From assembly GCA_022823145.1 (NCBI GenBank), contig JAJDXS010000023.1:1-64000 (forward strand): a stretch of 64,000 nucleotides of DNA, read 5' to 3'. A program made the position numbers and the translations under genes. This stretch comes from Gemmatimonadota bacterium. Lineage in GTDB: Bacteria > Gemmatimonadota > Gemmatimonadetes > Longimicrobiales > Gaopeijiaceae. Of this stretch, positions 1 to 64,000 are shown in pieces (position 1 is the stretch's first letter; each line of letters starts with the position of its first letter). The notes under the pieces were generated by a model that ran no database searches, was not told where the DNA came from, and saw only the letters and a list, made by a program, of their open reading frames with translations.

Positions 1-1738
1 GGGTGATGTTGTCGCGCACGGACGCGGAAAAGAGCACCACCTCCTGATCCACCATGGAGATGGACTGCCGCAACACCCCATCGGGAATCTCATCCCGCGG
101 ATGGCCATCGAAGAAGATGTCGCCCGACCAGGGCTGGTAGACACCGGCAATCAGACGCGCGAGGGTCGACTTGCCGGAACCGCTGGGACCGACCACGGCA
201 ACCCGCTGCCCCGGCCTGATCAGGAGGTTGAAGTCCTTGATCAGAGCCGGCCGGCTCCTGTTGAACCCGAAGGTGACATTTCGCAGCTCAAGCCGGCCGG
301 CGAGCTGAAGTTGGCCCTTGAAAGTCGGAATCGACTCCGACTGCGGACTTCGGCGGATGAGAGCGGGGTCCTCGGCGGTCCTGAAGATGTCTTCGAGTCG
401 CTGCAGATCGGTTTCGAGTGCCTGGCGCTTCTCGGCGAACTCCAGGAACCGCCCGACCGGCGCCAGAAACATCTCGCTCAGGATGTAGAATGCGACCAGC
501 GCTCCCAGAGTCATTTCGCCAGCCAGGACCATACTTCCGCCGATGCCCAGGATCGCCGCGCTTCGAAGGGCGACGATCAGACCCGGAAGTGCGGCATTGA
601 CCGAGCCCAGCTCCGAGTAGCGCTGGCGCGCATGCAGTTCGCGGGCCTGATGACCGCTCCAGCGCGAAAAGAAATGGTCGTCCGATCCCGTCATGCGCAG
701 GTTGTCGGCATGGTTCAGCATCTGCATGCCGATGCCGATCAGCAGTCCCTGTTCGCGCCTCATCGCCTGGCTGCGAACGGCTCTGAGGCCGTTCAGAAAG
801 TGCGCCAGCACACCATGTATGACGGCCAGAACGAGCACGACCAGTGTGAGCCGGACATCGTAGACCAACATGGCAATAAGCAGAACGGCGCTCATTCCCA
901 TGTCGATACCGAGTACAAGAAACTGCTCCGTCAGATTCCTGGCGATTCTGTCGATGGACGAGACTCGATCCGTCAGATCGCCCACGAGCCGGTGTTCGAA
1001 GAACTCCACCGGCAACCGCAGCATCCGCGACAGGCCTCGACTGTAGCCGGTCACCGAAATCCGGACTGCGAGTCGCTTCAGGAACCGGTGCTTGAGCAGG
1101 GACAGGATGTAGACGAGGCCGCCGCCGCCGAGCAGGGCTGTCACGATGCCGCCCCAGGGCCCCCGGTCTTCCAGCACATCGTCCACGAATACGCCCAGAG
1201 ATGCGGGAACAATGAGGGCCAGCAACGTCAACATGAGGCCGCATGCGATCACCCAGGTGAGCACACCCCATGAGCCGGCGAGCAGGGTGTGCAGCTGCCT
1301 GAAAAGTCCGGGCCGTTCACCGCCGGGTTTGAAGTCGCGTCCCGGCTTGAATCGGAGCGCAATTCCACTGTAGCCCCTGGTGAACTCCTCGGCGGACAGC
1401 TTGCGCCGTCCCGTGGACGGATCATTGAGATAGAAGTTGCGGCTGTCGAACCCCTCGACGACGAGGAAATGGCTGAACTGCCAGAATACGATCAGCGGCA
1501 ACGGCAGTTTTTTCAGTTGCTCGGCGCGCAAACTGAGTCCGTTGGATTCGAGACCATAGTGTCTCGCGGCGCGCACGATGCTCGCCGCACTGCTCCCGTC
1601 TCGACTCACTTCGCATTTTTCCCGCAGCTCGGTTAGCGGAACCCAGCGTCCGAAGTAGCCCAGGATGCTGCCGAGGCAGGCGGCACCGCATTCCGACGCA
1701 TGCACCTGCAGCACAATTGGCGTGGAAATCCTCTGCAT
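1..1738 (-). CDS. C39-peptidase/permease/ATPase exporter of the NHLP bacteriocin type, partial (3' end beyond window)
   Basis: I translated the minus strand directly, because this frame is open to the window edge. It starts at ATG 1738, two bases after the stop of the membrane fusion gene, and about 579 codons are present. The N-terminal domain is a C39 double-glycine leader peptidase: Gln11 (oxyanion), ECGAACLG with catalytic Cys17, [12 protein letters not shown] with His90, and NDPSTG with Asp106. A multi-helix ABC membrane domain follows, then an ATP-binding domain with Walker [14 protein letters not shown]. The text ends in the Q-loop region ([16 protein letters not shown]), so the signature and Walker B lie outside. 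Known role of the family: it cleaves the leader of a RiPP precursor and exports the core. The precursor at 7327-7578 is the likely substrate. Base composition looks less GC-rich than the rest of the window. Confidence 0.93.
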
Positions 1739-1740
1739 GC

Positions 1741-2316
1741 CTATGTTCGCCCCGGTCGCAGGAGGGCGATCGGAGACCGGGTGCCGACTTCGATGACGAT
1801 CCGGCATTCCCGGCCCGCTATGGAAGACAGGTCACGACTTTCGTCGAGCGCTATGTGGACGCGGTGGAATGACACCGGCGCTGCGGACTCGAAAGCCGCT
1901 GGAAGCTCGGGCAGGCGAACGGCGGCGATCGCCGCAATCTCTCCACCAATCGTCTCCGCTTCTCCCTCCGCCGCACCCAGCTCGATCACCGTGGGCATCC
2001 CGGCCGTGATCTCTGGCAGAATGCCGTTCTCGATCCAGACCAGCGCCTGCACGGACCGGGCGGCTTCGGACCGGGTTTCGCCGGGCTCGACGAGTACGCC
2101 GTCGATCGCAAAGCTGCGGGGTACGCTGCCGAACACGAGCCACGCGATCGAGGCGACCAACAGCAGAGCGATGACCGTGACAAGCAGCCGCTCTCGTGGC
2201 GTGGAAACGGTCAGCAGCCGGTCGAGTTGTTCGCGTTCTTCCTTTGCTTCGGCGACGGTATTGTGAAACGAATCAAATGGATTGTTGAACACGACTCTGC
2301 ACAGTCTCCTCATCAC
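1741..2316 (-). CDS. Compact HlyD-like membrane fusion/secretion protein of the NHLP export system
   Basis: 191 residues from a GTG at 2316; an ATG follows at 2313 and no strong ribosome site separates them. It has a cytoplasmic N-terminus with a charged [13 protein letters not shown] stretch, one membrane helix at about 45-63 ([20 protein letters not shown]), then a periplasmic beta-rich part. It ends in a segment typical of HlyD-type adaptors ([15 protein letters not shown]). Two bases separate its stop from the exporter ATG, so the two are co-translated partners. It is far shorter than the NHLP secretion proteins I know and has no visible coiled-coil hairpin or complete biotinyl-lipoyl domain. 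It may be a minimal adaptor, or a shortened one. The family assignment rests on context plus the C-terminal pattern. Confidence 0.75.
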
Positions 2317-2579
2317 GACCGGGCAAGGACCGACCGTTCTCGCCCGGTGCTTCGTGCGTTCTAGTGTCTTCTCCGGTTCCCATCGCCCAAACCTCGGCCT
2401 CGCCCTATTCCAATCTCTGCCCCCTCTCGTGTCCTGCTAAGCGTCAGGAGGGGCAGGTTTTCGGTAGTATAGCACCGTCAGGTGCACGGTGCAGACCTTT
2501 ACGCCGACGGCGATGACGCGAAGATCGTGTTAGCTTGCTGTCCGCCGCACTTTGAAGAATCTCGACAGTCGCCGGGCCT

Positions 2580-2585
2580 GGAGGT
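2580..2585 (+). promoter_or_regulatory. Ribosome binding site that sets the halogenase start
   Basis: GGAGGT lies 8 bases before a GTG at 2594. The longest frame would begin at a TTG at 2552, which has no such site and would add 14 residues before the FAD-binding strand. The GTG is therefore preferred. Confidence 0.65.
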
Positions 2586-2593
2586 CATTTGGG

Positions 2594-3868
2594 GTGATAC
2601 ACCCGGGCAGCGAATCCCTACGGAAGATCGCGGTTGTGGGGCGAGGGACCGCAGGGTCCCTGGCGGCCGCCAGCGTAACGCGTCTTCACCCCGACAGCGA
2701 CCACGAGTTGCACCACATATACGACTCGCGCATCCCGGTCATCGGAGTCGGTGAAGGCAGTTGGCCGAGCCTCGTTCGGGAACTGCAGCAGCTGACGAGT
2801 CTGCCGCACGACACAGTACAGCAGCGCCTGAGCGGGACTCGCAAGTACGGTGTCGCGTTCGAGGGATGGGGCCGGCGAGATCGAGACTTCACCCACTACT
2901 TCACGCCACAGCAGGTGTCCTACGCCTACCACCTGTCCGCCGACCTGATGGCGGACCTGCTCCACGAAGGGACGCGCGCGCGTCACATCGACGCGAAGGT
3001 GCTCGATATCACCAGGGTGAATGGCGGCGCACGAGTGGAATTCGAGGGCCGGGCGCCGGAATGCTACGACCTGGTGTTCGATGCCCGCGGGTTCCCCAGG
3101 GAACTCCATTCCGACCAGCACATCGACCTTCCCTTCATCCCCACCGATACGGCCGTCATTCGCCGCTGTCCGGCGGTCTTCAGCGAAGGGCAGGATGGGC
3201 CGGTACTCCAGCATACCTACACGCGCGCGGTTGCGCGTCCGCACGGCTGGGTATTCGTTATTCCGCTCACCGCGCACACTTCCTACGGGTACGTCTTCAA
3301 TGGCGACCTGTCGAGCCTGGTCGAAGTCGAATCGGATTTTGACAGACTCCTCGAGGCCGATGGCATATCGGAGTTTGAGCAGCGGGCGGTCATCGGGTTT
3401 CCAAACTTTGTCCACCGGCGGATCTACGACGGCGCAGTGGCCCGCATTGGCAACGCAGCGGCCTTCATGGAGCCCCTCGAGGCGACGGCCATCGTTTCCG
3501 CCCAATTGCAGATCGGGATGGTGCTCCGGACGCGCCTCGACCGTCCGCCGGAGCATCTCGAGCGCGACGCGCCCGTGGTCAATCGGTTCCTCATCAACAA
3601 TCTGCTCCGCTACGGCCTGTTCGTCGGCTGGCACTACTCGTGCGGCTCCAGGTACGACAGCGGATTCTGGCGCCATGCTCGTGACCGCGCCTGGCCGCTA
3701 CACCGGAAGGCGGCGGACCCGGAGGTGGTGGGGTGCTCCGCGCTCCATGAGTTCGACGAGATGATCGAACTGCTGAACCGATCCGTCATCGACCAGGAGG
3801 ACTGGCATCGGATGTGCGCGGTCCCTCTCACCTCCTATGCCCAGGTGTCTCAGGGTCTGGGCTGCTAG
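2594..3868 (+). CDS. Flavin-dependent halogenase, tryptophan-halogenase family, candidate peptidyl Trp halogenase
   Basis: 424 residues from GTG 2594. It shows the family landmarks in order: FAD-binding VVGRGTAGS (GxGxxG at 16-21), GVGEGSWPS at 51-59, GTRKYGVAFEGW with Lys84 at the position of the catalytic lysine of Trp halogenases, GWVFVIPL at 218-225 as a variant of the WxWxIP motif, and GNAAAFMEPLEATAI at 286-300. In this family FADH2 and O2 make HOCl or HOBr, which the lysine delivers to an indole. It is about 100 residues shorter than free-Trp halogenases such as PrnA. It sits between the RiPP exporter and a precursor whose last residue is its only Trp, so I infer a peptide substrate. 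It is transcribed toward the ABC ATPase; the two stops are 17 bases apart. No flavin reductase is visible nearby. Halide preference cannot be read from sequence. Confidence 0.9.
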   Translation: MIHPGSESLRKIAVVGRGTAGSLAAASVTRLHPDSDHELHHIYDSRIPVIGVGEGSWPSLVRELQQLTSLPHDTVQQRLSGTRKYGVAFEGWGRRDRDFTHYFTPQQVSYAYHLSADLMADLLHEGTRARHIDAKVLDITRVNGGARVEFEGRAPECYDLVFDARGFPRELHSDQHIDLPFIPTDTAVIRRCPAVFSEGQDGPVLQHTYTRAVARPHGWVFVIPLTAHTSYGYVFNGDLSSLVEVESDFDRLLEADGISEFEQRAVIGFPNFVHRRIYDGAVARIGNAAAFMEPLEATAIVSAQLQIGMVLRTRLDRPPEHLERDAPVVNRFLINNLLRYGLFVGWHYSCGSRYDSGFWRHARDRAWPLHRKAADPEVVGCSALHEFDEMIELLNRSVIDQEDWHRMCAVPLTSYAQVSQGLGC

Positions 3869-3885
3869 CTACCCGGAGCTGGTTG

Positions 3886-4581
3886 CTACGATCCGCGCTC
3901 GTCGTCACGCACGGCGCCGTCCACCATGCGGACGAGACGCCGGGACCGCTCCATGACGCGGCTGTCGTGGGTGGCGAAGACGAAGGTCACTCCGAGGTCG
4001 CGATTCAGCTCGCCCATGACATCGAGGAGCGCCTCGCTGGTGACCGAGTCGAGGTTCGCCGTCGGCTCGTCCGCGAGCACCAGGGCCGGACGGCCAGCCA
4101 CCGCACGCACGACGGCCACGCGCTGCTGCTGGCCGCCGGACAGCTTGCCGGGGCGCCGGTCTTCGAGCCCGTCCATTCCAGTCCGCGCAAAGAGTTCGCG
4201 GACCCGCGCCTGACGCTCCTCCGCATGCACGCCCTGGAGGAGCATCGGGAATTCCGCGTTCTCCAACGCCGTGAGCACGGGGAGCAGGTTATAGGCCTGG
4301 AAGACGAAGCCCACCTCCTTGAGCCGTAGCCGCGCCAAATCCCGGGTCGACATGCGGCTCACCTCGCGCCCGGCGACCCAGACCCGTCCCTTTGTGGGGC
4401 GCGTCAGGCCACCGATCAGATTCAGCAGCGTCGTCTTGCCGGAGCCCGACGGGCCCGCGAGCGCGGTGAACTCGCCCCGCTCTATGGTCAGGCTGACGTC
4501 GCGGACCGCCTCCACGGATTCAGCTTCCTGCTGGAAGACCTTCCAGACGCCGTCGGTCCGGGCGGCTGCCGTCTCGCTCAT
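3886..4581 (-). CDS. ABC transporter ATP-binding protein, LolD/MacB type
   Basis: 231 residues. The ATG at 4587 is only 3 bases from the GGAGG site, whereas the ATG at 4581 is 8-9 bases away, so I take 4581 (MSETAAART). Walker A is AGPSGSGKTT, the signature LSGGQQQRV, Walker B LVLADEPTANLD, and the switch His is in FATHDSRV. The ribosome site overlaps the stop of the upstream permease, so translation is coupled. With the two permeases it forms a complete LolCDE-like exporter or lipoprotein-release system. Its position inside the RiPP locus suggests export or self-protection, but a general envelope function is also possible. Confidence 0.92.
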   Translation of the reverse strand: MSETAAARTDGVWKVFQQEAESVEAVRDVSLTIERGEFTALAGPSGSGKTTLLNLIGGLTRPTKGRVWVAGREVSRMSTRDLARLRLKEVGFVFQAYNLLPVLTALENAEFPMLLQGVHAEERQARVRELFARTGMDGLEDRRPGKLSGGQQQRVAVVRAVAGRPALVLADEPTANLDSVTSEALLDVMGELNRDLGVTFVFATHDSRVMERSRRLVRMVDGAVRDDERGS

Positions 4582-4593
4582 TGCCATGACCTC

Positions 4594-5880
4594 CTACCGA
4601 TCGAACTTCATCGCCTCGGCAACGTCGACCCGGGCGGCGCGCAGCGCCGGATAGACCGAGGCCAGAATGCCAATGCCGACAATGAACGCGACAATCTGGA
4701 CGATGCGTCGCACCCCGAAGATCGGCACGATGATAGGGTCAACGGCGGTACCCGAGAATGTCAACTCGTCAATACCCTGCATGAAGACCGACGAGTCGAA
4801 CCCGTCGCCGAAGAAATACCAGGTGCCCAGGAGTCCCAGGCCGACGCCGACCAGCCCGCTGACCGCCGATAGCGTGAGGCCTTCGATGAGAACGACGGTG
4901 CCCGTCTGACCCGGCGTCAACCCCTGCGCCTGAAGCACGCCGAACTCGCGCTGGCGATGCATCACCGACATCAGCACGGTGTTGATGATCGCGAACGCGA
5001 TGATGACGAACAGGAACCCCTGAATCACGTAGTTGCCGAATTCGTCGATCGCGACCCCTGCCGCCAGGACAGGGTTGGCGTCGCGCCACTCTACGACGCG
5101 TGCCTCGCCCCGTTCCACCGGCCCCGCCAGCGCCCGCGCCAGGCGGTCGGCGACCCACCGTGTCCTGCCACTGCTTTGCAGCACGACCGCGACGTTGGTC
5201 ACGTCGCTCCCGGAGCCGAGCCACTCGCCGGCTGTCGCGAGCGTGATGTGGATCGTCGCCTGGTCGATGGAGGGCACGCGGCTGCGGAAGATCCCCACCA
5301 CGTTGAGCCGCTGCCCCGCAATGTCGCCATCGGCACCCTGCGCCTGCACGACGAAGCGCGATCCGACATCGAGTCCCAGGCTGCGGGCCAGATCGGCGCC
5401 GACATAGGCCGCCAGCCGATCATCGGGCTCGAGGTAGCGCCCTTCGATCACCCCATCGTCGATCATGCCGAACCCCGCTTCGGCGACGGGGTCGACCCCC
5501 ACGATCTGCGCCGGGCGCGCACCCGCCGCCGAACTCGCCAGCCCGTTGATGCCGAGCCTGGCCGACATGGTCACGACGTGCGGCGCGATCTCCGGAGAGG
5601 CCAGCGCCTGCGCCGCGGCGCGGCTGACGTCCGTCGGCAGCCGGTCGTCGATCTGACGGCGCAGCCGGTACTCGGGCCGTTCGATGGTCACGTGTCCGCT
5701 CCCCATGCGCACACCGGAATCGACCCACTGTTCGTGGCTGCCGTCGTCGATCGTGATCGACCAGGCCAGGAATGCGCCGCCGACGATCATCGCCGAGGCA
5801 GTCAGGACCGTGCGACGCAGATGACGGCGCAGGTTCCTGAGGGCGAGCCGGACCAGGACGCGCAGGAGCATTCCGTTCAC
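4594..5880 (-). CDS. ABC transporter permease, FtsX/LolCE-like
   Basis: 428 residues. A first helix follows a basic start (RRHLRRTVLTASAMIVGGAFLAW), then a large extracytoplasmic domain of about 220 residues, then three helices at the C-terminus. The FtsX-type landmark MSVMHRQREFGVLQAQGLTP lies after the second helix. It is the middle gene of a three-gene operon, with 6 bases between it and the upstream permease and 6 bases plus a shared ribosome site before the ATPase. It pairs with the product of 5887-7143 as a heterodimeric transmembrane unit. The substrate is not evident from sequence; a lipopeptide, lipoprotein or the mature RiPP are the options. Confidence 0.9.
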   Translation of the reverse strand: MNGMLLRVLVRLALRNLRRHLRRTVLTASAMIVGGAFLAWSITIDDGSHEQWVDSGVRMGSGHVTIERPEYRLRRQIDDRLPTDVSRAAAQALASPEIAPHVVTMSARLGINGLASSAAGARPAQIVGVDPVAEAGFGMIDDGVIEGRYLEPDDRLAAYVGADLARSLGLDVGSRFVVQAQGADGDIAGQRLNVVGIFRSRVPSIDQATIHITLATAGEWLGSGSDVTNVAVVLQSSGRTRWVADRLARALAGPVERGEARVVEWRDANPVLAAGVAIDEFGNYVIQGFLFVIIAFAIINTVLMSVMHRQREFGVLQAQGLTPGQTGTVVLIEGLTLSAVSGLVGVGLGLLGTWYFFGDGFDSSVFMQGIDELTFSGTAVDPIIVPIFGVRRIVQIVAFIVGIGILASVYPALRAARVDVAEAMKFDR

Positions 5881-5886
5881 GGGCTG

Positions 5887-7143
5887 CTATAGTCCCGACA
5901 GAGTGTCGGCAGGCGGCACCCGCGCCGCACGGATTGCCGGGTAGAGGGCGGAGACGAGTGCCGTGACGATCAGGCCGATCGTCGCCCAGGTCCACGCCGG
6001 CACGTTGGTCCCCACCCGGAGACTCGGCGTCAGCAGGACGCCCTCGACGGTGAGGTTTCCGAAGAGCCATCCGATGTCGGGCGGCGCCGTGGAAAACCAG
6101 ACCAACAGCGGCGCCGTGACGGCGGTCCCCAGGGCCAGCCCGATGAAGCCGGTCGCGACCGCCTCGGACAGCACCGTGCCCACCACGGACCGCGGCGATG
6201 CGCCCATCGCCAGCATGACGGCGAACTCGCGGCGGCGTTCGAAGGTGGCCATCAGCGTCGTGTTGGCGATGCCGAAGCTGGCGACTGAAAAGATGAGGAC
6301 GATGAAGATCCAGTACATCGCATCGGCGAGCGCGACATACTGGGCAAGCACCGGATTGAGCTCCGTCCACGGCGCGACCAACATCGCCCGCTCGGGGGCT
6401 CCAAGGGTGGCTGCGAGGCGGGTCGCGGTCACGGCGGCTTGCGACGGATCTTCAGTGCTGATTGCGATTTCGTGGACCCGATCCGGATCGAGGACCACGA
6501 GCGTCTGAAGGTCAGCGACCGGCATGACCATGGTGCCGGCATCGAACTCGAGCAGGCCGGTCCGGAAGATGCCGGTGACGGTGTACAGGTCGTTGCCCAT
6601 CGAGCCGTCCGCCGCCGAGGCGACGACGACGACTTCGTCCCCGACGCTCAGCCCGAGCTGCCGCGCCATCTCGTCTCCCACAACGGCTTCGTGTCGGTCG
6701 GTGACAGGCAGGCGACCCGCTGCCAGGGGATCCAGAAAACGTGTCAGCGCCACCTCGCGCTCGGGGTCGACGCCGAGCAGAGTGCCGGCCGATGTCGCTT
6801 CGCCGGAACTCACGAGCCCACTCGCGTACACGCGCGGGGCGGCGGTCACGACCGAGGGATCGGCCTCGATGGCGCGCAGGATCTCCGCCACGTCGGCACC
6901 CTCGCGTCCGCCAATGGTCTCGTAAAGGCTGCGCTCGGGCCGGTAGTCGGCATCGTGGATCTCGATCTGCCCACTGACGAGCGATGTGGCGCTCTCGACG
7001 AGTTCCGTCGAGACCCCCTCGGCCCAGCCGACCATGAACACCACGGAAAAGTAGCCGACCCCAAGGCCGAGCGCGGTGAGAACGGTTCGCTTCCGGTTAC
7101 GACCGAGGTTTCGCCACCCGATTCGCCACAACCGGCCCGTCAC
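5887..7143 (-). CDS. ABC transporter permease, FtsX/LolCE-like
   Basis: 418 residues from GTG 7143, preceded by GGAGG with 9 bases spacing. The basic start WRNLGRNRKRTVLTALGLGV leads into the first helix, followed by a periplasmic domain and three C-terminal helices. The landmark MATFERRREFAVMLAMGASP is typical of LolCE/MacB-like permeases. It is the first gene of the transporter operon and lies 183 bases downstream of the RiPP precursor on the same strand, so read-through from the precursor promoter is plausible. No terminator-like hairpin with a T-run was seen in the interval. The last residues (AARVPPADTLSGL) match the usual end of this family. Confidence 0.9.
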   Translation of the reverse strand: MTGRLWRIGWRNLGRNRKRTVLTALGLGVGYFSVVFMVGWAEGVSTELVESATSLVSGQIEIHDADYRPERSLYETIGGREGADVAEILRAIEADPSVVTAAPRVYASGLVSSGEATSAGTLLGVDPEREVALTRFLDPLAAGRLPVTDRHEAVVGDEMARQLGLSVGDEVVVVASAADGSMGNDLYTVTGIFRTGLLEFDAGTMVMPVADLQTLVVLDPDRVHEIAISTEDPSQAAVTATRLAATLGAPERAMLVAPWTELNPVLAQYVALADAMYWIFIVLIFSVASFGIANTTLMATFERRREFAVMLAMGASPRSVVGTVLSEAVATGFIGLALGTAVTAPLLVWFSTAPPDIGWLFGNLTVEGVLLTPSLRVGTNVPAWTWATIGLIVTALVSALYPAIRAARVPPADTLSGL

Positions 7144-7326
7144 GCGTCGCTACCTCCCGCGCTGCAAGGTCCGGAATGACCCCATCCACGATCCGGGACA
7201 GGGACGGCGTTCAACCAGCCCTTGAGACCCAACGCACGGCGCGGGCAACTGCACGCAGGCGACGTTTCCGCGAGGGTGGGAGCGAAGGATCTCGAATGTC
7301 CGTCGACTACTCGCCGACCATGGGGG

Positions 7327-7578
7327 CTACCAGCAGCAGCAGAGGCCGGCCGAGATGGCTTCGAGCTGTTCCTCAGTGATGTTCGGATCCGGCGGCAACG
7401 CGAGATGCACCGTCTGCATGTTGCTCTCATGGACCATGACATTCATCGAGTCGGGAATCGTAATGCCCAATTCGCCACTGATCGTGGTCTTTGGATCCGC
7501 AAGAAGCCGTTGCCGGAAGTCCGTGTCCAAGGCGGACTTCTCAACAATCTGCTGCAACATTTCGTCTCCGCTTCTCAT
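7327..7578 (-). CDS. Proteusin-type RiPP precursor with nitrile-hydratase-like leader and core Leu-Cys-Cys-Cys-Trp
   Basis: 83 residues from ATG 7578, chosen because AGGAGG lies 6 bases upstream; the longer frame from 7620 has no such site. Residues 1-78 resemble the NHLP leader: an amphipathic N-terminal helix (EMLQQIVEKSALDTDFRQRL), LLADP, the strand region GITIPDSMNVMVHES, LALPPDP, and the final helix NITEEQLEAISAG. The Ala-Gly at 77-78 matches the cleavage site used by C39 peptidases. What remains is Leu79, Cys80, Cys81, Cys82, Trp83. The same locus encodes a C39 exporter and a Trp-type halogenase. The precursor identity is well supported; the modifications are inference. No second precursor was found. 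Confidence 0.9.
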   Translation of the reverse strand: MRSGDEMLQQIVEKSALDTDFRQRLLADPKTTISGELGITIPDSMNVMVHESNMQTVHLALPPDPNITEEQLEAISAGLCCCW

Positions 7579-7584
7579 GGCATT

Positions 7585-7590
7585 CCTCCT
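7585..7590 (-). promoter_or_regulatory. Strong ribosome binding site of the RiPP precursor
   Basis: AGGAGG on the minus strand with a 6-base spacer to ATG 7578. It fixes the start of the precursor and is a near-perfect anti-16S match, in line with the high expression expected of a substrate peptide. Confidence 0.8.
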
Positions 7591-8129
7591 GTTGGTGCTG
7601 AGTCGTGCGACATGGGTCACGCTCTAACCTAACGATAGACGACACGCTCCTGGCAAGCAATCATGGTCGTTTACAACTGCACACCGTCGGCGAGCCGCAA
7701 GACAATGACTGGGGTCGGCCGGCGCGAACCGCTCAGTCCGCAGCCCCGCCGGCCAAGAGCGGCCGGCAACTGGCAGTTCGTACCGCTCCAACTCCCCAAG
7801 TGTTTCCCGCTCTTCGGTTTACCCGCCGTGGGCGCGTCCGGAGATCCCGTGATCTGGCCGGCATCTTGCGATCTGTCTTCAGGCCGGTGAACGGCGTGGA
7901 CTCTGCAGTTGCGCGAGTCGCGCTCCAGCGCGTGAACCGCCCTCCTTCCGTTTTCAGGGACCTCCCCCCGGAGTATCGTCCTCACCTGCGATACCCCCTC
8001 ATCGGCGAGCTGGCGGGCACATGTCCGGGGTCGGGGTCCGGTTGTGGCGCTCGCCCGCGCACCGTCTATTGGGCGGGTCGATCCGCCACCGGGCCGGCAG
8101 CCACTGCCACCCCAACCGGAGCAGCCATC
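7591..8129. other. Gene-poor interval between RiPP precursor and dipeptidase
   Basis: No convincing gene is seen on either strand; the open frames are low-complexity shadows. It must hold the promoter of the precursor (leftward) and of the dipeptidase (rightward). Visible structure: a perfect 7-bp inverted repeat GCCGGCC/GGCCGGC with a 6-base loop at 7748-7767, with no T-run, and a 6-bp inverted repeat GTATCG/CGATAC with a 10-base spacer at 7973-7994 that could be an operator. A weak -35-like TTGCCA on the minus strand lies at 7651-7656. None is strong enough to call alone. Confidence 0.5.
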
Positions 8130-9365
8130 TTGCCACTCCAACACAATTATTCGGGCTACAAGTCGTACGAGTACGTCAGGACCCACCGCGACTTCACCGA
8201 ATACGACCTGATCGAGGGCGAATCGCTCTTCGAGCCGTACCTCGTGCCGCTCACGCCCGCCCAGGAGGCCCGCGTCGCCGACCTCGTCGAGCGCACGCTC
8301 ATGATCTCGCTCCACGAGCACCCGCACCTCTTCCCCGCGCGCGCCGACCAGATCCGCGCCTACGACTCCGAAGGGCGCGTGCACACCGCCTACGAGGCGC
8401 TCGCCGATTCCTGGTGGGACTGCGTCTTCGACAACTTCCTCGACGGCGCGGCGTGCATCACGTCGAAGAACGGGTGGAAGTGGGACGACATCATCTACGA
8501 CATGGGGATGCGCTTCTGCGACCTCGCGCACCAGGACTTCATCATCAAGTGCGAGGGCGTGGACGACATCTACCGCGCGCACCGCGAGAAACGGATCGCG
8601 CTGGTGGCGGCCCAGGAGGGCGCGGCGATGATCGAGAACGAACTCGACCGGATCGAGATCCTGTACGGGATCGGGCTGCGCGTCCTGGGCATCACCTACA
8701 GCGAGTCGAACGCGCTGGGCACCGGCCTCAAGGAAACGCGCGACGGCGGCCTCACCTCGTTCGGGCGCAAGGCCGTCCGCCGCATGAACGAGGTGGGCCT
8801 CGCCATCGACTGCGCGCACGCCAGCGACCAGACGACGCTCGACACCGTCGAAGTCAGCAAGCACCCGATCTTCCTCACGCACACCGGCGCCCGCGGCCTC
8901 TGGAACATCAAGCGCCTCGCGCCCGACAACGTGATCCGCGCGGTGGCGGACAAGGGCGGCGTGATCGGGATCGAGGCCGCGCCCCACACCACCGTCTCGC
9001 CGCGGCATCTGCGCCACGGGATCGAGTCGTTCATGGACCACTTCGAGTATGTGAAGGACCTGGTCGGCATCGACCATGTCGCGTTCGGACCGGACACCCT
9101 GTACGGGGACCACGTCGGGCTGCACAAGGTGTACGCCGCGGCACTCTCGATCGACGAGACGCAGACGGGGGGCGAAGAGGATGCCACCACCGCAAGCGCC
9201 GCCCCCGAGCACATCCCCGTCGACTACGTCCGCGGCATCGAGAACCCGACCGAAGGGTCGAAGAACATCCCGCGCTGGCTGGTCCGGGAGGGCTATAGCG
9301 ACGAGGACATCGCCAGGGTGATGGGCGAGAACATCATCCGCGTGCTGAAGGAGGTGTGGCAGTGA
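8130..9365 (+). CDS. Divergent membrane dipeptidase, peptidase family M19
   Basis: About 411 residues from TTG 8130, which has GGAG 8 bases upstream. The frame stays open further 5' but is low-complexity there. Family features: an N-terminal metal site region (LHEHPHLF rather than the usual DxHND), AAQEGAAMI for the bridging Glu, YSESNALG, DCAHASDQTT and THTGARGL for the later metal histidines, and AFGPDTLYGDH near the C-terminus. These metalloenzymes hydrolyse dipeptides and some related amides. No signal peptide is evident, so it is probably cytoplasmic. It overlaps the following small membrane protein by 4 bases and precedes an SSS symporter, which suggests that uptake and hydrolysis of one substrate are coupled. 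Confidence 0.82.
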   Translation: MPLQHNYSGYKSYEYVRTHRDFTEYDLIEGESLFEPYLVPLTPAQEARVADLVERTLMISLHEHPHLFPARADQIRAYDSEGRVHTAYEALADSWWDCVFDNFLDGAACITSKNGWKWDDIIYDMGMRFCDLAHQDFIIKCEGVDDIYRAHREKRIALVAAQEGAAMIENELDRIEILYGIGLRVLGITYSESNALGTGLKETRDGGLTSFGRKAVRRMNEVGLAIDCAHASDQTTLDTVEVSKHPIFLTHTGARGLWNIKRLAPDNVIRAVADKGGVIGIEAAPHTTVSPRHLRHGIESFMDHFEYVKDLVGIDHVAFGPDTLYGDHVGLHKVYAAALSIDETQTGGEEDATTASAAPEHIPVDYVRGIENPTEGSKNIPRWLVREGYSDEDIARVMGENIIRVLKEVWQ

Positions 9366-9607
9366 ACGCGCGACCGGAGGACCACGGTGGCGCCAGACAG
9401 CGCGGTCGTGCGGTGGACGAACCCGCCCGCGTCCCGATCGTCTCCATGATCCTGATGGCGATCTTCCTGGTGGGCGGGAGCATCGGGCTGCTGGTGGACT
9501 GGCCGCCGGGGCCGGCCAACCTCGACTGGGGCGTCTGGGTGGTTCTGTACGGCGGATACGCCTATGTGATCGGCGCGGTCATCTTTCACGCCCGCACCGG
9601 GCGCTGA
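9362..9607 (+). CDS. Small two-helix membrane protein, probable accessory subunit of the SSS symporter
   Basis: 81 residues from GTG 9362, which overlaps the dipeptidase TGA (GTGA). AAGGAGG lies 7 bases upstream, which rejects the GTG at 9356. A charged, basic N-terminus of about 27 residues precedes two hydrophobic segments: VSMILMAIFLVGGSIGLLV and VWVVLYGGYAYVIGAVIF. Small two-helix proteins next to SSS symporters are known in other systems (YhdT with PanF, YjcH with ActP). Here the gene sits 15 bases before the symporter. I recognise no named family. Confidence 0.7.
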   Translation: MNARPEDHGGARQRGRAVDEPARVPIVSMILMAIFLVGGSIGLLVDWPPGPANLDWGVWVVLYGGYAYVIGAVIFHARTGR

Positions 9608-9622
9608 GGCAAGAGCATCACC

Positions 9623-11086
9623 ATGTCCACAGCGGCCCTGTACACCGTCATTCTCATCTTCTACTTCTCGTGCCTGATGGGGCTCGGGTTCTGGTTCAAC
9701 CGGCGCAACCGCTCGAGGCAGGAGTTCTTCCTCGCCCGTGGCGACCTGGGCCCGGCGACCCTCGGATTCTCGTACTCGGCCACGCAGATGAGCGGAAGCT
9801 CGTACATGGGCGCCGTCGGGACCGAGCGCGAACTCGGCTACAACTTCGCCCCGGCGGGCGTGTCCTCGGCGGCGGCGGCGTGGTTCACCTACATCCTGCT
9901 GGGCGAGCGCCTGCGGCGGCTGGCGTCGCGGATCCGGTGCACGACGATCGTCGACGTCTTCCAGGCACGCTACCCCGGGAGGGCGGTGGCGATGACCGCG
10001 ACCGGGCTCATGCTGATCGCGTTCATCCCGCTCATCGCGGCGCAGCTGAAGGCGGCCGGCAACCTCTTCGAGGTGCTGATCGGCATGCCGTACCTCCTGG
10101 GGCTCTTCGTGTTCGGCGGCATCGTGATCCTGTACACCGTCATCGGGGGAATGCACGCCGTCGCCTGGACCGACCTGATCCAGGGCTCGATCATGATCGT
10201 CGGCTTCGCGGTGCTTGCTCCGGTGGCGGTCAACGCGGCGGGCGGCTTCGCCGACATGCACCTGCGCTACGCCGAATTCAACCCCGACGGGATCTCGTTC
10301 CTTGGCGGAATGCCCGCGATGTGGGTGGTGTCGTCGTTCCTGGTCTGGGGGTTCTTCCAGATCGGCGGGGCGCCCGCGGCAGTTACGCGCTTTCTGATCC
10401 CCGAGGACCGCGGGACACTCAGGCGCGCGCTCGTCTATTCGATCGCGTTTTCGTCATTCATCTTCATCGGCTCGACCCTGATCGCAATCGCGTCCGGCGT
10501 GCTCCTGCCCGACCTGGAGCAGACCGACCTCGCGCTGCCCACGCTCGTACAGCTGCTGTTGCACCCGCTCTTCGGGGGCATTCTCGTGGCGGCGGTCCTC
10601 GGCGCAACCATGTCCACGATCGATTCCGTGCTCCTCCTCGCGAGCTCCCTGGTGGTGGAAAACCTGTATGTGCCGTTGGCAAAGAGCGACGTTTCCCAGG
10701 AGCGGGGCGTTCGTCTCGCGCGCTGGACGACGCTGGGGATCGGGGCGCTTGCAATGATGGTCGCGATCGATCCCCCCGCGACGATTCTATTCATCGTCAC
10801 GATGTCCTTCAGCCTGCTGGCGTCGGCGTTCACCTTCCCGCTGCTCCTCGGCATGTGGTGGCCGCGGGCGACGCGCACGGGCGCCCTGGTCGCGATGATC
10901 GGCGGGGCGGCGACGTGCGTGCTCTGGTACGTGCTCGGCTACCTGGAGCACGGCACCTTCGACAACTGGATCGCCGGACTGTGGCCGGCGCTGGTAGGTC
11001 CGGCCGTGTCGCTGGTGCTCCTGGTGCTGGTCAGCCTGCGGACGGCCCCGCCGCCGCAGGAGGTGCAGGAGGTGTTCTTCGAGTAG
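9623..11086 (+). CDS. Sodium:solute symporter (SSS family)
   Basis: 487 residues with about 13 hydrophobic segments. The N-terminal MGLGFWFNRRNRSRQEFFLA and YSATQMSGSSYMGAVG regions match the first helices of SSS transporters, and the TMSTIDSVLLLASSLVVENL stretch around residue 330 matches the Na2-site helix region. It is an inner-membrane Na+-driven importer. It is probably cotranscribed with the dipeptidase and the small membrane protein upstream; the gaps are 4 bases of overlap and 15 bases. A dipeptide, amino acid or amide-type solute is the likely cargo by context only. Confidence 0.88.
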   Translation: MSTAALYTVILIFYFSCLMGLGFWFNRRNRSRQEFFLARGDLGPATLGFSYSATQMSGSSYMGAVGTERELGYNFAPAGVSSAAAAWFTYILLGERLRRLASRIRCTTIVDVFQARYPGRAVAMTATGLMLIAFIPLIAAQLKAAGNLFEVLIGMPYLLGLFVFGGIVILYTVIGGMHAVAWTDLIQGSIMIVGFAVLAPVAVNAAGGFADMHLRYAEFNPDGISFLGGMPAMWVVSSFLVWGFFQIGGAPAAVTRFLIPEDRGTLRRALVYSIAFSSFIFIGSTLIAIASGVLLPDLEQTDLALPTLVQLLLHPLFGGILVAAVLGATMSTIDSVLLLASSLVVENLYVPLAKSDVSQERGVRLARWTTLGIGALAMMVAIDPPATILFIVTMSFSLLASAFTFPLLLGMWWPRATRTGALVAMIGGAATCVLWYVLGYLEHGTFDNWIAGLWPALVGPAVSLVLLVLVSLRTAPPPQEVQEVFFE

Positions 11087-11194
11087 GGGGGCTCTCGTCC
11101 GACCCCGAGCGGCGCCCGTACCTTGAGGATCACTTCCGGTCACCGTTCCCGGTCGGTGATCCGGGAGGCACCGTGTCCGCAAGGAGGTAGGATC

Positions 11195-14100
11195 ATGGAA
11201 CCCCGCCAAAGGACCTTCACTCTCTTCCCGCTGCCGGCCGCCGCGGCGTTGACCTTCGCGGCAATGCCGTTGGGCAATCCCGTCCAGGCTCAGCAGCCCG
11301 AGTGGACCGTTGAAGCGCACACCGGACCAGTCCGCGAACTCTCCTTCGACGCCACCGAAGGCACCTGGATGAGCGTGGACATCGCGCCGGACGGCACCAC
11401 CATCGTCTTCGACCTCCTCGGCACGATCTACGAGATGCCGGTCGTCGGCGGAAATGCCGTGGCGCTCACTTCCGGCCGGTCCTGGAACCTGTCGCCGCGC
11501 TACAGCCCTGACGGGCGGCGGATCGCCTTCTCGTCCGATCGCAGCGGCAGCCACCAGGTCTGGGTGCTCGACCGGGCATCGGGCGAACTCCGTGCCGCGT
11601 CAGACTGGCCGGACGTCAATGTGCATCGGCCAACGTGGTCGGCCGACGGCAACCGAGTCCTGGCGAGTGCGGCCGGCGACGGCGTCCCCAGCCAGCTGGT
11701 TGCCCTCGACCTGGCTGGAGGACTCGAGTCCCTGTTCACCGGCAACGGCCCGGTCAACGGCGCCCTTCCGGTGCCCGGCACCGACCGCTTCCTCTTCGAG
11801 CATCACAACCGCGCCACCTACCCCTTCGGCTTCAATCCCTACGTCATACCCCCCGGGGGGGCACGAGTCGAATCCTACGACCCGTCCACCGGATCGACGC
11901 AGGTCTTCATCGAACGCCCCGGTGGCGCCTTCCAGCCGACCCCTTCGCCCGATGGAGCCCACCTCGCGTACCTCCACCGCGGCATGCAGGGCACCGTCCT
12001 CATCCTCATGGACATGGCCTCGCGCGCAGAGCGCGTCCTCCTGACCGGCCTCGACCGCGACCGGCAGGATTCCCGCTCGGCCTACGGCCCATACCCCAAC
12101 CTCGCCTGGTACCCCGACGGCAGCGCCATCCTCATCGGCCACCAGGGCGGCCTTGCCCGCGTCGACCTCGCCACCGGCGACACGCAACCGGTCCCCTTCA
12201 GCGCCCCCGTGCGGCGGCAGATGTCCGAGACCATCCGGTTCACGACCGACATCCCCGAGGAGCGCGACCGCACGCGCACGCACCGATGGGGTCAAAGAAC
12301 GTCCCGGGGGATCATCTCCGAGGCCCTCGGCGAGCTGTGGCTGCACGACGAGAGCGGGGCCCACAACCTGACCCGTTCCGACGCGCACGAAACCAGCCCC
12401 GTCGTCGACCCTCGCACCGGCGCCCTCCATTTCGCCTCGTGGACTGACGATGCGCTGGGCTCGGTGCACCGCATGGAAGCCGCCGACGGGTCCGCGTCAC
12501 CCGGCGCGACCGAGCTACTCACCGGCGTGGCCTCGCAGTACGGCAGCCTCGCGCTCTCCCCCGATGGCACCGAAATCGCCTTCGTGCGCGGTACCGGAGG
12601 GCTGCAACGCGGCCTTTGGCTGTCCAACCAGGTCCACTTCGAGCTGGTAGTGCGGGGGCCGGACGGCGAGCGCCGCCTTGCCGACATCTCCGGGCAGCCG
12701 CTCGAGTACGCCAACATCGCCGGCAAGATCCCTCCGAACGTCGTCTTCGCGCCGGACGGCCGCACGATCTACTACACGACCTGGGAAGACGGCATCCTCG
12801 CGCTGAACAGCATCGGCAGGGACGGATCAGGCAGCCGCACCCTGTACGTCTTCCCTCACTCCGTGGCCGCGGTCCCCTCTCCCGACCTCGAGTGGATCGC
12901 GTTGCGCGAGTATCACCGCTCTTTCATCACCCCCTTCGAAACGTCCGATTTGCCCATCACCGTGTCCCCGTTCGACGGGCAGGGCCGCACCTGGCGGGTC
13001 GACGCGAACGACGGCGGGTACCTCACCTGGTCCCCTGACGGACGCACCCTCGGCTGGACCCGCGGCAGCGGCTTCTACGAGAAGTCCGTCGAAGCCATCC
13101 TGGCGGGTGCGGATGGCGGTTCCGGGGCCCGGCGTACGGAGTTGGGGATCGAGTACGACGTCGCCCGCGCGGCCGGCACCGTCGCCCTGACCGGCGCCCG
13201 CGTGGTCACGATGAATCCTGCGCGAGAAGTCCTCGAGAATGCCACAGTGGTGGCAAGTGGCGGCCGCATCGTCGCGGTTGGGCCGGATGTCGCGATCCCC
13301 GCCGGAGCTCAGGTCTTCGACGCCGCCGGCCAGACCATCATCCCGGGCCTGATCGACGCGCACGCGCATCCACACATCGAGCACTCGTCGCTACACGTGA
13401 TCGAGCAGGCGCCCGCGTACCTGAGCGGCCCCGTCGCGTACGGCGTCACCACCATGGTCGAGGTCTACGGCAACGAATACCGCGACGGATGGGTCACCGA
13501 CATGGTTCAATCGGGCAGAATGACGGGTCCCCGTTTCTTCACCACCGGGTCCATCATCTACGGCCGCAGGCACGGCGGCCGGCTGCGCATGTACCGGCCC
13601 ATCGAGACCCTCGACGACGCCCGTGAGCAGGTGCGCTGGAACCTCGACCACGGCGCGATCGCAGTGAAGGATTACGCGCAGGCGACGCGCAAGCGGCGCC
13701 ACCTGACGGCCATCGCAGCTCGCGAAATGGGCCTCAACGTCCTCTCGGAGTCAGCCTCGGACCCGCAGATGAACCTCACCCAGCTCATGGACGGGGTCAC
13801 CACCATGGAGCACTCGATGGGACTGGCCCCGTTCCACGACGATGTCGTGCAGTTCTGGCGCGGGACCGAGGCGGGGATGACCCCCACGCTGCTGGTCGTC
13901 TACAACGGCCCCATGGGCGAAGGCTGGTTCCACCAGGCCGGCAAGCTCTGGGAGGACCCCAAGCTGGCCAACTTCATCGACCCCATGTCCCTCATGCGCA
14001 TCCGCCGCACCACCCACCTCTGGCCCGACGACATGTACGCCTGGCAGATGGCGAGCGAACTGCGGAAGCTCTACGACGCCGGCACCCCGCTGCTGCTGGG

Positions 14101-14425
14101 CGCGCACGGCCAGATGGTCGGGCTCGGCACGCACTGGGAGCTGGAGCTGTTTGCGGGAGGCGGGTTCCCACCGGAGCAGATCCTGGAGATTGCGACCATC
14201 CGCGGCGCCGAACAGCACGGCCTCGATGCCCGGATCGGGTCACTGGAGGCGGGCAAGCTGGCCGACCTGGTCGTGCTGGACGCCAACCCGCTGGAGGACA
14301 TCCGCAACGCGGCGCGGATCAGGTACGTGATGAAGGGCGGCGTGGTGTTTTCGGGCGACGATGCGGCCCGGGTGTGGCCGGATCCGGCTCCGGCGCCGAG
14401 GCCGTATTTCGTGCGGGAGCGGTAG
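11195..14425 (+). CDS. Secreted TolB-type beta-propeller fused to amidohydrolase
   Basis: 1076 residues from ATG 11195, with AAGGAGG 7 bases upstream. A Sec signal peptide ends near NPVQAQ. Residues of about 40-680 carry repeated propeller blades of the TolB/WD40-like type (IAPDGTTIVFD, YSPDGRRIAFSSDRSG, LSPDGTEIAFVRG). The C-terminal 390 residues form an amidohydrolase: TIIPGLIDAHAHPHIEH gives the metal HxH pair, AVKDYAQ places a lysine that could bridge metals, and MEHSMGL gives a later His. It ends with ADLVVLDANPLEDI. This two-domain layout is common in Gemmatimonadota-like genomes. Substrate unknown; the family includes peptidases that cleave Xaa-Pro or isoaspartyl bonds. It is periplasmic or secreted. 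Confidence 0.87.
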   Translation: MEPRQRTFTLFPLPAAAALTFAAMPLGNPVQAQQPEWTVEAHTGPVRELSFDATEGTWMSVDIAPDGTTIVFDLLGTIYEMPVVGGNAVALTSGRSWNLSPRYSPDGRRIAFSSDRSGSHQVWVLDRASGELRAASDWPDVNVHRPTWSADGNRVLASAAGDGVPSQLVALDLAGGLESLFTGNGPVNGALPVPGTDRFLFEHHNRATYPFGFNPYVIPPGGARVESYDPSTGSTQVFIERPGGAFQPTPSPDGAHLAYLHRGMQGTVLILMDMASRAERVLLTGLDRDRQDSRSAYGPYPNLAWYPDGSAILIGHQGGLARVDLATGDTQPVPFSAPVRRQMSETIRFTTDIPEERDRTRTHRWGQRTSRGIISEALGELWLHDESGAHNLTRSDAHETSPVVDPRTGALHFASWTDDALGSVHRMEAADGSASPGATELLTGVASQYGSLALSPDGTEIAFVRGTGGLQRGLWLSNQVHFELVVRGPDGERRLADISGQPLEYANIAGKIPPNVVFAPDGRTIYYTTWEDGILALNSIGRDGSGSRTLYVFPHSVAAVPSPDLEWIALREYHRSFITPFETSDLPITVSPFDGQGRTWRVDANDGGYLTWSPDGRTLGWTRGSGFYEKSVEAILAGADGGSGARRTELGIEYDVARAAGTVALTGARVVTMNPAREVLENATVVASGGRIVAVGPDVAIPAGAQVFDAAGQTIIPGLIDAHAHPHIEHSSLHVIEQAPAYLSGPVAYGVTTMVEVYGNEYRDGWVTDMVQSGRMTGPRFFTTGSIIYGRRHGGRLRMYRPIETLDDAREQVRWNLDHGAIAVKDYAQATRKRRHLTAIAAREMGLNVLSESASDPQMNLTQLMDGVTTMEHSMGLAPFHDDVVQFWRGTEAGMTPTLLVVYNGPMGEGWFHQAGKLWEDPKLANFIDPMSLMRIRRTTHLWPDDMYAWQMASELRKLYDAGTPLLLGAHGQMVGLGTHWELELFAGGGFPPEQILEIATIRGAEQHGLDARIGSLEAGKLADLVVLDANPLEDIRNAARIRYVMKGGVVFSGDDAARVWPDPAPAPRPYFVRER

Positions 14426-14526
14426 GAGGGTGGGGACGGATTCAGACGGAGATTTCGCCGAGGCGAGCACATGACCGGTTCCCGTATCATCCCCAGCGCC
14501 GCAACCCGCTACTTCGACGTGCCGCA

Positions 14527-15672
14527 ATGAATGTCGGCGGCGTCCCATACCGCGCGATCTTTACCGAGGGTGACGACGGCCAGGTTCGCGTGATCGACCA
14601 GACCCTCCTCCCGCACCGCTTCGAGACCATTCGGCTCGACTCGCCCGCGGACGCCGCGCGCGCGATCCGCGACATGGTCGTCCGAGGCGCCCCCCTCATC
14701 GGCGCGACCGCGGCCTATGGCGTCGCCCTCGCCATGCGCATCGACTCGTCCGACGCCTCTCTCGACGAAGCCATCGCCCTGCTGGCCTCGACCCGACCCA
14801 CGGCCGTCAACCTCAGGTGGGCGCTGGAGGCGGCCGGGGTGCTCCTCCGCGCACTCCCCCCGAGCGAGCGCGCGCAAGCCGCCCACGATTTCGCCGCCAG
14901 GCTCTGCGAAGAAGACGTGCACCGCAACCGACGCATCGGCGAACACGGGCTCGGAGTCTTCAGAGAGATAGCGCGCAGGGCAGGTGCAGGCGGCCCGCGA
15001 CGCGAACTCAACGTCATGACGCACTGCAACGCGGGGTGGCTCGCGACGGTCGACTGGGGCACCGCCACCGCGCCGATGTACCTCGCCCACGACGAGGGAC
15101 TGCGTATCCACATATGGGTGCGCGAGACCCGTCCGCGCTTCCAGGGCGCCGGCCTCACCTCGTGGGAACTCGGCCAGCACGGCGTCCCCCATACGCTCGT
15201 CTCCGACGGCGCGGCCGGGCACCTGCTGAGCTGCGGCAGGGTCGACCTCGTCATTGTGGGCACGGACCGGACCACGGCGGGCGGCGATGTCGCCAACAAG
15301 GTCGGCACCTACCCCCTCGCGCTCGCCGCCCGCGACAACGGCGTCCCGTTCTACGTGGCGGCGCCGTCACCCAGCATCGACTGGACGATCGAGGACGGCG
15401 CGGGTATCCCCATCGAGGAGCGCGACCCCGCCGAGGTCACGCGCGTGTGGGGTGTGGACGACGACGGCGTGGAGCGGCGGGTGCGGGTGGTGCCGGAGGG
15501 GACACGGGCCGCGAACTACGCGTTCGACGTAACTCCGAAGCGGCTGGTCACGGGGCTGGTCACGGAGAGGGGGGTATGCGCGGCGGATGGCGGGGCGCTC
15601 AGGGCGCTGTTTGCCCGGCCGGGAAGTCCAGCGACCGGGCCGCATGAGTCAGGAGTAGTAGACAGGCCCTAA
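14527..15672 (+). CDS. mtnA: S-methyl-5-thioribose-1-phosphate isomerase
   Basis: 381 residues from ATG 14527. It carries MVVRGAPLIGATAAYGVALA, RPTAVNLRWAL, LNVMTHCNAGWLATVDWGTA with the catalytic Cys, RPRFQGAGLTSWEL, and GTDRTTAGGDVANKVGTYPL with the catalytic Asp. It converts methylthioribose-1-phosphate to methylthioribulose-1-phosphate in methionine salvage. No other salvage genes are next to it, and no strong ribosome site precedes the ATG. Length matches the family (about 350-380). The related aIF2B-like and ribose-1,5-bisphosphate isomerases are the main alternative, but the motif set favours MtnA. Confidence 0.93.
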   Translation: MNVGGVPYRAIFTEGDDGQVRVIDQTLLPHRFETIRLDSPADAARAIRDMVVRGAPLIGATAAYGVALAMRIDSSDASLDEAIALLASTRPTAVNLRWALEAAGVLLRALPPSERAQAAHDFAARLCEEDVHRNRRIGEHGLGVFREIARRAGAGGPRRELNVMTHCNAGWLATVDWGTATAPMYLAHDEGLRIHIWVRETRPRFQGAGLTSWELGQHGVPHTLVSDGAAGHLLSCGRVDLVIVGTDRTTAGGDVANKVGTYPLALAARDNGVPFYVAAPSPSIDWTIEDGAGIPIEERDPAEVTRVWGVDDDGVERRVRVVPEGTRAANYAFDVTPKRLVTGLVTERGVCAADGGALRALFARPGSPATGPHESGVVDRP

Positions 15673-15706
15673 CCGGTAGCTTTAGCCCTCTTTGTGCCTG
15701 TCATGT

Positions 15707-15741
15707 TCTTGGTTCAGGTTGAATAATATCCTGAACCAAGA
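15707..15741. terminator. Perfect 12-bp inverted repeat between convergent genes, probable bidirectional terminator
   Basis: Arms TCTTGGTTCAGG (15707-15718) and CCTGAACCAAGA (15730-15741) pair perfectly around an AT-rich 11-base loop. It sits between the convergent mtnA and histidine kinase genes. No long T-run follows on either strand, so it would be an atypical terminator; a protein-binding palindrome is the alternative. Confidence 0.6.
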
Positions 15742-15827
15742 GCCGCACGGGTGCCGGATACACCGCACCGTTCGCTCTGCGACAGTTTTTCGAGGTTGGT
15801 GCTACCCTTGGTCTTGAGGAATCCGGG

Positions 15828-17255
15828 CTAAGCCACCGCCACCGCATCCGCCTTGGCGGGAATCCTGATGATCATCTCGGTGAACTCGCCGGGCTCCGAC
15901 AGGGGGCTGATCGAGCCGCCGTGCTGCCGGATGATGTCGTGCGACAGACTCAGCCCCAGTCCCGTTCCCTTGTCCGTGGGCTTGTTCGTGAAGAACGGGT
16001 TGAAGACCTTGTCGATGGCGTCCCCGGGGATCCCGTTGCCGTTGTCACGAATGCGGATCTCGATCTCGTCACCCACGCGCCGGGTCTTGAGCCACACCGT
16101 GGGGACGTAGGCACCCTCGCCGCCATTGCCGGCGTCCATCTTCTCGGCAGTCCAGTAGCAGGCGTTCTGCATCACGTTGATGAAGACCCGGCTCATGTCC
16201 TCGGCCACCACGCGCACGCGGCCCACCTCCGGATCGAACTCGTGCCTGATGTCCACCTGGAATTCGCGGTTCTGCGCCCGGACGCTCTGGTAGGCCAGCG
16301 ACGCCTGCTTGGCGAGAAGGTCGTTCATGGTCACCCACTGCAGCTCGCCGCCGCCGCGACCGATCTGCACCATGTCCCTGACGATGCGTTCGACCCGGTC
16401 CCCGTGTTCGAGGATCCTCGTCAGATTCACGCCCAGATGGCGCGTCAACTCCTGGACCTCCTCCCGGTGGCTGCCGTCGAGCTGATCGGCAGACTCGCCG
16501 ATGACCTGTTCCAGCTCTTCCAGCAGCTCCCGCGACGCCTCGGAGAAGTTCTTCATGAAATTCAGCGGGTTGCGGATCTCGTGCGCCACGCCCGCCGTCA
16601 GCTCGCCGAGCTCGACCAGCTTGCGGCGCATGATGATCTGCTCCTGACGCTGCCGGAGTTCATCGACCAGTTGCTCGAGTTCCTCGTTCTTCTCCTTGAG
16701 TCCCTCGGAGAGTCTCCTGACCAGATCGAGCTGCAGCGCCTTGATGGAGCGCTGCCTGAGTTCCTCCACAGAGCGGGCTGTCTCGGTGACCTCGTCCTTG
16801 CCGCGGATGGTCGGCCTGTACTCCAGATCGCCCGCGCCCATGCGGCGTATCCAGAGCTCGATGGTGATCAGACGCATGCCGAGCAGGATCAGGACGGTGG
16901 TGAGGAACACCGCCAGGGCCACAAACCCGATTCCCATGCCGCGTGACCACATGCGCCCATCGGAAAGCGCGTCGGCCGTGCGGCCCATCAACTCGTCCAG
17001 AGGGCGGCCGGCGACTTCCTCCGACTGCATCAGATCCTCGATATCCCGCGACACTGCGGTTTCGATGTCGTCGAAGGACCGGGTTCCGACCACGACGCTC
17101 GTGATGCCGAGCGCAATCAGCAGGAGGAGGCCCAGATTGATCTGCGTCCCCTTGCGACGGATGCTGAAGCGCGGAAGCGGTGGTTCCTCGTTCGCGTCCT
17201 GCAACCCGAAGTCGGGTTCCTCATTCGAGGCAGCGTGCAGTTCCGTCCGATCCAT
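15828..17255 (-). CDS. Membrane sensor histidine kinase
   Basis: 475 residues. Membrane helices lie at about 41-58 and 107-130 and flank a short periplasmic segment of about 50 residues, too small for a classic ligand domain. A HAMP-like segment and a coiled-coil linker (about 135-210) follow. The H-box is GVAHEIRNPLNFMKNF with His225, the N-box INVMQNACYW, the G-boxes IRDNGNGIPGD and KGTGLGLSLSHDI, and the F-box NPFFTNKP. It autophosphorylates and passes phosphate to a response regulator, but none is encoded in the window. It lies 17 bases downstream of the PQQ-type dehydrogenase on the same strand and is probably cotranscribed with it. Confidence 0.93.
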   Translation of the reverse strand: MDRTELHAASNEEPDFGLQDANEEPPLPRFSIRRKGTQINLGLLLLIALGITSVVVGTRSFDDIETAVSRDIEDLMQSEEVAGRPLDELMGRTADALSDGRMWSRGMGIGFVALAVFLTTVLILLGMRLITIELWIRRMGAGDLEYRPTIRGKDEVTETARSVEELRQRSIKALQLDLVRRLSEGLKEKNEELEQLVDELRQRQEQIIMRRKLVELGELTAGVAHEIRNPLNFMKNFSEASRELLEELEQVIGESADQLDGSHREEVQELTRHLGVNLTRILEHGDRVERIVRDMVQIGRGGGELQWVTMNDLLAKQASLAYQSVRAQNREFQVDIRHEFDPEVGRVRVVAEDMSRVFINVMQNACYWTAEKMDAGNGGEGAYVPTVWLKTRRVGDEIEIRIRDNGNGIPGDAIDKVFNPFFTNKPTDKGTGLGLSLSHDIIRQHGGSISPLSEPGEFTEMIIRIPAKADAVAVA

Positions 17256-17272
17256 TCAGGCGTCGCCCCACG

Positions 17273-18604
17273 TCACTCGGCGGTGATCTTCCAGATTCGC
17301 CCTCCCAGCGAGTCGCTTACGTAGACCGAACCGTCCGGTCCGACCGCGACGCCGGTCGGCCGATGGTCTGCCTGAATCGACCGGGAAATCTCGCCGCCCG
17401 CAAATCCGTCCGCGAAGACCGACCACTCGCCCGTGGGCGCGTGTCCCTCGAACGGGATCCACACCACGTTGTAGCCGGCCTGGAAGGGTGTCCGATTCCA
17501 CGAGCCGTGGAAGGCGACGAAGGCGCCGTTGCGATAGGGCTCGGGCAGCGAGCCACCCGTGGTGAACGCCAGCGCGTTGGGGGCCCAGTGGGCGGGCAGG
17601 CCGATCGCGGGCATGTCGGCGTCGGCGCACCGTCCGACCTCGACCCCGTCGCCGCCGTATTCGGGCGCCAGCACCTTCGTGTTGTTGCTCGGATCGTGGT
17701 AGCAGTAAGGCCAGCCGAAGTCCGACCCCTCCTCGATGAGCGCGAACTCCTCGGAGGGTTTCTCGGAGCCGTCGCCGGGCGAGTAGAAAGCGGGCCAGAG
17801 CTCGCGCAGCTGGTCACGGCCGTGGATGACGGAGTACAGCTCGCCGGTCTCCGGGTGCAGCGCGATCGCACCGGCGTTGCGGACCCCGGTCGAGAAGCGC
17901 TCGCCGTCCGACTGGCTCTGGTCCAGGCGGTCGGTTGCGAATCGCCAGATCCCGGCCCGCGTGATCAGCTCGCCGCAAGGCTCCTTGCCGGGCGACCCCG
18001 CCGTCCGGGGGATCGTCTGGCAGGCGTTGGATGGCGATCCGATGCCCACGAAGAGGCTGCCGTCGGGGTGGAGCGCGATGCTCTTGGACGCATGATTGCG
18101 GTCGGCGGGCAGCCCCGAGACGATGGTTTCGGGGGGACCGGAGGGCGTCAATGACCCTGCGGCCAGGGGATAGCGAAGGACGCCGGTGTTGGTCGCGAAG
18201 TAGAGCCTGCCGTCGCCAAGCGCGATGCCGCTGCCTCCGTCCTCACCCCAGGCCTGCGTCTGATCGGCCCGGCCATCGCCGTCGGTGTCCCGGAGTGCGA
18301 CCACGCCGCCCCGCTGGCCGCCCTGGTTGCGTATCGCGACGAATACGTCGCCGTTGGCGGCGACCGCGAGGTGGCGTGCGGCGCCCACGCCCTGGTGGTA
18401 GATCCGGGCACAAAGCCCGTCCGGCACGGTGATGCCGGAGTCGCACCTGGGGTCGGGGTCGGACGTGGGCAGCTCGGTCGGGCTTTGCGGCTGGTCCATT
18501 CCGTCGGAGCCGCAGGCGTAGGCCATCGACAGGGCGGCCACCGCTACGAAGAACACGGCGATCCGGCCCGTCCCGAAGGTGGAGTTCCTTGTCACTGTCT
18601 GCAT
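17273..18604 (-). CDS. Lipoprotein-like PQQ-dependent sugar/aldose dehydrogenase (sorbosone dehydrogenase family)
   Basis: 443 residues from ATG 18604, with AGAGGT 5 bases upstream. The N-terminus is a signal ending MAYAC, a loose lipobox with Cys31. The rest is a six-bladed propeller of the soluble glucose dehydrogenase/sorbosone dehydrogenase type: ARHLAVAANGDVFVAIRNQG, HASKSIALHPDGSLFVGIGS, RNAGAIALHPETGELY, EGSDFGWPYCYHDPSNN, AFHGSWNRTPFQAGYNVVWI and GPDGSVYVSDSLGGRIWKI. Family members oxidise sugars in the periplasm with PQQ. No PQQ synthesis genes are here. It is divergent from the NHL-repeat gene, with only 71 bases between the two starts. Confidence 0.85.
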   Translation of the reverse strand: MQTVTRNSTFGTGRIAVFFVAVAALSMAYACGSDGMDQPQSPTELPTSDPDPRCDSGITVPDGLCARIYHQGVGAARHLAVAANGDVFVAIRNQGGQRGGVVALRDTDGDGRADQTQAWGEDGGSGIALGDGRLYFATNTGVLRYPLAAGSLTPSGPPETIVSGLPADRNHASKSIALHPDGSLFVGIGSPSNACQTIPRTAGSPGKEPCGELITRAGIWRFATDRLDQSQSDGERFSTGVRNAGAIALHPETGELYSVIHGRDQLRELWPAFYSPGDGSEKPSEEFALIEEGSDFGWPYCYHDPSNNTKVLAPEYGGDGVEVGRCADADMPAIGLPAHWAPNALAFTTGGSLPEPYRNGAFVAFHGSWNRTPFQAGYNVVWIPFEGHAPTGEWSVFADGFAGGEISRSIQADHRPTGVAVGPDGSVYVSDSLGGRIWKITAE

Positions 18605-18675
18605 ACTGCACCTCTATTCCCCGGGGAGATGATGAGTCCATGTCGCGGGGGCGACCAGGCGGAAGGCCCGGGAAC

Positions 18676-19794
18676 ATGCTAAAGGTACACCACAGACGTG
18701 GCGTGATTACACTGGCCATGATGTTGATCGGCGCGTTGTCGCCGGTGATCTCGCAGCAGCAGCCCCTGAGGGCGCAGACCACCTCCGGGAATCCCTACCG
18801 CGCCACCCTCGGCTGGGAGAAGCTCCCCGAGGGCCGCACGCTGGGGATCGTGAGCGGAGTCATCCCGGATCCGGACGGCGAGCACCTGTGGATCCTCGAC
18901 CGCTGCGGCGCGAACCAGTGCGCGGGAACGGATCTCGATCCCATCCTGAAGTTCGACCTGGACGGCAATCTGGTCGACAGCTACGGGGCGGGGATGTTCG
19001 CGTTTCCCCACGGCTTCGCCCTCGACCACCAAGGCTACCTGTGGGTCACGGAGGGCGGCGCACACGGGGACCCCCGGGGCGCGCTGGGCGAGTCGATGGG
19101 GATGGGCCACCAGGTCTTCAAGCTCTCGCGCCAGGGCGAGGTGGTCATGCGCCTCGGCGAGGCGGGCGTGCACGGCGACGACCAGTCGCACTTCAACGGC
19201 CCGTCCGGAGTGGCCATCGCCCCGAACGGGGACATCTGGATCGCAGACGGCCACCGGGGCGGCAACAACCGCATCGTCCGGCTCGCCGGCGACGGCACCT
19301 TCATCCGCGCAATCGGCGGCGGGATCGGTTCGGAGAGCCGTGAGCCCGGCCGCTTCAGCGACCCCCACGACATCAAGGTCGATTCGCGCGGGCGGGTCTA
19401 CGTCGCCGACCGGGGCAACAGCCGCATCCAGGTCTTCGACCCCGAGGGGGATCTTCTCTACATCTGGACGCAGTACGGCAAGCCGAGCGGGCTCTTCATC
19501 GATCCCAACGACATCCTCTACGCGGGGGACGGCCTCTCCGGCGACCTGCGCACCGGTCCGCCCGACCCGTGGCGCAGCAACTTCGGCTGGGAGAAGGGCA
19601 TCCGCATCGGCGACCTCAAGACCGAACAGGCCTGGGTCACCTACTTCATCCCGCAGCACGACGAGAACGTGGGCCCCGGGATCGAGTTCCTGGGCGTCGA
19701 CTTCGACGGCAACATCTACGCGGGCGAGATCAACCGCATGCGCATGGTGAGGTACGTGCCGGTGCGGCCGCTGGCGATCGGAGGGCGGCGGTGA
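18676..19794 (+). CDS. Secreted NHL-repeat beta-propeller protein, peptidyl-amidoglycolate-lyase-like
   Basis: 372 residues from ATG 18676, which has GGAAGG 9 bases upstream; an ATG at 18640 in the same frame is less well placed. The signal peptide has hydrophobic core ITLAMMLIGALSPVIS. NHL repeats follow: FPHGFALDHQGYLWVTEGG, FNGPSGVAIAPNGDIWIADG, FSDPHDIKVDSRGRVYVADR and IEFLGVDFDGNIYAGE. This arrangement resembles the propeller of peptidyl-alpha-hydroxyglycine lyase, but many bacterial members have no known activity. It may share a divergent promoter with the dehydrogenase at 17273-18604. Confidence 0.8.
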   Translation: MLKVHHRRGVITLAMMLIGALSPVISQQQPLRAQTTSGNPYRATLGWEKLPEGRTLGIVSGVIPDPDGEHLWILDRCGANQCAGTDLDPILKFDLDGNLVDSYGAGMFAFPHGFALDHQGYLWVTEGGAHGDPRGALGESMGMGHQVFKLSRQGEVVMRLGEAGVHGDDQSHFNGPSGVAIAPNGDIWIADGHRGGNNRIVRLAGDGTFIRAIGGGIGSESREPGRFSDPHDIKVDSRGRVYVADRGNSRIQVFDPEGDLLYIWTQYGKPSGLFIDPNDILYAGDGLSGDLRTGPPDPWRSNFGWEKGIRIGDLKTEQAWVTYFIPQHDENVGPGIEFLGVDFDGNIYAGEINRMRMVRYVPVRPLAIGGRR

Positions 19795-19840
19795 GGGGTC
19801 GGAACCCGGCCATTGCCGCGTTCATGGAATGGTCGCATAT

Positions 19841-19872
19841 TCAGATAAGTCAGAATTTCGGATAAATCAGAA
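19841..19872. repeat. Tandem 15-base direct repeats upstream of an AbrB-type antitoxin gene, probable operator
   Basis: TCAGATAAGTCAGAA (19841-19855) and TCGGATAAATCAGAA (19858-19872) match at 13 of 15 bases with a 17-base period. They are AT-rich in GC-rich surroundings and end 4 bases before the antitoxin ATG at 19877. AbrB/MazE-type antitoxins usually repress their own operon, so this is a good candidate binding site. Confidence 0.6.
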
Positions 19873-19876
19873 AATC

Positions 19877-20101
19877 ATGGAATTCTCAAGAATATCTGCC
19901 CGCGGCCAGACGACGATTCCGAAGCGCATACGAGAGGCGGCCAACCTGCGTGAGGGAGACGTGATCGCCTTTGACCTGCGAGGAGGGCATCTCGTCGTGA
20001 CCAGGGTGACACGGGACTCGGACGGCTACCTGGAGGGCCTGTCCGGAGTCATGAACGAATGGTCCGAGCCCGAGGACGAGGCGGCCTGGCGTGACCTGTG
20101 A
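19877..20101 (+). CDS. AbrB/SpoVT-type antitoxin (MazE-like)
   Basis: 74 residues from ATG 19877 (MEFSRISARGQTTIPKRIR). The N-terminal half is the swapped-hairpin DNA-binding domain with the hallmark RGQTTIPKRIREAANLREGD. The C-terminal acidic tail (SGVMNEWSEPEDEAAW) would neutralise the toxin. It overlaps the downstream PemK/MazF-like gene by 11 bases, the normal gene order for antitoxin and toxin. The repeats just upstream are a likely autoregulatory site. Confidence 0.9.
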   Translation: MEFSRISARGQTTIPKRIREAANLREGDVIAFDLRGGHLVVTRVTRDSDGYLEGLSGVMNEWSEPEDEAAWRDL

Positions 20102-20426
20102 TCCCTTCGATGTCGTGGTGGTACCCTTTCCATTCACCGACCGAAAAGCCTCGAGGCGCCGACCGGCTCTCGTGGTGTCATCGTCGCGGTTCAACAACTG
20201 GCACCGGCAATTGGTTCTGGCGATGATCACCTCGACCCGGAGCGAATGGTCCGGCGACGTCGCCATCAGCGATTGGCGGTCGGCCAACCTGGCTGTTGCT
20301 TGCAGGGTCCGCTTCAAGCTGTTCACCCTTGACCAGACGTTGATCGTTCGCAAACTGGGCGCGCTGGCCCCGGCAGATTGCGAGTCCGTGAAAGACGCAC
20401 TCTTTCGCGCCCTGGCCATCAGGTAG
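20091..20426 (+). CDS. PemK/MazF-family toxin (mRNA interferase)
   Basis: 111 residues from GTG 20091. It carries FDVVVVPFPFTDRKASRRRPALVVSS, split by the usual Asp-Val-Val-Val-Val strand and the RRPALVVSS strand of MazF folds, then AMITSTRSEWSGDVAI. Family members cleave RNA at short motifs. It overlaps the antitoxin gene, so expression is coupled. Length is normal and no disruption is visible, so the module looks intact. It may also act as a genome-stabilising element. Confidence 0.88.
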   Translation: MTCDPFDVVVVPFPFTDRKASRRRPALVVSSSRFNNWHRQLVLAMITSTRSEWSGDVAISDWRSANLAVACRVRFKLFTLDQTLIVRKLGALAPADCESVKDALFRALAIR

Positions 20427-20449
20427 GGCATCAGCCCGGGAGCTGAACC

Positions 20450-22195
20450 GTGGATCGTCGCTCTTTTCTCAAGTCGTCCGTAGCAGCTGGAATGGTTGGC
20501 GGGGTCGCGTGTGCGGAGGGTGGCGATTCCGGCGTGGGGACCGATGTCGCTGATGCCGCCTCCAGCGACTTCCCCGGCCGAACCGGTACCTCCGGCGAGC
20601 GGGACTGGGCCGCGATGTCCCGTGTGGACATGAAGCCGCCCCGGCCGATCGGCACCCACATCCGCGCGGTCGGCTCGGGCGTGATGGCCACCACCGACCA
20701 CCCCTACGCGACCGAGGCCGCCCTCTGGGCACTGGAACGCGGCGGCTCGGCGGTGGACGGCTACATCACGGCCGCGCTCGTGCAGTGCGTCCTCGAACCC
20801 ACCATGACCACCCTCGGCGGGGGCTTCGGCGTCACCTGTTTCGACGCCGCCAGCGGCGAACTGTCCACCGCGGGGGGCTCCTTCGCCTTCCCCAGCGGCG
20901 CCCCTCCCGGCGAGCCCTACGAAGAGGCGCGCTCCTGGACCGGCTTCGGCGCCATGGTGCCCGGCTACGTGCGCGGCCTCGAAGCCGCCCACTCGGCGCA
21001 CGGACGGCTCCCCTGGCAGGACCTGTGGGAGCCCGCGATCGCGTTTGCCGAGAACGGCTTCGTCATCGACCACATCCTCTGGGGGTACGTACACCACGCG
21101 CGCAAGATGGTGGGGCGCTTCGCGGGCCCCGGCCGCGACAACTGGTTCCGGGACGGCTACCTCCTCGGCGTGGGCGAGACGGTCCATCTCCCGGAACTGG
21201 CCGCCACGATGACCCGGCTGCGCGACGAAGGCGGCGACTACTTCTACACGGGCCCCTTCGCGCGCAAGCTGGTCGACGAGGTCGCCCGGCGGGGCGGGGG
21301 CATCACCATGGACGACATGGCTGCCATGCAGGGGTTCGTGTCTCCGCGATGGAAGTCCGGCGAGACGGGCGGCGCACCCTACCGCGACTACGAGATCGCG
21401 CCTTCCAGCGGGCTGCTCTTCCTGCTCGGCCTGCAGGTCTTCGAGGCCGCGGACCTGCGCTCGATGGGCCCGCCCACCGAGAGCGTGGAAGCCCTCCATA
21501 CCCAGATTCGGGTGGCACAGGAGCTGTGGTTGCGCGGGGCCGACATCACCCCCGCGAACCAGGACGACTTCATCTCGCCCGACAACGCCCGTCGCGTCTG
21601 GCAGGACATCCGCAACAGCCCGCCGCGCCCCTTCATCGGCTTCGCCGCCGCCACCTGCGGGAACGTCATCGTCGACGCCGACGGCAACGTGGCCGCCGGG
21701 ACCCACTCCAGCTCTTCCGAAGCATTCGGCACGGGGATCAACGTGGACGGCGTGGTCATGAACCGCGCCACCTACCTGCGCAAGTACACGAACCTGCCCG
21801 TGGGTTTCTCGACTCAGCTCTGGCTCTACCGGGACGGCCGGCCGGCGTTGGTCATGGCGACACCCAGCCGCTCGCTCATGGAATGCCTGCTGCAGGCCGC
21901 GGCCAACTTCGTCGAATACGGGATGACCGGCGACCAGGTCGTCCACGCGCCCAGGTTCGGCCATCCGCACCCCGGCATCTCGTCCGCCGAGATCGAGGGC
22001 GACTTCGGCGACGAGGCCATCGCCGAACTCGAGGCGCGGGGGCATGCGCTCTTTCCGGTGAGCCCTCGCGATGCGAACATGGGGTCGATCCACTCCGTGC
22101 GATGGCTCGAAGACGGCCGGCTCGAAGGCGTGGCCGATCCCAGAAGGCGGGGGCGGGCCAGCGGGGGTGGGACGGAAGCCGCCAGCGGGGGCTGA
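20450..22195 (+). CDS. Gamma-glutamyltransferase-family Ntn hydrolase, exported by Tat
   Basis: 581 residues from GTG 20450 (GGGAG 8 bases upstream). A Tat-type leader DRRSFLKSSVAAG begins the protein. The large-subunit part has ATEAALWALERGGSAVDGYI and TMTTLGGGFG. The autoprocessing site reads ATCGNVIVDADGN, so the nucleophile Thr402 is kept, but the normal TTH triplet is TCG. The following SSEAFGTGI corresponds to the small-subunit loop. GGTs cleave gamma-glutamyl amides such as glutathione in the periplasm. The changed residues after the nucleophile suggest a different substrate from glutathione. The gene stands 23 bases after the toxin gene. Confidence 0.85.
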   Translation: MDRRSFLKSSVAAGMVGGVACAEGGDSGVGTDVADAASSDFPGRTGTSGERDWAAMSRVDMKPPRPIGTHIRAVGSGVMATTDHPYATEAALWALERGGSAVDGYITAALVQCVLEPTMTTLGGGFGVTCFDAASGELSTAGGSFAFPSGAPPGEPYEEARSWTGFGAMVPGYVRGLEAAHSAHGRLPWQDLWEPAIAFAENGFVIDHILWGYVHHARKMVGRFAGPGRDNWFRDGYLLGVGETVHLPELAATMTRLRDEGGDYFYTGPFARKLVDEVARRGGGITMDDMAAMQGFVSPRWKSGETGGAPYRDYEIAPSSGLLFLLGLQVFEAADLRSMGPPTESVEALHTQIRVAQELWLRGADITPANQDDFISPDNARRVWQDIRNSPPRPFIGFAAATCGNVIVDADGNVAAGTHSSSSEAFGTGINVDGVVMNRATYLRKYTNLPVGFSTQLWLYRDGRPALVMATPSRSLMECLLQAAANFVEYGMTGDQVVHAPRFGHPHPGISSAEIEGDFGDEAIAELEARGHALFPVSPRDANMGSIHSVRWLEDGRLEGVADPRRRGRASGGGTEAASGG

Positions 22196-22253
22196 CGGGA
22201 CGCCGCCGCGCACCGGCAGCCACAGACGGCGGAGGGCCGGGCACAGAAGACCA

Positions 22254-24269
22254 ATGAACAGGCTCCGAGGCTCCTGGATCGTTCGCCAGATCCTGGGACG
22301 CGCGTTCCTGCCACACCACATCGTCGGCTGGATCCGCCGTCGCTGGCGCCACCGCCGCGTCCCAACCGTCCATGCGAACGCCCAGCTCAGGCTGTACAAC
22401 CGCATTCTCCCGGGCGACTTCCTGCACTACGGCTACTTCGACGACCCGGACACACCGCCCGAAAGGGTCAGCTTTGACGCGCTCCACCGTGCCCACCGCC
22501 GCTACGCGGATCAGATTATCGAGCTCATCGAGAACCCCGACGCCCCGATCCTCGACGTCGGCTCCGGCATGGGCGGCATGCTCGGGCTCCTGAGCGCCGC
22601 CGGGCACGACGTGACCGGACTCACCCCGGACCGCTTCCAGGTGGAGCACATCGGCCGCTCCTGTCCGGGCGTTCCCATACTCCGATGCCGCTTCGAAGAC
22701 ATGCCCGCAAGCGAGCACCGGGGCCGCTACGGCACCGTCATCCACGCCGAGTCGATCCAGTACATGGATGCGCGCGAGGTGTTCCCCGTGGTGCTGGAGA
22801 TCCTCGCCCCCGGCGGCACCTGGATCGTGGCCGACTACTTTCGCCTGGGCAGTGGCGGCGAGCGCTCGGGCTGGCGGCTCGACGAGTTCCGCCGCCGCCT
22901 GGCAGACGCCGGTTTCCACATCACCAGCGAGCGCGACATCACCGCCAACGTGCTGCCGACTCTGGGCTTCGCGCACCTCCTCGCAACCCGCCTCGGCCTG
23001 CCCGTGCTCGATTTCGCGCACGACAAGGTGCGCGCCAAGGCTCCCGCCGTGCATTACGTTGTTGAGAACGTGGTCGAGCGCGCGCGCGACGCGGCCCTTC
23101 GCAACGCCGCCGTGATCGACCCCGCCACCTTCACCGCGACCAAACGGTACCTGCTGATGACTATCCGCCGAACGACCGCCGTCCTCGCCGCAATCGTCCT
23201 GGCCGCCGCCGCGGGTGCCGCCGATCCGCTGGCCGCCCAGGACGTCACCATCGTCGACTACGAGCCGCGCAACACGCTGGTCGTGCCGGGGAACCCGCTA
23301 ACACGGGCGAGGTTCCCGTTCGTGGACATTCACGGCCATCAGCGGGCCAGGGGCATGTCGCCCGCTGCCGTCGACGGGCTGGTGAGTGAGATGGACGAAC
23401 TGAACATGGCGGTGATGGTGAACCTCTCCGGCGGCAGCGGCTTCTCGCTCGCCGAGGGGCTCGAGAACATGACCGCACGGCATCCGTCGCGCTTCGTCTT
23501 CTTCGCCAACACCAACTTCTTCGGCGTCGGGGAGCCCGGCTGGGGCGAGGAGGCTGCCGCGCAACTGGAAGAGGACGTGAGGAACGGGGCTGCGGGCCTG
23601 AAGATCTTCAAGGGCCTCGGAATGGCTGATCGGGACACCGACGGCAACCGGATTCCGGTCGACGACCCGCGCCTGGCGCCGCTGTGGGACAAGGCGGGCG
23701 AGCTGGGGATTCCGGTGCTCATCCACTCCGCCGACCCCGCCGAGTTCTGGCAGCCCCACGACCGCTTCAACGAGCGCTGGCTCGAACTGCGCCTGCGGCC
23801 GCGGCGGATCCGGCCCCCCGGCCAATTCCCGCCTTTCGAGCAGATCATCGGCGAGCAGCACAACCTCTTCCGGCGGCATCCGAACACGAACTTCATTGCG
23901 GCGCACCTGGGCTGGCTCGGCCACGACCTCGCGCGCCTGGGCGAAGTCCTCGACGAGATCCCGAACATGTACGTCGGCCTGGGCGCGGTCGTGTACGAAC
24001 TGGGCCGGCAGCCGCGGTTCGCGCGCGAGTGGCTGACCGAATACGGCGACCGCGTGCTGATGGGCAAGGACTCGTACAATCAGGAAGAGTTCCACACCTA
24101 CTTCCGCGTCTTCGAGACCGAGGACGACTACTTCGACTACTACCGCCGCTACCACGCCTTCTGGCAGATGTACGGCCTGGGCCTCCCCGACGACGTGCTG
24201 CGCAAGATCTACTACGAGAACGCGCTGAAGCTCGTCCCGGCGATCGACCGGAGCCTGTTTCCGGGCTGA
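22254..24269 (+). CDS. SAM-dependent methyltransferase fused in frame to a secreted-type amidohydrolase
   Basis: The frame from ATG 22254 runs without a stop through two different proteins. Residues 1 to about 305 are a class I methyltransferase: LRLYNRILPGDFLHYGYF, motif I ILDVGSGMGGMLGLL, HAESIQYMD and ILAPGGTWIVADYF. It ends ATKRYLL, as such proteins usually do. Immediately after comes MTIRRTTAVLAAIVLAAAAG, a typical Sec signal peptide, then an amidohydrolase. A signal peptide inside a cytoplasmic enzyme makes little sense as one chain. Either the two genes lost a stop by a small indel (at 23157 the sequence is ATGA, the usual overlap), or an internal start at 23157 makes the exported enzyme. 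Methyltransferase substrate unknown. Confidence 0.7.
   Translation: MNRLRGSWIVRQILGRAFLPHHIVGWIRRRWRHRRVPTVHANAQLRLYNRILPGDFLHYGYFDDPDTPPERVSFDALHRAHRRYADQIIELIENPDAPILDVGSGMGGMLGLLSAAGHDVTGLTPDRFQVEHIGRSCPGVPILRCRFEDMPASEHRGRYGTVIHAESIQYMDAREVFPVVLEILAPGGTWIVADYFRLGSGGERSGWRLDEFRRRLADAGFHITSERDITANVLPTLGFAHLLATRLGLPVLDFAHDKVRAKAPAVHYVVENVVERARDAALRNAAVIDPATFTATKRYLLMTIRRTTAVLAAIVLAAAAGAADPLAAQDVTIVDYEPRNTLVVPGNPLTRARFPFVDIHGHQRARGMSPAAVDGLVSEMDELNMAVMVNLSGGSGFSLAEGLENMTARHPSRFVFFANTNFFGVGEPGWGEEAAAQLEEDVRNGAAGLKIFKGLGMADRDTDGNRIPVDDPRLAPLWDKAGELGIPVLIHSADPAEFWQPHDRFNERWLELRLRPRRIRPPGQFPPFEQIIGEQHNLFRRHPNTNFIAAHLGWLGHDLARLGEVLDEIPNMYVGLGAVVYELGRQPRFAREWLTEYGDRVLMGKDSYNQEEFHTYFRVFETEDDYFDYYRRYHAFWQMYGLGLPDDVLRKIYYENALKLVPAIDRSLFPG
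23157..24269 (+). CDS. Exported amidohydrolase (TIM-barrel metal hydrolase), start internal to the fused frame
   Basis: 370 residues if translation starts at ATG 23157. The signal peptide core TAVLAAIVLAAAAGA is followed by LAAQDVT, a likely cleavage zone. The mature part carries FPFVDIHGHQRARGMS (HxH metal pair), LKIFKGLGMADRD, PVLIHSADPAEFWQP, TNFIAAHLGWLGHDL and VLMGKDSYNQEEF. These match amidohydrolase-2 (ACMSD-like) proteins that act as decarboxylases or lactonases. No clear ribosome site precedes the ATG, so translation would rely on coupling with the methyltransferase. Confidence 0.78.
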   Translation: MTIRRTTAVLAAIVLAAAAGAADPLAAQDVTIVDYEPRNTLVVPGNPLTRARFPFVDIHGHQRARGMSPAAVDGLVSEMDELNMAVMVNLSGGSGFSLAEGLENMTARHPSRFVFFANTNFFGVGEPGWGEEAAAQLEEDVRNGAAGLKIFKGLGMADRDTDGNRIPVDDPRLAPLWDKAGELGIPVLIHSADPAEFWQPHDRFNERWLELRLRPRRIRPPGQFPPFEQIIGEQHNLFRRHPNTNFIAAHLGWLGHDLARLGEVLDEIPNMYVGLGAVVYELGRQPRFAREWLTEYGDRVLMGKDSYNQEEFHTYFRVFETEDDYFDYYRRYHAFWQMYGLGLPDDVLRKIYYENALKLVPAIDRSLFPG

Positions 24270-24275
24270 GGGGGC

Positions 24276-25286
24276 GTGCCCGCCTCAAAACAGATGAGAG
24301 CGGTTTGGTACAGAGCGACGGGGCCCGCGCGGGAGGTCCTTCGCTACGAGGAAGTTGAGACGCCGAGCCCGGGGCGGGGGGAAGTTCGCGTCCGCGTCGC
24401 GGCTTCGGGCGTCAATCCCTCCGACACCAAGAAGCGGGGCGGCTGGCTCGGCATGGAGATGGGGCACTCACGCGTGATCCCGCACTCCGATGGTGCCGGG
24501 ACGGTGGACGCGGTCGGCGACGGGGTCGACCCGGGGCGGATCGGGGAGCGGGTGTGGGTGTGGAACGCGCAGGGTGGGGTGCGGCCGTTCGGGACGGCGG
24601 CCGAGTGGGTGGTGGTCCCGGGTGAGCAGGCGGTGCGGCTCCCCGACGGGGTGCCGTGGTCGGTCGGGGCCGGGCTGGGTGTCCCCGGATGCACCGCGCA
24701 CTACGCCGTGCTCGGCGACGGGCCGGTGCGCGGGAAGCGCGTGCTGGTGCAGGGCGGGGCGGGGGCGGTGGGGCACATGGCCGTGCAGATCGCGGCGCGG
24801 AGCGGGGCCGAAGTGATCGCGACAGTGAGCAGCGCCGCGAAGGGGGAGGTGGCGATCGCGGCCGGTGCGGACTACGTGGTGAACTATCGCCGGGGCGACG
24901 TGGCGGCACAGGTGCGGGACCTGACCGGAGGCGAGGGGGTGGATCGCGTGATCGAAGTGGACCTCGCGGCCAACATCGAGACCGACGTGGAGGTCCTGCG
25001 GCCGCACGGCAAGATCGCGTCGTACTCGTCGACCTCGCGACCGGAACTGCCCCTCTCCTACTACCCCCTCGCCTTCAAGGACCTGCGGATCCACTTCGTG
25101 CAGGGCTACCTGCTGCCGCCGGCCGCGCGCTACGCTGCGATCGCGGACTTGACGCGCTGGCTGAGCACGGCGCGCCTTGACGTTCGCATCGCGGAGCTGT
25201 TCACGCTTTCGAACACGGCGGCCGCACACGAGTTGCTCGAATCGCGACGAGCAGACGGCAAGGTGGTGGTGATGGTCGGTTCCTGA
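24276..25286 (+). CDS. NADPH:quinone reductase-like medium-chain dehydrogenase
   Basis: 336 residues from GTG 24276, 6 bases after the previous stop; ATG 24294 (MRAVWYRATG) is an equally possible start. The GroES-like domain has VAASGVNPSDTKKRGGW. The Rossmann domain has the nucleotide-binding VLVQGGAGAVGHMAVQIA and GADYVVNYRRGD, then GGEGVDRVIEVD. The structural-zinc cysteines of alcohol dehydrogenases are absent, as in quinone oxidoreductases. It reduces quinones or enones with NADPH in the cytoplasm. Grouping with the amidohydrolase upstream suggests one transcript. Confidence 0.9.
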   Translation: MPASKQMRAVWYRATGPAREVLRYEEVETPSPGRGEVRVRVAASGVNPSDTKKRGGWLGMEMGHSRVIPHSDGAGTVDAVGDGVDPGRIGERVWVWNAQGGVRPFGTAAEWVVVPGEQAVRLPDGVPWSVGAGLGVPGCTAHYAVLGDGPVRGKRVLVQGGAGAVGHMAVQIAARSGAEVIATVSSAAKGEVAIAAGADYVVNYRRGDVAAQVRDLTGGEGVDRVIEVDLAANIETDVEVLRPHGKIASYSSTSRPELPLSYYPLAFKDLRIHFVQGYLLPPAARYAAIADLTRWLSTARLDVRIAELFTLSNTAAAHELLESRRADGKVVVMVGS

Positions 25287-25332
25287 CCGAGTAACTTTCC
25301 GGCACTGATCCGCCGTCGGACCGCGATTCGGC

Positions 25333-25533
25333 TTGACTGCCCGCGCGGACAAGCGCCGACCACATGCAGGACAGGCAACCATGCTCGGCGCGACCCCGCC
25401 CGGCAACCGACTCAAGGCACTCAAAGGTGATCGCCATGGTCAGCACAGCATTCGCATCAATCACCAGTGGCGGATCTGCTTTCGCTGGTCTGACGGCGAA
25501 GTGCTGGGTGTCGAAATCACGGACTACCACTGA
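25333..25533 (+). pseudogene. HigB/RelE-like toxin, N-terminally truncated remnant
   Basis: The last 44 residues match the C-terminal half of HigB-type toxins very well: [32 protein letters not shown] and EITDYH. The first 22 residues do not look like the family, and about 45 expected N-terminal residues are missing in all frames I checked upstream. A short deletion before PPGNRL is also likely, as the usual segment between the helix and this motif is absent. The neighbour downstream is an intact HigA antitoxin, so this is probably a decayed toxin of that module. Confidence 0.7.
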
Positions 25534-25545
25534 AGGAGGTGCACC

Positions 25546-25905
25546 GTGACCATCAAGCGCAGCGATGTCGACCGGATGAAGGTGGATTTCTCCGACGTGA
25601 CTGCCGGCGGCAGGCTACCCCCGATCCATCCAGGAGAAATCCTGCGAGACGAGTTCCTTCAGCCCTTTGGACTGACAGTCTATCGCCTCGCACGGGCACT
25701 CAGGATTCCGAGGCCGCGGCTCAACGACATCGTGCTCGGCAGACGCCGGATCACGACGGACACGGCCCTGCGGCTGGCCAGGTACTTCGGCACCACCGCC
25801 GAGTTCTGGATTCGCCTCCAGACCCGGTACGACCTGCAATGCGCAGAGCCGTCCCGTCGGAAGATAGAGCTTGAGATTGAACCTCACGGCGCAGTGGCTG
25901 GATAG
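25546..25905 (+). CDS. higA: HigA-type antitoxin, XRE-family helix-turn-helix
   Basis: 119 residues from GTG 25546, with GGAGG 6 bases upstream. It has the HigA signature PIHPGEILRDEFLQPFGL, then a helix-turn-helix YRLARALRIPRPRLNDIVLG and the segment ITTDTALRLARYFGTTAEFW, followed by WIRLQTRYDLQ. These proteins bind toxin and operator. The N-terminal 25 residues are an extension compared with the shortest members. It lies 12 bases after the HigB remnant, so it may now be an orphan antitoxin or a free regulator. Confidence 0.88.
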   Translation: MTIKRSDVDRMKVDFSDVTAGGRLPPIHPGEILRDEFLQPFGLTVYRLARALRIPRPRLNDIVLGRRRITTDTALRLARYFGTTAEFWIRLQTRYDLQCAEPSRRKIELEIEPHGAVAG

Positions 25906-25907
25906 CG

Positions 25908-26915
25908 CTACCACCTCCGCATCACCAGCACCCCCGACCCGTCGAGCTTTCCCGACTTCAGCGCGATCAGCGCCTCATTCGCCTCAGCCAGCGGAAACCG
26001 CGTCACCCTGGGCCGGATCGGGATCTCGCCAGCCACTTCCAGCAGCTCCCGCCCATCCCCCCGCGTGTTGGCCTCGACGCTCTGCAGCCGCTTCTCGTGG
26101 AAGATGTGCTTCTCGTAATCGAGTGAGGGGATCGCGCTCATGTGGATCCCGGCGAGGGCCACGGTGCCCCCGGGCCCCACCGCCTCGAGCGCGGCGGGCA
26201 CCGTCTCGCCGGCGGGGGCGAAAACGATCGCGGAGTGCGCGAGCCCGGGCAGCCGGTCGCTGGGTCCGCCCGCCCAGGCGGCGCCCATCCGTCGCGCCAG
26301 CGCCTGGTGGCCGGGGCCCCGCGTGACAACGTAGACCTCGTGGCCACGGTGGCGCGCGATCTGGAGCACGACGTGGGCCGACGACCCGAATCCCACCAGC
26401 AAAAGCCGCCCCCCGGGCGGCAGGTCGGCCCGCTTCAACGCGCGGTAGCCGATGATGCCGGCGCACAACAGCGGCGCCGCCTCCGCGTCCTCGAAGCCCG
26501 CCGGGATGGCATACGCGAAGTCCTCGCGCACGACCGCCGCCTCGGCGTAGCCGCCGTGCCGGTGGTATCCCGTGTAGGCCGAGTCGCCGCACAGGTTCTC
26601 GCGCCCAGCCGTGCAGTAGCCGCACGCGCCGCATGTGCCGCGCAGCCAGGCGATGCCGACGCGGTCTCCCGGCCGGTACCGGCTCGCGCCGGCTCCAAGC
26701 GCATCCACAACGCCCACCACCTGATGACCTGGAACCAGCGGCAGGTTCGCCGCCCTCAAATCCCCTTCGATCACATGCAGATCGGTACGGCAGACGCCGC
26801 ACGCGGTCACGCGGATCCGGACCTGGCCGGGACCCGGCTCCGGGCGGCGGAGCGTGATTGCGCGGAGGGGCCGGGTTTCGATCGGTGCCTGCCGTTCAAG
26901 GCGCTGGGCCAACAC
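25908..26915 (-). CDS. Zinc-dependent alcohol dehydrogenase
   Basis: 335 residues from GTG 26915, with GGGAGAA 5 bases upstream. Catalytic zinc ligands are in ACGVCRTDLHVIEGD and VPGHQVVGVV. The structural zinc cluster is CGACGYCTAGRENLC. The nucleotide-binding segment is LLLVGFGSSAHVVLQIARHR, with a Ser-Ser replacing the usual Gly-Gly. Family members oxidise primary alcohols with NAD(P)+. It ends 2 bases after the higA stop on the opposite strand, and its start is divergent from the aldo/keto reductase. Confidence 0.92.
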   Translation of the reverse strand: MLAQRLERQAPIETRPLRAITLRRPEPGPGQVRIRVTACGVCRTDLHVIEGDLRAANLPLVPGHQVVGVVDALGAGASRYRPGDRVGIAWLRGTCGACGYCTAGRENLCGDSAYTGYHRHGGYAEAAVVREDFAYAIPAGFEDAEAAPLLCAGIIGYRALKRADLPPGGRLLLVGFGSSAHVVLQIARHRGHEVYVVTRGPGHQALARRMGAAWAGGPSDRLPGLAHSAIVFAPAGETVPAALEAVGPGGTVALAGIHMSAIPSLDYEKHIFHEKRLQSVEANTRGDGRELLEVAGEIPIRPRVTRFPLAEANEALIALKSGKLDGSGVLVMRRW

Positions 26916-27026
26916 AAACGTTCTCCCTGTTGTCCTTGGGACTGGCGGGACGCCTGACCGCCGACGACCTTGACAACCTGCCGGAAGAGAGGGTCCGGCG
27001 CATCACCCGTGAGGAGGAATCTTGAG

Positions 27027-27977
27027 ATGTTGACACGACGAGACTGGCTTCGCACTTCTGCGGCCGCGGGCGCGGCCCTCACCCTGAACCCCCAGATCCT
27101 GCGCGCGCTGAAGCGCCAGGAGATGATGACCCGGACGATTCCGGGTACGACCGAGCAGCTGCCGATCGTGGGGCTGGGGAGTTCCGCGACCTTCTCGCGG
27201 GTCGCACGCGGCGACGACACCAGCGCACTGGCCGAGGTGTTGAGCGCGCTGGTCGACAACGGGGGCACCGTCTTCGACACGGCGCCCAGTTACGGGTCGT
27301 CGGAAGAGGTTGCCGGACGCCTCGCGACGGAGCTGGGGATCACGGACCGCATCTTCTGGGCGACCAAGGTCAACGTTGCGCGGCGCGGCGCCGGTGCCGA
27401 TCCTGCGGCGGCGCGGGCCCAGATCGAGCGGTCCTTCGAGTTCTTCGGCGTGGACGAGATGGAGCTGATGCAGGTGCACAACCTGGGGGACATGCCCACG
27501 CAGATGCCCATCATCGAGGAGCTGAAGGCCGAGGGGCGCATCCGCTACATCGGCACGACGCTGACGCCGCGGGGTCCGCAGTATCAGGGGCTGATGCAGG
27601 CCATGCGCGACTACCCCCTCGACTTCATCGGCGTGGACTACGCGGTGGACAACACCGATGCCGCCGACGAGGTCCTGCCCCTGGCGCAGGAGCTGGGGAT
27701 CGGCGTGCTCGTCTACGTGCCCTTCGGCCGCACCCGGCTGTGGTCGCGCGTGGGCGACCGCGAGGTGCCGGATTGGGCGCGCGACTTCGACGCCCACAGC
27801 TGGGCCCAGTTCTTCATCAAGTTCGCTGCGGCGCACCCGGCGGTGACTTGTGTGACCCCCGCCACCAGCAGGGCCGAGCACATGATCGACAATCTGGGCG
27901 CGGGCCTCGGACGCCTGCCGAACGAGGACGAGCAGCAGCGGATGATCGAGTACGTGGACGCGCTTCCGCAGGCCTAG
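27027..27977 (+). CDS. Tat-exported aldo/keto reductase-family protein
   Basis: 316 residues from ATG 27027, with GAGGAGG 9 bases upstream. The N-terminus is a Tat leader (TRRDWLRTSAAAGAALTL). The TIM-barrel oxidoreductase has LPIVGLGSSATF, GTVFDTAPSYGSSEEVAG with the catalytic Asp and Tyr, FWATKVNVARRG with the Lys, and ELMQVHNLGD with the His. It ends ITPATSRAEHM-like with the C-terminal NADP-binding pattern. Export of a reductase with cofactor through Tat would be consistent with folded transport. It is followed 17 bases later by a Tat-type amidase, so they may share a transcript. Confidence 0.87.
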   Translation: MLTRRDWLRTSAAAGAALTLNPQILRALKRQEMMTRTIPGTTEQLPIVGLGSSATFSRVARGDDTSALAEVLSALVDNGGTVFDTAPSYGSSEEVAGRLATELGITDRIFWATKVNVARRGAGADPAAARAQIERSFEFFGVDEMELMQVHNLGDMPTQMPIIEELKAEGRIRYIGTTLTPRGPQYQGLMQAMRDYPLDFIGVDYAVDNTDAADEVLPLAQELGIGVLVYVPFGRTRLWSRVGDREVPDWARDFDAHSWAQFFIKFAAAHPAVTCVTPATSRAEHMIDNLGAGLGRLPNEDEQQRMIEYVDALPQA

Positions 27978-27994
27978 CCCCTGGAGACTCCGTC

Positions 27995-29635
27995 ATGATC
28001 GACCGACGCCGCTTCATCGGAACTTCAGTCGCCGGGGGCGCGGCCGCCGCTCTTGGCGCCACCGCGTGTGCCCCCGACGCGCCGCAGGGCGCGGGAGTGG
28101 ATGGCGATGCGCGCGGGGCCGGCGAGGTGCCGCCGTTCGAACTCGACGAGGCGACCGTCGCCGACCTCCAGGCCGCGATGGAGTCGGGCGAGCGGACCGC
28201 GCGGTCGATCACGCAGCTGTACCTGGACCGGATCGATGCGCTGGACGGTCAGGGCCCGGAGTTGCGGTCGGTCATCGAGACCAATCCGGAGGCGCTGGAC
28301 ATTGCGGACCAACTGGACGCGGAGCGGGCGGCGAGCGGGCCGCGGGGGCCGCTGCACGGCATCCCGGTCGCGTTGAAGGACAACATCGACACGCACGACC
28401 GGATGACCACCACGGCGGGGTCGCTCGCCCTCGAGGGGTCGATCCCGCCGCAGGACTCGTTCATCGCGCAGCGGTTGCGCGAGGCGGGCGCGATCATCCT
28501 GGCCAAGCTCAACATGAGCGAGTGGGCGTACTTCCGCGGCGAGCGCGCGACGAGCGGCTGGAGTGCCCGGGGCGGGCAGTGCCGCAACCCGTACGCGCTC
28601 GACCGCAACCCGTGCGGGTCGAGCTCGGGCTCGGGTACGGCCGGCTCGGCCAACCTGTCGGCACTCACGATCGGGACCGAGACCGGCGGGTCGATCATGT
28701 GCCCGTCCTCCATCAACGGCATCGTGGGGATCAAGCCGACGGTGGGGCTGTGGAGCCGGTCGGGCGTCATCCCCATCTCGCATTCCCAGGACACGGCGGG
28801 GCCGATGTGCCGCACGGTGCGCGACGCGGCGGTGTTGCTGGGGCCGGTGACCGGCGTGGACCCACGCGACCCGGCGACGGCGGCCAGCGCGGGCAACTTG
28901 CACGCGGACTACAGCCGGTTCCTCGACGCCGGTGGGCTTCAGGGCGCGCGGATCGGCGTGGCGCGCAGCTTCGGGGGGTTCTCACCCGAGGAGATGGCGC
29001 TGTTCGAAGACGCCGTGCAGGCGATGCGCGAGGCGGGTGCGGAGATCGTGGATCCGGCCAACCTGCCGGACGCGGCCTGGAACGACGAGCAGCCGCTGCT
29101 GGTGCTCGAGTACGAGTTCAAGGCGAACCTGAACGCCTACCTGGCCTCGCTGGGACCGGACGCGCCGGTGAAGACCCTGGCCGAAGTCATCGAATTCAAC
29201 GAGCGCAACGCCGATGTCGAGATGCCCCACTTCGGACAGCAGCGGCTGATCGCTTCCGAAGCGCGCGGCCCGCTCACCGATCAGGTGTACCTGGACGCCG
29301 TCCGGACCATCCAGCGCGGCAACCGCGACGACGGGATCGACGCGCTGATGGACGAGCACAACCTCGATGCGATCACCGCGCCCACCATGGGAGTGGCGTG
29401 GAAGACCGATCACATCATCGGCGACCGGCTGACCGGTGGGTCCAGCGCCGGGCCGGCAGCAATCGCCGGCTACCCGGACATCAGCGTGCCGATGGGGTTC
29501 GTGTCCGGGCTGCCGATGGGCGTGTCCTTCTTCGGCAGGCGCTGGAGCGAGCCGACGCTGATCCGGATCGCCTACGCGTTCGAGCAGGCGACCAACCACC
29601 GCAGGCCGCCGACGTTCGCCGAGACGCTGGGGTAG
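27995..29635 (+). CDS. Tat/lipoprotein amidase, amidase-signature family
   Basis: 546 residues from ATG 27995, with GGAG 9 bases upstream. The leader IDRRRFIGTSVAGG plus ATACAPD suggests a Tat-exported lipoprotein anchored at Cys25. The Ser-Ser-Lys triad is visible: Lys128 in HGIPVALKDNID, the cis-Ser in CGSSSGSGTAGS (209-211), and the nucleophile Ser233 in GTETGGSIMCPSS. Members hydrolyse amides; some are annotated as GatA, but export argues against a role in tRNA amidation. It overlaps no neighbour and ends convergently with the SRPBCC gene. Confidence 0.9.
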   Translation: MIDRRRFIGTSVAGGAAAALGATACAPDAPQGAGVDGDARGAGEVPPFELDEATVADLQAAMESGERTARSITQLYLDRIDALDGQGPELRSVIETNPEALDIADQLDAERAASGPRGPLHGIPVALKDNIDTHDRMTTTAGSLALEGSIPPQDSFIAQRLREAGAIILAKLNMSEWAYFRGERATSGWSARGGQCRNPYALDRNPCGSSSGSGTAGSANLSALTIGTETGGSIMCPSSINGIVGIKPTVGLWSRSGVIPISHSQDTAGPMCRTVRDAAVLLGPVTGVDPRDPATAASAGNLHADYSRFLDAGGLQGARIGVARSFGGFSPEEMALFEDAVQAMREAGAEIVDPANLPDAAWNDEQPLLVLEYEFKANLNAYLASLGPDAPVKTLAEVIEFNERNADVEMPHFGQQRLIASEARGPLTDQVYLDAVRTIQRGNRDDGIDALMDEHNLDAITAPTMGVAWKTDHIIGDRLTGGSSAGPAAIAGYPDISVPMGFVSGLPMGVSFFGRRWSEPTLIRIAYAFEQATNHRRPPTFAETLG

Positions 29636-29658
29636 GATTCGGACCTCCGACAGTCGCG

Positions 29659-30462
29659 TCACTCAGCCTGGAAGCCCGCCACCCTCAGGATCGTCCCGTG
29701 GTAGGTCGCGCGGATGTGATTGTGCCCCTCCTGCACGCCGCCGGGTCCCTCGGAGCGCCAGCCCACAAGGGCCTCTCCCCGGCAGATGCTCGGGTCACCC
29801 GCAGGCTCGATCTTCCAGCCGGGCATGAAGCGGTGGCAGTTGGTGATGTGAAGGTTGAGGCGCTCGACCCCGCGCGCGACGGCCCACTCGTCCTGGAATT
29901 CGACATCCTCGGCGCAGCACGCGCGCAGGGTGGCGAGGCGGGCGTCCGCGTCCGGGTTGTTCCAGGCCTCGAACCACCCCGCCAGCGTACGCTTCAGCCC
30001 GGCGGCGAGATCGGCACGGTTGGCGTTCAGAGCCAGTTTGCCGAGATGGAAGCGCCATCCTCCGTCGTGCTCCTGCGCGAGCTGGGACGAGGGGAATCCG
30101 CTGTGACGCAGATCGACGCGGCAACCGGCATCGGTTGCCTGTACACGGAACTCCACCAGCGTGGATCCGGCCGGAAGATCGGCGGTCTGGGGTCCCTGCT
30201 CCGAGCCCCAGGTCAGGGCCATCCAGCGCGCATCCGGGTCGAAAGTCACGATTTCGCCGCTGGTCACCACGCCGAAACCCGGGAATTCGGCCCGAAAGGG
30301 GCTGCCGGGAGCGGTCCCGAAGGTGACCTGACCCTGCATCAGTGCGGAAAACCCCGCTGGAGTGGAGAGAATGCTCCATACCGTCCCGGCGCTTGCCTCG
30401 ATGTCGACGGACAACTCCACCACCGCTGCCTGTCCGTTGCCAACCCCGCCCGCGTCTGTCAC
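29659..30462 (-). CDS. Two-domain protein: SRPBCC (AHSA1-like) plus SnoaL/NTF2-like
   Basis: 267 residues. Residues 10-145 look like an SRPBCC/START lipid-pocket domain (LSVDIEASAGTVWSILSTPA, VEFRVQATDAGCRV, WRFHLGKLALNANR). Residues 150-267 resemble a SnoaL/NTF2-like cone (LKRTLAGWFEAWNNPDADA, AEDVEFQDEWAVARG, HITNCHRFMPGW). Both folds bind small hydrophobic ligands. No catalytic residues can be assigned. There is no signal peptide, so it should be cytoplasmic. The fused arrangement is uncommon in my experience. Function unknown. Confidence 0.65.
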   Translation of the reverse strand: MTDAGGVGNGQAAVVELSVDIEASAGTVWSILSTPAGFSALMQGQVTFGTAPGSPFRAEFPGFGVVTSGEIVTFDPDARWMALTWGSEQGPQTADLPAGSTLVEFRVQATDAGCRVDLRHSGFPSSQLAQEHDGGWRFHLGKLALNANRADLAAGLKRTLAGWFEAWNNPDADARLATLRACCAEDVEFQDEWAVARGVERLNLHITNCHRFMPGWKIEPAGDPSICRGEALVGWRSEGPGGVQEGHNHIRATYHGTILRVAGFQAE

Positions 30463-30559
30463 TGCCGCCTCCCCCTGTTGCCGATTCGGTCATGAAACCC
30501 GGTTGCCGCCGATCCACGTCCAACTTACCGTGCCAATCCCCTAACACGAAGGAGTGACA

Positions 30560-31033
30560 ATGCAATCTCTCGCCAGGAACATCGGGGCGGCGGTGCTCGG
30601 TTGGGTCACGATGGTCGTGGCCGTGATGGTTCTCAACCTGGTCATGTGGATGCTGCTCGGTGCCGACGGCGCATTCCTGCCCGGGAGCTGGGATGTCTCC
30701 TGGGGCTGGTCGCTGGCGTCGATAGGGATCGGGTTGGTGGCGGCCATTGCGGGAGGGCTGGTGTGTTCGAAGATCGCGGACGGGCCGTGGGGGGTGCGGT
30801 TTCTGGTGCTGATCGTCCTGGTGCTCGGGGTGCTGGTCGCGCTCGGCAACCTGGAGATGACGGGCCTCGAGGGTGTTGCCGACGCGGATCCCGGACCTCG
30901 GCCGGATGACGTGGGAATGTTCGAGGCGATGGCGGCGTCGCAGCAGCCGGTCTGGATGACCTGGCTGAATCCGTTGCTGGGGATAGTGGGCGCGCTTCTG
31001 GGTGCCCGGTTGAATCGGTCGAGCGCCGAGTAG
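30560..31033 (+). CDS. Four-helix integral membrane protein of unknown function
   Basis: 157 residues from ATG 30560, with AAGGAG 5 bases upstream; the GTG at 30554 lies inside that site. Helices are at about 7-33 (NIGAAVLGWVTMVVAVMVL), 49-69 (LASIGIGLVAAIAGGLV), 78-96 (VRFLVLIVLVLGVLVAL) and 134-150 (WLNPLLGIVGALLGARL). A short acidic loop (DADPGPRPDD) lies before the last helix. No motif was recognised. It is followed 20 bases later by a MATE exporter. Confidence 0.7.
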   Translation: MQSLARNIGAAVLGWVTMVVAVMVLNLVMWMLLGADGAFLPGSWDVSWGWSLASIGIGLVAAIAGGLVCSKIADGPWGVRFLVLIVLVLGVLVALGNLEMTGLEGVADADPGPRPDDVGMFEAMAASQQPVWMTWLNPLLGIVGALLGARLNRSSAE

Positions 31034-31053
31034 TCCGGGGCGGCCGGGGACCG

Positions 31054-32439
31054 GTGTCCCGCAGAAGCTTCGACCGCTCCATCGTCGAGGGCCCGATCGG
31101 GCCGGCGGTGTGGAAGCTGGCGTGGCCAACCATGCTGCAGAACGTGATCGGCGGCCTCCAGGGGCTCGTCGACCACATGATGGTCGGGCACTACGTCGGA
31201 TACACCGGCAACGCGGCCATCGGCGTCTCGTGGCAGATCTTCCTGGTCGTCCAGGTCTTCATCGGGTCGCTCTTCACGGGGATGGGTGTACTCGTGGCTC
31301 GGTTCGCCGGGGCCAACGAGCAGGAGAAGGTCAATCGCTCGGTCTACCAGGCTTTCCTGACCGCCCTGGTGGTAGCGGTGGGGATCCTCGCGCCCACCGG
31401 CTACTTCCTGGCGCCGGCGCTTCTCACTCTCGTGCACGCCACCCCGGCTGTGAGCGCCGAGGCCTTGCCCTACATCCGCACCATGTTCGTCTTCAACTTC
31501 GGCATGATGGTGTTCTTCATGCTGGGCGGGGCGTTGCGCTCGGCGGGCGACGCCAGGACACCGCTCCGCCTCGGGATCTGGCTCACGGTGCTCAACGTGA
31601 CCCTCAGCGCGATCCTGATTCGCGGCCTGGGGCCCATCCCGTCCTTCGGGACGCTCGGGGCCGCGATGGGGACGGTCATGTCGGGCGCAACCCTTGCCAT
31701 CGTGGCCGCAGTCAAGCTCTTCGGCGGTACCTGGGTGATCCATATCCACCGCGGCATGAGCTGGCGCCCCGACTTCCGCGTCATCCGGCAGCTCTTCCGC
31801 TTCGGACTGCCCGCCGGCCTCCAGGGCGTGGCCATGAACATCGGCGGGGTCATCCTGCTGCGGTTCATCGGGTCGCTGGCGAGCAGCGCGGAGGCGCAGG
31901 CGGCCTACTCGGTGGGATACACCCAGTTGTTCTCGCTGGTGACCTGGACATCGGTGGGGCTGATGGGGGCCACGGCAGCGGTGGCGGGCCAGAATCTCGG
32001 CGCGGGAAAGCCCGAACGCACGGTTCAGGGTGTGCACGCAGCCTCGAAGATCAGCGTGGCGGTGGCCGGAGGGGTCGGCGTCGTGTTCCTGCTGTTTCCC
32101 GGGCTCCTGCTCGGCGTCTTCGGGATGGAAGACCCGGTGGTCACGGCGCTCGGGGTCCAACTGCTGGCGTTTCTAGGCGTATCCGGCGTGTTTGTGGCTG
32201 TGGCGCTGGCGTATACCGGGGGGCTTCAGGGCACGGGAGACACTCGCGGCCCCCTCTACATCTCGCTGATCTCGCAGCTCGGACTGCCGCTCGCACTCTG
32301 CTGGATCTTCCAGGAGACCGTGGGCCTCCAGGCGTACCACATATGGCTTGCCATACTGACCGGCCATATGACCAGATGCCTGCTCAGCATCATCCGCTTC
32401 CGGCAGGGCGCGTGGCGGCGGATCGAGGTGCGAATCTAG
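31054..32439 (+). CDS. MATE-family multidrug or metabolite efflux protein
   Basis: 461 residues from GTG 31054, with 12 predicted helices. Family features are the N-terminal PAVWKLAWPTMLQNVIGGLQ and GLVDHMMVGHYVG, the internal GRMFVFNFGMM-like second half entry, and the repeated pattern PERTVQGVHAASKISVAVAG after the central loop. MATE proteins export cationic compounds or metabolites with Na+ or H+. There is no adjacent biosynthetic cluster, so the cargo is unknown. It is separated by 20 bases from the small membrane protein upstream. Confidence 0.88.
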   Translation: MSRRSFDRSIVEGPIGPAVWKLAWPTMLQNVIGGLQGLVDHMMVGHYVGYTGNAAIGVSWQIFLVVQVFIGSLFTGMGVLVARFAGANEQEKVNRSVYQAFLTALVVAVGILAPTGYFLAPALLTLVHATPAVSAEALPYIRTMFVFNFGMMVFFMLGGALRSAGDARTPLRLGIWLTVLNVTLSAILIRGLGPIPSFGTLGAAMGTVMSGATLAIVAAVKLFGGTWVIHIHRGMSWRPDFRVIRQLFRFGLPAGLQGVAMNIGGVILLRFIGSLASSAEAQAAYSVGYTQLFSLVTWTSVGLMGATAAVAGQNLGAGKPERTVQGVHAASKISVAVAGGVGVVFLLFPGLLLGVFGMEDPVVTALGVQLLAFLGVSGVFVAVALAYTGGLQGTGDTRGPLYISLISQLGLPLALCWIFQETVGLQAYHIWLAILTGHMTRCLLSIIRFRQGAWRRIEVRI

Positions 32440-32455
32440 CTGCCAGGTGGTGCAT

Positions 32456-34489
32456 TCACGAAGCCTGCGGCGGTCCAGGCACCCACCGGCGCAGCCACTC
32501 CACGTTCCGCATCATCAGGTCCCGCTGGAGCCGCGGCGACCGGACGCCGTGCGGCTGGCCGGGGTAGATCACCAGCTCCGTCGGCACCTTGCCGATCCCG
32601 CGAATGGCCTCGAAGAACTGGATGCTCTGTTCCGCCGGGACGCGCTCGTCGTTCTCGCCGACCTGGATGAGCAGCGGCGTGGTTACGCGGTCGACGTAGC
32701 GGTACGCCGAACGCTCCTCGTACAGCTCCCAGTCTTCCCAGGGCTTCGGCCCGAGATAGGTGTGGTAGAACTCGGGCAGGTCGGTTTGCGAGTACATCGA
32801 AATCAGGTCGTTGGCGCCCGCGCCGGCACTGGCCGCCTTGAAGCGGTCGGTGCGGGTGATCCCCCAGTAGGTGTGGTGGCCGCCGAAGCTCCAGCCGCTC
32901 ACGGCGAGCCGGTCCGGGTCGGCAATGCCGCGCTCGATCATGGCGTCCACTCCCGAGTCCACATCGACCCAGTCGCTCCCTGAAATGTCGCCGCGGTTCA
33001 GGCCGCGGAACCGCTCGCCGTAGCCGGTCGATCCCCGGTAGTTGGGCTGCAGCACCGCGAAGCCCATGCCGGCGTAGACCTGCACCGGGTACGCGCCGCG
33101 GGTGCCGTGGAAGCGGTCGGACGAGACGCCGGCGGGGCCTCCGTGGATGACCAGGACCAGGGGGACCCGGTCGCCCTCCTCGTAGCCGACGGGGAGGGTG
33201 AGGACGCCCTCGATCTCCTCGCCGCCGGCACGGGAGCGCCACCGCTCGACCCGCTGTTCGCCCAGCGCCAGCTCGGCAGCCCGGGGGTTCAGGTCGGTCA
33301 GCCGGGCAGGCATGAACGAGCGCGTGCCCGAGACGAAGACGTCGGGCGGACTCGTGCCGTCCTCGGCCGTAAAGGCGATCAGCGTGCCGTCGGCGGAGGC
33401 CGAGAATCCACCGTAGAAGCGCGCGCCGTCGGTCACGGCGGCCGGTGGGCCGGCAACGCGTCCCCCCAAAACCGGGAAACGGTATAGCGCGCTACCCGTG
33501 CGGCTGCTCGCGCTTACCAGCAACCCGGACTCGCCGAGGTACACGAAAGCGGCGTTCTCGTCGAGGTCGCCGGTCAGCGACACGGGCTCACCCGCGCCGG
33601 CACCGCCGGCCCCCGGGCTCACGCCCCACAACTGCCGATTGAAGGTGCCGAGCAGGTGTCCCGACGCCGCCACGACCACGCCGATCCCGTCGTCCCACGC
33701 CACTGCGCCGTCGGGCCCGTCCATCGTGGTGAGCTGCTCCGCCTCGGCCTCGGGGCCGCGCTGCACGTAGGTGGCGCCATTGTAACGCGTCCTCAGCACG
33801 GGTGACGGACGTGCCCCATACGCCACCGCACGCGAGTCGGGTGACCAGACCACATTCTCCACCTGCAACCCGTCAGGCGACCAGCGCACCGCATCTCCGG
33901 CCGAACCGTCGTCCGACAGTTCCGCCACGTAGACGTGCGTCCACTCGTCCGCGTAGGCCGAGTCCTGCACCATCGGGCGCCCGCGCAACCTCTCCAGCGC
34001 CTCGTCGGCCTCGGACTTCGGGGGGCTGGCCAGGAATGCGATCCGCGCGCCATCGGGAGAAAAGGCGAACGCGCCCACATCCGTGACGTGCGAGGTCACC
34101 GGCCACGCCTCGCCACCGTTCGGGCGGATCCCGTAGACCTGCCGGCGCTCCCCCCGATCCGATGCAAACCCGAGCCATTCACCCCCGGGGTGCCACGCTG
34201 GGGAGTCGTCCGCCCCCTCACCGGTCGTGAGCCGGCGCGCATCGCCGGGACTCCCCCCGGTCGGCACCACCCACACGTCGGTCACCACGCGGTCCGCTTC
34301 CATGTCGCGCTCCGAAACGACGAACGCGACCCACGATCCATCGGGGCTCATCGCGACCGACGACGGCGTCCGCATCGCGAGCACATCGTCGACGGTCATG
34401 GGTCGGGGCGACTGCTGCCCCGCGATCCCGGCCGCGTGGCCGAGCACGGCTGCAATGCCGAAAAGGGTGAGGGTGGTGCTGCGGCTCAT
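32456..34489 (-). CDS. Exported S9-family prolyl oligopeptidase-like peptidase
   Basis: 677 residues from ATG 34489, with GGAGGG upstream; the longer frame to 34714 has no such site. A signal peptide (STTLTLFGIAAVLGHAAGIA) is followed by TolB-like propeller blades (VAMSPDGSWVAFVVSERD, FSPDGARIAFLAS). The C-terminal alpha/beta hydrolase has the nucleophile Ser534 in SGWSFGGHHTYWG, Asp614 in VGENDERVP and His647 in YPGQPHGVRSP. It cleaves peptides, with a preference for Pro or Ala at P1 in known relatives. It is divergent from a second S9 peptidase; the starts are 169 bases apart. Confidence 0.93.
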   Translation of the reverse strand: MSRSTTLTLFGIAAVLGHAAGIAGQQSPRPMTVDDVLAMRTPSSVAMSPDGSWVAFVVSERDMEADRVVTDVWVVPTGGSPGDARRLTTGEGADDSPAWHPGGEWLGFASDRGERRQVYGIRPNGGEAWPVTSHVTDVGAFAFSPDGARIAFLASPPKSEADEALERLRGRPMVQDSAYADEWTHVYVAELSDDGSAGDAVRWSPDGLQVENVVWSPDSRAVAYGARPSPVLRTRYNGATYVQRGPEAEAEQLTTMDGPDGAVAWDDGIGVVVAASGHLLGTFNRQLWGVSPGAGGAGAGEPVSLTGDLDENAAFVYLGESGLLVSASSRTGSALYRFPVLGGRVAGPPAAVTDGARFYGGFSASADGTLIAFTAEDGTSPPDVFVSGTRSFMPARLTDLNPRAAELALGEQRVERWRSRAGGEEIEGVLTLPVGYEEGDRVPLVLVIHGGPAGVSSDRFHGTRGAYPVQVYAGMGFAVLQPNYRGSTGYGERFRGLNRGDISGSDWVDVDSGVDAMIERGIADPDRLAVSGWSFGGHHTYWGITRTDRFKAASAGAGANDLISMYSQTDLPEFYHTYLGPKPWEDWELYEERSAYRYVDRVTTPLLIQVGENDERVPAEQSIQFFEAIRGIGKVPTELVIYPGQPHGVRSPRLQRDLMMRNVEWLRRWVPGPPQAS

Positions 34490-34658
34490 GATTCCCTCCG
34501 GTGCCTGGGCGTCCTGATTGCGTGGCGTAACGCCCAGATTAGCCGCCCCCAATGCGCCCGCGCCAGCATGGCGCCGTCCGCCGCCAGGCCCCAGCTTGTC
34601 GCATAACGTCCACACTCGGATCCGGCCGTCCATCCCCCAGACGGAGAGCGTCTCCACG

Positions 34659-36785
34659 ATGTCCAGAAACCGCCCCACGAAACGCGCCTTGCTCCTGACC
34701 GTAAGCCTCGCCACGGCCGTGCTCCTCCTTCCCGCCGGTCTCGCCGCCCAGTCCCGCCGCCCGCTCGAAGTCGAGGACTACTACCGGCTGAAGAGCGTCG
34801 GCAGCCCGGCACTGTCTCCGGACGGCTCGAGGGTGGCCTTCGTGGTGACATCCGTTTTGGAGGATGAGAACGACCGCCACAGCGAAATCTGGCTGGCCGA
34901 GGCGGACGGGTCCGGTGAGCCGATCCGGTTGACCAGCCCGAGCTTCAGCGCCTCGAACCCGTCCTGGACCCCGGACGGAGGCTACCTCCATTTCTCGTCC
35001 AGACGCCCGGCTCCCACCGGCGAGGCATCGGGCGGCCCCTGGTTCCTGCGCATGGACGGCGCGTCGGGGGAAGCCTTCCAGATCGACGGCCTCGACGGGT
35101 CCCCCAACTTCAGCCCGGACGGACGCTGGGTCGTCTTCACGCGTTCCGTGCTTCCCCCGGGCGAGCGCCCCCGGCCCTCCTACGACTCCGACTTCGAGCG
35201 CCGCACGGCGGAACGATTCGACGGCCGCGTCTACGACTGGATGAACTACCGCTTCGATCGGCGCGGCTACCTTCCCGACCCGCGCGATCCCTGGGCGACC
35301 CCGCCGCGCGAGATCTTCCTGCTGCCTGCCGAGGGCGGCGAGGCGCGGCAGCTCACCGAGCTCGGCTTCGACGCGTCAGGTCTGGCGTGGAGCCCCGACG
35401 GCACCCGCATCGCCTTCACCGCCGACGCCCACCAGCGTGACGAGCACAGCTACGAACGCTCCGACCTCTGGGTGGTCACCGTCGACGGCGCGGTGACCCG
35501 GCTCACCGACGACGAGTACAACTACTCCGGCCCGGAGTGGTCGGCGGACGGCAGCGAGATCGTGGTCCGTGGCAACGAGGGCCTCGACGTCATCATCCGC
35601 GAGGCGCGTGACCGCGGGGCGTCGTCCGAACTGTTCGTCTTTGACGCCGGGACGGGAGAGCGGGTGCGCAACCTCACCGAGGACTGGGACCTGATCCCGG
35701 GCGGACCGACCTGGTCGCCCGACGGGAGTCATGTCTACTTCTCGGCCAGCATCACCGGGAACGGCCACCTGTTCCGCGTCCCCGCGGCCGGTGGCACCGT
35801 CGAGCAGGTCACCGAGGGCGACCGGCGCCTCGGCGGGTTTTCCTTTTCGGCGGACTTCACCCGCATGGCCTTCACGATCACCGATCCCGACAGTCCTTCG
35901 GACGTGTGGGTGGCCGAGACCAGCGGTGCCGGCGAACGGCGCATCAGCGACGCGAACGACGCACTGCTGGCCGAGCTGCAACTCTCGACGCCCGACCGCC
36001 TCCTCTTCCGGAGCGACGACGGCACCGAGGTCGAGGGCTGGATGCTGCCGGCGCTGGGGTACGGCGATGGCGCAGCCCAGGGTGGCGGCCACCCGATGAT
36101 CCTCGTCATGCACGGCGGCCCGCACGGAGCCTACGGCAACGACTTCTCCTTCGACCGCCAGCTCCTCGCCGCACAGGGGTACATGGTGCTCTACACGAAC
36201 CCCCGCGCCTCGACCGGCTACGGCGAGGACTTCCGCTGGGGCACCTGGGGCGGCTGGGGATTCAACGACTACGAAGACGTCATGGCGGGGGTGGATCACG
36301 CGCTGGAGAACTACGACATCGATGCGGCCCGGATGGGCGTGACCGGCTACTCGTACGGGGGCTACCTCACCAACTGGGTGATCACGCAGACCGACCGCTT
36401 CGCGGCGGCGATCGCCGGCGCCTCGATCTCGAACTGGGTGAGCGACTACGGCGTCGCGGACATCCCGCGCACCAAGGAGAGCGAGTTCTACGGTCCCCCG
36501 TGGGAGGAGCGCGGGCTGGAGAACCTGATGCGCTCATCTCCGATCATCTACGCCGATGGCGTGAGCACGCCGACGATGTTCGTACACGGCGAGAGCGACC
36601 ACCGGGTGCCGATCGAGGAGGCCGAGCAGATGTACGTCGCGCTGCGGAAGCAGCAGGTGCCCGCCAGGTTCGTGCGCTACCCGGATTCGTACCACGGGGG
36701 CTGGACGCCCTGGCGGACCGTTCACCGGACCTGGATCCAGCTGGAGTGGTGGGATCAGTGGCTGTCGCGACGTCCGGCGTCGTGA
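34659..36785 (+). CDS. Exported S9-family peptidase (acylaminoacyl/dipeptidyl-peptidase-like)
   Basis: 708 residues from ATG 34659, with GGAGAG upstream. The signal peptide RALLLTVSLATAVLLLPAGL ends before AAQSR. Propeller blades with SPDGSR motifs (residues about 50-440) cover a hydrolase with Ser565 in GYSYGGYLTNW, Asp647 in HGESDHRVP and His679 in YHGGWTP. The GYSYGGY box is typical of the DPP/ACPH branch. Together with its divergent neighbour it would break up exogenous peptides. The stop is GTGA-adjacent to a GGT-like gene, so the two are probably cotranscribed. Confidence 0.93.
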   Translation: MSRNRPTKRALLLTVSLATAVLLLPAGLAAQSRRPLEVEDYYRLKSVGSPALSPDGSRVAFVVTSVLEDENDRHSEIWLAEADGSGEPIRLTSPSFSASNPSWTPDGGYLHFSSRRPAPTGEASGGPWFLRMDGASGEAFQIDGLDGSPNFSPDGRWVVFTRSVLPPGERPRPSYDSDFERRTAERFDGRVYDWMNYRFDRRGYLPDPRDPWATPPREIFLLPAEGGEARQLTELGFDASGLAWSPDGTRIAFTADAHQRDEHSYERSDLWVVTVDGAVTRLTDDEYNYSGPEWSADGSEIVVRGNEGLDVIIREARDRGASSELFVFDAGTGERVRNLTEDWDLIPGGPTWSPDGSHVYFSASITGNGHLFRVPAAGGTVEQVTEGDRRLGGFSFSADFTRMAFTITDPDSPSDVWVAETSGAGERRISDANDALLAELQLSTPDRLLFRSDDGTEVEGWMLPALGYGDGAAQGGGHPMILVMHGGPHGAYGNDFSFDRQLLAAQGYMVLYTNPRASTGYGEDFRWGTWGGWGFNDYEDVMAGVDHALENYDIDAARMGVTGYSYGGYLTNWVITQTDRFAAAIAGASISNWVSDYGVADIPRTKESEFYGPPWEERGLENLMRSSPIIYADGVSTPTMFVHGESDHRVPIEEAEQMYVALRKQQVPARFVRYPDSYHGGWTPWRTVHRTWIQLEWWDQWLSRRPAS

Positions 36786-36799
36786 GTGGGCGCAGGGAA

Positions 36800-38668
36800 A
36801 TGGGGCGATGCGCAACGAAGGGTGATCGGCGACCGATTCTTCCGGTGGATGCCCACTCACGGCTCTCCTCGCGGCCGGGGTGGAGTGGGTTCCGTTGGCG
36901 TGGGGTGGCAGTGGCGCTCGCCCTGGTCGCGCTTCCCTCCCAATCCTGCTCCCCCGTGCCTGGCGAACCCGACCTCTCGCCCGCCACGTGGATGGACGAC
37001 TACGAGACATTCATGGCGGCACAGCTCGTGAACCGCACCGAGGCGGGAGTCGCAACCGGGATGAACGGGGCCGTGACGGTCGCGTACAACGGACTCGCGG
37101 CGCGGGCCGGGCTGGAGGCGCTGAAGCAGGGCGGGGGAGCGATCGACGCGGCAATGACGGCGGCGGTCACGCAGGTCGCCCTGACTGCGGGTGCCCCGAT
37201 CAGCTACTTCGGGATCATGTCGCTCGTGTACTACGAAGCGGGGACGGGCCAGGTGCACACGATGAATGCCGAGTGGAACACGGTGCGCGGCGAAACCGAT
37301 CCGCTCACGATCCCGGGGGGCATCGACATGTCCACGGCGGAGGGGATGTGGGGGACCGGGGTGGGCGGCCGAACCGCGCTGGTCGGCGGCTTCATGAAGG
37401 GCGTGGGCGCGGCTCACGAGCGCTTCGGCAGGCTGCCCTGGGGGGAGATCTTCAAGCCGGCGATCCATGTGGCCGAGCAGGGGTTTCCCATCGGTGACCG
37501 GATGGCCGGGTATTGGGAGGCGCGCGCCGGGGATCTGGAGCGGCTGCCCGAGACGGCGTCGACCTTCCTGAAGGAGGACGGCTCGCCGTACCGCGAAGGC
37601 GATGTGTTCTTGCAGCCGGCGCTGGCGGCGACGTTGCGCGCGGTCGCGGAGCACGGGACCGACTACATCTACCGGGGCCCGTGGGCCGAGAAGGCGGTGG
37701 CGGCGGTGCAGGCCGATGGCGGACTGATGACGGTCGATGATCTGGCGGCCTACGAGGTCATCTGGGACGAGCCGCTGAGCGCGGATCTCGGCGGCGGCTA
37801 CACCGTCTACACGAATCCGCCCCCCAACAGCGGCGGCGTGGCGCTCATCGAGGTCCAGCGGCTGGCCAGTGCGGCGAAGCTGACCGAAGACGGGCACTGG
37901 ACGGAGTCGCCCGAGGCGCTGCGCAAGGCGCTCGACATCACGCGCAACAGCATCCTCGACCTTCTTCCGGCGGCGGCGCTGGAGGAGTTGCTCGGGTCCG
38001 GCTTCACGCCCGAGCAGCGTGTCACCCAGGAGCACGCGGAGCGGCTGTGGAAGGTGATGGAGGATGGGTGGCCCTTCGGCAGATGGGCACCCGGCGGACC
38101 GGGCCACTCCGACGACGTCGTCGCCATCGACGCCGAGGGCAACATCGCGGCGATCACGCACAGCATCAATGCGGTGATCTGGGGCAAGACGGCCATCGTG
38201 GTGGACGGGATCACGATCGGTGACGCGGCCTCGTTCCAGCAGCAGCAGATCGCGGCCGTGGAGCCCGGAGGCCGTTTGCCCGCGGGTACGGAGACGGGGA
38301 TCCTCTTCCGCGACGGGGTGCCGTTGCTCGGTTTCGCCTCGATGGGGTCGGGGTTGCACCAGCGCACCTTCCAGGGCCTGCTGAACGTGATGCGCTACGG
38401 GATGACGGTCGACGAGGCGATCAACGCCGCCGACTTCTACCTGCCCAACACCGACCCCGCAACGATGCAGATGATCGCGCGGGTTCCCGCCGGCGCGTTC
38501 CCGCGGGAGGTGCTCGACGGGATGGGCTACGCCTATCAGGCACTCGACCACGAGTCGGCACGCCTGGGCGGCGAGGGGCTGTGGGTGGCCGTGAGCCGTG
38601 ATCCCGAGACGGAGGAGCTGCGGGCAGCCTCGCACAACCGGAACAACAGCGCGGCGGTGGCCTGGTAG
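36800..38668 (+). CDS. Gamma-glutamyltransferase-like Ntn hydrolase with Ser in place of the catalytic Thr
   Basis: 622 residues from ATG 36800; a GTG at 36782 overlapping the upstream stop is the alternative. A signal segment (GVAVALALVALPSQSCSP) suggests export or a lipoprotein. The large-subunit part has LAARAGLEALKQGGGAIDAA and RPLPW-like GRLPWGEIFKPAI. At the autoprocessing site the sequence is PGHSDDVVAIDAEGNIAAIT, so by alignment to TTHYSVVDKDGN the nucleophile position is Ser437. Ntn hydrolases can use Ser, but I would not assume glutathione hydrolysis. The C-terminal part (GFASMGSGLHQRTFQGLLN) fits the family. Confidence 0.8.
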   Translation: MGRCATKGDRRPILPVDAHSRLSSRPGWSGFRWRGVAVALALVALPSQSCSPVPGEPDLSPATWMDDYETFMAAQLVNRTEAGVATGMNGAVTVAYNGLAARAGLEALKQGGGAIDAAMTAAVTQVALTAGAPISYFGIMSLVYYEAGTGQVHTMNAEWNTVRGETDPLTIPGGIDMSTAEGMWGTGVGGRTALVGGFMKGVGAAHERFGRLPWGEIFKPAIHVAEQGFPIGDRMAGYWEARAGDLERLPETASTFLKEDGSPYREGDVFLQPALAATLRAVAEHGTDYIYRGPWAEKAVAAVQADGGLMTVDDLAAYEVIWDEPLSADLGGGYTVYTNPPPNSGGVALIEVQRLASAAKLTEDGHWTESPEALRKALDITRNSILDLLPAAALEELLGSGFTPEQRVTQEHAERLWKVMEDGWPFGRWAPGGPGHSDDVVAIDAEGNIAAITHSINAVIWGKTAIVVDGITIGDAASFQQQQIAAVEPGGRLPAGTETGILFRDGVPLLGFASMGSGLHQRTFQGLLNVMRYGMTVDEAINAADFYLPNTDPATMQMIARVPAGAFPREVLDGMGYAYQALDHESARLGGEGLWVAVSRDPETEELRAASHNRNNSAAVAW

Positions 38669-38678
38669 ACTCTGCGCG

Positions 38679-39758
38679 TTACGGCCGCGGCCCGGCCACG
38701 ACCTCGCCGCTGGCGACGTGCAGCACCTGGACGTCACCGCTCGCGTCGAAGTCGAACGGCCAGCGGCCCACCCTGCCGCCCGGCAGCCGCACTCGGCGTA
38801 TCCCGTCCAGGGAGAGGGGAACACCGGGCGCAAGGGTGGCCGGGCCGGTGACCTCGTAGAGCCAGGCCGCGCCGGACCCGCGCGAGGTCACCTGGTATTC
38901 GCCGACCTCGAGCGTGAGCGCGGCCCCCTCGTCCAGCCCCACGCCCAACACGGGTCCTTCGCCGCGGTCCGCGAGGAAGCGAGCGAGGAACGCGAGCAGC
39001 CGGCCTTCGCGCTCCCGGTCCATGAAGTGGCTGTCCACGAGGACCCCTTCCAGCTCCGGCTGAGCGAAGACCGGGCGGGAGATGCTGACCTCACGGCGCA
39101 GCGGATCGGCGAGTGCCTCCTCCGAGGTGACCGTCCCGTATTGCGCGTCGAACGCGCCTTCTCCCAGGGACACCGCCCCCGCGCTGGTCCCTCCCATCGT
39201 GGCGTCCCGCTTCGCGACCGCGGCGAGGGAGTCGTGCAGCTCGGCGGGCCAGCGACCCAGGTAGTTCCACTGGTCTCCTCCGGCAAGCCACACCGCCTCG
39301 GCACGCCCGACCCGGCACAGCACCGCGGGATCCGCACCCGCCACGGGGTCGCTGGTGCGGATCGTGATCACCGTCGACGGAGTGATGCTTGCTAGGGCAC
39401 CGATGAAGTACTCCGGGTAGCTGGTCAGCGAGCCGCTGGCGCGAAGTACGACGATGTCGCCGGCGACCGACGCTTCGACGAAGAGTCGTGCGGCTACATC
39501 TTCTTCCCGACCGCCTCCCATGAGGATCAGACGCCGCTGCGGGATCCGGTGGGTGTCGGCACCCGTGCCCGTGAACCCGCCGATCTCCACGCCGGGGCCG
39601 GGATCGGGGCAGCGGTCGATGTCGTCGGGATCGGGAAGAGGTATCGCCGCGACATCGGGGCCGCTGCAGGCGAGGAGCGCGGCGAGCGCGGAGGTAGCGA
39701 GTGGGCGACCTCTCAGGTCAGCCTGCCGTCCGTGCGCAGCTTCTTCACGACTGCCCAT
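38679..39758 (-). CDS. Cyanophycinase-like S51 peptidase, lipoprotein
   Basis: 359 residues if ATG 39758 is used, 345 if the CTG at 39716 is used. The Ser nucleophile is in MGGTSAGAVSLGEGAF and the family His-Arg box is DSHFMDREREGRLLAFLA. The N-terminus reads RGRPLATSALAALLACSGPD, a lipobox LLAC, so the protein is probably membrane-anchored outside the cytoplasm. A CTG at 39716 overlaps the TGA of the upstream gene (CTGA) and would give a perfect lipoprotein leader; the ATG would add 14 residues and overlap that gene by 46 bases. Known cyanophycinases cut Asp-Arg polymer. Confidence 0.85.
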   Translation of the reverse strand: MGSREEAAHGRQADLRGRPLATSALAALLACSGPDVAAIPLPDPDDIDRCPDPGPGVEIGGFTGTGADTHRIPQRRLILMGGGREEDVAARLFVEASVAGDIVVLRASGSLTSYPEYFIGALASITPSTVITIRTSDPVAGADPAVLCRVGRAEAVWLAGGDQWNYLGRWPAELHDSLAAVAKRDATMGGTSAGAVSLGEGAFDAQYGTVTSEEALADPLRREVSISRPVFAQPELEGVLVDSHFMDREREGRLLAFLARFLADRGEGPVLGVGLDEGAALTLEVGEYQVTSRGSGAAWLYEVTGPATLAPGVPLSLDGIRRVRLPGGRVGRWPFDFDASGDVQVLHVASGEVVAGPRP

Positions 39759-40099
39759 CCCAGCGCTTCCGTAACGCTGGCGGCGACGGCGGCCCGGATG
39801 AAATTGCCGTACACCGGTACCCACCGGAGCAACAACCCGGCACCCCCCTTGCCCACGATTCTGCCAAGGGAAGCATAGAGCGCCGCGCGTACGGCCGAGT
39901 CGGTCCACGGGACGTCGAACTCGTCGGCCAGGGCGGTGATCATCGCGACCTGTACCGGCATGATCGCGACGGAATCGGAGCCGGGGATGATCGCCGCGGC
40001 CGCAGCAGCGCCCGAGGCAGCCGACGCCCCGTGTATGATCGTGGCACAGCGCTTTTGCCGATCGGGTACGTACCGTCTGAACTCATCCTTGAGTCCCAT
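39713..40099 (-). CDS. DUF697-like small hydrophobic protein
   Basis: 128 residues from ATG 40099, with GGAGGG 8 bases upstream; the longer frame lacks it. The segment HGASAASGAAAAAAIIPGSD, with PVQVAMITALADEFDVPW and LRWVPVYGNFIRAAVAASVT, resembles the DUF697 domain found on some GTPases, here standing alone. It has two likely membrane-associated helices and no nucleotide-binding site. It overlaps the cyanophycinase gene at its 3' end. Function unknown. Confidence 0.65.
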   Translation of the reverse strand: MGLKDEFRRYVPDRQKRCATIIHGASAASGAAAAAAIIPGSDSVAIMPVQVAMITALADEFDVPWTDSAVRAALYASLGRIVGKGGAGLLLRWVPVYGNFIRAAVAASVTEALGWAVVKKLRTDGRLT

Positions 40100-40225
40100 C
40101 GTCAAATCCCTCCGGTGCGTCGAGTCGCGATGCTGCGCGTCGGGCGCCGACATGTCGAAATGTACTTCACTTGGACGTGCACTGTTTCGGTTGGGATGCC
40201 CGCGCTCACCGCGCCGCGTCTCCTG

Positions 40226-43200
40226 TCAGCTGACAATGCGTCCCCGCCTGGGCACCACGACCGCCGGCAGTCCCATCAACTCCACCGCCTCGTTGAAGCG
40301 CCTGAGTTCGTTCTCGAGCAGGTCGGTGTACCGCAACCGCACGCCCTCCCATTCTTCGAGCAACGTTTCGAGACGCTCCAGGGTTCCTGGGTGGGGCGCA
40401 CCCTCGGCGCCGCCGGAGATGTAGCCGTCGGTGCCGGTCACGCGGCCGTACAGCTCGAGCCACTGGTTGTCGAGGCGCGGCGCGAAGCGGATCGGGTCCT
40501 GACCGGAGCGGTTCCTGGTCTGCATGAGGTCTTCGGTCACGCCCATCGACCTGTCCGTCAGCGTGTCGGCGAGCGGTTGCAGCTCGGCGTCCTGACCCGC
40601 CGCCCGGGCGCGCTCGAGAACGGCCTCGACCTGGTCGCGGATAGCAGCGAGGTCGTCGATCGCGCGGCTGATCGAATTGATCGAGTCGCGTGCCAGCATC
40701 GCCACCCGAAACTGCTCCTGGTAGCTCGCGACGGTGACCTCGGGGATGCGCGGATCCGCGAACAGTTCGAAGTCCCGCTCGAGCACGGTTTCGCCAACCG
40801 TCAACCGCACCGAGTACATGCCCGGCGGCGCCGCGACTCCGCCGGAATAGCCCCACACCACCGCCCCCTCCGGCAGCTCCGGTCCCGGGTAGGAGATGGT
40901 CCAGGCGACCCGGTTCAGCCCGACCGCCTTGGAAACCTGCTCCCCGTCCATGTCCTCCGCCGCCGCCGAGTCCGACGCGAAGGTGCGCACCACTGCGCCG
41001 CTCGCGTCCATGATCTCGATGAGTACGTCCTCGTCGGGCTCCTCCCCGAGGTAGTAGTGGATCTGCGCGCCCGAAGGTGCCGGCTCCGGATTCAGTTCGG
41101 AGAGCCCTGCGACGCCGACGTTGGTGAGGCGCCGGGCGTCGCGCGGCGTGAACAGGTAGGTGCCGGCGGCCACCGCGGCCTCGATCTCACGGAGCGGGCT
41201 GATGTCGTCCAGGATCCAGAACGAGCGCCCCTGGGTCGAAATGATCAGGTCGTCGTGCGCGACCCGCATGCCCGTTATTGGGGTCTCGGGAAGGTTGCGC
41301 TGGAAGCTCTGCCACGAGCTGCCCGCGTCGAACGACGCGAAGACCCCATACTCGGTACCGGCGAAAACCAGCCCGCTTCGGACAGGGTCCTCCCGCACCG
41401 TGCGCACCGGGTGGTCGTCCGGGATGCCGGTGGTGTTCAGCGTCCAGGTCGCGCCGAAGTCGTCGGTACGGAAGACGTACGGACCGAAATCGTCGAGCCG
41501 GTACCGCTGCACGGCCAGGTACGCGCGGCCCGGACGGTGCGTGGAGAGTTCGATCTCGTCCACGGTGCCCAGCTCCGGCATCGCCGCCGGCGTGATCTCG
41601 GTCCAGTTCACGCCCCCGTCGCGCGTGATGTGCACCCGTCCGTCGTCGCTTCCCGCCCAGATCTCGTCGGCGTCGAACGGGGATTCCGCGAGCGAGAACA
41701 CGACGTTGTAGATCTCCACGCCGGTGACGTCGGCGTTGATCGGCCCGCCGGACTGTTCCTGGTGGGCGGGATTGTCCGTGGTCAGGTCGGGACTGATCGT
41801 CTCCCAGTTCACCCCCTCGTCGCGGGAGCGGTTGACGTGCTGCGACCCGTGGTAGATGACGCGCGGGTCGTGCTGGCTGACGAGCATCGGTGAGACCCAC
41901 TGGAAGCGGTGCCGCAGGTCCTTCGCCGCCATCCCGAGCTGAAGCTGCGGGTAGAGCATGATGTTGCGGCGCTGCCCGGACTGCAGGTCATAGCGGTCCA
42001 TGACCCCGCCGTAGCACCCCGCATACACGATGTGCGGCCGGTTCGGGTGGAGCGCGATGGGCCCGGTCTCGCAGCCGCCGATGTTGAGCCAGTGCTGCTT
42101 CGGGTACAGGGTGTTGACGTCCGACCACGCCGTCACCGAGATCGTGGTGTTGTCCTGCTGGGCGCCGTACAGCCGGTAGGGGAAGCCGTTGTCGACGATC
42201 ACGTCGTAGAGCTCGGCAGTGGGCTGGTTGAAGTAGGTCGACCACGTCTCGCCGCCGTTGACGGTCACCTGGGCACCCCCGTCGTTCGCCACGACCATGC
42301 GGTCGGGGTCCGAGGGTTGGATCCAGAGATCGTGGACGTCGCCGTGCGGAACGGGAATGACCTCGAAGGTCGTGCCGCCGTCGACCGAGCGGTACATGCT
42401 GGTGTTGAGCGCATAGACCGTGTTGGGATCGACCGGATCCGCCTGCACATGCGTGTAGTACCAGGCCCGCTGACGCAGGTTGTTGTCCGAGTTCGTGCGC
42501 GTCCAGCTCGCGCCGCCGTCGTCGGAGCGGTAGACGCCCCCGTCCGGCTCTGCTTCGATGATCGCCCAGACGCGGTCCGGGTCCGCCGGCGACACGCTCA
42601 CCCCGACCTTGCCCACCAGCCCCTCGGGCAGTCCGCCGCCGAGCTTCGTCCAGGTGTCGCCGCCGTCGGTGGTCTTGTAGACGCCGCCCTCCTCGGCTCC
42701 CGAGATCAGCGCCCACGGCTTGCGCTCGCCGCGCCACATCCCCGCATACAGGATGCGCGGGTTGGTCATGTCCATGGTGAGATCGGACGCGCCGGTGGAG
42801 TCGTTGAGGGAGAGGACGTGCTCCCAGGTGCTGCCCCCGTCCCGCGAACGAAATACTCCCCTCTCGGGATTCCTGCCGAAGGGATGCCCCAGCGCGGCCG
42901 CATAGACCAGGTCGTGGTCGCGTGGATGCACCTCGATACGGCCGATCTGCCCGGCTTCGCGCAGTCCGATGAAGGACCAGGTTCGCCCGGCGTCCATCGA
43001 TTTCCACGCGCCCCGTCCGGCCGAGGTGTTCCCGCGGATGTCCATCGACCCCTGCCCGACGTAGATGACGTTCGGGTCCGAATCGGCGACCCTGACCGCG
43101 CCGATGGACCCCCCGAAGAACCCGTCGGAGATGTTGCGCCACGTCACCCCGTTGTCGTCCGACTCCCAGACGCCCCCACCCGTCGTGCCCATCAGCCAGC

Positions 43201-43408
43201 GGTCGGGGTCGTTCGCGAAGCCGGCGGCCGCCGTCGAGCGCCCGCCGCGGTACGGACCCACCATGCGGTAGCGCAGGTCCTTGAATGCGAGGGTGTCGAC
43301 CTGCTGGGCCGCGAGGGGCGATGCGGGGAACGAGACTGCCGGGGCGAGCCCCGCCGTCACGGTGATCACGGCGGCAAGCGCGAGAAACACGTGTCTGACT
43401 GAGTACAT
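40226..43408 (-). CDS. Large exported BNR/sortilin-type beta-propeller protein
   Basis: 1060 residues. A signal peptide (VFLALAAVITVTAGLAPAVS) is followed by two or more propellers built of Asp-box repeats: GGVWESDDNGVTWRNIS, GAWKSMDAGRTWSF, GVFRSRDGGSTWEHV, GVYKTTDGGDTWTKL, GVYRSDDGGASWTRT and VHITRDGGVNWTEI. Such folds appear in glycosidases and VPS10/sortilin-like proteins. The C-terminal 300 residues (SVRLTVGETVLERDFELFAD and after) are a separate beta-sandwich and helical part. No catalytic set is identifiable, so a carbohydrate or protein binding role is possible. Proteins of this length and layout are frequent in Gemmatimonadota-like genomes. Confidence 0.83.
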   Translation of the reverse strand: MYSVRHVFLALAAVITVTAGLAPAVSFPASPLAAQQVDTLAFKDLRYRMVGPYRGGRSTAAAGFANDPDRWLMGTTGGGVWESDDNGVTWRNISDGFFGGSIGAVRVADSDPNVIYVGQGSMDIRGNTSAGRGAWKSMDAGRTWSFIGLREAGQIGRIEVHPRDHDLVYAAALGHPFGRNPERGVFRSRDGGSTWEHVLSLNDSTGASDLTMDMTNPRILYAGMWRGERKPWALISGAEEGGVYKTTDGGDTWTKLGGGLPEGLVGKVGVSVSPADPDRVWAIIEAEPDGGVYRSDDGGASWTRTNSDNNLRQRAWYYTHVQADPVDPNTVYALNTSMYRSVDGGTTFEVIPVPHGDVHDLWIQPSDPDRMVVANDGGAQVTVNGGETWSTYFNQPTAELYDVIVDNGFPYRLYGAQQDNTTISVTAWSDVNTLYPKQHWLNIGGCETGPIALHPNRPHIVYAGCYGGVMDRYDLQSGQRRNIMLYPQLQLGMAAKDLRHRFQWVSPMLVSQHDPRVIYHGSQHVNRSRDEGVNWETISPDLTTDNPAHQEQSGGPINADVTGVEIYNVVFSLAESPFDADEIWAGSDDGRVHITRDGGVNWTEITPAAMPELGTVDEIELSTHRPGRAYLAVQRYRLDDFGPYVFRTDDFGATWTLNTTGIPDDHPVRTVREDPVRSGLVFAGTEYGVFASFDAGSSWQSFQRNLPETPITGMRVAHDDLIISTQGRSFWILDDISPLREIEAAVAAGTYLFTPRDARRLTNVGVAGLSELNPEPAPSGAQIHYYLGEEPDEDVLIEIMDASGAVVRTFASDSAAAEDMDGEQVSKAVGLNRVAWTISYPGPELPEGAVVWGYSGGVAAPPGMYSVRLTVGETVLERDFELFADPRIPEVTVASYQEQFRVAMLARDSINSISRAIDDLAAIRDQVEAVLERARAAGQDAELQPLADTLTDRSMGVTEDLMQTRNRSGQDPIRFAPRLDNQWLELYGRVTGTDGYISGGAEGAPHPGTLERLETLLEEWEGVRLRYTDLLENELRRFNEAVELMGLPAVVVPRRGRIVS

Positions 43409-43535
43409 GGTTGTCGTTTCCTGACGCGGTTTTCCGGGAAGCCAGGCGCGGACGCGGCGCCGGAACGGATTATACGGTCTATCGGCAGGCTACGCCGCAC
43501 ACACATCGGAGCCGGTGCGCGCGGAGGCGCGGCCG

Positions 43536-46091
43536 TCAGCTGCCGCCCGACCCTCCCAACCCCAGAGCCTCCGCCTGCTGACGCACGTCGTTGCGGTCGC
43601 GCACCATGAGTTCGGGATACCTGGCGAGCACGTCGTCCGGGAAGCCCGAACCCACACGCTTCACGTAGCGGTCCAGGAATCCCAGCACCAGGTCGTTCTG
43701 GATGGCGGTGAACTTCGCGGTGATTCCCGGTTCACCAAGGGCGGGCAGAGCCTCCGGGACCCCGAGGAGCTCCGGGAGGTCCGAAATGCCGACATGCTGG
43801 ATCCCCGGGATCATGATCCGGTGGATGTCGTCGCGCAGTCCCGCCGTGGCGAGCCGCTCGTAGGCGAGATCGCCCGGTGTGGGCGCGCCGGGGCCGTAAT
43901 CGCCGCGGTACACCGACATCTCGGGGGGCATGGCGGCCATCACGAGAGTCGGATCGGAGTTGAGCATCAGGAAGGGCGTGCGCAGGTCGGCGTCGATCAG
44001 CTCGGCGGTCCAGTAGCCGCCGTCGAGGTTGATCGCGGCGTGCGCCCGACGGTCACCCTGGGCCAGCATCGCCGCGATGTATCCGCCGTAGGACATGCCC
44101 ATGTAGCCCCGGCTGTCGTGGTCGATCGCGCCCGCAACCGGCATGGCCGTATCGGGGACATCCATCTCCTCCAGCCGGTCGAGGACGAACCGTACGTCCG
44201 CTTCCCACACGGGCGAGAGCTGGCCGAGCGAAGTGGTGCGCAGCTGCCTGAGGTAGATCGGCAGGGCGTCCAGGGCCTCCGCCAGGCTCGGGGGGTAGTG
44301 GACGGTCATGCTCGCCGAATTCGCGGCATATCCCATCAGGTCGTCCATGATCCGCGGCGACAGGGTGGCCATGTCGCCGTTCGGATATACGATTCCGCCC
44401 GATTCGTATGGATGGCCGACCGACACGACGATATACCCGTTGGCAGCGAGGTGTTCGAAGAGCGCCGTCTGCTGTGCCGGGTAGGACGTGTAACCGTGGT
44501 TGAACCCGATCACGGGGAACCTGCCTGAAGAGGGGGCCGCGCCGCCATGGCTGTTGGTGGCCAGCGCCTGGCACCCTCGCAACGCGTCCGGGGGTTGCTG
44601 GAGCGCGGCCATGAGCGGGCCGGCGAGCGCACCGGCCTCCCCCTCGGCGAAGTACGGGCGCGGTGTCGAGGATCCGGGATTGGCGGCCGGATACCAGGCG
44701 CGGACGTAGAGGCGGCGGTGATCGGTGGGAGTCGGCGCGTACTGCGCGCTGTGGATGGGGTCGGTCAACTCGAACTCGATGGTGCCGACCGTATGCGGTC
44801 CTTCCACCGGCGGCCAGTTCCGGCAGTTGGCGGCGTAGTCGTAGTCGGCCTGTGCAGGTGCACCTTCCTGTCCGGCCGCGGGTGCGTCGGCGGCGGCCAT
44901 CGTGCTCCCGCCGCCGCCCGCCGCCCCACCGCCCGTGGGCGCGAATCTCTGCACGCGCCTGCCCGTGGAGGCCTCGCCCACGTAGACGTTGCCCCGCGAG
45001 TCCACATCCATCCCATGCGGGCGGATGAACTGGCCCAGCTGGCGCCCGCCGCGGCCGAACTCGCCCACTACCTCCAGATCCGAGCGGCGCAGGATCCAGA
45101 CCTTGTGGTTGGTCCCGTCGGCGAGGTAAAGCCAGCGCTGCCCGGCGTCGGGCGAAAACGCGATCACGAACGCCGATCCGGACGCCCTGGTGAGCGGCGC
45201 GATGGTCTTCTCGGTCACAAAGGTGCCGTCCTGCTGGAAGACCTGGATGCGGTTGCCGCGCCGGTCCGCGACGTAGATCAGGCCGTCGCTGGATCCCCTC
45301 AGGTCGTGCACGGTCGAGAACTGGGGCGGGAGAGGGCTGTCCGCCATGCGGGCCGCATAGTCGTAGGCGGCCTCGTCGTCGGGGGGTTCGCCGTAGGCGC
45401 CCCAGTGACGCAGGTACGCCCCCGTGTCGCCGTCGTAAACAATGACGCGCCGGTTGCGGTAGCCGTCGGCGATGTAGACCTCGTTGGTTTCCGGATCAAC
45501 CCAGATGCCGGCCGGGCCGCCCAGGAGGTCGGTGTTGTTGCTGCCGCCGTTTTCGTCGTAAGCGCCGAGGGTGATGAGGTGCTGGCCGTCACGGGTGAAC
45601 TTCATGACGCGGTGGTGCCGGAAGGTCCCGATCCACACGAACCCGTTGTGGTCGATGAAGAGGCCGTGGGAGTTGCGCGGGAACTCGGAGACGTCCTGCG
45701 TGGCGGGGTCGCCCCACGCCTGCACCACCCTCCCGTCCGTGTCGAACTCGATCACCACGGGCGCGGGCACGCAGCACTCCCCGAGAGGCGGATCCTGCAC
45801 CGCGGCTATCTCCTCGGGCGTGAGCGTCTCCGGCAGGTGCGTGATCCAGACATGGTCCTGATCGTCGACGAACACGGAGGTGATCGATCCCAGAATCCAG
45901 TCGTTGGGCAGGTGTTGGGGCCACGATGGGTCGACCTGGAAGGCGGGCGGCGTTGCGCCTGCCGAGCCGGAGTCGCCTTCGGGACCTCCCGGGTCCGTCG
46001 AGCAGGCGGCAACAAGCAGGCAGGCCGCCGGGAGCAGGGTGATGGACAGGCGCCCGAGCGGGGTGCGGGGCCGCGTCTTGATGCGGGGCAT
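43536..46091 (-). CDS. Lipoprotein fusion: NHL beta-propeller plus alpha/beta hydrolase
   Basis: 851 residues from ATG 46091, with GGAGGA upstream. The leader GRLSITLLPAACLLVAACSTD ends in lipobox LVAAC. Residues of about 50-390 are NHL repeats (NSHGLFIDHNGFVWIGTF, GPAGIWVDPETNEVYIADGY, LRGSSDGLIYVADRRGNRIQ, IRPHGMDVDSRGNVYVGEAS). A Gly-Ala-rich linker (GGGAAGGGGSTMAAADAPAA) leads to a hydrolase resembling the platelet-activating-factor acetylhydrolase group: FPVIGFNHGYTSYP, SVGHPYESGG and nucleophile MGMSYGGYIAAMLAQGDRRA. It may bind a surface ligand with one half and cleave an ester or amide with the other. This pairing looks unusual. Confidence 0.8.
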   Translation of the reverse strand: MPRIKTRPRTPLGRLSITLLPAACLLVAACSTDPGGPEGDSGSAGATPPAFQVDPSWPQHLPNDWILGSITSVFVDDQDHVWITHLPETLTPEEIAAVQDPPLGECCVPAPVVIEFDTDGRVVQAWGDPATQDVSEFPRNSHGLFIDHNGFVWIGTFRHHRVMKFTRDGQHLITLGAYDENGGSNNTDLLGGPAGIWVDPETNEVYIADGYRNRRVIVYDGDTGAYLRHWGAYGEPPDDEAAYDYAARMADSPLPPQFSTVHDLRGSSDGLIYVADRRGNRIQVFQQDGTFVTEKTIAPLTRASGSAFVIAFSPDAGQRWLYLADGTNHKVWILRRSDLEVVGEFGRGGRQLGQFIRPHGMDVDSRGNVYVGEASTGRRVQRFAPTGGGAAGGGGSTMAAADAPAAGQEGAPAQADYDYAANCRNWPPVEGPHTVGTIEFELTDPIHSAQYAPTPTDHRRLYVRAWYPAANPGSSTPRPYFAEGEAGALAGPLMAALQQPPDALRGCQALATNSHGGAAPSSGRFPVIGFNHGYTSYPAQQTALFEHLAANGYIVVSVGHPYESGGIVYPNGDMATLSPRIMDDLMGYAANSASMTVHYPPSLAEALDALPIYLRQLRTTSLGQLSPVWEADVRFVLDRLEEMDVPDTAMPVAGAIDHDSRGYMGMSYGGYIAAMLAQGDRRAHAAINLDGGYWTAELIDADLRTPFLMLNSDPTLVMAAMPPEMSVYRGDYGPGAPTPGDLAYERLATAGLRDDIHRIMIPGIQHVGISDLPELLGVPEALPALGEPGITAKFTAIQNDLVLGFLDRYVKRVGSGFPDDVLARYPELMVRDRNDVRQQAEALGLGGSGGS

Positions 46092-46357
46092 GGTTCCTCC
46101 GTCTGATTTGGCGAGTTGGCCGGATCCTGCCGAACCCGAACCGGCATTGACAGCAAGGTACACGCCTTCGGGGCTTCGTGCCGCCCCGGATCTGTCCTAT
46201 CCGAACATCGCGATGTCCCTGGTCATCCCCGCGGACCCGCGGTGGGGGGCGGCAGGGCGCGTTCTGGGCTGCGATCCCCCGTTACTTGCCCACCCGCCCG
46301 GCCCTTCCTACCGTCCCGCCTTCGCGACAGCCCCCATCACCGGACAGGAACAAGGTC

Positions 46358-47827
46358 ATGAAACGCCGACTCCGCTCTCGATTCCATCTGCTTCTTCCCG
46401 CGGTGCTCATCCTTGCGGTCTTCTGGCGCACCCCCGCCGACGGGCAGTCCGTCGAGGCGGGCAAGGATGCCGCGCTCGCGCACGCCGCGGATCTCGACGA
46501 TCTGGTCGCGGAGATGTCGAACCGGCTCTGGGATTTCGCGGAGATCGCCCTGGAAGAGCACCAGTCGGCCGGCTACCTGGCGGAAGTGCTGGAGGACGAA
46601 GGCTTCGCCGTCGAGACCGGGGTCGCCGGGATGCCCACCGCGTTTATCGCCTCGTGGGGCTCGGGGCGGCCGATTCTGGGTGTGCTGGCCGAGTACGACG
46701 CGCTGCCCAACATCGGGAACGCGGCGCAACCGGGCCGCGCGCCTCGCGACGACGGCCACATCCACGGCCATGGATGCGGGCACAACCTCTTCGGCGCGGC
46801 TTCGGTGGGGGCGGCGATCGCGATCAAGCGGATGATGGCCGAGCACGGGACCACCGGGACCGTCCGCCTCTACGGCACGCCCGCCGAAGAGACCGTGGTG
46901 GGGAAGGTGTACATGGCACGCGACGGCCTCTTCGACGATCTCGACGCGTCGATCGTATGGCACCCGGGGCAGAGGACTGCGGTGAGCAACAGCCGTGCCC
47001 AGGCGCTGAACAACTTCGAGGTCAGCTTCCGGGGACAGGCCGCGCACGGGGCCGCGGATCCCTGGAACGGGCGGAGCGCGCTCGATGCGGTGGAACTCAT
47101 GAACCACGGCGTGAACATGATGCGGGAGCACATCGAGCCGAGTGCGCGCGTCCACTATGTCATCCCCAACGCCGGCGAGGCCCCGAATGTAGTGCCGGAA
47201 TACGCGCGTGCCTGGTACTACGTCCGGGATACGACGCGCGCGGCCGTCGAGGAGAACTACGAGTGGATCCTCGACATCGCGCAGGGGGCCGCACAGATGA
47301 CGCGCACCGAGCACGAGGTCTTCCTGATCACCGGTGTGCACACCTACACCCTGATCCGCCCTCTGCAGGAGGCCATGCAGGCGAATCTGGAGAGGGTGGG
47401 ACCGCCTCGGTTCAACGACGCCGACCAGGCGTTTGCGCGGGAACTGCAGGGGTTCCTGGAAGTGGAGCAGTCGGGGCTCCGCGATACGATCGACGCGCTT
47501 CCCGACGCGCCGGTCCCGGCCGGCGGCGGTTCCTCGGACGTGGCCGAGGTCAGCTACCTCACACCTACGGTCGAGTTCAGCGTGACCACGGCTGCCGAAA
47601 ACATCCCGTGGCACTCGTGGGCGACGAGCGCTTCACACGGGACCTCCGGCGCGGTCAAGGGGGCGCAGGTGGCGACGAAAGCACTGGCGCTGATGGGGGC
47701 GGAACTGATTCTGGATGCCGAACTGCTGCGTCGCGCGAGGGAGGCGCACGCCGAGGCAACGGGCGGGGTTCCGTACAGGTCGCCGATTCCGGAGGGGCAG
47801 CAGGTGCCGCTGCCGACCCGGGACTAG
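46358..47827 (+). CDS. Exported M20-family amidohydrolase (AbgB-like)
   Basis: 489 residues from ATG 46358. The signal peptide FHLLLPAVLILAVFWRTPAD is followed by ILGVLAEYDALPNIGNAA, HIHGHGCGHNLFGAAS with metal-binding His, RLYGTPAEETVVGKVYMARD with the Glu-Glu pair, and ASIVWHPGQRTAV. NRAQALNNFEVSF-like dimerisation strands follow and AENIPWHSWATSASH closes the metal site. Relatives cleave p-aminobenzoyl-glutamate or other N-acyl amino acids with two metal ions. Its stop shares a CTAG palindrome with the opposite-strand small gene. Confidence 0.9.
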   Translation: MKRRLRSRFHLLLPAVLILAVFWRTPADGQSVEAGKDAALAHAADLDDLVAEMSNRLWDFAEIALEEHQSAGYLAEVLEDEGFAVETGVAGMPTAFIASWGSGRPILGVLAEYDALPNIGNAAQPGRAPRDDGHIHGHGCGHNLFGAASVGAAIAIKRMMAEHGTTGTVRLYGTPAEETVVGKVYMARDGLFDDLDASIVWHPGQRTAVSNSRAQALNNFEVSFRGQAAHGAADPWNGRSALDAVELMNHGVNMMREHIEPSARVHYVIPNAGEAPNVVPEYARAWYYVRDTTRAAVEENYEWILDIAQGAAQMTRTEHEVFLITGVHTYTLIRPLQEAMQANLERVGPPRFNDADQAFARELQGFLEVEQSGLRDTIDALPDAPVPAGGGSSDVAEVSYLTPTVEFSVTTAAENIPWHSWATSASHGTSGAVKGAQVATKALALMGAELILDAELLRRAREAHAEATGGVPYRSPIPEGQQVPLPTRD

Positions 47828-48069
47828 AGGTTGAATTCGGTCCTGGGGCGTCCTTCAAATGGGACAACGGGCGGCACCACCAACGACTCCGCGCGTTGGT
47901 GGCCCACCGCGGGTCCGCACACGTGGTCGATATCGGCCGACGTGCGCTCGTGCTCCGCCGCATTGAGGCGAATAATCCCGCTGGCGCCGAAAATCAGTCC
48001 CAGGGACAGGAAAAGTCCCAGTGCGGAAATGCGCCAGTTCATGCGTCGTTTCAGGTGTAGCGTCGTCAT
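47824..48069 (-). CDS. Small single-helix membrane protein of unknown function
   Basis: 81 residues from ATG 48069, with GGGAGGGAG directly upstream. A basic N-terminus (MTTLHLKRRMNWR) precedes one helix, ISALGLFLSLGLIFGASGII, then a soluble tail with one Cys (DIDHVCGPAVGHQ). Its TAG stop and that of the M20 gene on the other strand are the two strands of one CTAG. No family was recognised. The start is divergent from the P1 peptidase. Confidence 0.55.
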   Translation of the reverse strand: MTTLHLKRRMNWRISALGLFLSLGLIFGASGIIRLNAAEHERTSADIDHVCGPAVGHQRAESLVVPPVVPFEGRPRTEFNL

Positions 48070-48284
48070 TTCTCCCTCCCCCTGGCGTCTCGCGTCCCAG
48101 TCGCGCTCTGTATGGCCGGGGTAACCAGCAAGAAGCGTGCCACAAATCTCCGTTCCGGGCGCCGCGCGGCCTCCGCATGTTGGGATGTGCGGGCGCGGGC
48201 GGAGGTTGCACCGGAGCCGCTCGGGTGCCGGCCGGTTATGTTGATGCGGTTGGTGCAAAACGAGGCCCCCGGTCGGGAGAAGCC

Positions 48285-49391
48285 ATGATCCGCAAGTCGT
48301 TTGTCGGGGTCGCAGTCCTGGTCGCAGTCCTGATGGCGCCCCTTTCCGCCGCGCCCCAGGAAGGAGGCGGTGTGGCAGAGGGTACGAACCCGGCCGGCTC
48401 AATCACCGACGTGCCCGGTATCCGCGTCGGGCAGTACACCTACGTCGATGCCAACACCGGCTGCACGGTCGTGATCGCCGACGGGGGAGCGGTCGGCGGG
48501 GTGGATGTCCGCGGCGGCGCTCCCGGGACGGTCGAGACCGACCTGCTCGACCCCGTCAACACCGTGCAGGAAGTCAACGCGGTCGTGCTCTCGGGCGGGA
48601 GCGCCTTCGGCCTCGCCGCACGGCAGGGCGTCGTGCGCTACCTGGAAGAGCGCGGCGAGGGCTACCGCGTCGGGGGCGGCCTGGTCGTCCCGATCGTGCC
48701 GGGCGCGATCATCTTCGATCTGCGCCTCTCGGGCGGCGTGCGGCCCGGCCCCGATTGCGGCTACGAGGCCGCGACCGGCGCCACCACCGGGACCGTCGCG
48801 GAAGGGAGCGTGGGCGCGGGCGCCGGCGCCACGGTGGGCAAGATGCGGGGCGGTGGCGGCGCCATGAAGGGTGGCATCGGCACGGCCTCGATCACCCTCG
48901 CGAACGGACTCGTGGTCGCCGCGATCGTCGTGGTCAACGCCGTCGGCGACGTGATCGACCCCTCGACGGGCCAGGTCGTGGCGGGCGCACGCGGCGACAA
49001 CAACGAGTTCCTCGACGCTCGCCGCATCCTGCGCGGCTTGGTGCCCCCCCGTATTCCCGGTGATGCCCCCGCCCCACCACCCGACCCGCAACCCGGCCAA
49101 AACACCACCATCGGCATCGTCGCCACCAATGCGCGCCTCACCAAGGCCGAGGCCACCAAGGTCGCCCGGATGGCGCACGACGGCTTCGCCCGCGCCATCG
49201 TGCCCGCCCACACCCCCGGCGACGGCGACACCATCTTCTCGCTGGCCACCGGGACCCTCACCGACGGCTTCAGCACCAGCCAGGTCGGCGCCCTCGCGGC
49301 CGAGGCCATGGCCGACGCGATCCTGCAGGCGGTGCGCGAGGCGCACGGGCTGCCGTCCATCCCCGCCGTCCGCGACCTGCCCGGCACGTGA
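48285..49391 (+). CDS. P1-family (DmpA/S58) aminopeptidase, exported
   Basis: 368 residues from ATG 48285, with GGAGA 5 bases upstream. A signal peptide (FVGVAVLVAVLMAPLSAAPQ) is present. Family signs are ITDVPGIRVGQYTY, VNAVVLSGGSAFGLAARQGV, GVRPGPDCGYEAATGA, VGAGAGATVGKMRGG and QNTTIGIVATNARLTKAEA, where the Thr after Asn is the probable autocatalytic nucleophile, and HDGFARAIVPAHTPGDGDTI. These enzymes release D- or beta-amino acids from peptides. The downstream symporter begins inside its stop (GTGA), so the two are coupled: hydrolysis outside, uptake of the product. Confidence 0.9.
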   Translation: MIRKSFVGVAVLVAVLMAPLSAAPQEGGGVAEGTNPAGSITDVPGIRVGQYTYVDANTGCTVVIADGGAVGGVDVRGGAPGTVETDLLDPVNTVQEVNAVVLSGGSAFGLAARQGVVRYLEERGEGYRVGGGLVVPIVPGAIIFDLRLSGGVRPGPDCGYEAATGATTGTVAEGSVGAGAGATVGKMRGGGGAMKGGIGTASITLANGLVVAAIVVVNAVGDVIDPSTGQVVAGARGDNNEFLDARRILRGLVPPRIPGDAPAPPPDPQPGQNTTIGIVATNARLTKAEATKVARMAHDGFARAIVPAHTPGDGDTIFSLATGTLTDGFSTSQVGALAAEAMADAILQAVREAHGLPSIPAVRDLPGT

Positions 49392-50761
49392 ACCCGACCC
49401 TCGTCGGCCTCCTCGCCTACGTCGTCCTCATCACCGCGGTCGGCCTCGCCATCGGGCGCCGCGTCTCCGGCACCGGCGACTTCTTCGTCGCGGGACGCTC
49501 GCTGGGACCCGGCCTCCTCTTCGCCACGCTCCTCGCCGCCAACATCGGCGCCGGATCCACCGTGGGCGCGGCCGGACTCGGCTACCAGAACGGCCTGGCC
49601 GCCTGGTGGTGGGTGGGGTCGGCCGGCGTCGGCACCCTGGCGCTCGCCGTCTGGCTCGGACCCCGGATCTGGCGCGTCGCGCGGGACCATTCCCTCCTCA
49701 CCGTCGGCGACTACCTGGAACACCGCTACGGCGCCTCGGTCCGCGCGACGATCGCCGTCCTCCTCTGGCTGGGCACGCTCGCGATCCTCGCAGCGCAGCT
49801 GATCGCCATGGCCTGGATCCTGAACGTGGTCGCGGGCGCCCCCCGCTGGCTCGGCGCGGTCGCCGGCGGCGCGGTGATGACGGTGTACTTCGTCGCCGGG
49901 GGGCTGCTGAGTTCGGCGTGGGTCAACCTGGTGCAGCTTGTCGTGCTCGTGTGCGGGTTTCTGATCGCGGTCCCGCTCGCCATCGGGCACGCGGGCGGCG
50001 TGTCGGCGCTAATGGCGAGCGCCCAGGCCCTCCCCGGCCACCTCGACTTCATGAGCAACGGCGAGTCCGGGTGGATGTACCTGATGCTGCTCGCGCCGGC
50101 CTTCATCGTGTCGCCGGGAATCCTCCAGAAGACCTTCGGGGCGAGGAGCGAGCGGGCCGTTCGCATGGGACTGCTGGCCTGCGCGGCCGCGCTCATGCTG
50201 TTCGCGTTCCTGCCGCCCGTGCTCGGCATGGTCGCACGCGCCGTCGCTCCAGGGCTTGAGAGCCCCGATGCCGCGCTCCCGACCATCCTGACCCAGGGCG
50301 TCCCGGCGTGGGTCGGGCTGCTGGGGCTGGCGGCGGTCCTGTCCGCCGAGATCAGTTCGGCCGATGCGATCCTCTTCATGCTGGCGACCTCCCTGTCGAA
50401 GGACCTCTACCGGCGCTTCGTGAACCCCCGGGCTACGGACCGCCAGGTGCTCAGGGTGGCGCGCGGCGCGGCGCTGGCTGGCGGCGCGGCAGGCGTTGCG
50501 CTGGCCGTGGTGCTCCCGGGCGTCGTCGAGTCGCTGACGCTCTTCTACTCGCTCCTCGGGGTCAGCCTCTTCGTGCCGATCGTGGCGGGGATCCATTCGC
50601 GGCGTCCCGGCGTCGGCGAGGCGCTGGCCGCGGTGGCGGCCGGTGTGGTGGCCCTGCAGGTGGCCGGATCGCCCGCGTGGGGTCTGCTCTTCGCGGCTGC
50701 GGCCTACGCGGCTCTCTTCCTCGTGCGCCGCGTCATGTCAAGCAAACACGACAATATGTAA
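49388..50761 (+). CDS. Sodium:solute symporter (SSS family)
   Basis: 457 residues from GTG 49388, overlapping the peptidase TGA. About 13 helices. VSGTGDFFVAGRSLGPGLLF and ANIGAGSTVGAAGLGYQNGL match the SSS N-terminus; EISSADAILFMLATSLSKDL is the Na+-site helix with its conserved Ser-Ser-Ala-Asp. It lies between a P1 aminopeptidase and a hydroxyproline dehydratase, so an amino acid such as a proline derivative is the likely cargo. The link is contextual. Confidence 0.88.
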   Translation: MNPTLVGLLAYVVLITAVGLAIGRRVSGTGDFFVAGRSLGPGLLFATLLAANIGAGSTVGAAGLGYQNGLAAWWWVGSAGVGTLALAVWLGPRIWRVARDHSLLTVGDYLEHRYGASVRATIAVLLWLGTLAILAAQLIAMAWILNVVAGAPRWLGAVAGGAVMTVYFVAGGLLSSAWVNLVQLVVLVCGFLIAVPLAIGHAGGVSALMASAQALPGHLDFMSNGESGWMYLMLLAPAFIVSPGILQKTFGARSERAVRMGLLACAAALMLFAFLPPVLGMVARAVAPGLESPDAALPTILTQGVPAWVGLLGLAAVLSAEISSADAILFMLATSLSKDLYRRFVNPRATDRQVLRVARGAALAGGAAGVALAVVLPGVVESLTLFYSLLGVSLFVPIVAGIHSRRPGVGEALAAVAAGVVALQVAGSPAWGLLFAAAAYAALFLVRRVMSSKHDNM

Positions 50762-50806
50762 TCTTACGTTTACAAGCACGACCATTCTCATCCCGGTGTC
50801 GAGGCC

Positions 50807-51817
50807 ATGAAGCCCCACATCCCCGAACTGCACACCTGCGAGATGCACACCGGCGGCGAGCCCGTCCGGATCGTCACCCATGGCTACCCCGACATCCCGG
50901 GCCCCACGATCCTGGACAAGCGGCGGTACGCGCGCGAACACCTCGATCACCTGCGCCGCTTTCTCATGCACGAGCCGCGTGGCCACAACGACATGTACGG
51001 GGTGATCCCCGTCGAGCCGGACCACCCCGGCGCCGACCTGGCGGTGCTCTTCTGCCACAACGAGGGCTACTCCACCATGTGCGGCCACGCCACCATCGCG
51101 GTGTCGCGGTGGGCGGTGGACCAGGGGCTGGTGGCGGCGCGCGAACCCCGCACGAAGGTGAACGTGCAGTGTCCCTGCGGCCTCGTCACCGCCCACGTGC
51201 AGGTGCGGGACGGACGTTCAGGCGTGGTCCGCTTCGAGAGCGTCGGTGCGTTCGCGCCGCTGCTCGACGCCGAGGTAGAGGTGGAGGGTGCGGGCACGGT
51301 CGAGGTCGACGTCGGCTACGGCGGCGCCTTCTACGCCTTCATCCCGGCGGCGCGCTTCGGACTCGACGTGCGCACCTCGCCGGCCCGCTCCCTGGTGGAC
51401 GCCGCGTGGGCGGTGACCTGCGCGGCCAAGGCGCAACTTGAGCTGGATCATCCGGGGCACGCCGACCTGGCCTTTCTGTACGGCACCATTCTGACCGACG
51501 GCACCCTGGGCGACGAACGTCCCAGCGCGAACGTGTGCGTCTTCGCGGACCGTCAGGTCGACCGCAGCCCGACGGGCAGCGGGGTCACGGCCCGCATGGC
51601 GATTCAGAGGGCGCGCGGACAGGCCGGTATGGGGGACGAGCGGCGCTTCTCGAGCGTGACGGGCGCGGTCTTCACCGGCTGCATCGTCGAGGAGACACGG
51701 GTGGGCGACCACGACGCCGTGACGGTGCTGGTGGGCGGCGAGGCCCACTACACCGGCGAGGCGCGCTTCCGGGCCGAGGAGGGCGACCGGCTCGCGGGAG
51801 GGTTCACGGTGCGGTGA
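50807..51817 (+). CDS. trans-3-hydroxy-L-proline dehydratase, proline racemase family
   Basis: 336 residues. The family box STMCGHATIAVSRWA carries catalytic Cys92. The second active-site position, Cys in proline racemase and 4-hydroxyproline epimerase, is Thr256 in VDRSPTGSGVTAR. The Cys/Thr pair is the known mark of trans-3-hydroxy-L-proline dehydratase, which makes delta-1-pyrroline-2-carboxylate. The N-terminal MHEPRGHNDMYGVIPV also fits. The gene is 45 bases after the symporter. 3-hydroxyproline occurs mainly in collagens, so it suggests an animal or sponge protein source. Reductase partner not found here. Confidence 0.9.
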   Translation: MKPHIPELHTCEMHTGGEPVRIVTHGYPDIPGPTILDKRRYAREHLDHLRRFLMHEPRGHNDMYGVIPVEPDHPGADLAVLFCHNEGYSTMCGHATIAVSRWAVDQGLVAAREPRTKVNVQCPCGLVTAHVQVRDGRSGVVRFESVGAFAPLLDAEVEVEGAGTVEVDVGYGGAFYAFIPAARFGLDVRTSPARSLVDAAWAVTCAAKAQLELDHPGHADLAFLYGTILTDGTLGDERPSANVCVFADRQVDRSPTGSGVTARMAIQRARGQAGMGDERRFSSVTGAVFTGCIVEETRVGDHDAVTVLVGGEAHYTGEARFRAEEGDRLAGGFTVR

Positions 51818-51894
51818 TTACGTCAGCCGGGCATTGGCGGTGCTCCGGGACGAACCGCATACTGTAGCCGCACGATCTCAAAGGAGCGGGTGGC

Positions 51895-52791
51895 ATGAAG
51901 AGCGGAAGCATCGACAGGAAGCAGTTTCTGCAGGCGGCCGGACTGGGGTTGCTGGCCGGATGCGCAGGCGAGGGGGCCTCGCGGGGCGGCGAGCCGGGTG
52001 AGGCCGGGACGGCCGCCGGAGCGCGCCCCACCCTCGATCCCCCGCTCGATCGCATCGGCGTACAGCTCTACACGGTGCGCTCGCTCATGGCCGACGACGT
52101 CGCCGCGACGCTCGACGCCATGGCCGCCATCGGATATCGCGAAGTCGAGTTCGCCGGGTACTTCGGCCATGGGGCGGGCGAAATCCGGGGCTGGCTGAAT
52201 GCCGCCGGGCTGACCGCACCCGCCGCCCACGTCGGTATCCCGGAGCTGACCGAACCCGGCCTGGATGCGTCCATCGAGGCGGCGCTCGCAATCGGGCACG
52301 AGTGGCTGGTCCTGCCCTCGATCGGCCCCGGGATGCGCACCGCGGACGGCTACCGCGAGGTCGCGGGAATCCTCAACGCTGCGGGCGCACGGGCCGCTTC
52401 GGCAGGGCTGAGGATCGGCTACCACAACCACGGCTTCGAGTTCGAGACGGTGGGGGACGATGCGGTCGCGCGCACCGGCTACTCGATCCTGGTCGAGCAC
52501 CTCGACCCGGCGCTGGTCGACCTCGAGATCGACTTCCACTGGTCCACCGTCGCCGGGGCCGACGTGCTGGCGCTGTTCGCCGAGTATCCGGGGCGGTTCC
52601 CGCTCTGTCACGTCAAGGACATGACCGCCGGCGGCGGCATGGCCGACGTGGGCGCCGGCGTGATCGACTGGGCCGGCCTGTTCGCGCGGTCGGACCAGGC
52701 CGGACTGAGGCACTACTTTGTCGAGCACGACCAGCCGGGCGATCCGCTGGCTTCGGTGCAGGCCAGCTACCGTTATCTCTCCGGGATGTGA
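51895..52791 (+). CDS. Sugar phosphate isomerase/epimerase-like TIM barrel, exported leader
   Basis: 298 residues from ATG 51895, with AAGGAG 8 bases upstream. A Tat-like lipoprotein leader (DRKQFLQAAGLGLLAGCAG) is followed by the AP-endonuclease-2-type barrel: DRIGVQLYTVRSLM, GYREVEFAGYFGH, LRIGYHNHGFEFE, VDLEIDFHWSTVAGAD and PLCHVKDMTAGGG. Metal ligands (Glu, Asp, His, Glu) are in place. Family members isomerise keto-sugars or inositol derivatives. It heads the run up to 57224. An outside location for such an enzyme is common in Gemmatimonadota-like and Planctomycetes-like genomes. Confidence 0.85.
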   Translation: MKSGSIDRKQFLQAAGLGLLAGCAGEGASRGGEPGEAGTAAGARPTLDPPLDRIGVQLYTVRSLMADDVAATLDAMAAIGYREVEFAGYFGHGAGEIRGWLNAAGLTAPAAHVGIPELTEPGLDASIEAALAIGHEWLVLPSIGPGMRTADGYREVAGILNAAGARAASAGLRIGYHNHGFEFETVGDDAVARTGYSILVEHLDPALVDLEIDFHWSTVAGADVLALFAEYPGRFPLCHVKDMTAGGGMADVGAGVIDWAGLFARSDQAGLRHYFVEHDQPGDPLASVQASYRYLSGM

Positions 52792-52828
52792 TGCCGGACA
52801 TCCCCCCGCGACGCGCAAGGAGACGCGA

Positions 52829-54322
52829 ATGAACGAAACAGCCAGCGAGGCAGGCTCAGGGAACGCCGCCCTCAACCCCGACCGACTCTTCCTGGGCAGT
52901 TGCGTCGCCCTGGTTGCGACTTCCGTGGCCTTTGCGACGGTCAGTGCGATCATGTTCTCGCTCAAGGGCGAATTCGTTCTGACCAACGCCGATGTCGGGT
53001 GGATCGCGGGCGCCGCGATCTGGGGGTTCGCGGTCTCGCAGGTGGTCTTCGCGCCGCTATGCGACAACCTCGGGATGCGCTGGCTGCTGCGGATGGCGTT
53101 CGCGGGTCACCTGGCCGGCACCGTCCTGATGATCTTCGCGGGCGGATTCGTGACTCTCTTTCTGGGGGCGCTGGTCATTGCGATGGCCAATGGGCTGGTC
53201 GAGGCTGCGTGCAATCCGCTCGTCGCGGCACTCTACCCTGACAACAAGACCGTCAAGCTCAACCGGTTCCACGTGTGGTTCCCCGGGGGGATCGTGCTGG
53301 GCGGGCTCGCGGCGTTCGGGCTCGACGGGGTCGGGCTGACCTCATGGCAACTCAAGCTCGCGCTGATCCTCATTCCCACGCTGGCCTACGGCTGGCTGTT
53401 GCTCGGACAGCGGTTTCCGCAGACCGAAGGGCGGCGGTCCGGGGTGTCGATGGGCGAGATGTTCCGCGCCACCCTGGGGACGCCGCTTATGCTTCTGCTG
53501 CTGATCTGCATGGCGATGACCGCGTCGCTGGAGCTGGGGCCGAACCGCTGGGTGCCGGCGGTGCTGGAGGCGGGGGGCTTGGCCGGAATCCTGGTGCTGG
53601 TCTACATCAACGGGATCATGGCGGTGTTGAGGTTCTGGGCCGGCCCGGTGGTGCACCGCCTGTCGCCGACCGGGATCCTGCTGGCTTCCGCGGCGATCTC
53701 GGGCGTGGGACTCTTCTGGCTGAGCGGCGGAGGGACGGCCGCGTCGACGTTCGCGGCGGCGACGGTCTTCGCGGTGGGCGTGTGCTACCTGTGGCCCACG
53801 ATGCTGGGCTTCGTGTCGGAGCAGATCCCGAAGAGCGGCGCGCTGGGGCTGGGACTGATGGGCACGGTCGGGATGGCCACGGTCGGGCTGGTGACCACGC
53901 CCTGGATGGGCGAGATCGCGGACCGGGAGTCGCACGACCTGCTGGTCGACAACGGCGCCTTCGTCGTGCTGCTGGAGGGAGCGGGCGCGCTCGAATCGCA
54001 GCAACTGCGCACGCCGGGGCCGGAAGGAGACGATCTGCGGGCGGCGCAGGAAGTGATCGTCCCGGTGCTGGAGACCGCCATGGAGACCGACACGATGCCG
54101 CCGGTCGAGACCGCCAACGCCCTGCGCGCGCTGATCGGATCCGGGTCGACCGCACCGTCGGTGGAGCGAGCCGAAGAGATTCTCTACCCTGCGGAGAACT
54201 ACGGAGGTCTGGTGTCGTTCCGGTACCTGGTGCCGTTGAGCGGAGTGCTGGTGGTCGTCTTCGGGCTGATGTTCGTGCGCCAACGGCGGGCGGGCGGCTA
54301 CCGCGCGGAGCGGCTGTCGTAG
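52829..54322 (+). CDS. Major facilitator superfamily sugar transporter
   Basis: 497 residues from ATG 52829, with AGGAG 8 bases upstream. About 12 helices; GWIAGAAIWGFAVSQVVFAP and RFHVWFPGGIVLGGLAAFGL match the fucose/glucose-permease-like group. The LGMRWLLRMAFAGHLAGTVL loop is a version of the MFS A motif. A soluble insert of about 100 residues (SHDLLVDNGAFVVLLEGAGA to SVERAEEILYPAENYG) before the last helix is unusual. It sits between two sugar isomerase/oxidoreductase genes and probably imports the sugar substrate. Confidence 0.85.
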   Translation: MNETASEAGSGNAALNPDRLFLGSCVALVATSVAFATVSAIMFSLKGEFVLTNADVGWIAGAAIWGFAVSQVVFAPLCDNLGMRWLLRMAFAGHLAGTVLMIFAGGFVTLFLGALVIAMANGLVEAACNPLVAALYPDNKTVKLNRFHVWFPGGIVLGGLAAFGLDGVGLTSWQLKLALILIPTLAYGWLLLGQRFPQTEGRRSGVSMGEMFRATLGTPLMLLLLICMAMTASLELGPNRWVPAVLEAGGLAGILVLVYINGIMAVLRFWAGPVVHRLSPTGILLASAAISGVGLFWLSGGGTAASTFAAATVFAVGVCYLWPTMLGFVSEQIPKSGALGLGLMGTVGMATVGLVTTPWMGEIADRESHDLLVDNGAFVVLLEGAGALESQQLRTPGPEGDDLRAAQEVIVPVLETAMETDTMPPVETANALRALIGSGSTAPSVERAEEILYPAENYGGLVSFRYLVPLSGVLVVVFGLMFVRQRRAGGYRAERLS

Positions 54323-54329
54323 GGGCACG

Positions 54330-55523
54330 ATGAATCCTCACCTTGGCCGGAAGCTCAGGTATGGGATGGTCGGGGGCGGCCCCGGCGCCTTCATCGGGGC
54401 CGTGCACCGCATGGCCGCGGCACTGGACGGAGAGTACGAACTCGTCGCGGGCGCGTTCGCCTCGCAGCCCGAACGGTCGCGGGAACAGGGACGGGCGCTC
54501 GGGCTCGACGCGCGGCGCGCATACGGCTCCTACCTGGAAATGGCCGAGGGGGAGGCCGCAGTGGGCGCGGACCACCGCATCGACGCGGTGTCCGTCGTCA
54601 CCCCCAACCACCTTCACCACCCGGTCGCCAGGGTCTTTCTCGAGGCCGGGATCCACGTCATCTGCGACAAGCCGATGACAACCACCGTGGCCGACGCCGA
54701 GGACCTGTGCCGCCTGATCGAGGGCAGCGGTCTGGTCTTCGCGCTCACCCACAATTACACCGGCTATCCGATGGTGAAGGAGGCCCGGCACCTGGCCCGC
54801 TCGGGTCGGCTCGGCGCACTCCGCAAGGTCGTCGCCGAGTATCCCCAGGGCTGGCTCGCCACCCGCCTCGAGGAAACGGGGCATAAGCAGGCGGCGTGGC
54901 GGCAGGATCCGGCGCAGGCGGGACCGTCGTCGGCAGTGGGCGACATCGGGTCGCACGTGGACAACCTGGTCCACTACGTGACCGGCCTCGAGATCGCAGC
55001 CGTCTTCGCCGAACTGGCCACGCTGGTGCCCGGCCGCGCGATGGAGGACGACGCGGCCATCCTCGTGCGTTTCGCTGGCGGCGCGCGAGGCGTCTACCTG
55101 GCGAGCCAGGTCTCGGCGGGCGAGGAGAACGGCCTGACGCTGCGGGTCTACGGTGAGCGCGCCGGGCTCGTCTGGCGCCAGGAGCGGCCGAACCGGTTGG
55201 ACCTTCTCCACGCGGACGCACCCCGCGCACGGCTGACCCGGGGCAACGCCGGCCTATGCGCTGCGGCCCGCCACGCCACGCGACTGCCGCCGGGACACCC
55301 GGAGGGGTTCATCGAGGCCTTCGCGAATCTCTACCGGAACGCCGGGAGGGTGATCGGGGCGGCGATTGCGGGGGTGGAGGGCGACCCCCTCGACCGCGAC
55401 TTCCCCGACCACACCGACGGCCTCCGCGGCATGCGCTTCATCGAGGGAGTGCTCGCCTCGGCCGCACGGGAGGAGTGGGTTGACATGGCCACCGTCGGTC
55501 GCCCGGCGGAGGTGGTCGCGTGA
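54330..55523 (+). CDS. Gfo/Idh/MocA-family oxidoreductase
   Basis: 397 residues from ATG 54330. The Rossmann motif is [40 protein letters not shown] and [18 protein letters not shown] with the conserved Lys-Pro follow, then [16 protein letters not shown] and [15 protein letters not shown] with the catalytic Asp/His. The C-terminal beta-sandwich is present. These NAD(P)-dependent enzymes oxidise sugar or inositol hydroxyls, often to 3-keto forms. Next gene overlaps by 4 bases (GTGA). Together with the downstream isomerase and DUF1080 protein it fits a 3-keto-glycoside or inosose pathway. Confidence 0.9.
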
Positions 55524-56524
55524 GCCGCCCGGTCACCCTCTTCACGGGCCAGTGGGCCGACCTTCCCCTCAAAGTCCTGGCCGGGAAAGCCGCCGCATGG
55601 GGCTACGACGGCCTTGAACTCGCCTGCTGGGGCGATCATTTCGACGTCCAGGCCGCACTCGCCGAGCCCGGCTACTGCCGCGGCCGCCACGAGCTGCTGT
55701 CCCGGCACGGCCTCGCGGTTCACGCAATCAGCAATCACCTGGTCGGCCAGGCGGTGTGCGACCGCATCGACGCGCGCCACCGCGACATCCTGCCCGGCCG
55801 GATCTGGGGCGAAGGCGACCCCGAGGGAGTACGGCGCCGCGCCGCGAGCGAGATGGCGGACACGGCCCGCGCGGCCGCGCGCCTCGGCGTGCCGGTCGTC
55901 AACGGCTTCACCGGAAGCTCCATCTGGCACCTCATCTACTCCTTCCCCCCGGTTCCCCCTGCCTGGATCGACGACGGCTTCCGGGATTTCGCGGAGCGAT
56001 GGACCCCGGTGCTGGACGTCTTCTCCACGGAGGGCGTGCGCTTCGCACTCGAGGTCCACCCCACCGAGATCGCCTTCGATACCGCGAGCACCCAGCGGGC
56101 CCTGGCCGCTGTCGACGGACACCCGGCCTTCGGCTTCAACTACGACCCCAGCCACCTTGCGTACCAGGGAGTCGACTACGTCGGTTTCATCAGGCGCTTC
56201 AGCACCCGGATCCTCCACGTCCACATGAAGGACGCATGGTGGTCCGACCGCCCGATGGCCGCAGGCGTGTTCGGCGGCCACACCGACTTCGGCGATCCCC
56301 GGCGGTTCTGGGACTTCCGATCGCTCGGACGAGGGCGCGTCGACTTCGAAGCGGTGATCCGGGCGCTCAACCAGGCGGGCTACGATGGACCTCTCTCGGT
56401 GGAATGGGAGGACGCGGGCATGGACCGCGAACACGGGGCCAGGGAAGCCTGCGCCTTCGTGCGGAATCTCGCATTCCCACCCTCGGAAACCGCATTCGAC
56501 GCCGCGTTCGGCGGCGGGGAGTGA
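55520..56524 (+). CDS. Sugar phosphate isomerase/epimerase family protein (IolE/IolI-like)
   Basis: 334 residues from GTG 55520, overlapping the previous stop. The barrel has [71 protein letters not shown] with Asp and His ligands, [11 protein letters not shown], and [13 protein letters not shown] with the last Glu. No signal peptide, so cytoplasmic. Enzymes of this type convert inosose or keto-sugars. It is the second isomerase of the operon; the first (51895) has an export leader, so the two may act on the same substrate on opposite sides of the membrane. Confidence 0.9.
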
Positions 56525-56528
56525 CACG

Positions 56529-57224
56529 ATGTTTGTTGCTGCATTCTGTCTGATTTTCCTGCTGGCGGCGCTGCCGGCGTCCGCGCAGGAGCCGATTCCG
56601 AACCGGCTGACCCCCGAGGAGGAAGCCACGGGGTGGAAGCTCCTCTTCGACGGCACCCTGGACGGCTGGAAGGGCTACCGGCGTGACGACGTGCCCGGTG
56701 GCTGGATGGTGGAGGGCGACGCGCTGGCGTTCACGCCCGGTGTCGAAGCCGGCAACCTGATGACCGTCGACCAGTACGCCGATTTCGAACTAGTCTTCGA
56801 ATGGAGGGTCCTGGAGGCGGGTAACAGCGGCGTCTTCTACAGGGCCACGGAGGCCGAGCGGGCGCCCTACTGGACGGGCCCGGAATACCAGATCCTGGAC
56901 AACGACCGCCACGCCGACGGCGCCAACCCGGAAACCTCGGCCGGTTCGAACTACGCGCTGCACGCCCCCGCGGCAGACGTGACCCGGCCGGTGGGCGAAT
57001 GGAACCGTGCGCGGATCGTGGTGAACGGCGCCCACGTCGAGCACTGGCTGAACGAAGTAAGGCTGCTGGAGTACGAGCTCTGGAGCGACGAGTGGCGGGA
57101 GATCGTCGCCGACACGAAATTTGCCGACTGGCCCGGTTACGGCATGGCGCGGGCGGGCCATATCGGACTTCAGGACCATGGAGACCCGGTCTGGTACCGA
57201 AACATCAAGATTCGGATCCATTGA
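56529..57224 (+). CDS. DUF1080 (3-keto-disaccharide hydrolase-like) exported protein
   Basis: 231 residues from ATG 56529, 4 bases after the previous stop. A signal peptide VAAFCLIFLLAALPASAQ is followed by the DUF1080 jelly-roll: GWKLLFDGTLDGWKGYRR, WMVEGDALAFT, DFELVFEWRVLEAGNSGVFY, GPEYQILDND and WNRARIVVNGAHVEHWLNEV. Characterised relatives cleave 3-keto-glycosides. The neighbouring oxidoreductase could make such a substrate, so the operon forms a logical oxidise-and-cleave route. Confidence 0.9.
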   Translation: MFVAAFCLIFLLAALPASAQEPIPNRLTPEEEATGWKLLFDGTLDGWKGYRRDDVPGGWMVEGDALAFTPGVEAGNLMTVDQYADFELVFEWRVLEAGNSGVFYRATEAERAPYWTGPEYQILDNDRHADGANPETSAGSNYALHAPAADVTRPVGEWNRARIVVNGAHVEHWLNEVRLLEYELWSDEWREIVADTKFADWPGYGMARAGHIGLQDHGDPVWYRNIKIRIH

Positions 57225-57253
57225 CGTTCCGGGTCGTGGGTGGGAAGGTTGCG

Positions 57254-59068
57254 ATGATGAAACGAACACTGATTCCCCTTTCGGTCGCCGGCACGATGTT
57301 GTCGGCCGCTTGCGCGGACCTGGCGCTCGAGCCCGACCAGGTGCCGCACTTCCTCGAGATAACGCCGGCCGACACCCTGATCACCGAGGGCCATCAGGCC
57401 AGGCTCACCCTGGTCGTGCTGGATCGCGACCAGAATACCATGTCGCCGCCGCCGTCCTGGGCACCCGCCGAGTGGGAAGTGACGCCCACGCCGGAGGTGC
57501 TGGACATTGCGCCGGATGGCAGCCTGACCGCACTGGGTGGCGGCAATCTGAGGCTGATCGCGAGGGCGGCCGGGCTTGAGGGGTGGACCACCCTCAGAAT
57601 CAATCCGGCCAACATCCGGCTGTCCGCGTCGGCCATCTACCTGAACCAGGCGATCCCGGCGGTCGACGGGGTTCCGGTGATCGCCGGAAGGGACGCGTAC
57701 CTGCGGATCTTCGCCACCGGCGACGAGACAAGCTTCTATCAGCCCAGCGTGCGGGCTACTCTCTACCAGGACGGAGCGATCGTCCACACCGCGCTGATGC
57801 TCCCGGAGGCGGACCTGCTTCCCTCCACGGTCGAGGAGGGGCGCCTGGACCTGTCGTTCAACACCCTGGTCCCGGGCGAGATCATCCAGCCGGGCCTCGG
57901 CCTGGTGGTCGAACTCGACACCGAGGGTGTTGTTCCACTGGACACGGGCAGCGAAACCCGGATTCCGGCGGAAGGGGTGATGGATCTGGGCGTGATCGAG
58001 CTGCCCACGCACATCCAGACGATCGTTCCCACGCTCATCGAGTCCGCGCCCAATGAAGCGATCTTCCAGTGGACCCGGGGACTGGACGCGGACCACCGCA
58101 ACATGCGCTTCGCCCGCACGGTCATGCCGATCGGCGACATGGAGGTCCGGGTGCACGAGCCGTACTACACGACTTCGGACCTGAGCGTCAACATTGGCTG
58201 GAACGCCTACCTTCGTGAAATGCGGGTCCTGTGGAGACATGAGGGCGAGACAGGCTACTACTACGGGGCCGTCATTCGTCCGGGAGGCTCCAACATCCGG
58301 GGGCTGGGCTATATCGGTGTGCCGGTCAGCGTCGGAGTCGACTCGGACCGCACCTTCGCCCATGAACTGGGCCACAACATGAACCTTCGGCATACGATTT
58401 GCGGGTCCCCGGTCCCCGCCAATCCGGACCCGAACTATCCCTACGAAGCCGGCTCGATCGGTGTGTGGGGCTACGATATCCACCGCACGCGCCTCGTCCC
58501 TCCGACGCAGTACAAGGACCTGATGGGATACTGCAATCCCGACTGGATCAGCGACTATCAGTTCAAGAGGGCGCTGGCCCATCGCCGGGCTACGGAAGAC
58601 TTCGGCAGAGTGGCACCATCGGCTTCGGCGCCTCCCGAGAAGACGCTCATGCTGTGGGGCGGCGTCGGCGAGGAGGAGTTCCTTCTGGAACCGGCGTTCC
58701 TGGTGGACGGCCCCCCCAGCCTTCCGAACTCAGGCGGTCCCTACCGGCTCGACGGGTTCACCGAGGACGGAGGCATGCACTTCTCCTTCAGCTTCACGCC
58801 CGACCCGGTCGAGTTCGGGGGCGGCCAGTTCCTGTTTGCAGTGCCCTACGATCCCGAGCGGGACGGCGCCATGCAGCGTGTCGTCCTCTCCGGCCCGGAG
58901 GGCGAGTATGTGCTCGGGCGCTCGAGCGAGAGCCCGATGGCGATCATCACCAATCGTGCGACGGGGCAGGTTCGCGCCATCGTGCGGGACTGGACCGGAG
59001 GATTCAACCTCGTGGACGGCGATACCGAGATCATGGTCAGCGATGGCCTGCCCGGAGGTGCACGATGA
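57254..59068 (+). CDS. Secreted metzincin-like zinc metalloprotease with Ig-like domain
   Basis: 604 residues from ATG 57254, with GGAAGG upstream. A lipoprotein-like leader ends LSAACADL (Cys20). A BIG2-like Ig domain follows (about 30-115: ITPADTLITEGHQARLTLVV). The catalytic part has FAHELGHNMNLRH, zinc ligands His370, His374 and His380, then DLMGYCNPDWISDYQF as the Met-turn. The Gly normally found between the second and third His is Asn here. C-terminal beta domain about 430-600. It is paralogous to 59634-61466. Confidence 0.87.
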   Translation: MMKRTLIPLSVAGTMLSAACADLALEPDQVPHFLEITPADTLITEGHQARLTLVVLDRDQNTMSPPPSWAPAEWEVTPTPEVLDIAPDGSLTALGGGNLRLIARAAGLEGWTTLRINPANIRLSASAIYLNQAIPAVDGVPVIAGRDAYLRIFATGDETSFYQPSVRATLYQDGAIVHTALMLPEADLLPSTVEEGRLDLSFNTLVPGEIIQPGLGLVVELDTEGVVPLDTGSETRIPAEGVMDLGVIELPTHIQTIVPTLIESAPNEAIFQWTRGLDADHRNMRFARTVMPIGDMEVRVHEPYYTTSDLSVNIGWNAYLREMRVLWRHEGETGYYYGAVIRPGGSNIRGLGYIGVPVSVGVDSDRTFAHELGHNMNLRHTICGSPVPANPDPNYPYEAGSIGVWGYDIHRTRLVPPTQYKDLMGYCNPDWISDYQFKRALAHRRATEDFGRVAPSASAPPEKTLMLWGGVGEEEFLLEPAFLVDGPPSLPNSGGPYRLDGFTEDGGMHFSFSFTPDPVEFGGGQFLFAVPYDPERDGAMQRVVLSGPEGEYVLGRSSESPMAIITNRATGQVRAIVRDWTGGFNLVDGDTEIMVSDGLPGGAR

Positions 59069-59637
59069 GCACACGCATGACGATCTGTGCCCGATTCTGC
59101 CTGGCCGCACTGGCCGGGGCGTTCCTCGTGCCCGCTCCTGCCGCCGCGCAGTTCCAGGCCGAGGTACGCGGCGGGCTCACCGTGGGAAGCCACTCCGGGT
59201 CGGCGGCCGCGCTCGACGTGGCCCCCGAGGTGTCGTTCGACGTTGTGGTCAAGCAGCAGATGATCCCGTCGGTCGCGATATTCGGCGGATTCTTTCGCAC
59301 GTCCTTCGGCTGCGAGGAAGGCTTCTGCAAGGACAGGGACATCCTGATCGTGGGGACCCACGGCGCGCTGGGAGCCGAGTGGAGCGGTGGCGTTCCGTGG
59401 ATTCGGGCCGGACTGCTATTCGGCACTACGGAGGCCGGCACGCTGGGTGAAGCGCCGGAGGCCGGGATGGGACTGCACGCGGCGGCGGGCCTCTCGATCG
59501 GGTCGGGACGATTCCGGTTCCTGCCGGGCGCGTCGTACCGGTGGCTCTCGGCGAACACCGCCTCCGCATCGGATCACGCCGTGGCGCTGGCGCTCGACCT
59601 GGGGTTCGGCATCCGGATGGGTGGAGGCGGATCCTGA
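59065..59637 (+). CDS. Small outer-membrane beta-barrel-like protein
   Basis: 190 residues from ATG 59065, overlapping the protease TGA (ATGA). The signal peptide ARFCLAALAGAFLVPAPAAA leads into alternating amphipathic strands (QAEVRGGLTVGSHSG, SFDVVVKQQMIPSVAIFGGF, ALGAEWSGGVPWIRAGLLFG, HAVALALDLGFGIRMGGGGS). The C-terminus does not end in a canonical aromatic residue. Two Cys (CEEGFC) lie in a presumed loop. It is sandwiched between two coupled metzincin genes, so it may help localise or secrete them. Function is inferred from fold pattern only. Confidence 0.7.
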   Translation: MSTRMTICARFCLAALAGAFLVPAPAAAQFQAEVRGGLTVGSHSGSAAALDVAPEVSFDVVVKQQMIPSVAIFGGFFRTSFGCEEGFCKDRDILIVGTHGALGAEWSGGVPWIRAGLLFGTTEAGTLGEAPEAGMGLHAAAGLSIGSGRFRFLPGASYRWLSANTASASDHAVALALDLGFGIRMGGGGS

Positions 59638-61466
59638 AACCGCGCCCGCTTCCCGTCGCGTTCGCGCTCGGCCTGGGCCTTGTCTCCGGCGGTTGCGTCG
59701 ATCTGAGTCTGGAGCCGGACCACTCCCCCGCGTCGCTGCTGATTCTGCCCGCCGACACCATGCTCATGGTCGGGGAGCGGGTGCAGTACTCGGTGGTGGT
59801 GCTGGACCAGAACGGGGAGCCGATCGAACCCCTGCCGTCCTGGGCGCAACCCGTCTGGGAGAGCGCCAACCCCGCGACGCTGCACATCGGGCCGGACGGG
59901 TCGGCGAGCGCGGTCGACTACGCCGAGACCGAGGTGACGGTCTCTTTCGCAGGCATGCGTGCGCGAACACCGGTACGCGTGAACCCCACGCAGCTCACGC
60001 TCACGGCGCCCTACTACTACCTCACCCAGGGCATCCAGAACAAGATAGGCGGCGTGCCTCTGATCGAGGGGCGGGACGCGCTGCTCCGCGTCTTCGTCAC
60101 CGGTGACCGTCTGAGCTACTACCAGCCCCGCGTCGAGGCTCTCTTTTTCCGCGACGATGCGCTGATCCACGGCGTGGCCATCTCACCCCGGTTCCGGCGG
60201 CTGCCGACCGAGGTCGACGAAGGCCGGCTGGAACAGTCGTACAACGCGCTGATTCCGGGTTCGGTGATCGCACAGGGGATCGACCTCGAGATCCGGCTCG
60301 ACCTGCACAGCGTCGTTCCCACCACGCCCGAGAGCCGGCTCCGGATTCCGGCGGAGGGCCGGGTGCGGCTCGACGTGCGTGCGGTGCCGAGGCTCGACCT
60401 GGTGGTGGTGCCGATCGTAGGGCCGTCCGATCCCGCCGCCGCGATTCGCCAGTGGACCGGGGACATGGCGCCGGGCAGCCAGAAGCTCCAGCTTGTGCGC
60501 TCGGTCCTTCCCGTAAAGGACCTCTCCGTGAAGGTGCACGAAGGCTTCGTGACCACGGCCAACCTCGCCATGGGCGCGGGTTGGGGCGAACTGCTGAGCG
60601 AGCTCGTCCTGCTGCGCATCCGCGAGGGCGGGCAGGGCTACTACTACGGCGCGATCGAACTCGGCGCCGACGCCATCTGGGACGGCCTGGGGCAGATCGG
60701 CTATCCGGCGAGCGTCGGCCGGCCGGATCCGGTCACGCTGACCCACGAGCTGGGCCACAACATGGGCCTTCGCCACGCGCCGTGCGGGGGGGCCATCGAC
60801 CCCGATCCCGCTTACCCCTACGACGGCGGAGCGATCGGTGCCTGGGGCTACGACTTCGAAAGCGAACGCGTCATCAACGCAACCCTGTACAAGGACCTGA
60901 TGGGTTACTGCGATCCCGTGTGGATCAGCGACTACCACTTCTCCCGCGCAATGGGCTACCGGCTCTTCAGGGAGGAGCCGGCGGCGGCGACGGCCGCGCT
61001 CGATTGGCCGGCGGCCTCGCAGCGTGCGGGCGACAGGACGCTGCTGCTGTGGGGCAGGGCGGACCTCGACGGCCTGATCCTTGATCCGGCGTTCATGGTC
61101 GACGCGCCCGTATCGCTGCCGACCGAGGACGGTCCCTATCGGCTCGAAGGTCTCGGGCCGCGGGGCGAGCGCCGCTTCTCGTTCAGCTTCCAGGTCTGGC
61201 CGCTGGAGTACGGAGGCGGAAACTTCGTCTTCACGGTGCCGTTCGATCCCGATCGGGACGGTGCGCTCGAACGGGTGGTTTTTTCGGGGCCGGGAGGGTC
61301 GTACACCCTGGAGCAGTTCGGATCCAGGCCCGTGGCCATGGTTACCGAGCGGGGCAGCGGGAAGCTCAGGGCCGTGTTTCGGGACTGGGACGGCGCCTGG
61401 CCGCGTGCGCTGCCCCTCGCTGAGCGCGACAGCGAGGTTGTGGTGAGCGAGGGGCTGCCGTTCTAG
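59634..61466 (+). CDS. Secreted metzincin-like zinc metalloprotease, probable CTG start
   Basis: 610 residues if started at CTG 59634, whose bases overlap the previous TGA (CTGA) and which has GGAGG 6 bases upstream. No ATG, GTG or TTG in this frame would give the leader KPRPLPVAFALGLGLVSGGC, with Cys21 as a lipoprotein anchor. The rest mirrors the protease at 57254: BIG2-like Ig domain, HELGHNMGLRH with the canonical Gly (His371, His375, His381), DLMGYCDPVWISDYHF as Met-turn, and a C-terminal beta domain. Three genes overlap by 4 bases each, so translation is tightly coupled. Substrate unknown. Confidence 0.85.
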   Translation: MKPRPLPVAFALGLGLVSGGCVDLSLEPDHSPASLLILPADTMLMVGERVQYSVVVLDQNGEPIEPLPSWAQPVWESANPATLHIGPDGSASAVDYAETEVTVSFAGMRARTPVRVNPTQLTLTAPYYYLTQGIQNKIGGVPLIEGRDALLRVFVTGDRLSYYQPRVEALFFRDDALIHGVAISPRFRRLPTEVDEGRLEQSYNALIPGSVIAQGIDLEIRLDLHSVVPTTPESRLRIPAEGRVRLDVRAVPRLDLVVVPIVGPSDPAAAIRQWTGDMAPGSQKLQLVRSVLPVKDLSVKVHEGFVTTANLAMGAGWGELLSELVLLRIREGGQGYYYGAIELGADAIWDGLGQIGYPASVGRPDPVTLTHELGHNMGLRHAPCGGAIDPDPAYPYDGGAIGAWGYDFESERVINATLYKDLMGYCDPVWISDYHFSRAMGYRLFREEPAAATAALDWPAASQRAGDRTLLLWGRADLDGLILDPAFMVDAPVSLPTEDGPYRLEGLGPRGERRFSFSFQVWPLEYGGGNFVFTVPFDPDRDGALERVVFSGPGGSYTLEQFGSRPVAMVTERGSGKLRAVFRDWDGAWPRALPLAERDSEVVVSEGLPF

Positions 61467-61555
61467 CCCAGGCCGGGTCGTCCCGGTGACCTGTCCCATC
61501 CGAGCATCCAGCCGTCCCTGGTCGTTTCCGCGGGACCACGGACGGCGCGCCCAAG

Positions 61556-61629
61556 TCGGGACGGCCGGATTCGAACCGGCGACCCCCTGAACCCCATTCA
61601 GGTGCGCTACCGGACTGCGCCACGTCCCG
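61556..61629 (-). tRNA. tRNA-Pro, anticodon GGG
   Basis: The minus strand folds into a standard cloverleaf: 7-bp acceptor CGGGACG/CGTCCCG, D arm GCGC...GCGC, anticodon stem CCTGA/TCAGG with loop ATGGGGT (anticodon GGG), and T arm GCCGG/CCGGC with GGTTCGAATCC. The 3' CCA is not encoded. It reads CCC and CCU codons. Confidence 0.97.
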
Positions 61630-61679
61630 TGAGTGGAGGAAGCTAAACCTTCCTGTGCGGGTGCGGAAGCCGCAACGGG

Positions 61680-62390
61680 TCAGCCCGCGCGCACCTCGTC
61701 GCTGTCCACACGGCCGTCCACGAGCCGCACGACGCGCTTGACGCGCTCCACCACGCGCGGGTCGTGCGTCGAGAAGAGAAAGGTGACGCCCCGGTCGCGG
61801 TTCAGGGTCTCCATGAGCGAGATCAGGTTCTCGGCGGTTTCCGAGTCCACGTTGGCGGTGGGCTCGTCGGCGAGGACGACGGCGGGGTCGGAGGCGATGG
61901 CGCGGGCGATCGCGACGCGCTGCTGCTGGCCGCCGGAGAGCTCCGTCGGTTTGCGGTCCTCAAGACCCTCGAGCCCGACCGCCCGCAGCAGCTCCATGAC
62001 GCGCTTGCGGCGTTCGGGTGCCGGAACGCCCTGCACCCACATCACCATCTCGGCGTTCTCGTAGGCGGTCAGGACCGGGATCAGATTGTAGGACTGGAAG
62101 ACGAAGCCGATGCGGTCGCGGCGGAGGCGGCTGAGTTCCTTGCGGTTGAGCGTGCCGAGATCGACACCCTCTACAGCGACCGAGCCGCTGGTGGGCGAGT
62201 CGAGGCCGCCGACGAGGTTGAGCGTCGTGGTCTTGCCGGATCCCGAAGGGCCGATGAGCGCGGTGAACTCGCCCTTGCCGACGGTCAGGTCGAGGCCGCG
62301 CAGCGCCTGGACTTCGAGGCTGCCCTGGGTGTACAGCTTGGTAATGTCGCTGAGTTCGACGACGGTGTCTTCCGGATTGCTGTTGGTCAT
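61680..62390 (-). CDS. ABC transporter ATP-binding protein, LolD/MacB type
   Basis: 236 residues from ATG 62390 (MTNSNPEDTVVELSDITKLY), which overlaps the upstream permease stop as ATGA. Walker A IGPSGSGKTTT, Q-loop FVFQSYNLIPVLTAYENAEM, signature LSGGQQQRVAIARAIA, Walker B VVLADEPTANVDSET and switch His in FSTHDPRVVE are complete. With the permeases upstream it makes a LolCDE-like exporter, paralogous to that at 3886-7143. Substrate unknown. It is the last gene before tRNA-Pro. Confidence 0.93.
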   Translation of the reverse strand: MTNSNPEDTVVELSDITKLYTQGSLEVQALRGLDLTVGKGEFTALIGPSGSGKTTTLNLVGGLDSPTSGSVAVEGVDLGTLNRKELSRLRRDRIGFVFQSYNLIPVLTAYENAEMVMWVQGVPAPERRKRVMELLRAVGLEGLEDRKPTELSGGQQQRVAIARAIASDPAVVLADEPTANVDSETAENLISLMETLNRDRGVTFLFSTHDPRVVERVKRVVRLVDGRVDSDEVRAG

Positions 62391-63634
62391 CCGAGTCTGA
62401 TGCTTTCCACCGGCTCGACGCGGCCGGCACGCCACGCTGGATAGATGCCCGCGAGGACCACCGCCACAAAGGCGAGGCCCACGATGCGGACCGCGTTTTC
62501 GGGGTAGATCCCGAACCTGAGCTGGGTCGCCATCGCGACGCCCGAGATCTCCGTGGGGTTGTCACCCAGCATCGTGCCCATGTCGATGCCGACCTGGTTG
62601 AGATAGAGGTAGGGGCCGATGGTCAGCATTCCGGCGAGCACCAGACCGATCACGCCGAGCCACACACTCTCGTAGACCACCAGCCGGAAGAGCTTTGCCG
62701 GGCTGAAGCCCACCGCCATCATGATGCCGAATTCGCGCAGGCGCTCCATGACGCTGACGAAGACGGTGTTGAAGATCCCCGCGGCGACCATGAGCGCGAT
62801 GACGCCGATCATGATGACGCCGCCACCCACCTTCATGGCGATGAAAGCGTATAGGTCCGGGCGGCCCTCGAACCAGGGAACGGCCGCAGCTTCGTCGCCG
62901 ACCTGTTCCTGGAGGCGGGCGGCCAGCGCCTCCGATCTGCGGTGGTCGGCGATGAATAGAGCCACCTGGGTAGCCTCGTCAGGAGCGAAGCCGAGCACGT
63001 CGCGCACCGCCTCGATCGGCAGCAGCACCATCCCGACGTCGATGCTGGGCGCGCCGGTGCGCAGAATGCCGCGCACGCGTCCGAGCCCGGCCACGATGTC
63101 GCCGCTGCGGTCGGTGGCCGTGTAGACGACCCTGTCTCCGAGCTCGGCGCCGAGGTTCCGGGCCAGCTGCGCGCCGAGGATCATCCCCGTAGCATCGTCC
63201 GCGCTGAACAACTCGCCCTCGGAGATCGCCTCAAGGTAGGACAGGGTTGTGGAGTCCTCGGCTTCGGGGTCGAAGGCGATGAAAGACGCGCCGTAGCTCT
63301 CACGCGCGGTGCTCACCATGAGCTGGCCGCTGATGCGCTCGACGGCGCGTTCGACCTCGTCGTCGCCAGCGCCAGCCGCGATGAGGGCGTCCGTTCCGGT
63401 CACGGTCCGTGACAGGCTCGGCGTGTCCAGGTACTCGGCGTGCTGCACGGTCACGTGCCCGCCGCCCATGCGTGCGCCCAGATCGATCATGTCCTGCCAG
63501 TTCCGGTCCTGGGCCGCCATCGAGAAGATCGCGAGGAAAACACCGAAGGCGATCGACGCCAGCGTGAGCAGCGTTCGGCGGCGATTCCGGCCCAGGTTGC
63601 GCCAGGCCATCATCCACAGGCTGGTCTTTTTCAT
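62387..63634 (-). CDS. ABC transporter permease, FtsX/LolCE-like
   Basis: 415 residues. N-terminus WRNLGRNRRRTLLTLASIAF leads into helix 1, then a periplasmic domain of about 230 residues, then helices with the landmark VSVMERLREFGIMMAVGFSP. The end PAWRAGRVEPVESIRLG is typical. It overlaps the ATPase by 4 bases and follows the partial permease by 49 bases. Architecture is the same as the RiPP-linked transporter, but gene order differs only in the missing precursor. Confidence 0.92.
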   Translation of the reverse strand: MKKTSLWMMAWRNLGRNRRRTLLTLASIAFGVFLAIFSMAAQDRNWQDMIDLGARMGGGHVTVQHAEYLDTPSLSRTVTGTDALIAAGAGDDEVERAVERISGQLMVSTARESYGASFIAFDPEAEDSTTLSYLEAISEGELFSADDATGMILGAQLARNLGAELGDRVVYTATDRSGDIVAGLGRVRGILRTGAPSIDVGMVLLPIEAVRDVLGFAPDEATQVALFIADHRRSEALAARLQEQVGDEAAAVPWFEGRPDLYAFIAMKVGGGVIMIGVIALMVAAGIFNTVFVSVMERLREFGIMMAVGFSPAKLFRLVVYESVWLGVIGLVLAGMLTIGPYLYLNQVGIDMGTMLGDNPTEISGVAMATQLRFGIYPENAVRIVGLAFVAVVLAGIYPAWRAGRVEPVESIRLG

Positions 63635-63683
63635 GACATTCTCACTAGCGATAGCAATATGATATCATTTCAGTATCAGTGAC

Positions 63684-64000
63684 TCACTGGTGGCGCATGG
63701 CCTCCACCGGCTTGATCCGCGCCGCCTTCAGGGCGGGATAGAGCATCGAAAGCAGTACGATCACGAACATGGTACTCAGTGGGCCGACGACTATCGTCGG
63801 ATTGACGATCCCGCGCATCACCGGGTCGAGACCGATGCCCGACATCGAGATCTGACCTCCCAGTGCCGCCAGGTCGATCCCGACCCGGGTGACATAGTAG
63901 AGCACGGGGATTGAGAGAATCAGCCCGGCCGCCGTGGCGAGCATGGCCTGAAACAAGCCCTCCCACAGGATCAGGCCGACCACCCGCGTCGGCGAAAGCC
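63684..64000 (-). CDS. ABC transporter permease, FtsX/LolCE-like, partial (5' end beyond window)
   Basis: The frame is open to the right edge, so the visible GTG at 63983 is not the start; residues LSPTRVVGLILWEG continue upstream in the FtsX manner. The C-terminal 105 residues contain LFQAMLATAAGLILSIPVLY, a loop, and SMLYPALKAARIKPVEAMRH, the usual end of these permeases. It is the first visible gene of the second LolCDE-like operon. Confidence 0.88.
   Translation of the reverse strand, partial: LSPTRVVGLILWEGLFQAMLATAAGLILSIPVLYYVTRVGIDLAALGGQISMSGIGLDPVMRGIVNPTIVVGPLSTMFVIVLLSMLYPALKAARIKPVEAMRHQ

Follow-up and report, generated by a model that had tools for sequence, protein, structure and literature searches.

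The window, the whole 64,000-nucleotide stretch analysed, very probably carries an srp-type proteusin cluster. This assignment takes its chemistry from the published SrpE, SrpI and SrpC work and leaves the terpenoid steps considered below outside its estimate. The srp system is already known, and the window holds a further copy of a known, widespread pathway. The direct evidence for the window comprises its gene content, the identity of the core peptide, the catalytic lysine of the halogenase, an overlap between contig ends and the co-variation of core tryptophan and halogenase. The window proteins were compared with SrpE and SrpI by published features, namely the core, Lys84 and the docking segment. 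Two further conserved genes of the cluster look like terpenoid enzymes in their predicted structures.

Genes of the srp-type locus

The relevant features of the window are as follows.

2–1807, minus strand: C39-peptidase NHLP exporter (NHLM_micro_ABC1 type), with its C-terminal part on contig C12 (PF03412, PF00664, PF00005, TIGR03796)
1741–2316, minus strand: short HlyD-like membrane-fusion protein of the NHLP export system (TIGR03794, 28.1 bits)
2594–3868, plus strand: SrpI-like flavin-dependent peptidyl-Trp halogenase, predicted 6-brominase (PF04820, 147.7 bits, cut-off 21)
3886–7143, minus strand: LolD/LolC/LolE-like ABC transporter between halogenase and precursor, judged to lie outside the system (profile matches)
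7327–7578, minus strand: SrpE-like NHLP (proteusin) precursor, 83 aa from ATG (TIGR03793, 68.6 bits, cut-off 50.9)
7330–7344, minus strand: core peptide LCCCW after an Ala-Gly cleavage-type site (from the translation; equal to the published SrpE core)

An earlier note had read the locus as an NHLP (proteusin) RiPP system whose Trp halogenase acts on a peptide. This part of its reading is supported, and the four genes that it named (precursor, halogenase, C39 exporter and membrane-fusion protein) are all present at or near the places it gave. The exporter contains a C39 peptidase domain (121.9 bits, Pfam). Its best NCBIfam match, NHLM_micro_ABC1, reaches 596.9 bits; its cut-off, 853, is missed because the gene is truncated at the contig end. 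The membrane-fusion protein gives a weak match to NHLM_micro_HlyD, in its N-terminal part only (cut-off 156), and HlyD-like matches occur in 49 of the 85 stretches compared.

The halogenase has a GTG start and 424 residues, and its sequence relatives in the PDB include, among others, the free-tryptophan halogenases PrnA and RebH, with which the earlier note had proposed to compare it. It carries a lysine at residue 84, which is the position of the catalytic lysine in SrpI according to the portions of the published work consulted (PMC10858898). SrpI is reported as an obligate brominase, so the halogenation expected for the window is bromination. SrpI is also described as refusing free Trp, needing the leader and brominating free indole at position 3 (PMC10286304).

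The precursor ends in ...EAISAGLCCCW. The consulted parts of the SrpE reports give the core as exactly LCCCW (PMC10858898, PMC10286304), which upholds the suggested kinship to the sponge clusters that form azolines and brominate a peptidyl Trp at position 6, and does not support the short core as the mark of a new variant. SrpE is described in print as docking through an LXXXXL motif, NLTEEQL at residues 66–72, and its Leu67Ala exchange as giving less bromination. The window leader reads NITEEQL at the same residues, with Ile67 in place of Leu67. This exchange weighs against the srp assignment, although Ile67 is the common form among the precursors of relatives. The nearest named relatives of the window genome put it in Gemmatimonadota. 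By analogy with the published srp clusters, we infer a sponge origin for the window genome.

Contig C41 ends at base 1 of the window and shares an exact 107-base overlap there with the end of contig C12 of the same genome. Looking left of base 1, as the earlier note had advised, thus leads onto C12, which carries the YcaO cyclodehydratase missing from the window, a second exporter and further cluster genes, and the locus loses the description "compact". The sole YcaO match of the genome is C12:100368–101381. The orthologous YcaO of locus L012 matches the SagD-type domain with 272 bits (cut-off 219) and the TOMM leader-binding domain with 147 bits (cut-off 37). Gene order differs from locus to locus, so it is not diagnostic.

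In the proposed pathway, the NHLP leader would be the handle by which the SrpE-like precursor is bound, the YcaO cyclodehydratase would convert the three core cysteines to thiazolines, and the SrpI-like halogenase would brominate the C-terminal Trp of the core. The C39 exporter would cleave after Ala-Gly and then secrete the product.

Core tryptophan and halogenase across genomes

Comparison across copies was based on the best 80 of 159 halogenase loci (75–98% identity). As the record titles of 79 of these 80 begin with MAG and the remaining record is a bin too, some sequences may be incomplete or contaminated. Precursors whose end lies inside the stretch terminate in LCCCW in 40/40 cases (the window and 39 halogenase loci); the loss of the C-terminal Trp beside a halogenase, which the earlier note had named as evidence against its reading, was seen in none of them. 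Another 41 halogenase genomes lack a precursor end in the stretch. A full-length match was found elsewhere in 35 of them, with LCCCW in all 30 that were read, and a full-length precursor was not found in the other six.

In the phylum sample (n = 395 genomes), the halogenase is present in 18 of 22 LCCCW genomes versus 0 of 7 LCCCG genomes (Fisher p 2.1e-4, not corrected for kinship). It was not found in four LCCCW genomes (G014, G018, G140 and G169), where the precursor is either close to the end of its contig or on a contig of 5.4 kb. The 433-aa protein described below was not found in any of the four, and the 372-aa match of G018 has an extra in-frame TGA; real loss of the halogenase in these genomes is possible. 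An LCCCX match was not found in three halogenase genomes of the 395. Pattern matches in G270, G226 and G310 have no precursor match around them and were taken as chance.

The locus is no chance arrangement, since nearly identical precursors occur in records whose titles name several phyla. The halogenase tree requires 13 phylum changes, with a minimum of 7 and an average of 35.2 in shuffles, so it mostly follows phylum. Three rows are outliers: two from Gemmatimonadota fall within Latescibacterota, and one from Latescibacterota falls within Acidobacteriota. The tree was not taken as clear evidence of recent transfer across phyla, because it mostly tracks phylum and the outlier rows may come from contaminated bins. 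Plasmid-borne spread was rejected: in all 65 plasmid records with a match to the halogenase, the best one is below 60% identity.

Candidate terpenoid enzymes

Sequence searches with the 372-aa protein found nothing in NCBIfam, nothing in the PDB up to E 1 and no meaningful family in Pfam. In its AlphaFold2 model (pLDDT 87.4, pTM 0.87), the order of helices and strands fits ABBA repeats (alpha-beta-beta-alpha barrel). All 50 listed Foldseek matches are aromatic/indole or RiPP-type prenyltransferases, which we take to have the ABBA fold in common; the similarity is moderate, with a best E of 3.7e-5 and TM-scores of 0.36–0.52 in the list. The gene is retained in LCCCG clusters, which lack the Trp.

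The 433-aa protein consists of an NHLP-like domain fused to a predicted class II terpene cyclase, with AsDMS/drimenol synthase as its top fold matches (E 5e-13 to 2e-11). Its DLDS motif is invariant in 21/21 aligned rows and aligns with DLDT of 9mhs and DADS of 8paj; motifs of the DxDD/DxDTT type have a role in class II terpene cyclases. Weaker fold matches (E about 1e-4) include non-enzyme toroids such as complement C3/C4, and a distant homologue in L205/L206 reads EVDST, with the first Asp missing. Presence of the 433-aa protein tracks that of the halogenase and the core Trp, and the 372-aa/433-aa pair also lies side by side in another NHLP cluster.

Our tentative proposal for the cryptic srp product is a peptide that is brominated, contains thiazolines and bears a terpenoid. 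In this pathway, an ABBA-type prenyltransferase would add an isoprenoid and an NHLP-fused class II terpene cyclase would cyclise it. In full, and tentatively, the product may be a RiPP with a terpenoid modification. The pentapeptide, bearing three thiazolines and 6-bromo-Trp, would be prenylated by an ABBA enzyme unrecognisable in sequence and cyclised by a class II enzyme that has an NHLP-like leader domain itself; in many cases an AlkB-like hydroxylase would oxidise it. The cyclase, the halogenase and the C-terminal Trp would be gained or lost as a module, and the LCCCG clusters would be the form without it.

With a probability that comes close to even, the 372-aa protein is instead an ABBA-like-barrel accessory protein and the 433-aa protein an inactive alpha/alpha-toroid scaffold with an NHLP mimic, leaving a brominated trithiazoline peptide alone as the product. 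This alternative targets the terpenoid inference and leaves the srp identity untouched. The missing sequence matches and modest fold matches of the 372-aa protein speak for it, as do the retention of its gene beside Trp-less cores, the complement-type toroids and the EVDST homologue. The terpenoid reading is favoured by the uniform prenyltransferase matches (50/50 listed), the cyclase top matches with the invariant DLDS placed on their DLDT, and the second NHLP cluster in which the pair adjoins. It also has a precedent in the mpp RiPP cluster, which joins a halogenase, an ABBA prenyltransferase, a terpene synthase and an oxygenase in the published portions consulted. The literature searched held no description of a prenyltransferase or terpene cyclase in srp clusters or of an LCCCG core, although one may still be published.

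Transporter insert, related systems and product

The earlier note regarded the LolCDE-like transporter as an added part of the cluster. That it marks a new srp variant, for example as a second export or immunity route, is very unlikely. The transporter separates the halogenase from the precursor in the window and adjoins the halogenase in five other genomes of the same lineage (L009, L011, L014, L015 and L016), and a further genome (L159) also has LolE adjoining the precursor. However, LolC and LolE matches are confined to 8 of the 85 stretches, which represent six different genomes, all of the same lineage (L092 repeats L009 and L094 repeats L011). L012 and L013, also of this lineage, have neither gene, and their precursors lie 68 and 135 bases from the halogenase. 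The cluster, moreover, already has two NHLP exporters. The transporter genes were therefore rejected as a cluster part and have the look of an insertion specific to one lineage.

Action of the halogenase on free tryptophan or another indole, with the nearby precursor incidental, is likewise very unlikely: PrnA and RebH are among its PDB relatives, but precursor and halogenase co-occur in several phyla, the C-terminal Trp is present in 70/70 precursor ends read in genomes with the halogenase (the window counted), no halogenase was found beside cores with Gly in place of Trp, and SrpI is leader-dependent and without activity on free Trp in the published portions consulted (PMC10286304).

Among known systems, srp of sponge microbiomes (SrpE, SrpI, SrpC) shares with the window the LCCCW core, the NHLP leader, the register of the docking segment (residues 66–72), the halogenase Lys84, a YcaO with a RiPP leader-binding domain and occurrence in several bacterial phyla; the window differs in Ile67 and in the LolCDE insert. 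The closest precedent found for the srp terpenoid set is mpp of Moorena producens (MppE, MppI, MppC, MppD, MppG), which, in the parts of its description consulted, has the same set as that proposed for srp, including an SrpI-like halogenase. In contrast, it has a Nif11-type leader, MppM lanthionine rings and the core ACWRWSG, and those parts state no class for its terpene enzyme. PalX/PalQ of Paenibacillus alvei also pairs an NHLP precursor with a conserved C-terminal Trp, which PalQ prenylates; PalQ belongs to the isoprene synthase superfamily and not to the ABBA fold, and the portions consulted name no halogenase or YcaO in the three-gene cluster. MibH, the NAI-107 chlorinase, is likewise a flavin-dependent halogenase acting on a RiPP Trp. 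It is described, in the text consulted, as working on a lanthipeptide after leader removal, whereas SrpI needs the leader.

No report of the final srp product was found in the literature searched. The calculated [M+H]+ of the brominated trithiazoline peptide is 651.09, and that with a C10, C15 or C20 isoprenoid is 787.21, 855.28 or 923.34. If the terpenoid reading is true, the product mass lies far from 651.09, and anyone looking for the unmodified peptide mass could overlook it. New here are the candidate terpenoid enzymes (372 aa and 433 aa) and the co-variation of cyclase, halogenase and Trp. Comparison across copies makes the question of the srp product concretely testable, and, if the reading holds, the leader-like domain inside the terpene cyclase would make this RiPP enzyme an unusual one.

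The window locus and the published srp cluster

Window genes were assigned from the ORF listing, the sequence and family scans, which recovered all the genes named in the earlier note:

7327-7578, minus strand: NHLP (proteusin) precursor, 83 aa, core end LCCCW (TIGR03793, 68.6 bits, cut-off 50.9)
2594-3868, plus strand: flavin-dependent halogenase (PF04820, 147.7 bits, cut-off 21)
reaching base 1 of the window: C39-peptidase exporter
in the window: short HlyD-like protein (weak, N-terminal family match only)
3886-7143, minus strand: LolD-, LolC- and LolE-like genes

The window locus, which the earlier note had taken as a possible new variant, is an srp cluster, a new member of an already-known kind of system first described from sponge bacteria. 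According to the published accounts, the SrpE precursor has the core LCCCW, the YcaO protein SrpC forms three thiazolines, and SrpI brominates the C-terminal Trp at indole C6 in a leader-dependent reaction that does not accept free Trp (PMC10286304, PMC10858898). The essential lysine of SrpI is reported to be Lys84 and its docking segment in SrpE NLTEEQL, residues 66–72 (PMC10858898), and a review describes SrpI as an obligate brominase (PMC12615548). The LCCCW core and Lys84 are both present in the window, while the precursor carries NITEEQL instead of NLTEEQL at residues 66–72. When the halogenase was compared with known enzymes, its PDB relatives included PrnA and RebH. The two top PF04820 matches in the genome are both the window halogenase, a single protein matched in two pieces, and two weaker matches lie on other contigs.

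The window corresponds to C41:1-64000, so its left edge coincides with the end of that contig. The right end of C12 (107,355 bases), another contig of this genome, is identical over exactly 107 bases to the left end of C41, the contig of the window, and both ends map in register onto relatives such as L010 and L012, so the cluster most likely continues on C12 (locus L089; C12:95000-107355). L089 contains a second NHLP exporter, a protein of ~433 aa, a YcaO gene, a protein of ~370 aa and an AlkB-like gene. The only YcaO match in the genome is located at C12:100368-101381, with NHLP-type sequence close by; the orthologue in L012 contains SagD-type and TOMM leader-binding domains, each above cut-off.

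Core tryptophan and halogenase in related clusters

Genome contigs were scanned with the halogenase, and the best 80 of 159 loci (75–98% identity) were retained; 79 of the 80 record titles start with MAG, and the remaining one is also a bin. By title, these best 80 of 159 loci comprise Pseudomonadota (40), Acidobacteriota (14), Gemmatimonadota (11), Latescibacterota (5), Nitrospinota (3), Nitrospirota (2), Myxococcota (2), Binatota (1) and two ungrouped records. The rows nearest to the window carry Gemmatimonadota titles, which makes this its probable phylum. Together with L089, the window, and L092, L093 and L094, which duplicate parts of L009, L010 and L011, respectively, 85 stretches were compared. 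Precursor matches were counted at ≥55% identity and weaker ones dropped. All 40 precursors that end inside a stretch, including that of the window, terminate in AGLCCCW (L015 contributes only the last 33 residues); one further match, in L076, is cut off. Where no precursor could be read locally (41 loci), whole-genome searches gave a full-length match for 35 and none for six, counts that leave out more distant NHLP matches. Thirty of these 35 were read and all end in LCCCW; the other five matched through residue 83 and were not read. A precursor lacking the C-terminal Trp alongside the halogenase, which the earlier note had regarded as evidence against its reading, was not seen among the 70 precursor ends read in halogenase genomes, all of which are LCCCW. 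LolC and LolE matches occur in 8 of the 85 stretches, representing six genomes. L012 and L013 have neither, with precursor-halogenase gaps of 68 and 135 bases, respectively.

Across a phylum sample of 395 genomes that includes the window's own, the pattern AGLCCC-X-stop is found in 32 genomes (22 LCCCW, 7 LCCCG and 3 others, which show no precursor match). A precursor protein match backs 7/7 LCCCG and 21/22 LCCCW genomes; G239 has the pattern alone. The halogenase and the two unannotated cluster proteins, of 433 aa (terpene-cyclase-like) and 372 aa (prenyltransferase-like), were searched by scoring a few top candidates per genome. Leaving out weak matches in G390 and G151, a strong halogenase match is present in 21 of the 395 genomes. 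The halogenase was found in 18/22 LCCCW and 0/7 LCCCG genomes (Fisher p = 2.1e-4, kinship ignored), and both cores occur inside genus groups g1, g12 and g78. Three halogenase genomes (G280, G337 and G341) have no AGLCCC-X-stop match. In the four LCCCW genomes without halogenase (G014, G018, G140 and G169), the precursor sits 60–470 bases from where its contig ends, or the contig itself is 5.4 kb long; the 433-aa protein was not found, and the 372-aa protein is matched in G018 only, with two in-frame stops; both missing assembly and real loss are therefore possible.

Sister clusters with an LCCCG precursor and without a halogenase match are located at L155–L158 and L191–L193 (7/395 genomes). 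Except for L193, truncated because its contig is short, these stretches contain a YcaO protein (partial in L157), a 372-aa-type protein, the precursor, an HlyD-like protein and both exporters, with no halogenase and no 433-aa protein; 433-aa matches there cover only the NHLP part of the precursor. Two further cores, LCCCL (L212:10052-10588) and WCCCGQ (L213:1682-2032), lie in stretches that each hold a 372-aa-type protein.

Predicted folds and distribution of the two conserved, unannotated proteins

L089:7552-9288 (contig C12), stop-to-stop frame: 433-aa protein with an NHLP leader-like domain and a class II terpene cyclase fold

The N-terminus of the 433-aa protein is an NHLP-like domain, with PDB profile matches to nitrile hydratase and the MprE7-based leader structure 8tb1, and the protein may be an enzyme that carries its own leader mimic. 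The remainder resembles the class II terpene cyclase fold in an AlphaFold2 model (mean pLDDT 77.6; 41 rows found, 28 in the model alignment and 21 in the cyclase-domain alignment). The best Foldseek match is AsDMS/drimenol synthase (E 5e-13), followed by MstE and squalene-hopene cyclases; unrelated toroids, such as complement proteins, also appear at E about 1e-4. DLDS is invariant among the 21 cyclase-domain rows, and its aligned counterparts are DLDT in drimenol synthase 9mhs and DADS in 8paj; distant homologues carry DLDDT (L207) or EVDST (L205 and L206).

Sequence searches with the 372-aa protein gave no match in the PDB (E up to 1) and no meaningful one in Pfam. Its AlphaFold2 model (23 of 29 rows found used; pLDDT 87.4, pTM 0.87) displays a repeated alpha-beta-beta-alpha order. 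Among 50 of 55 PDB matches (E up to 0.001), all are prenyltransferases, including PatF of the cyanobactins, with modest scores (E 3.7e-5 to 7e-4, TM-scores 0.36–0.52). These prenyltransferases are known for the ABBA fold.

In the phylum sample, the 433-aa protein is strongly matched in 21 genomes, 20 of them with halogenase; the cyclase occurs without halogenase in G012, where the contig ends inside the cluster, and the halogenase without the 433-aa protein in G337. The 372-aa protein is strongly matched in 22 genomes, 20 with halogenase (the remaining two are G012 and G018), and a weaker match (E 6e-80 to 3e-91) is found in exactly the seven LCCCG genomes. Three much weaker matches per profile (G044, G216, G223; G040, G044, G050) were left out of both counts. 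Of the 80 halogenase genomes, the first 50 in order of locus number were also searched; about eight of these repeat phylum-sample genomes, judged by identical coordinates. The 372-aa protein is found in 46 of the 50 and the 433-aa protein in 48. The AlkB-like hydroxylase (PDB 8f6t, E 1.5e-52) is present in 35 of the 80 halogenase stretches and in L089, L155–L158 and L196, but no match was detected in L191–L193, which hold LCCCG cores. In 21 of the 89 stretches examined (L086:8477-9700 and 20 others), a conserved protein that matches DUF1302 weakly is encoded near the srp halogenase.

Distant homologues of both proteins adjoin each other at L205:9172-11258 and L206:2285-4371, in two genomes that share an almost identical NHLP cluster. 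This cluster has NHLP exporters and a precursor ending in GIAPTDDSY, and the stretches show neither a YcaO nor an srp-type halogenase match. In L208 and L211, a 372-aa homologue is paired with a distant halogenase. At L208:4507-8746, an NHLP precursor ending in GIGDIDTW adjoins the distant halogenase and the 372-aa-type protein, making it a candidate for a further halogenated proteusin.

A possible terpenoid branch

We found no description of prenyltransferase or terpene cyclase enzymes for srp in the open-access literature. The mpp cluster is reported to combine an SrpI-like halogenase with a terpene synthase, an oxygenase and an ABBA prenyltransferase that geranylates a core Trp in a leader-dependent manner (PMC11791876, PMC12715784). 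This precedent lends plausibility to a terpenoid branch in srp, which would at the same time be less of a novelty. The acceptor of the 372-aa protein need not be Trp, since the LCCCG clusters keep the prenyltransferase-like gene with no Trp in the core, a retention that counts against the simplest picture. The interest of the cluster lies in this putative terpenoid branch and in the natural comparison offered by LCCCG and LCCCW.
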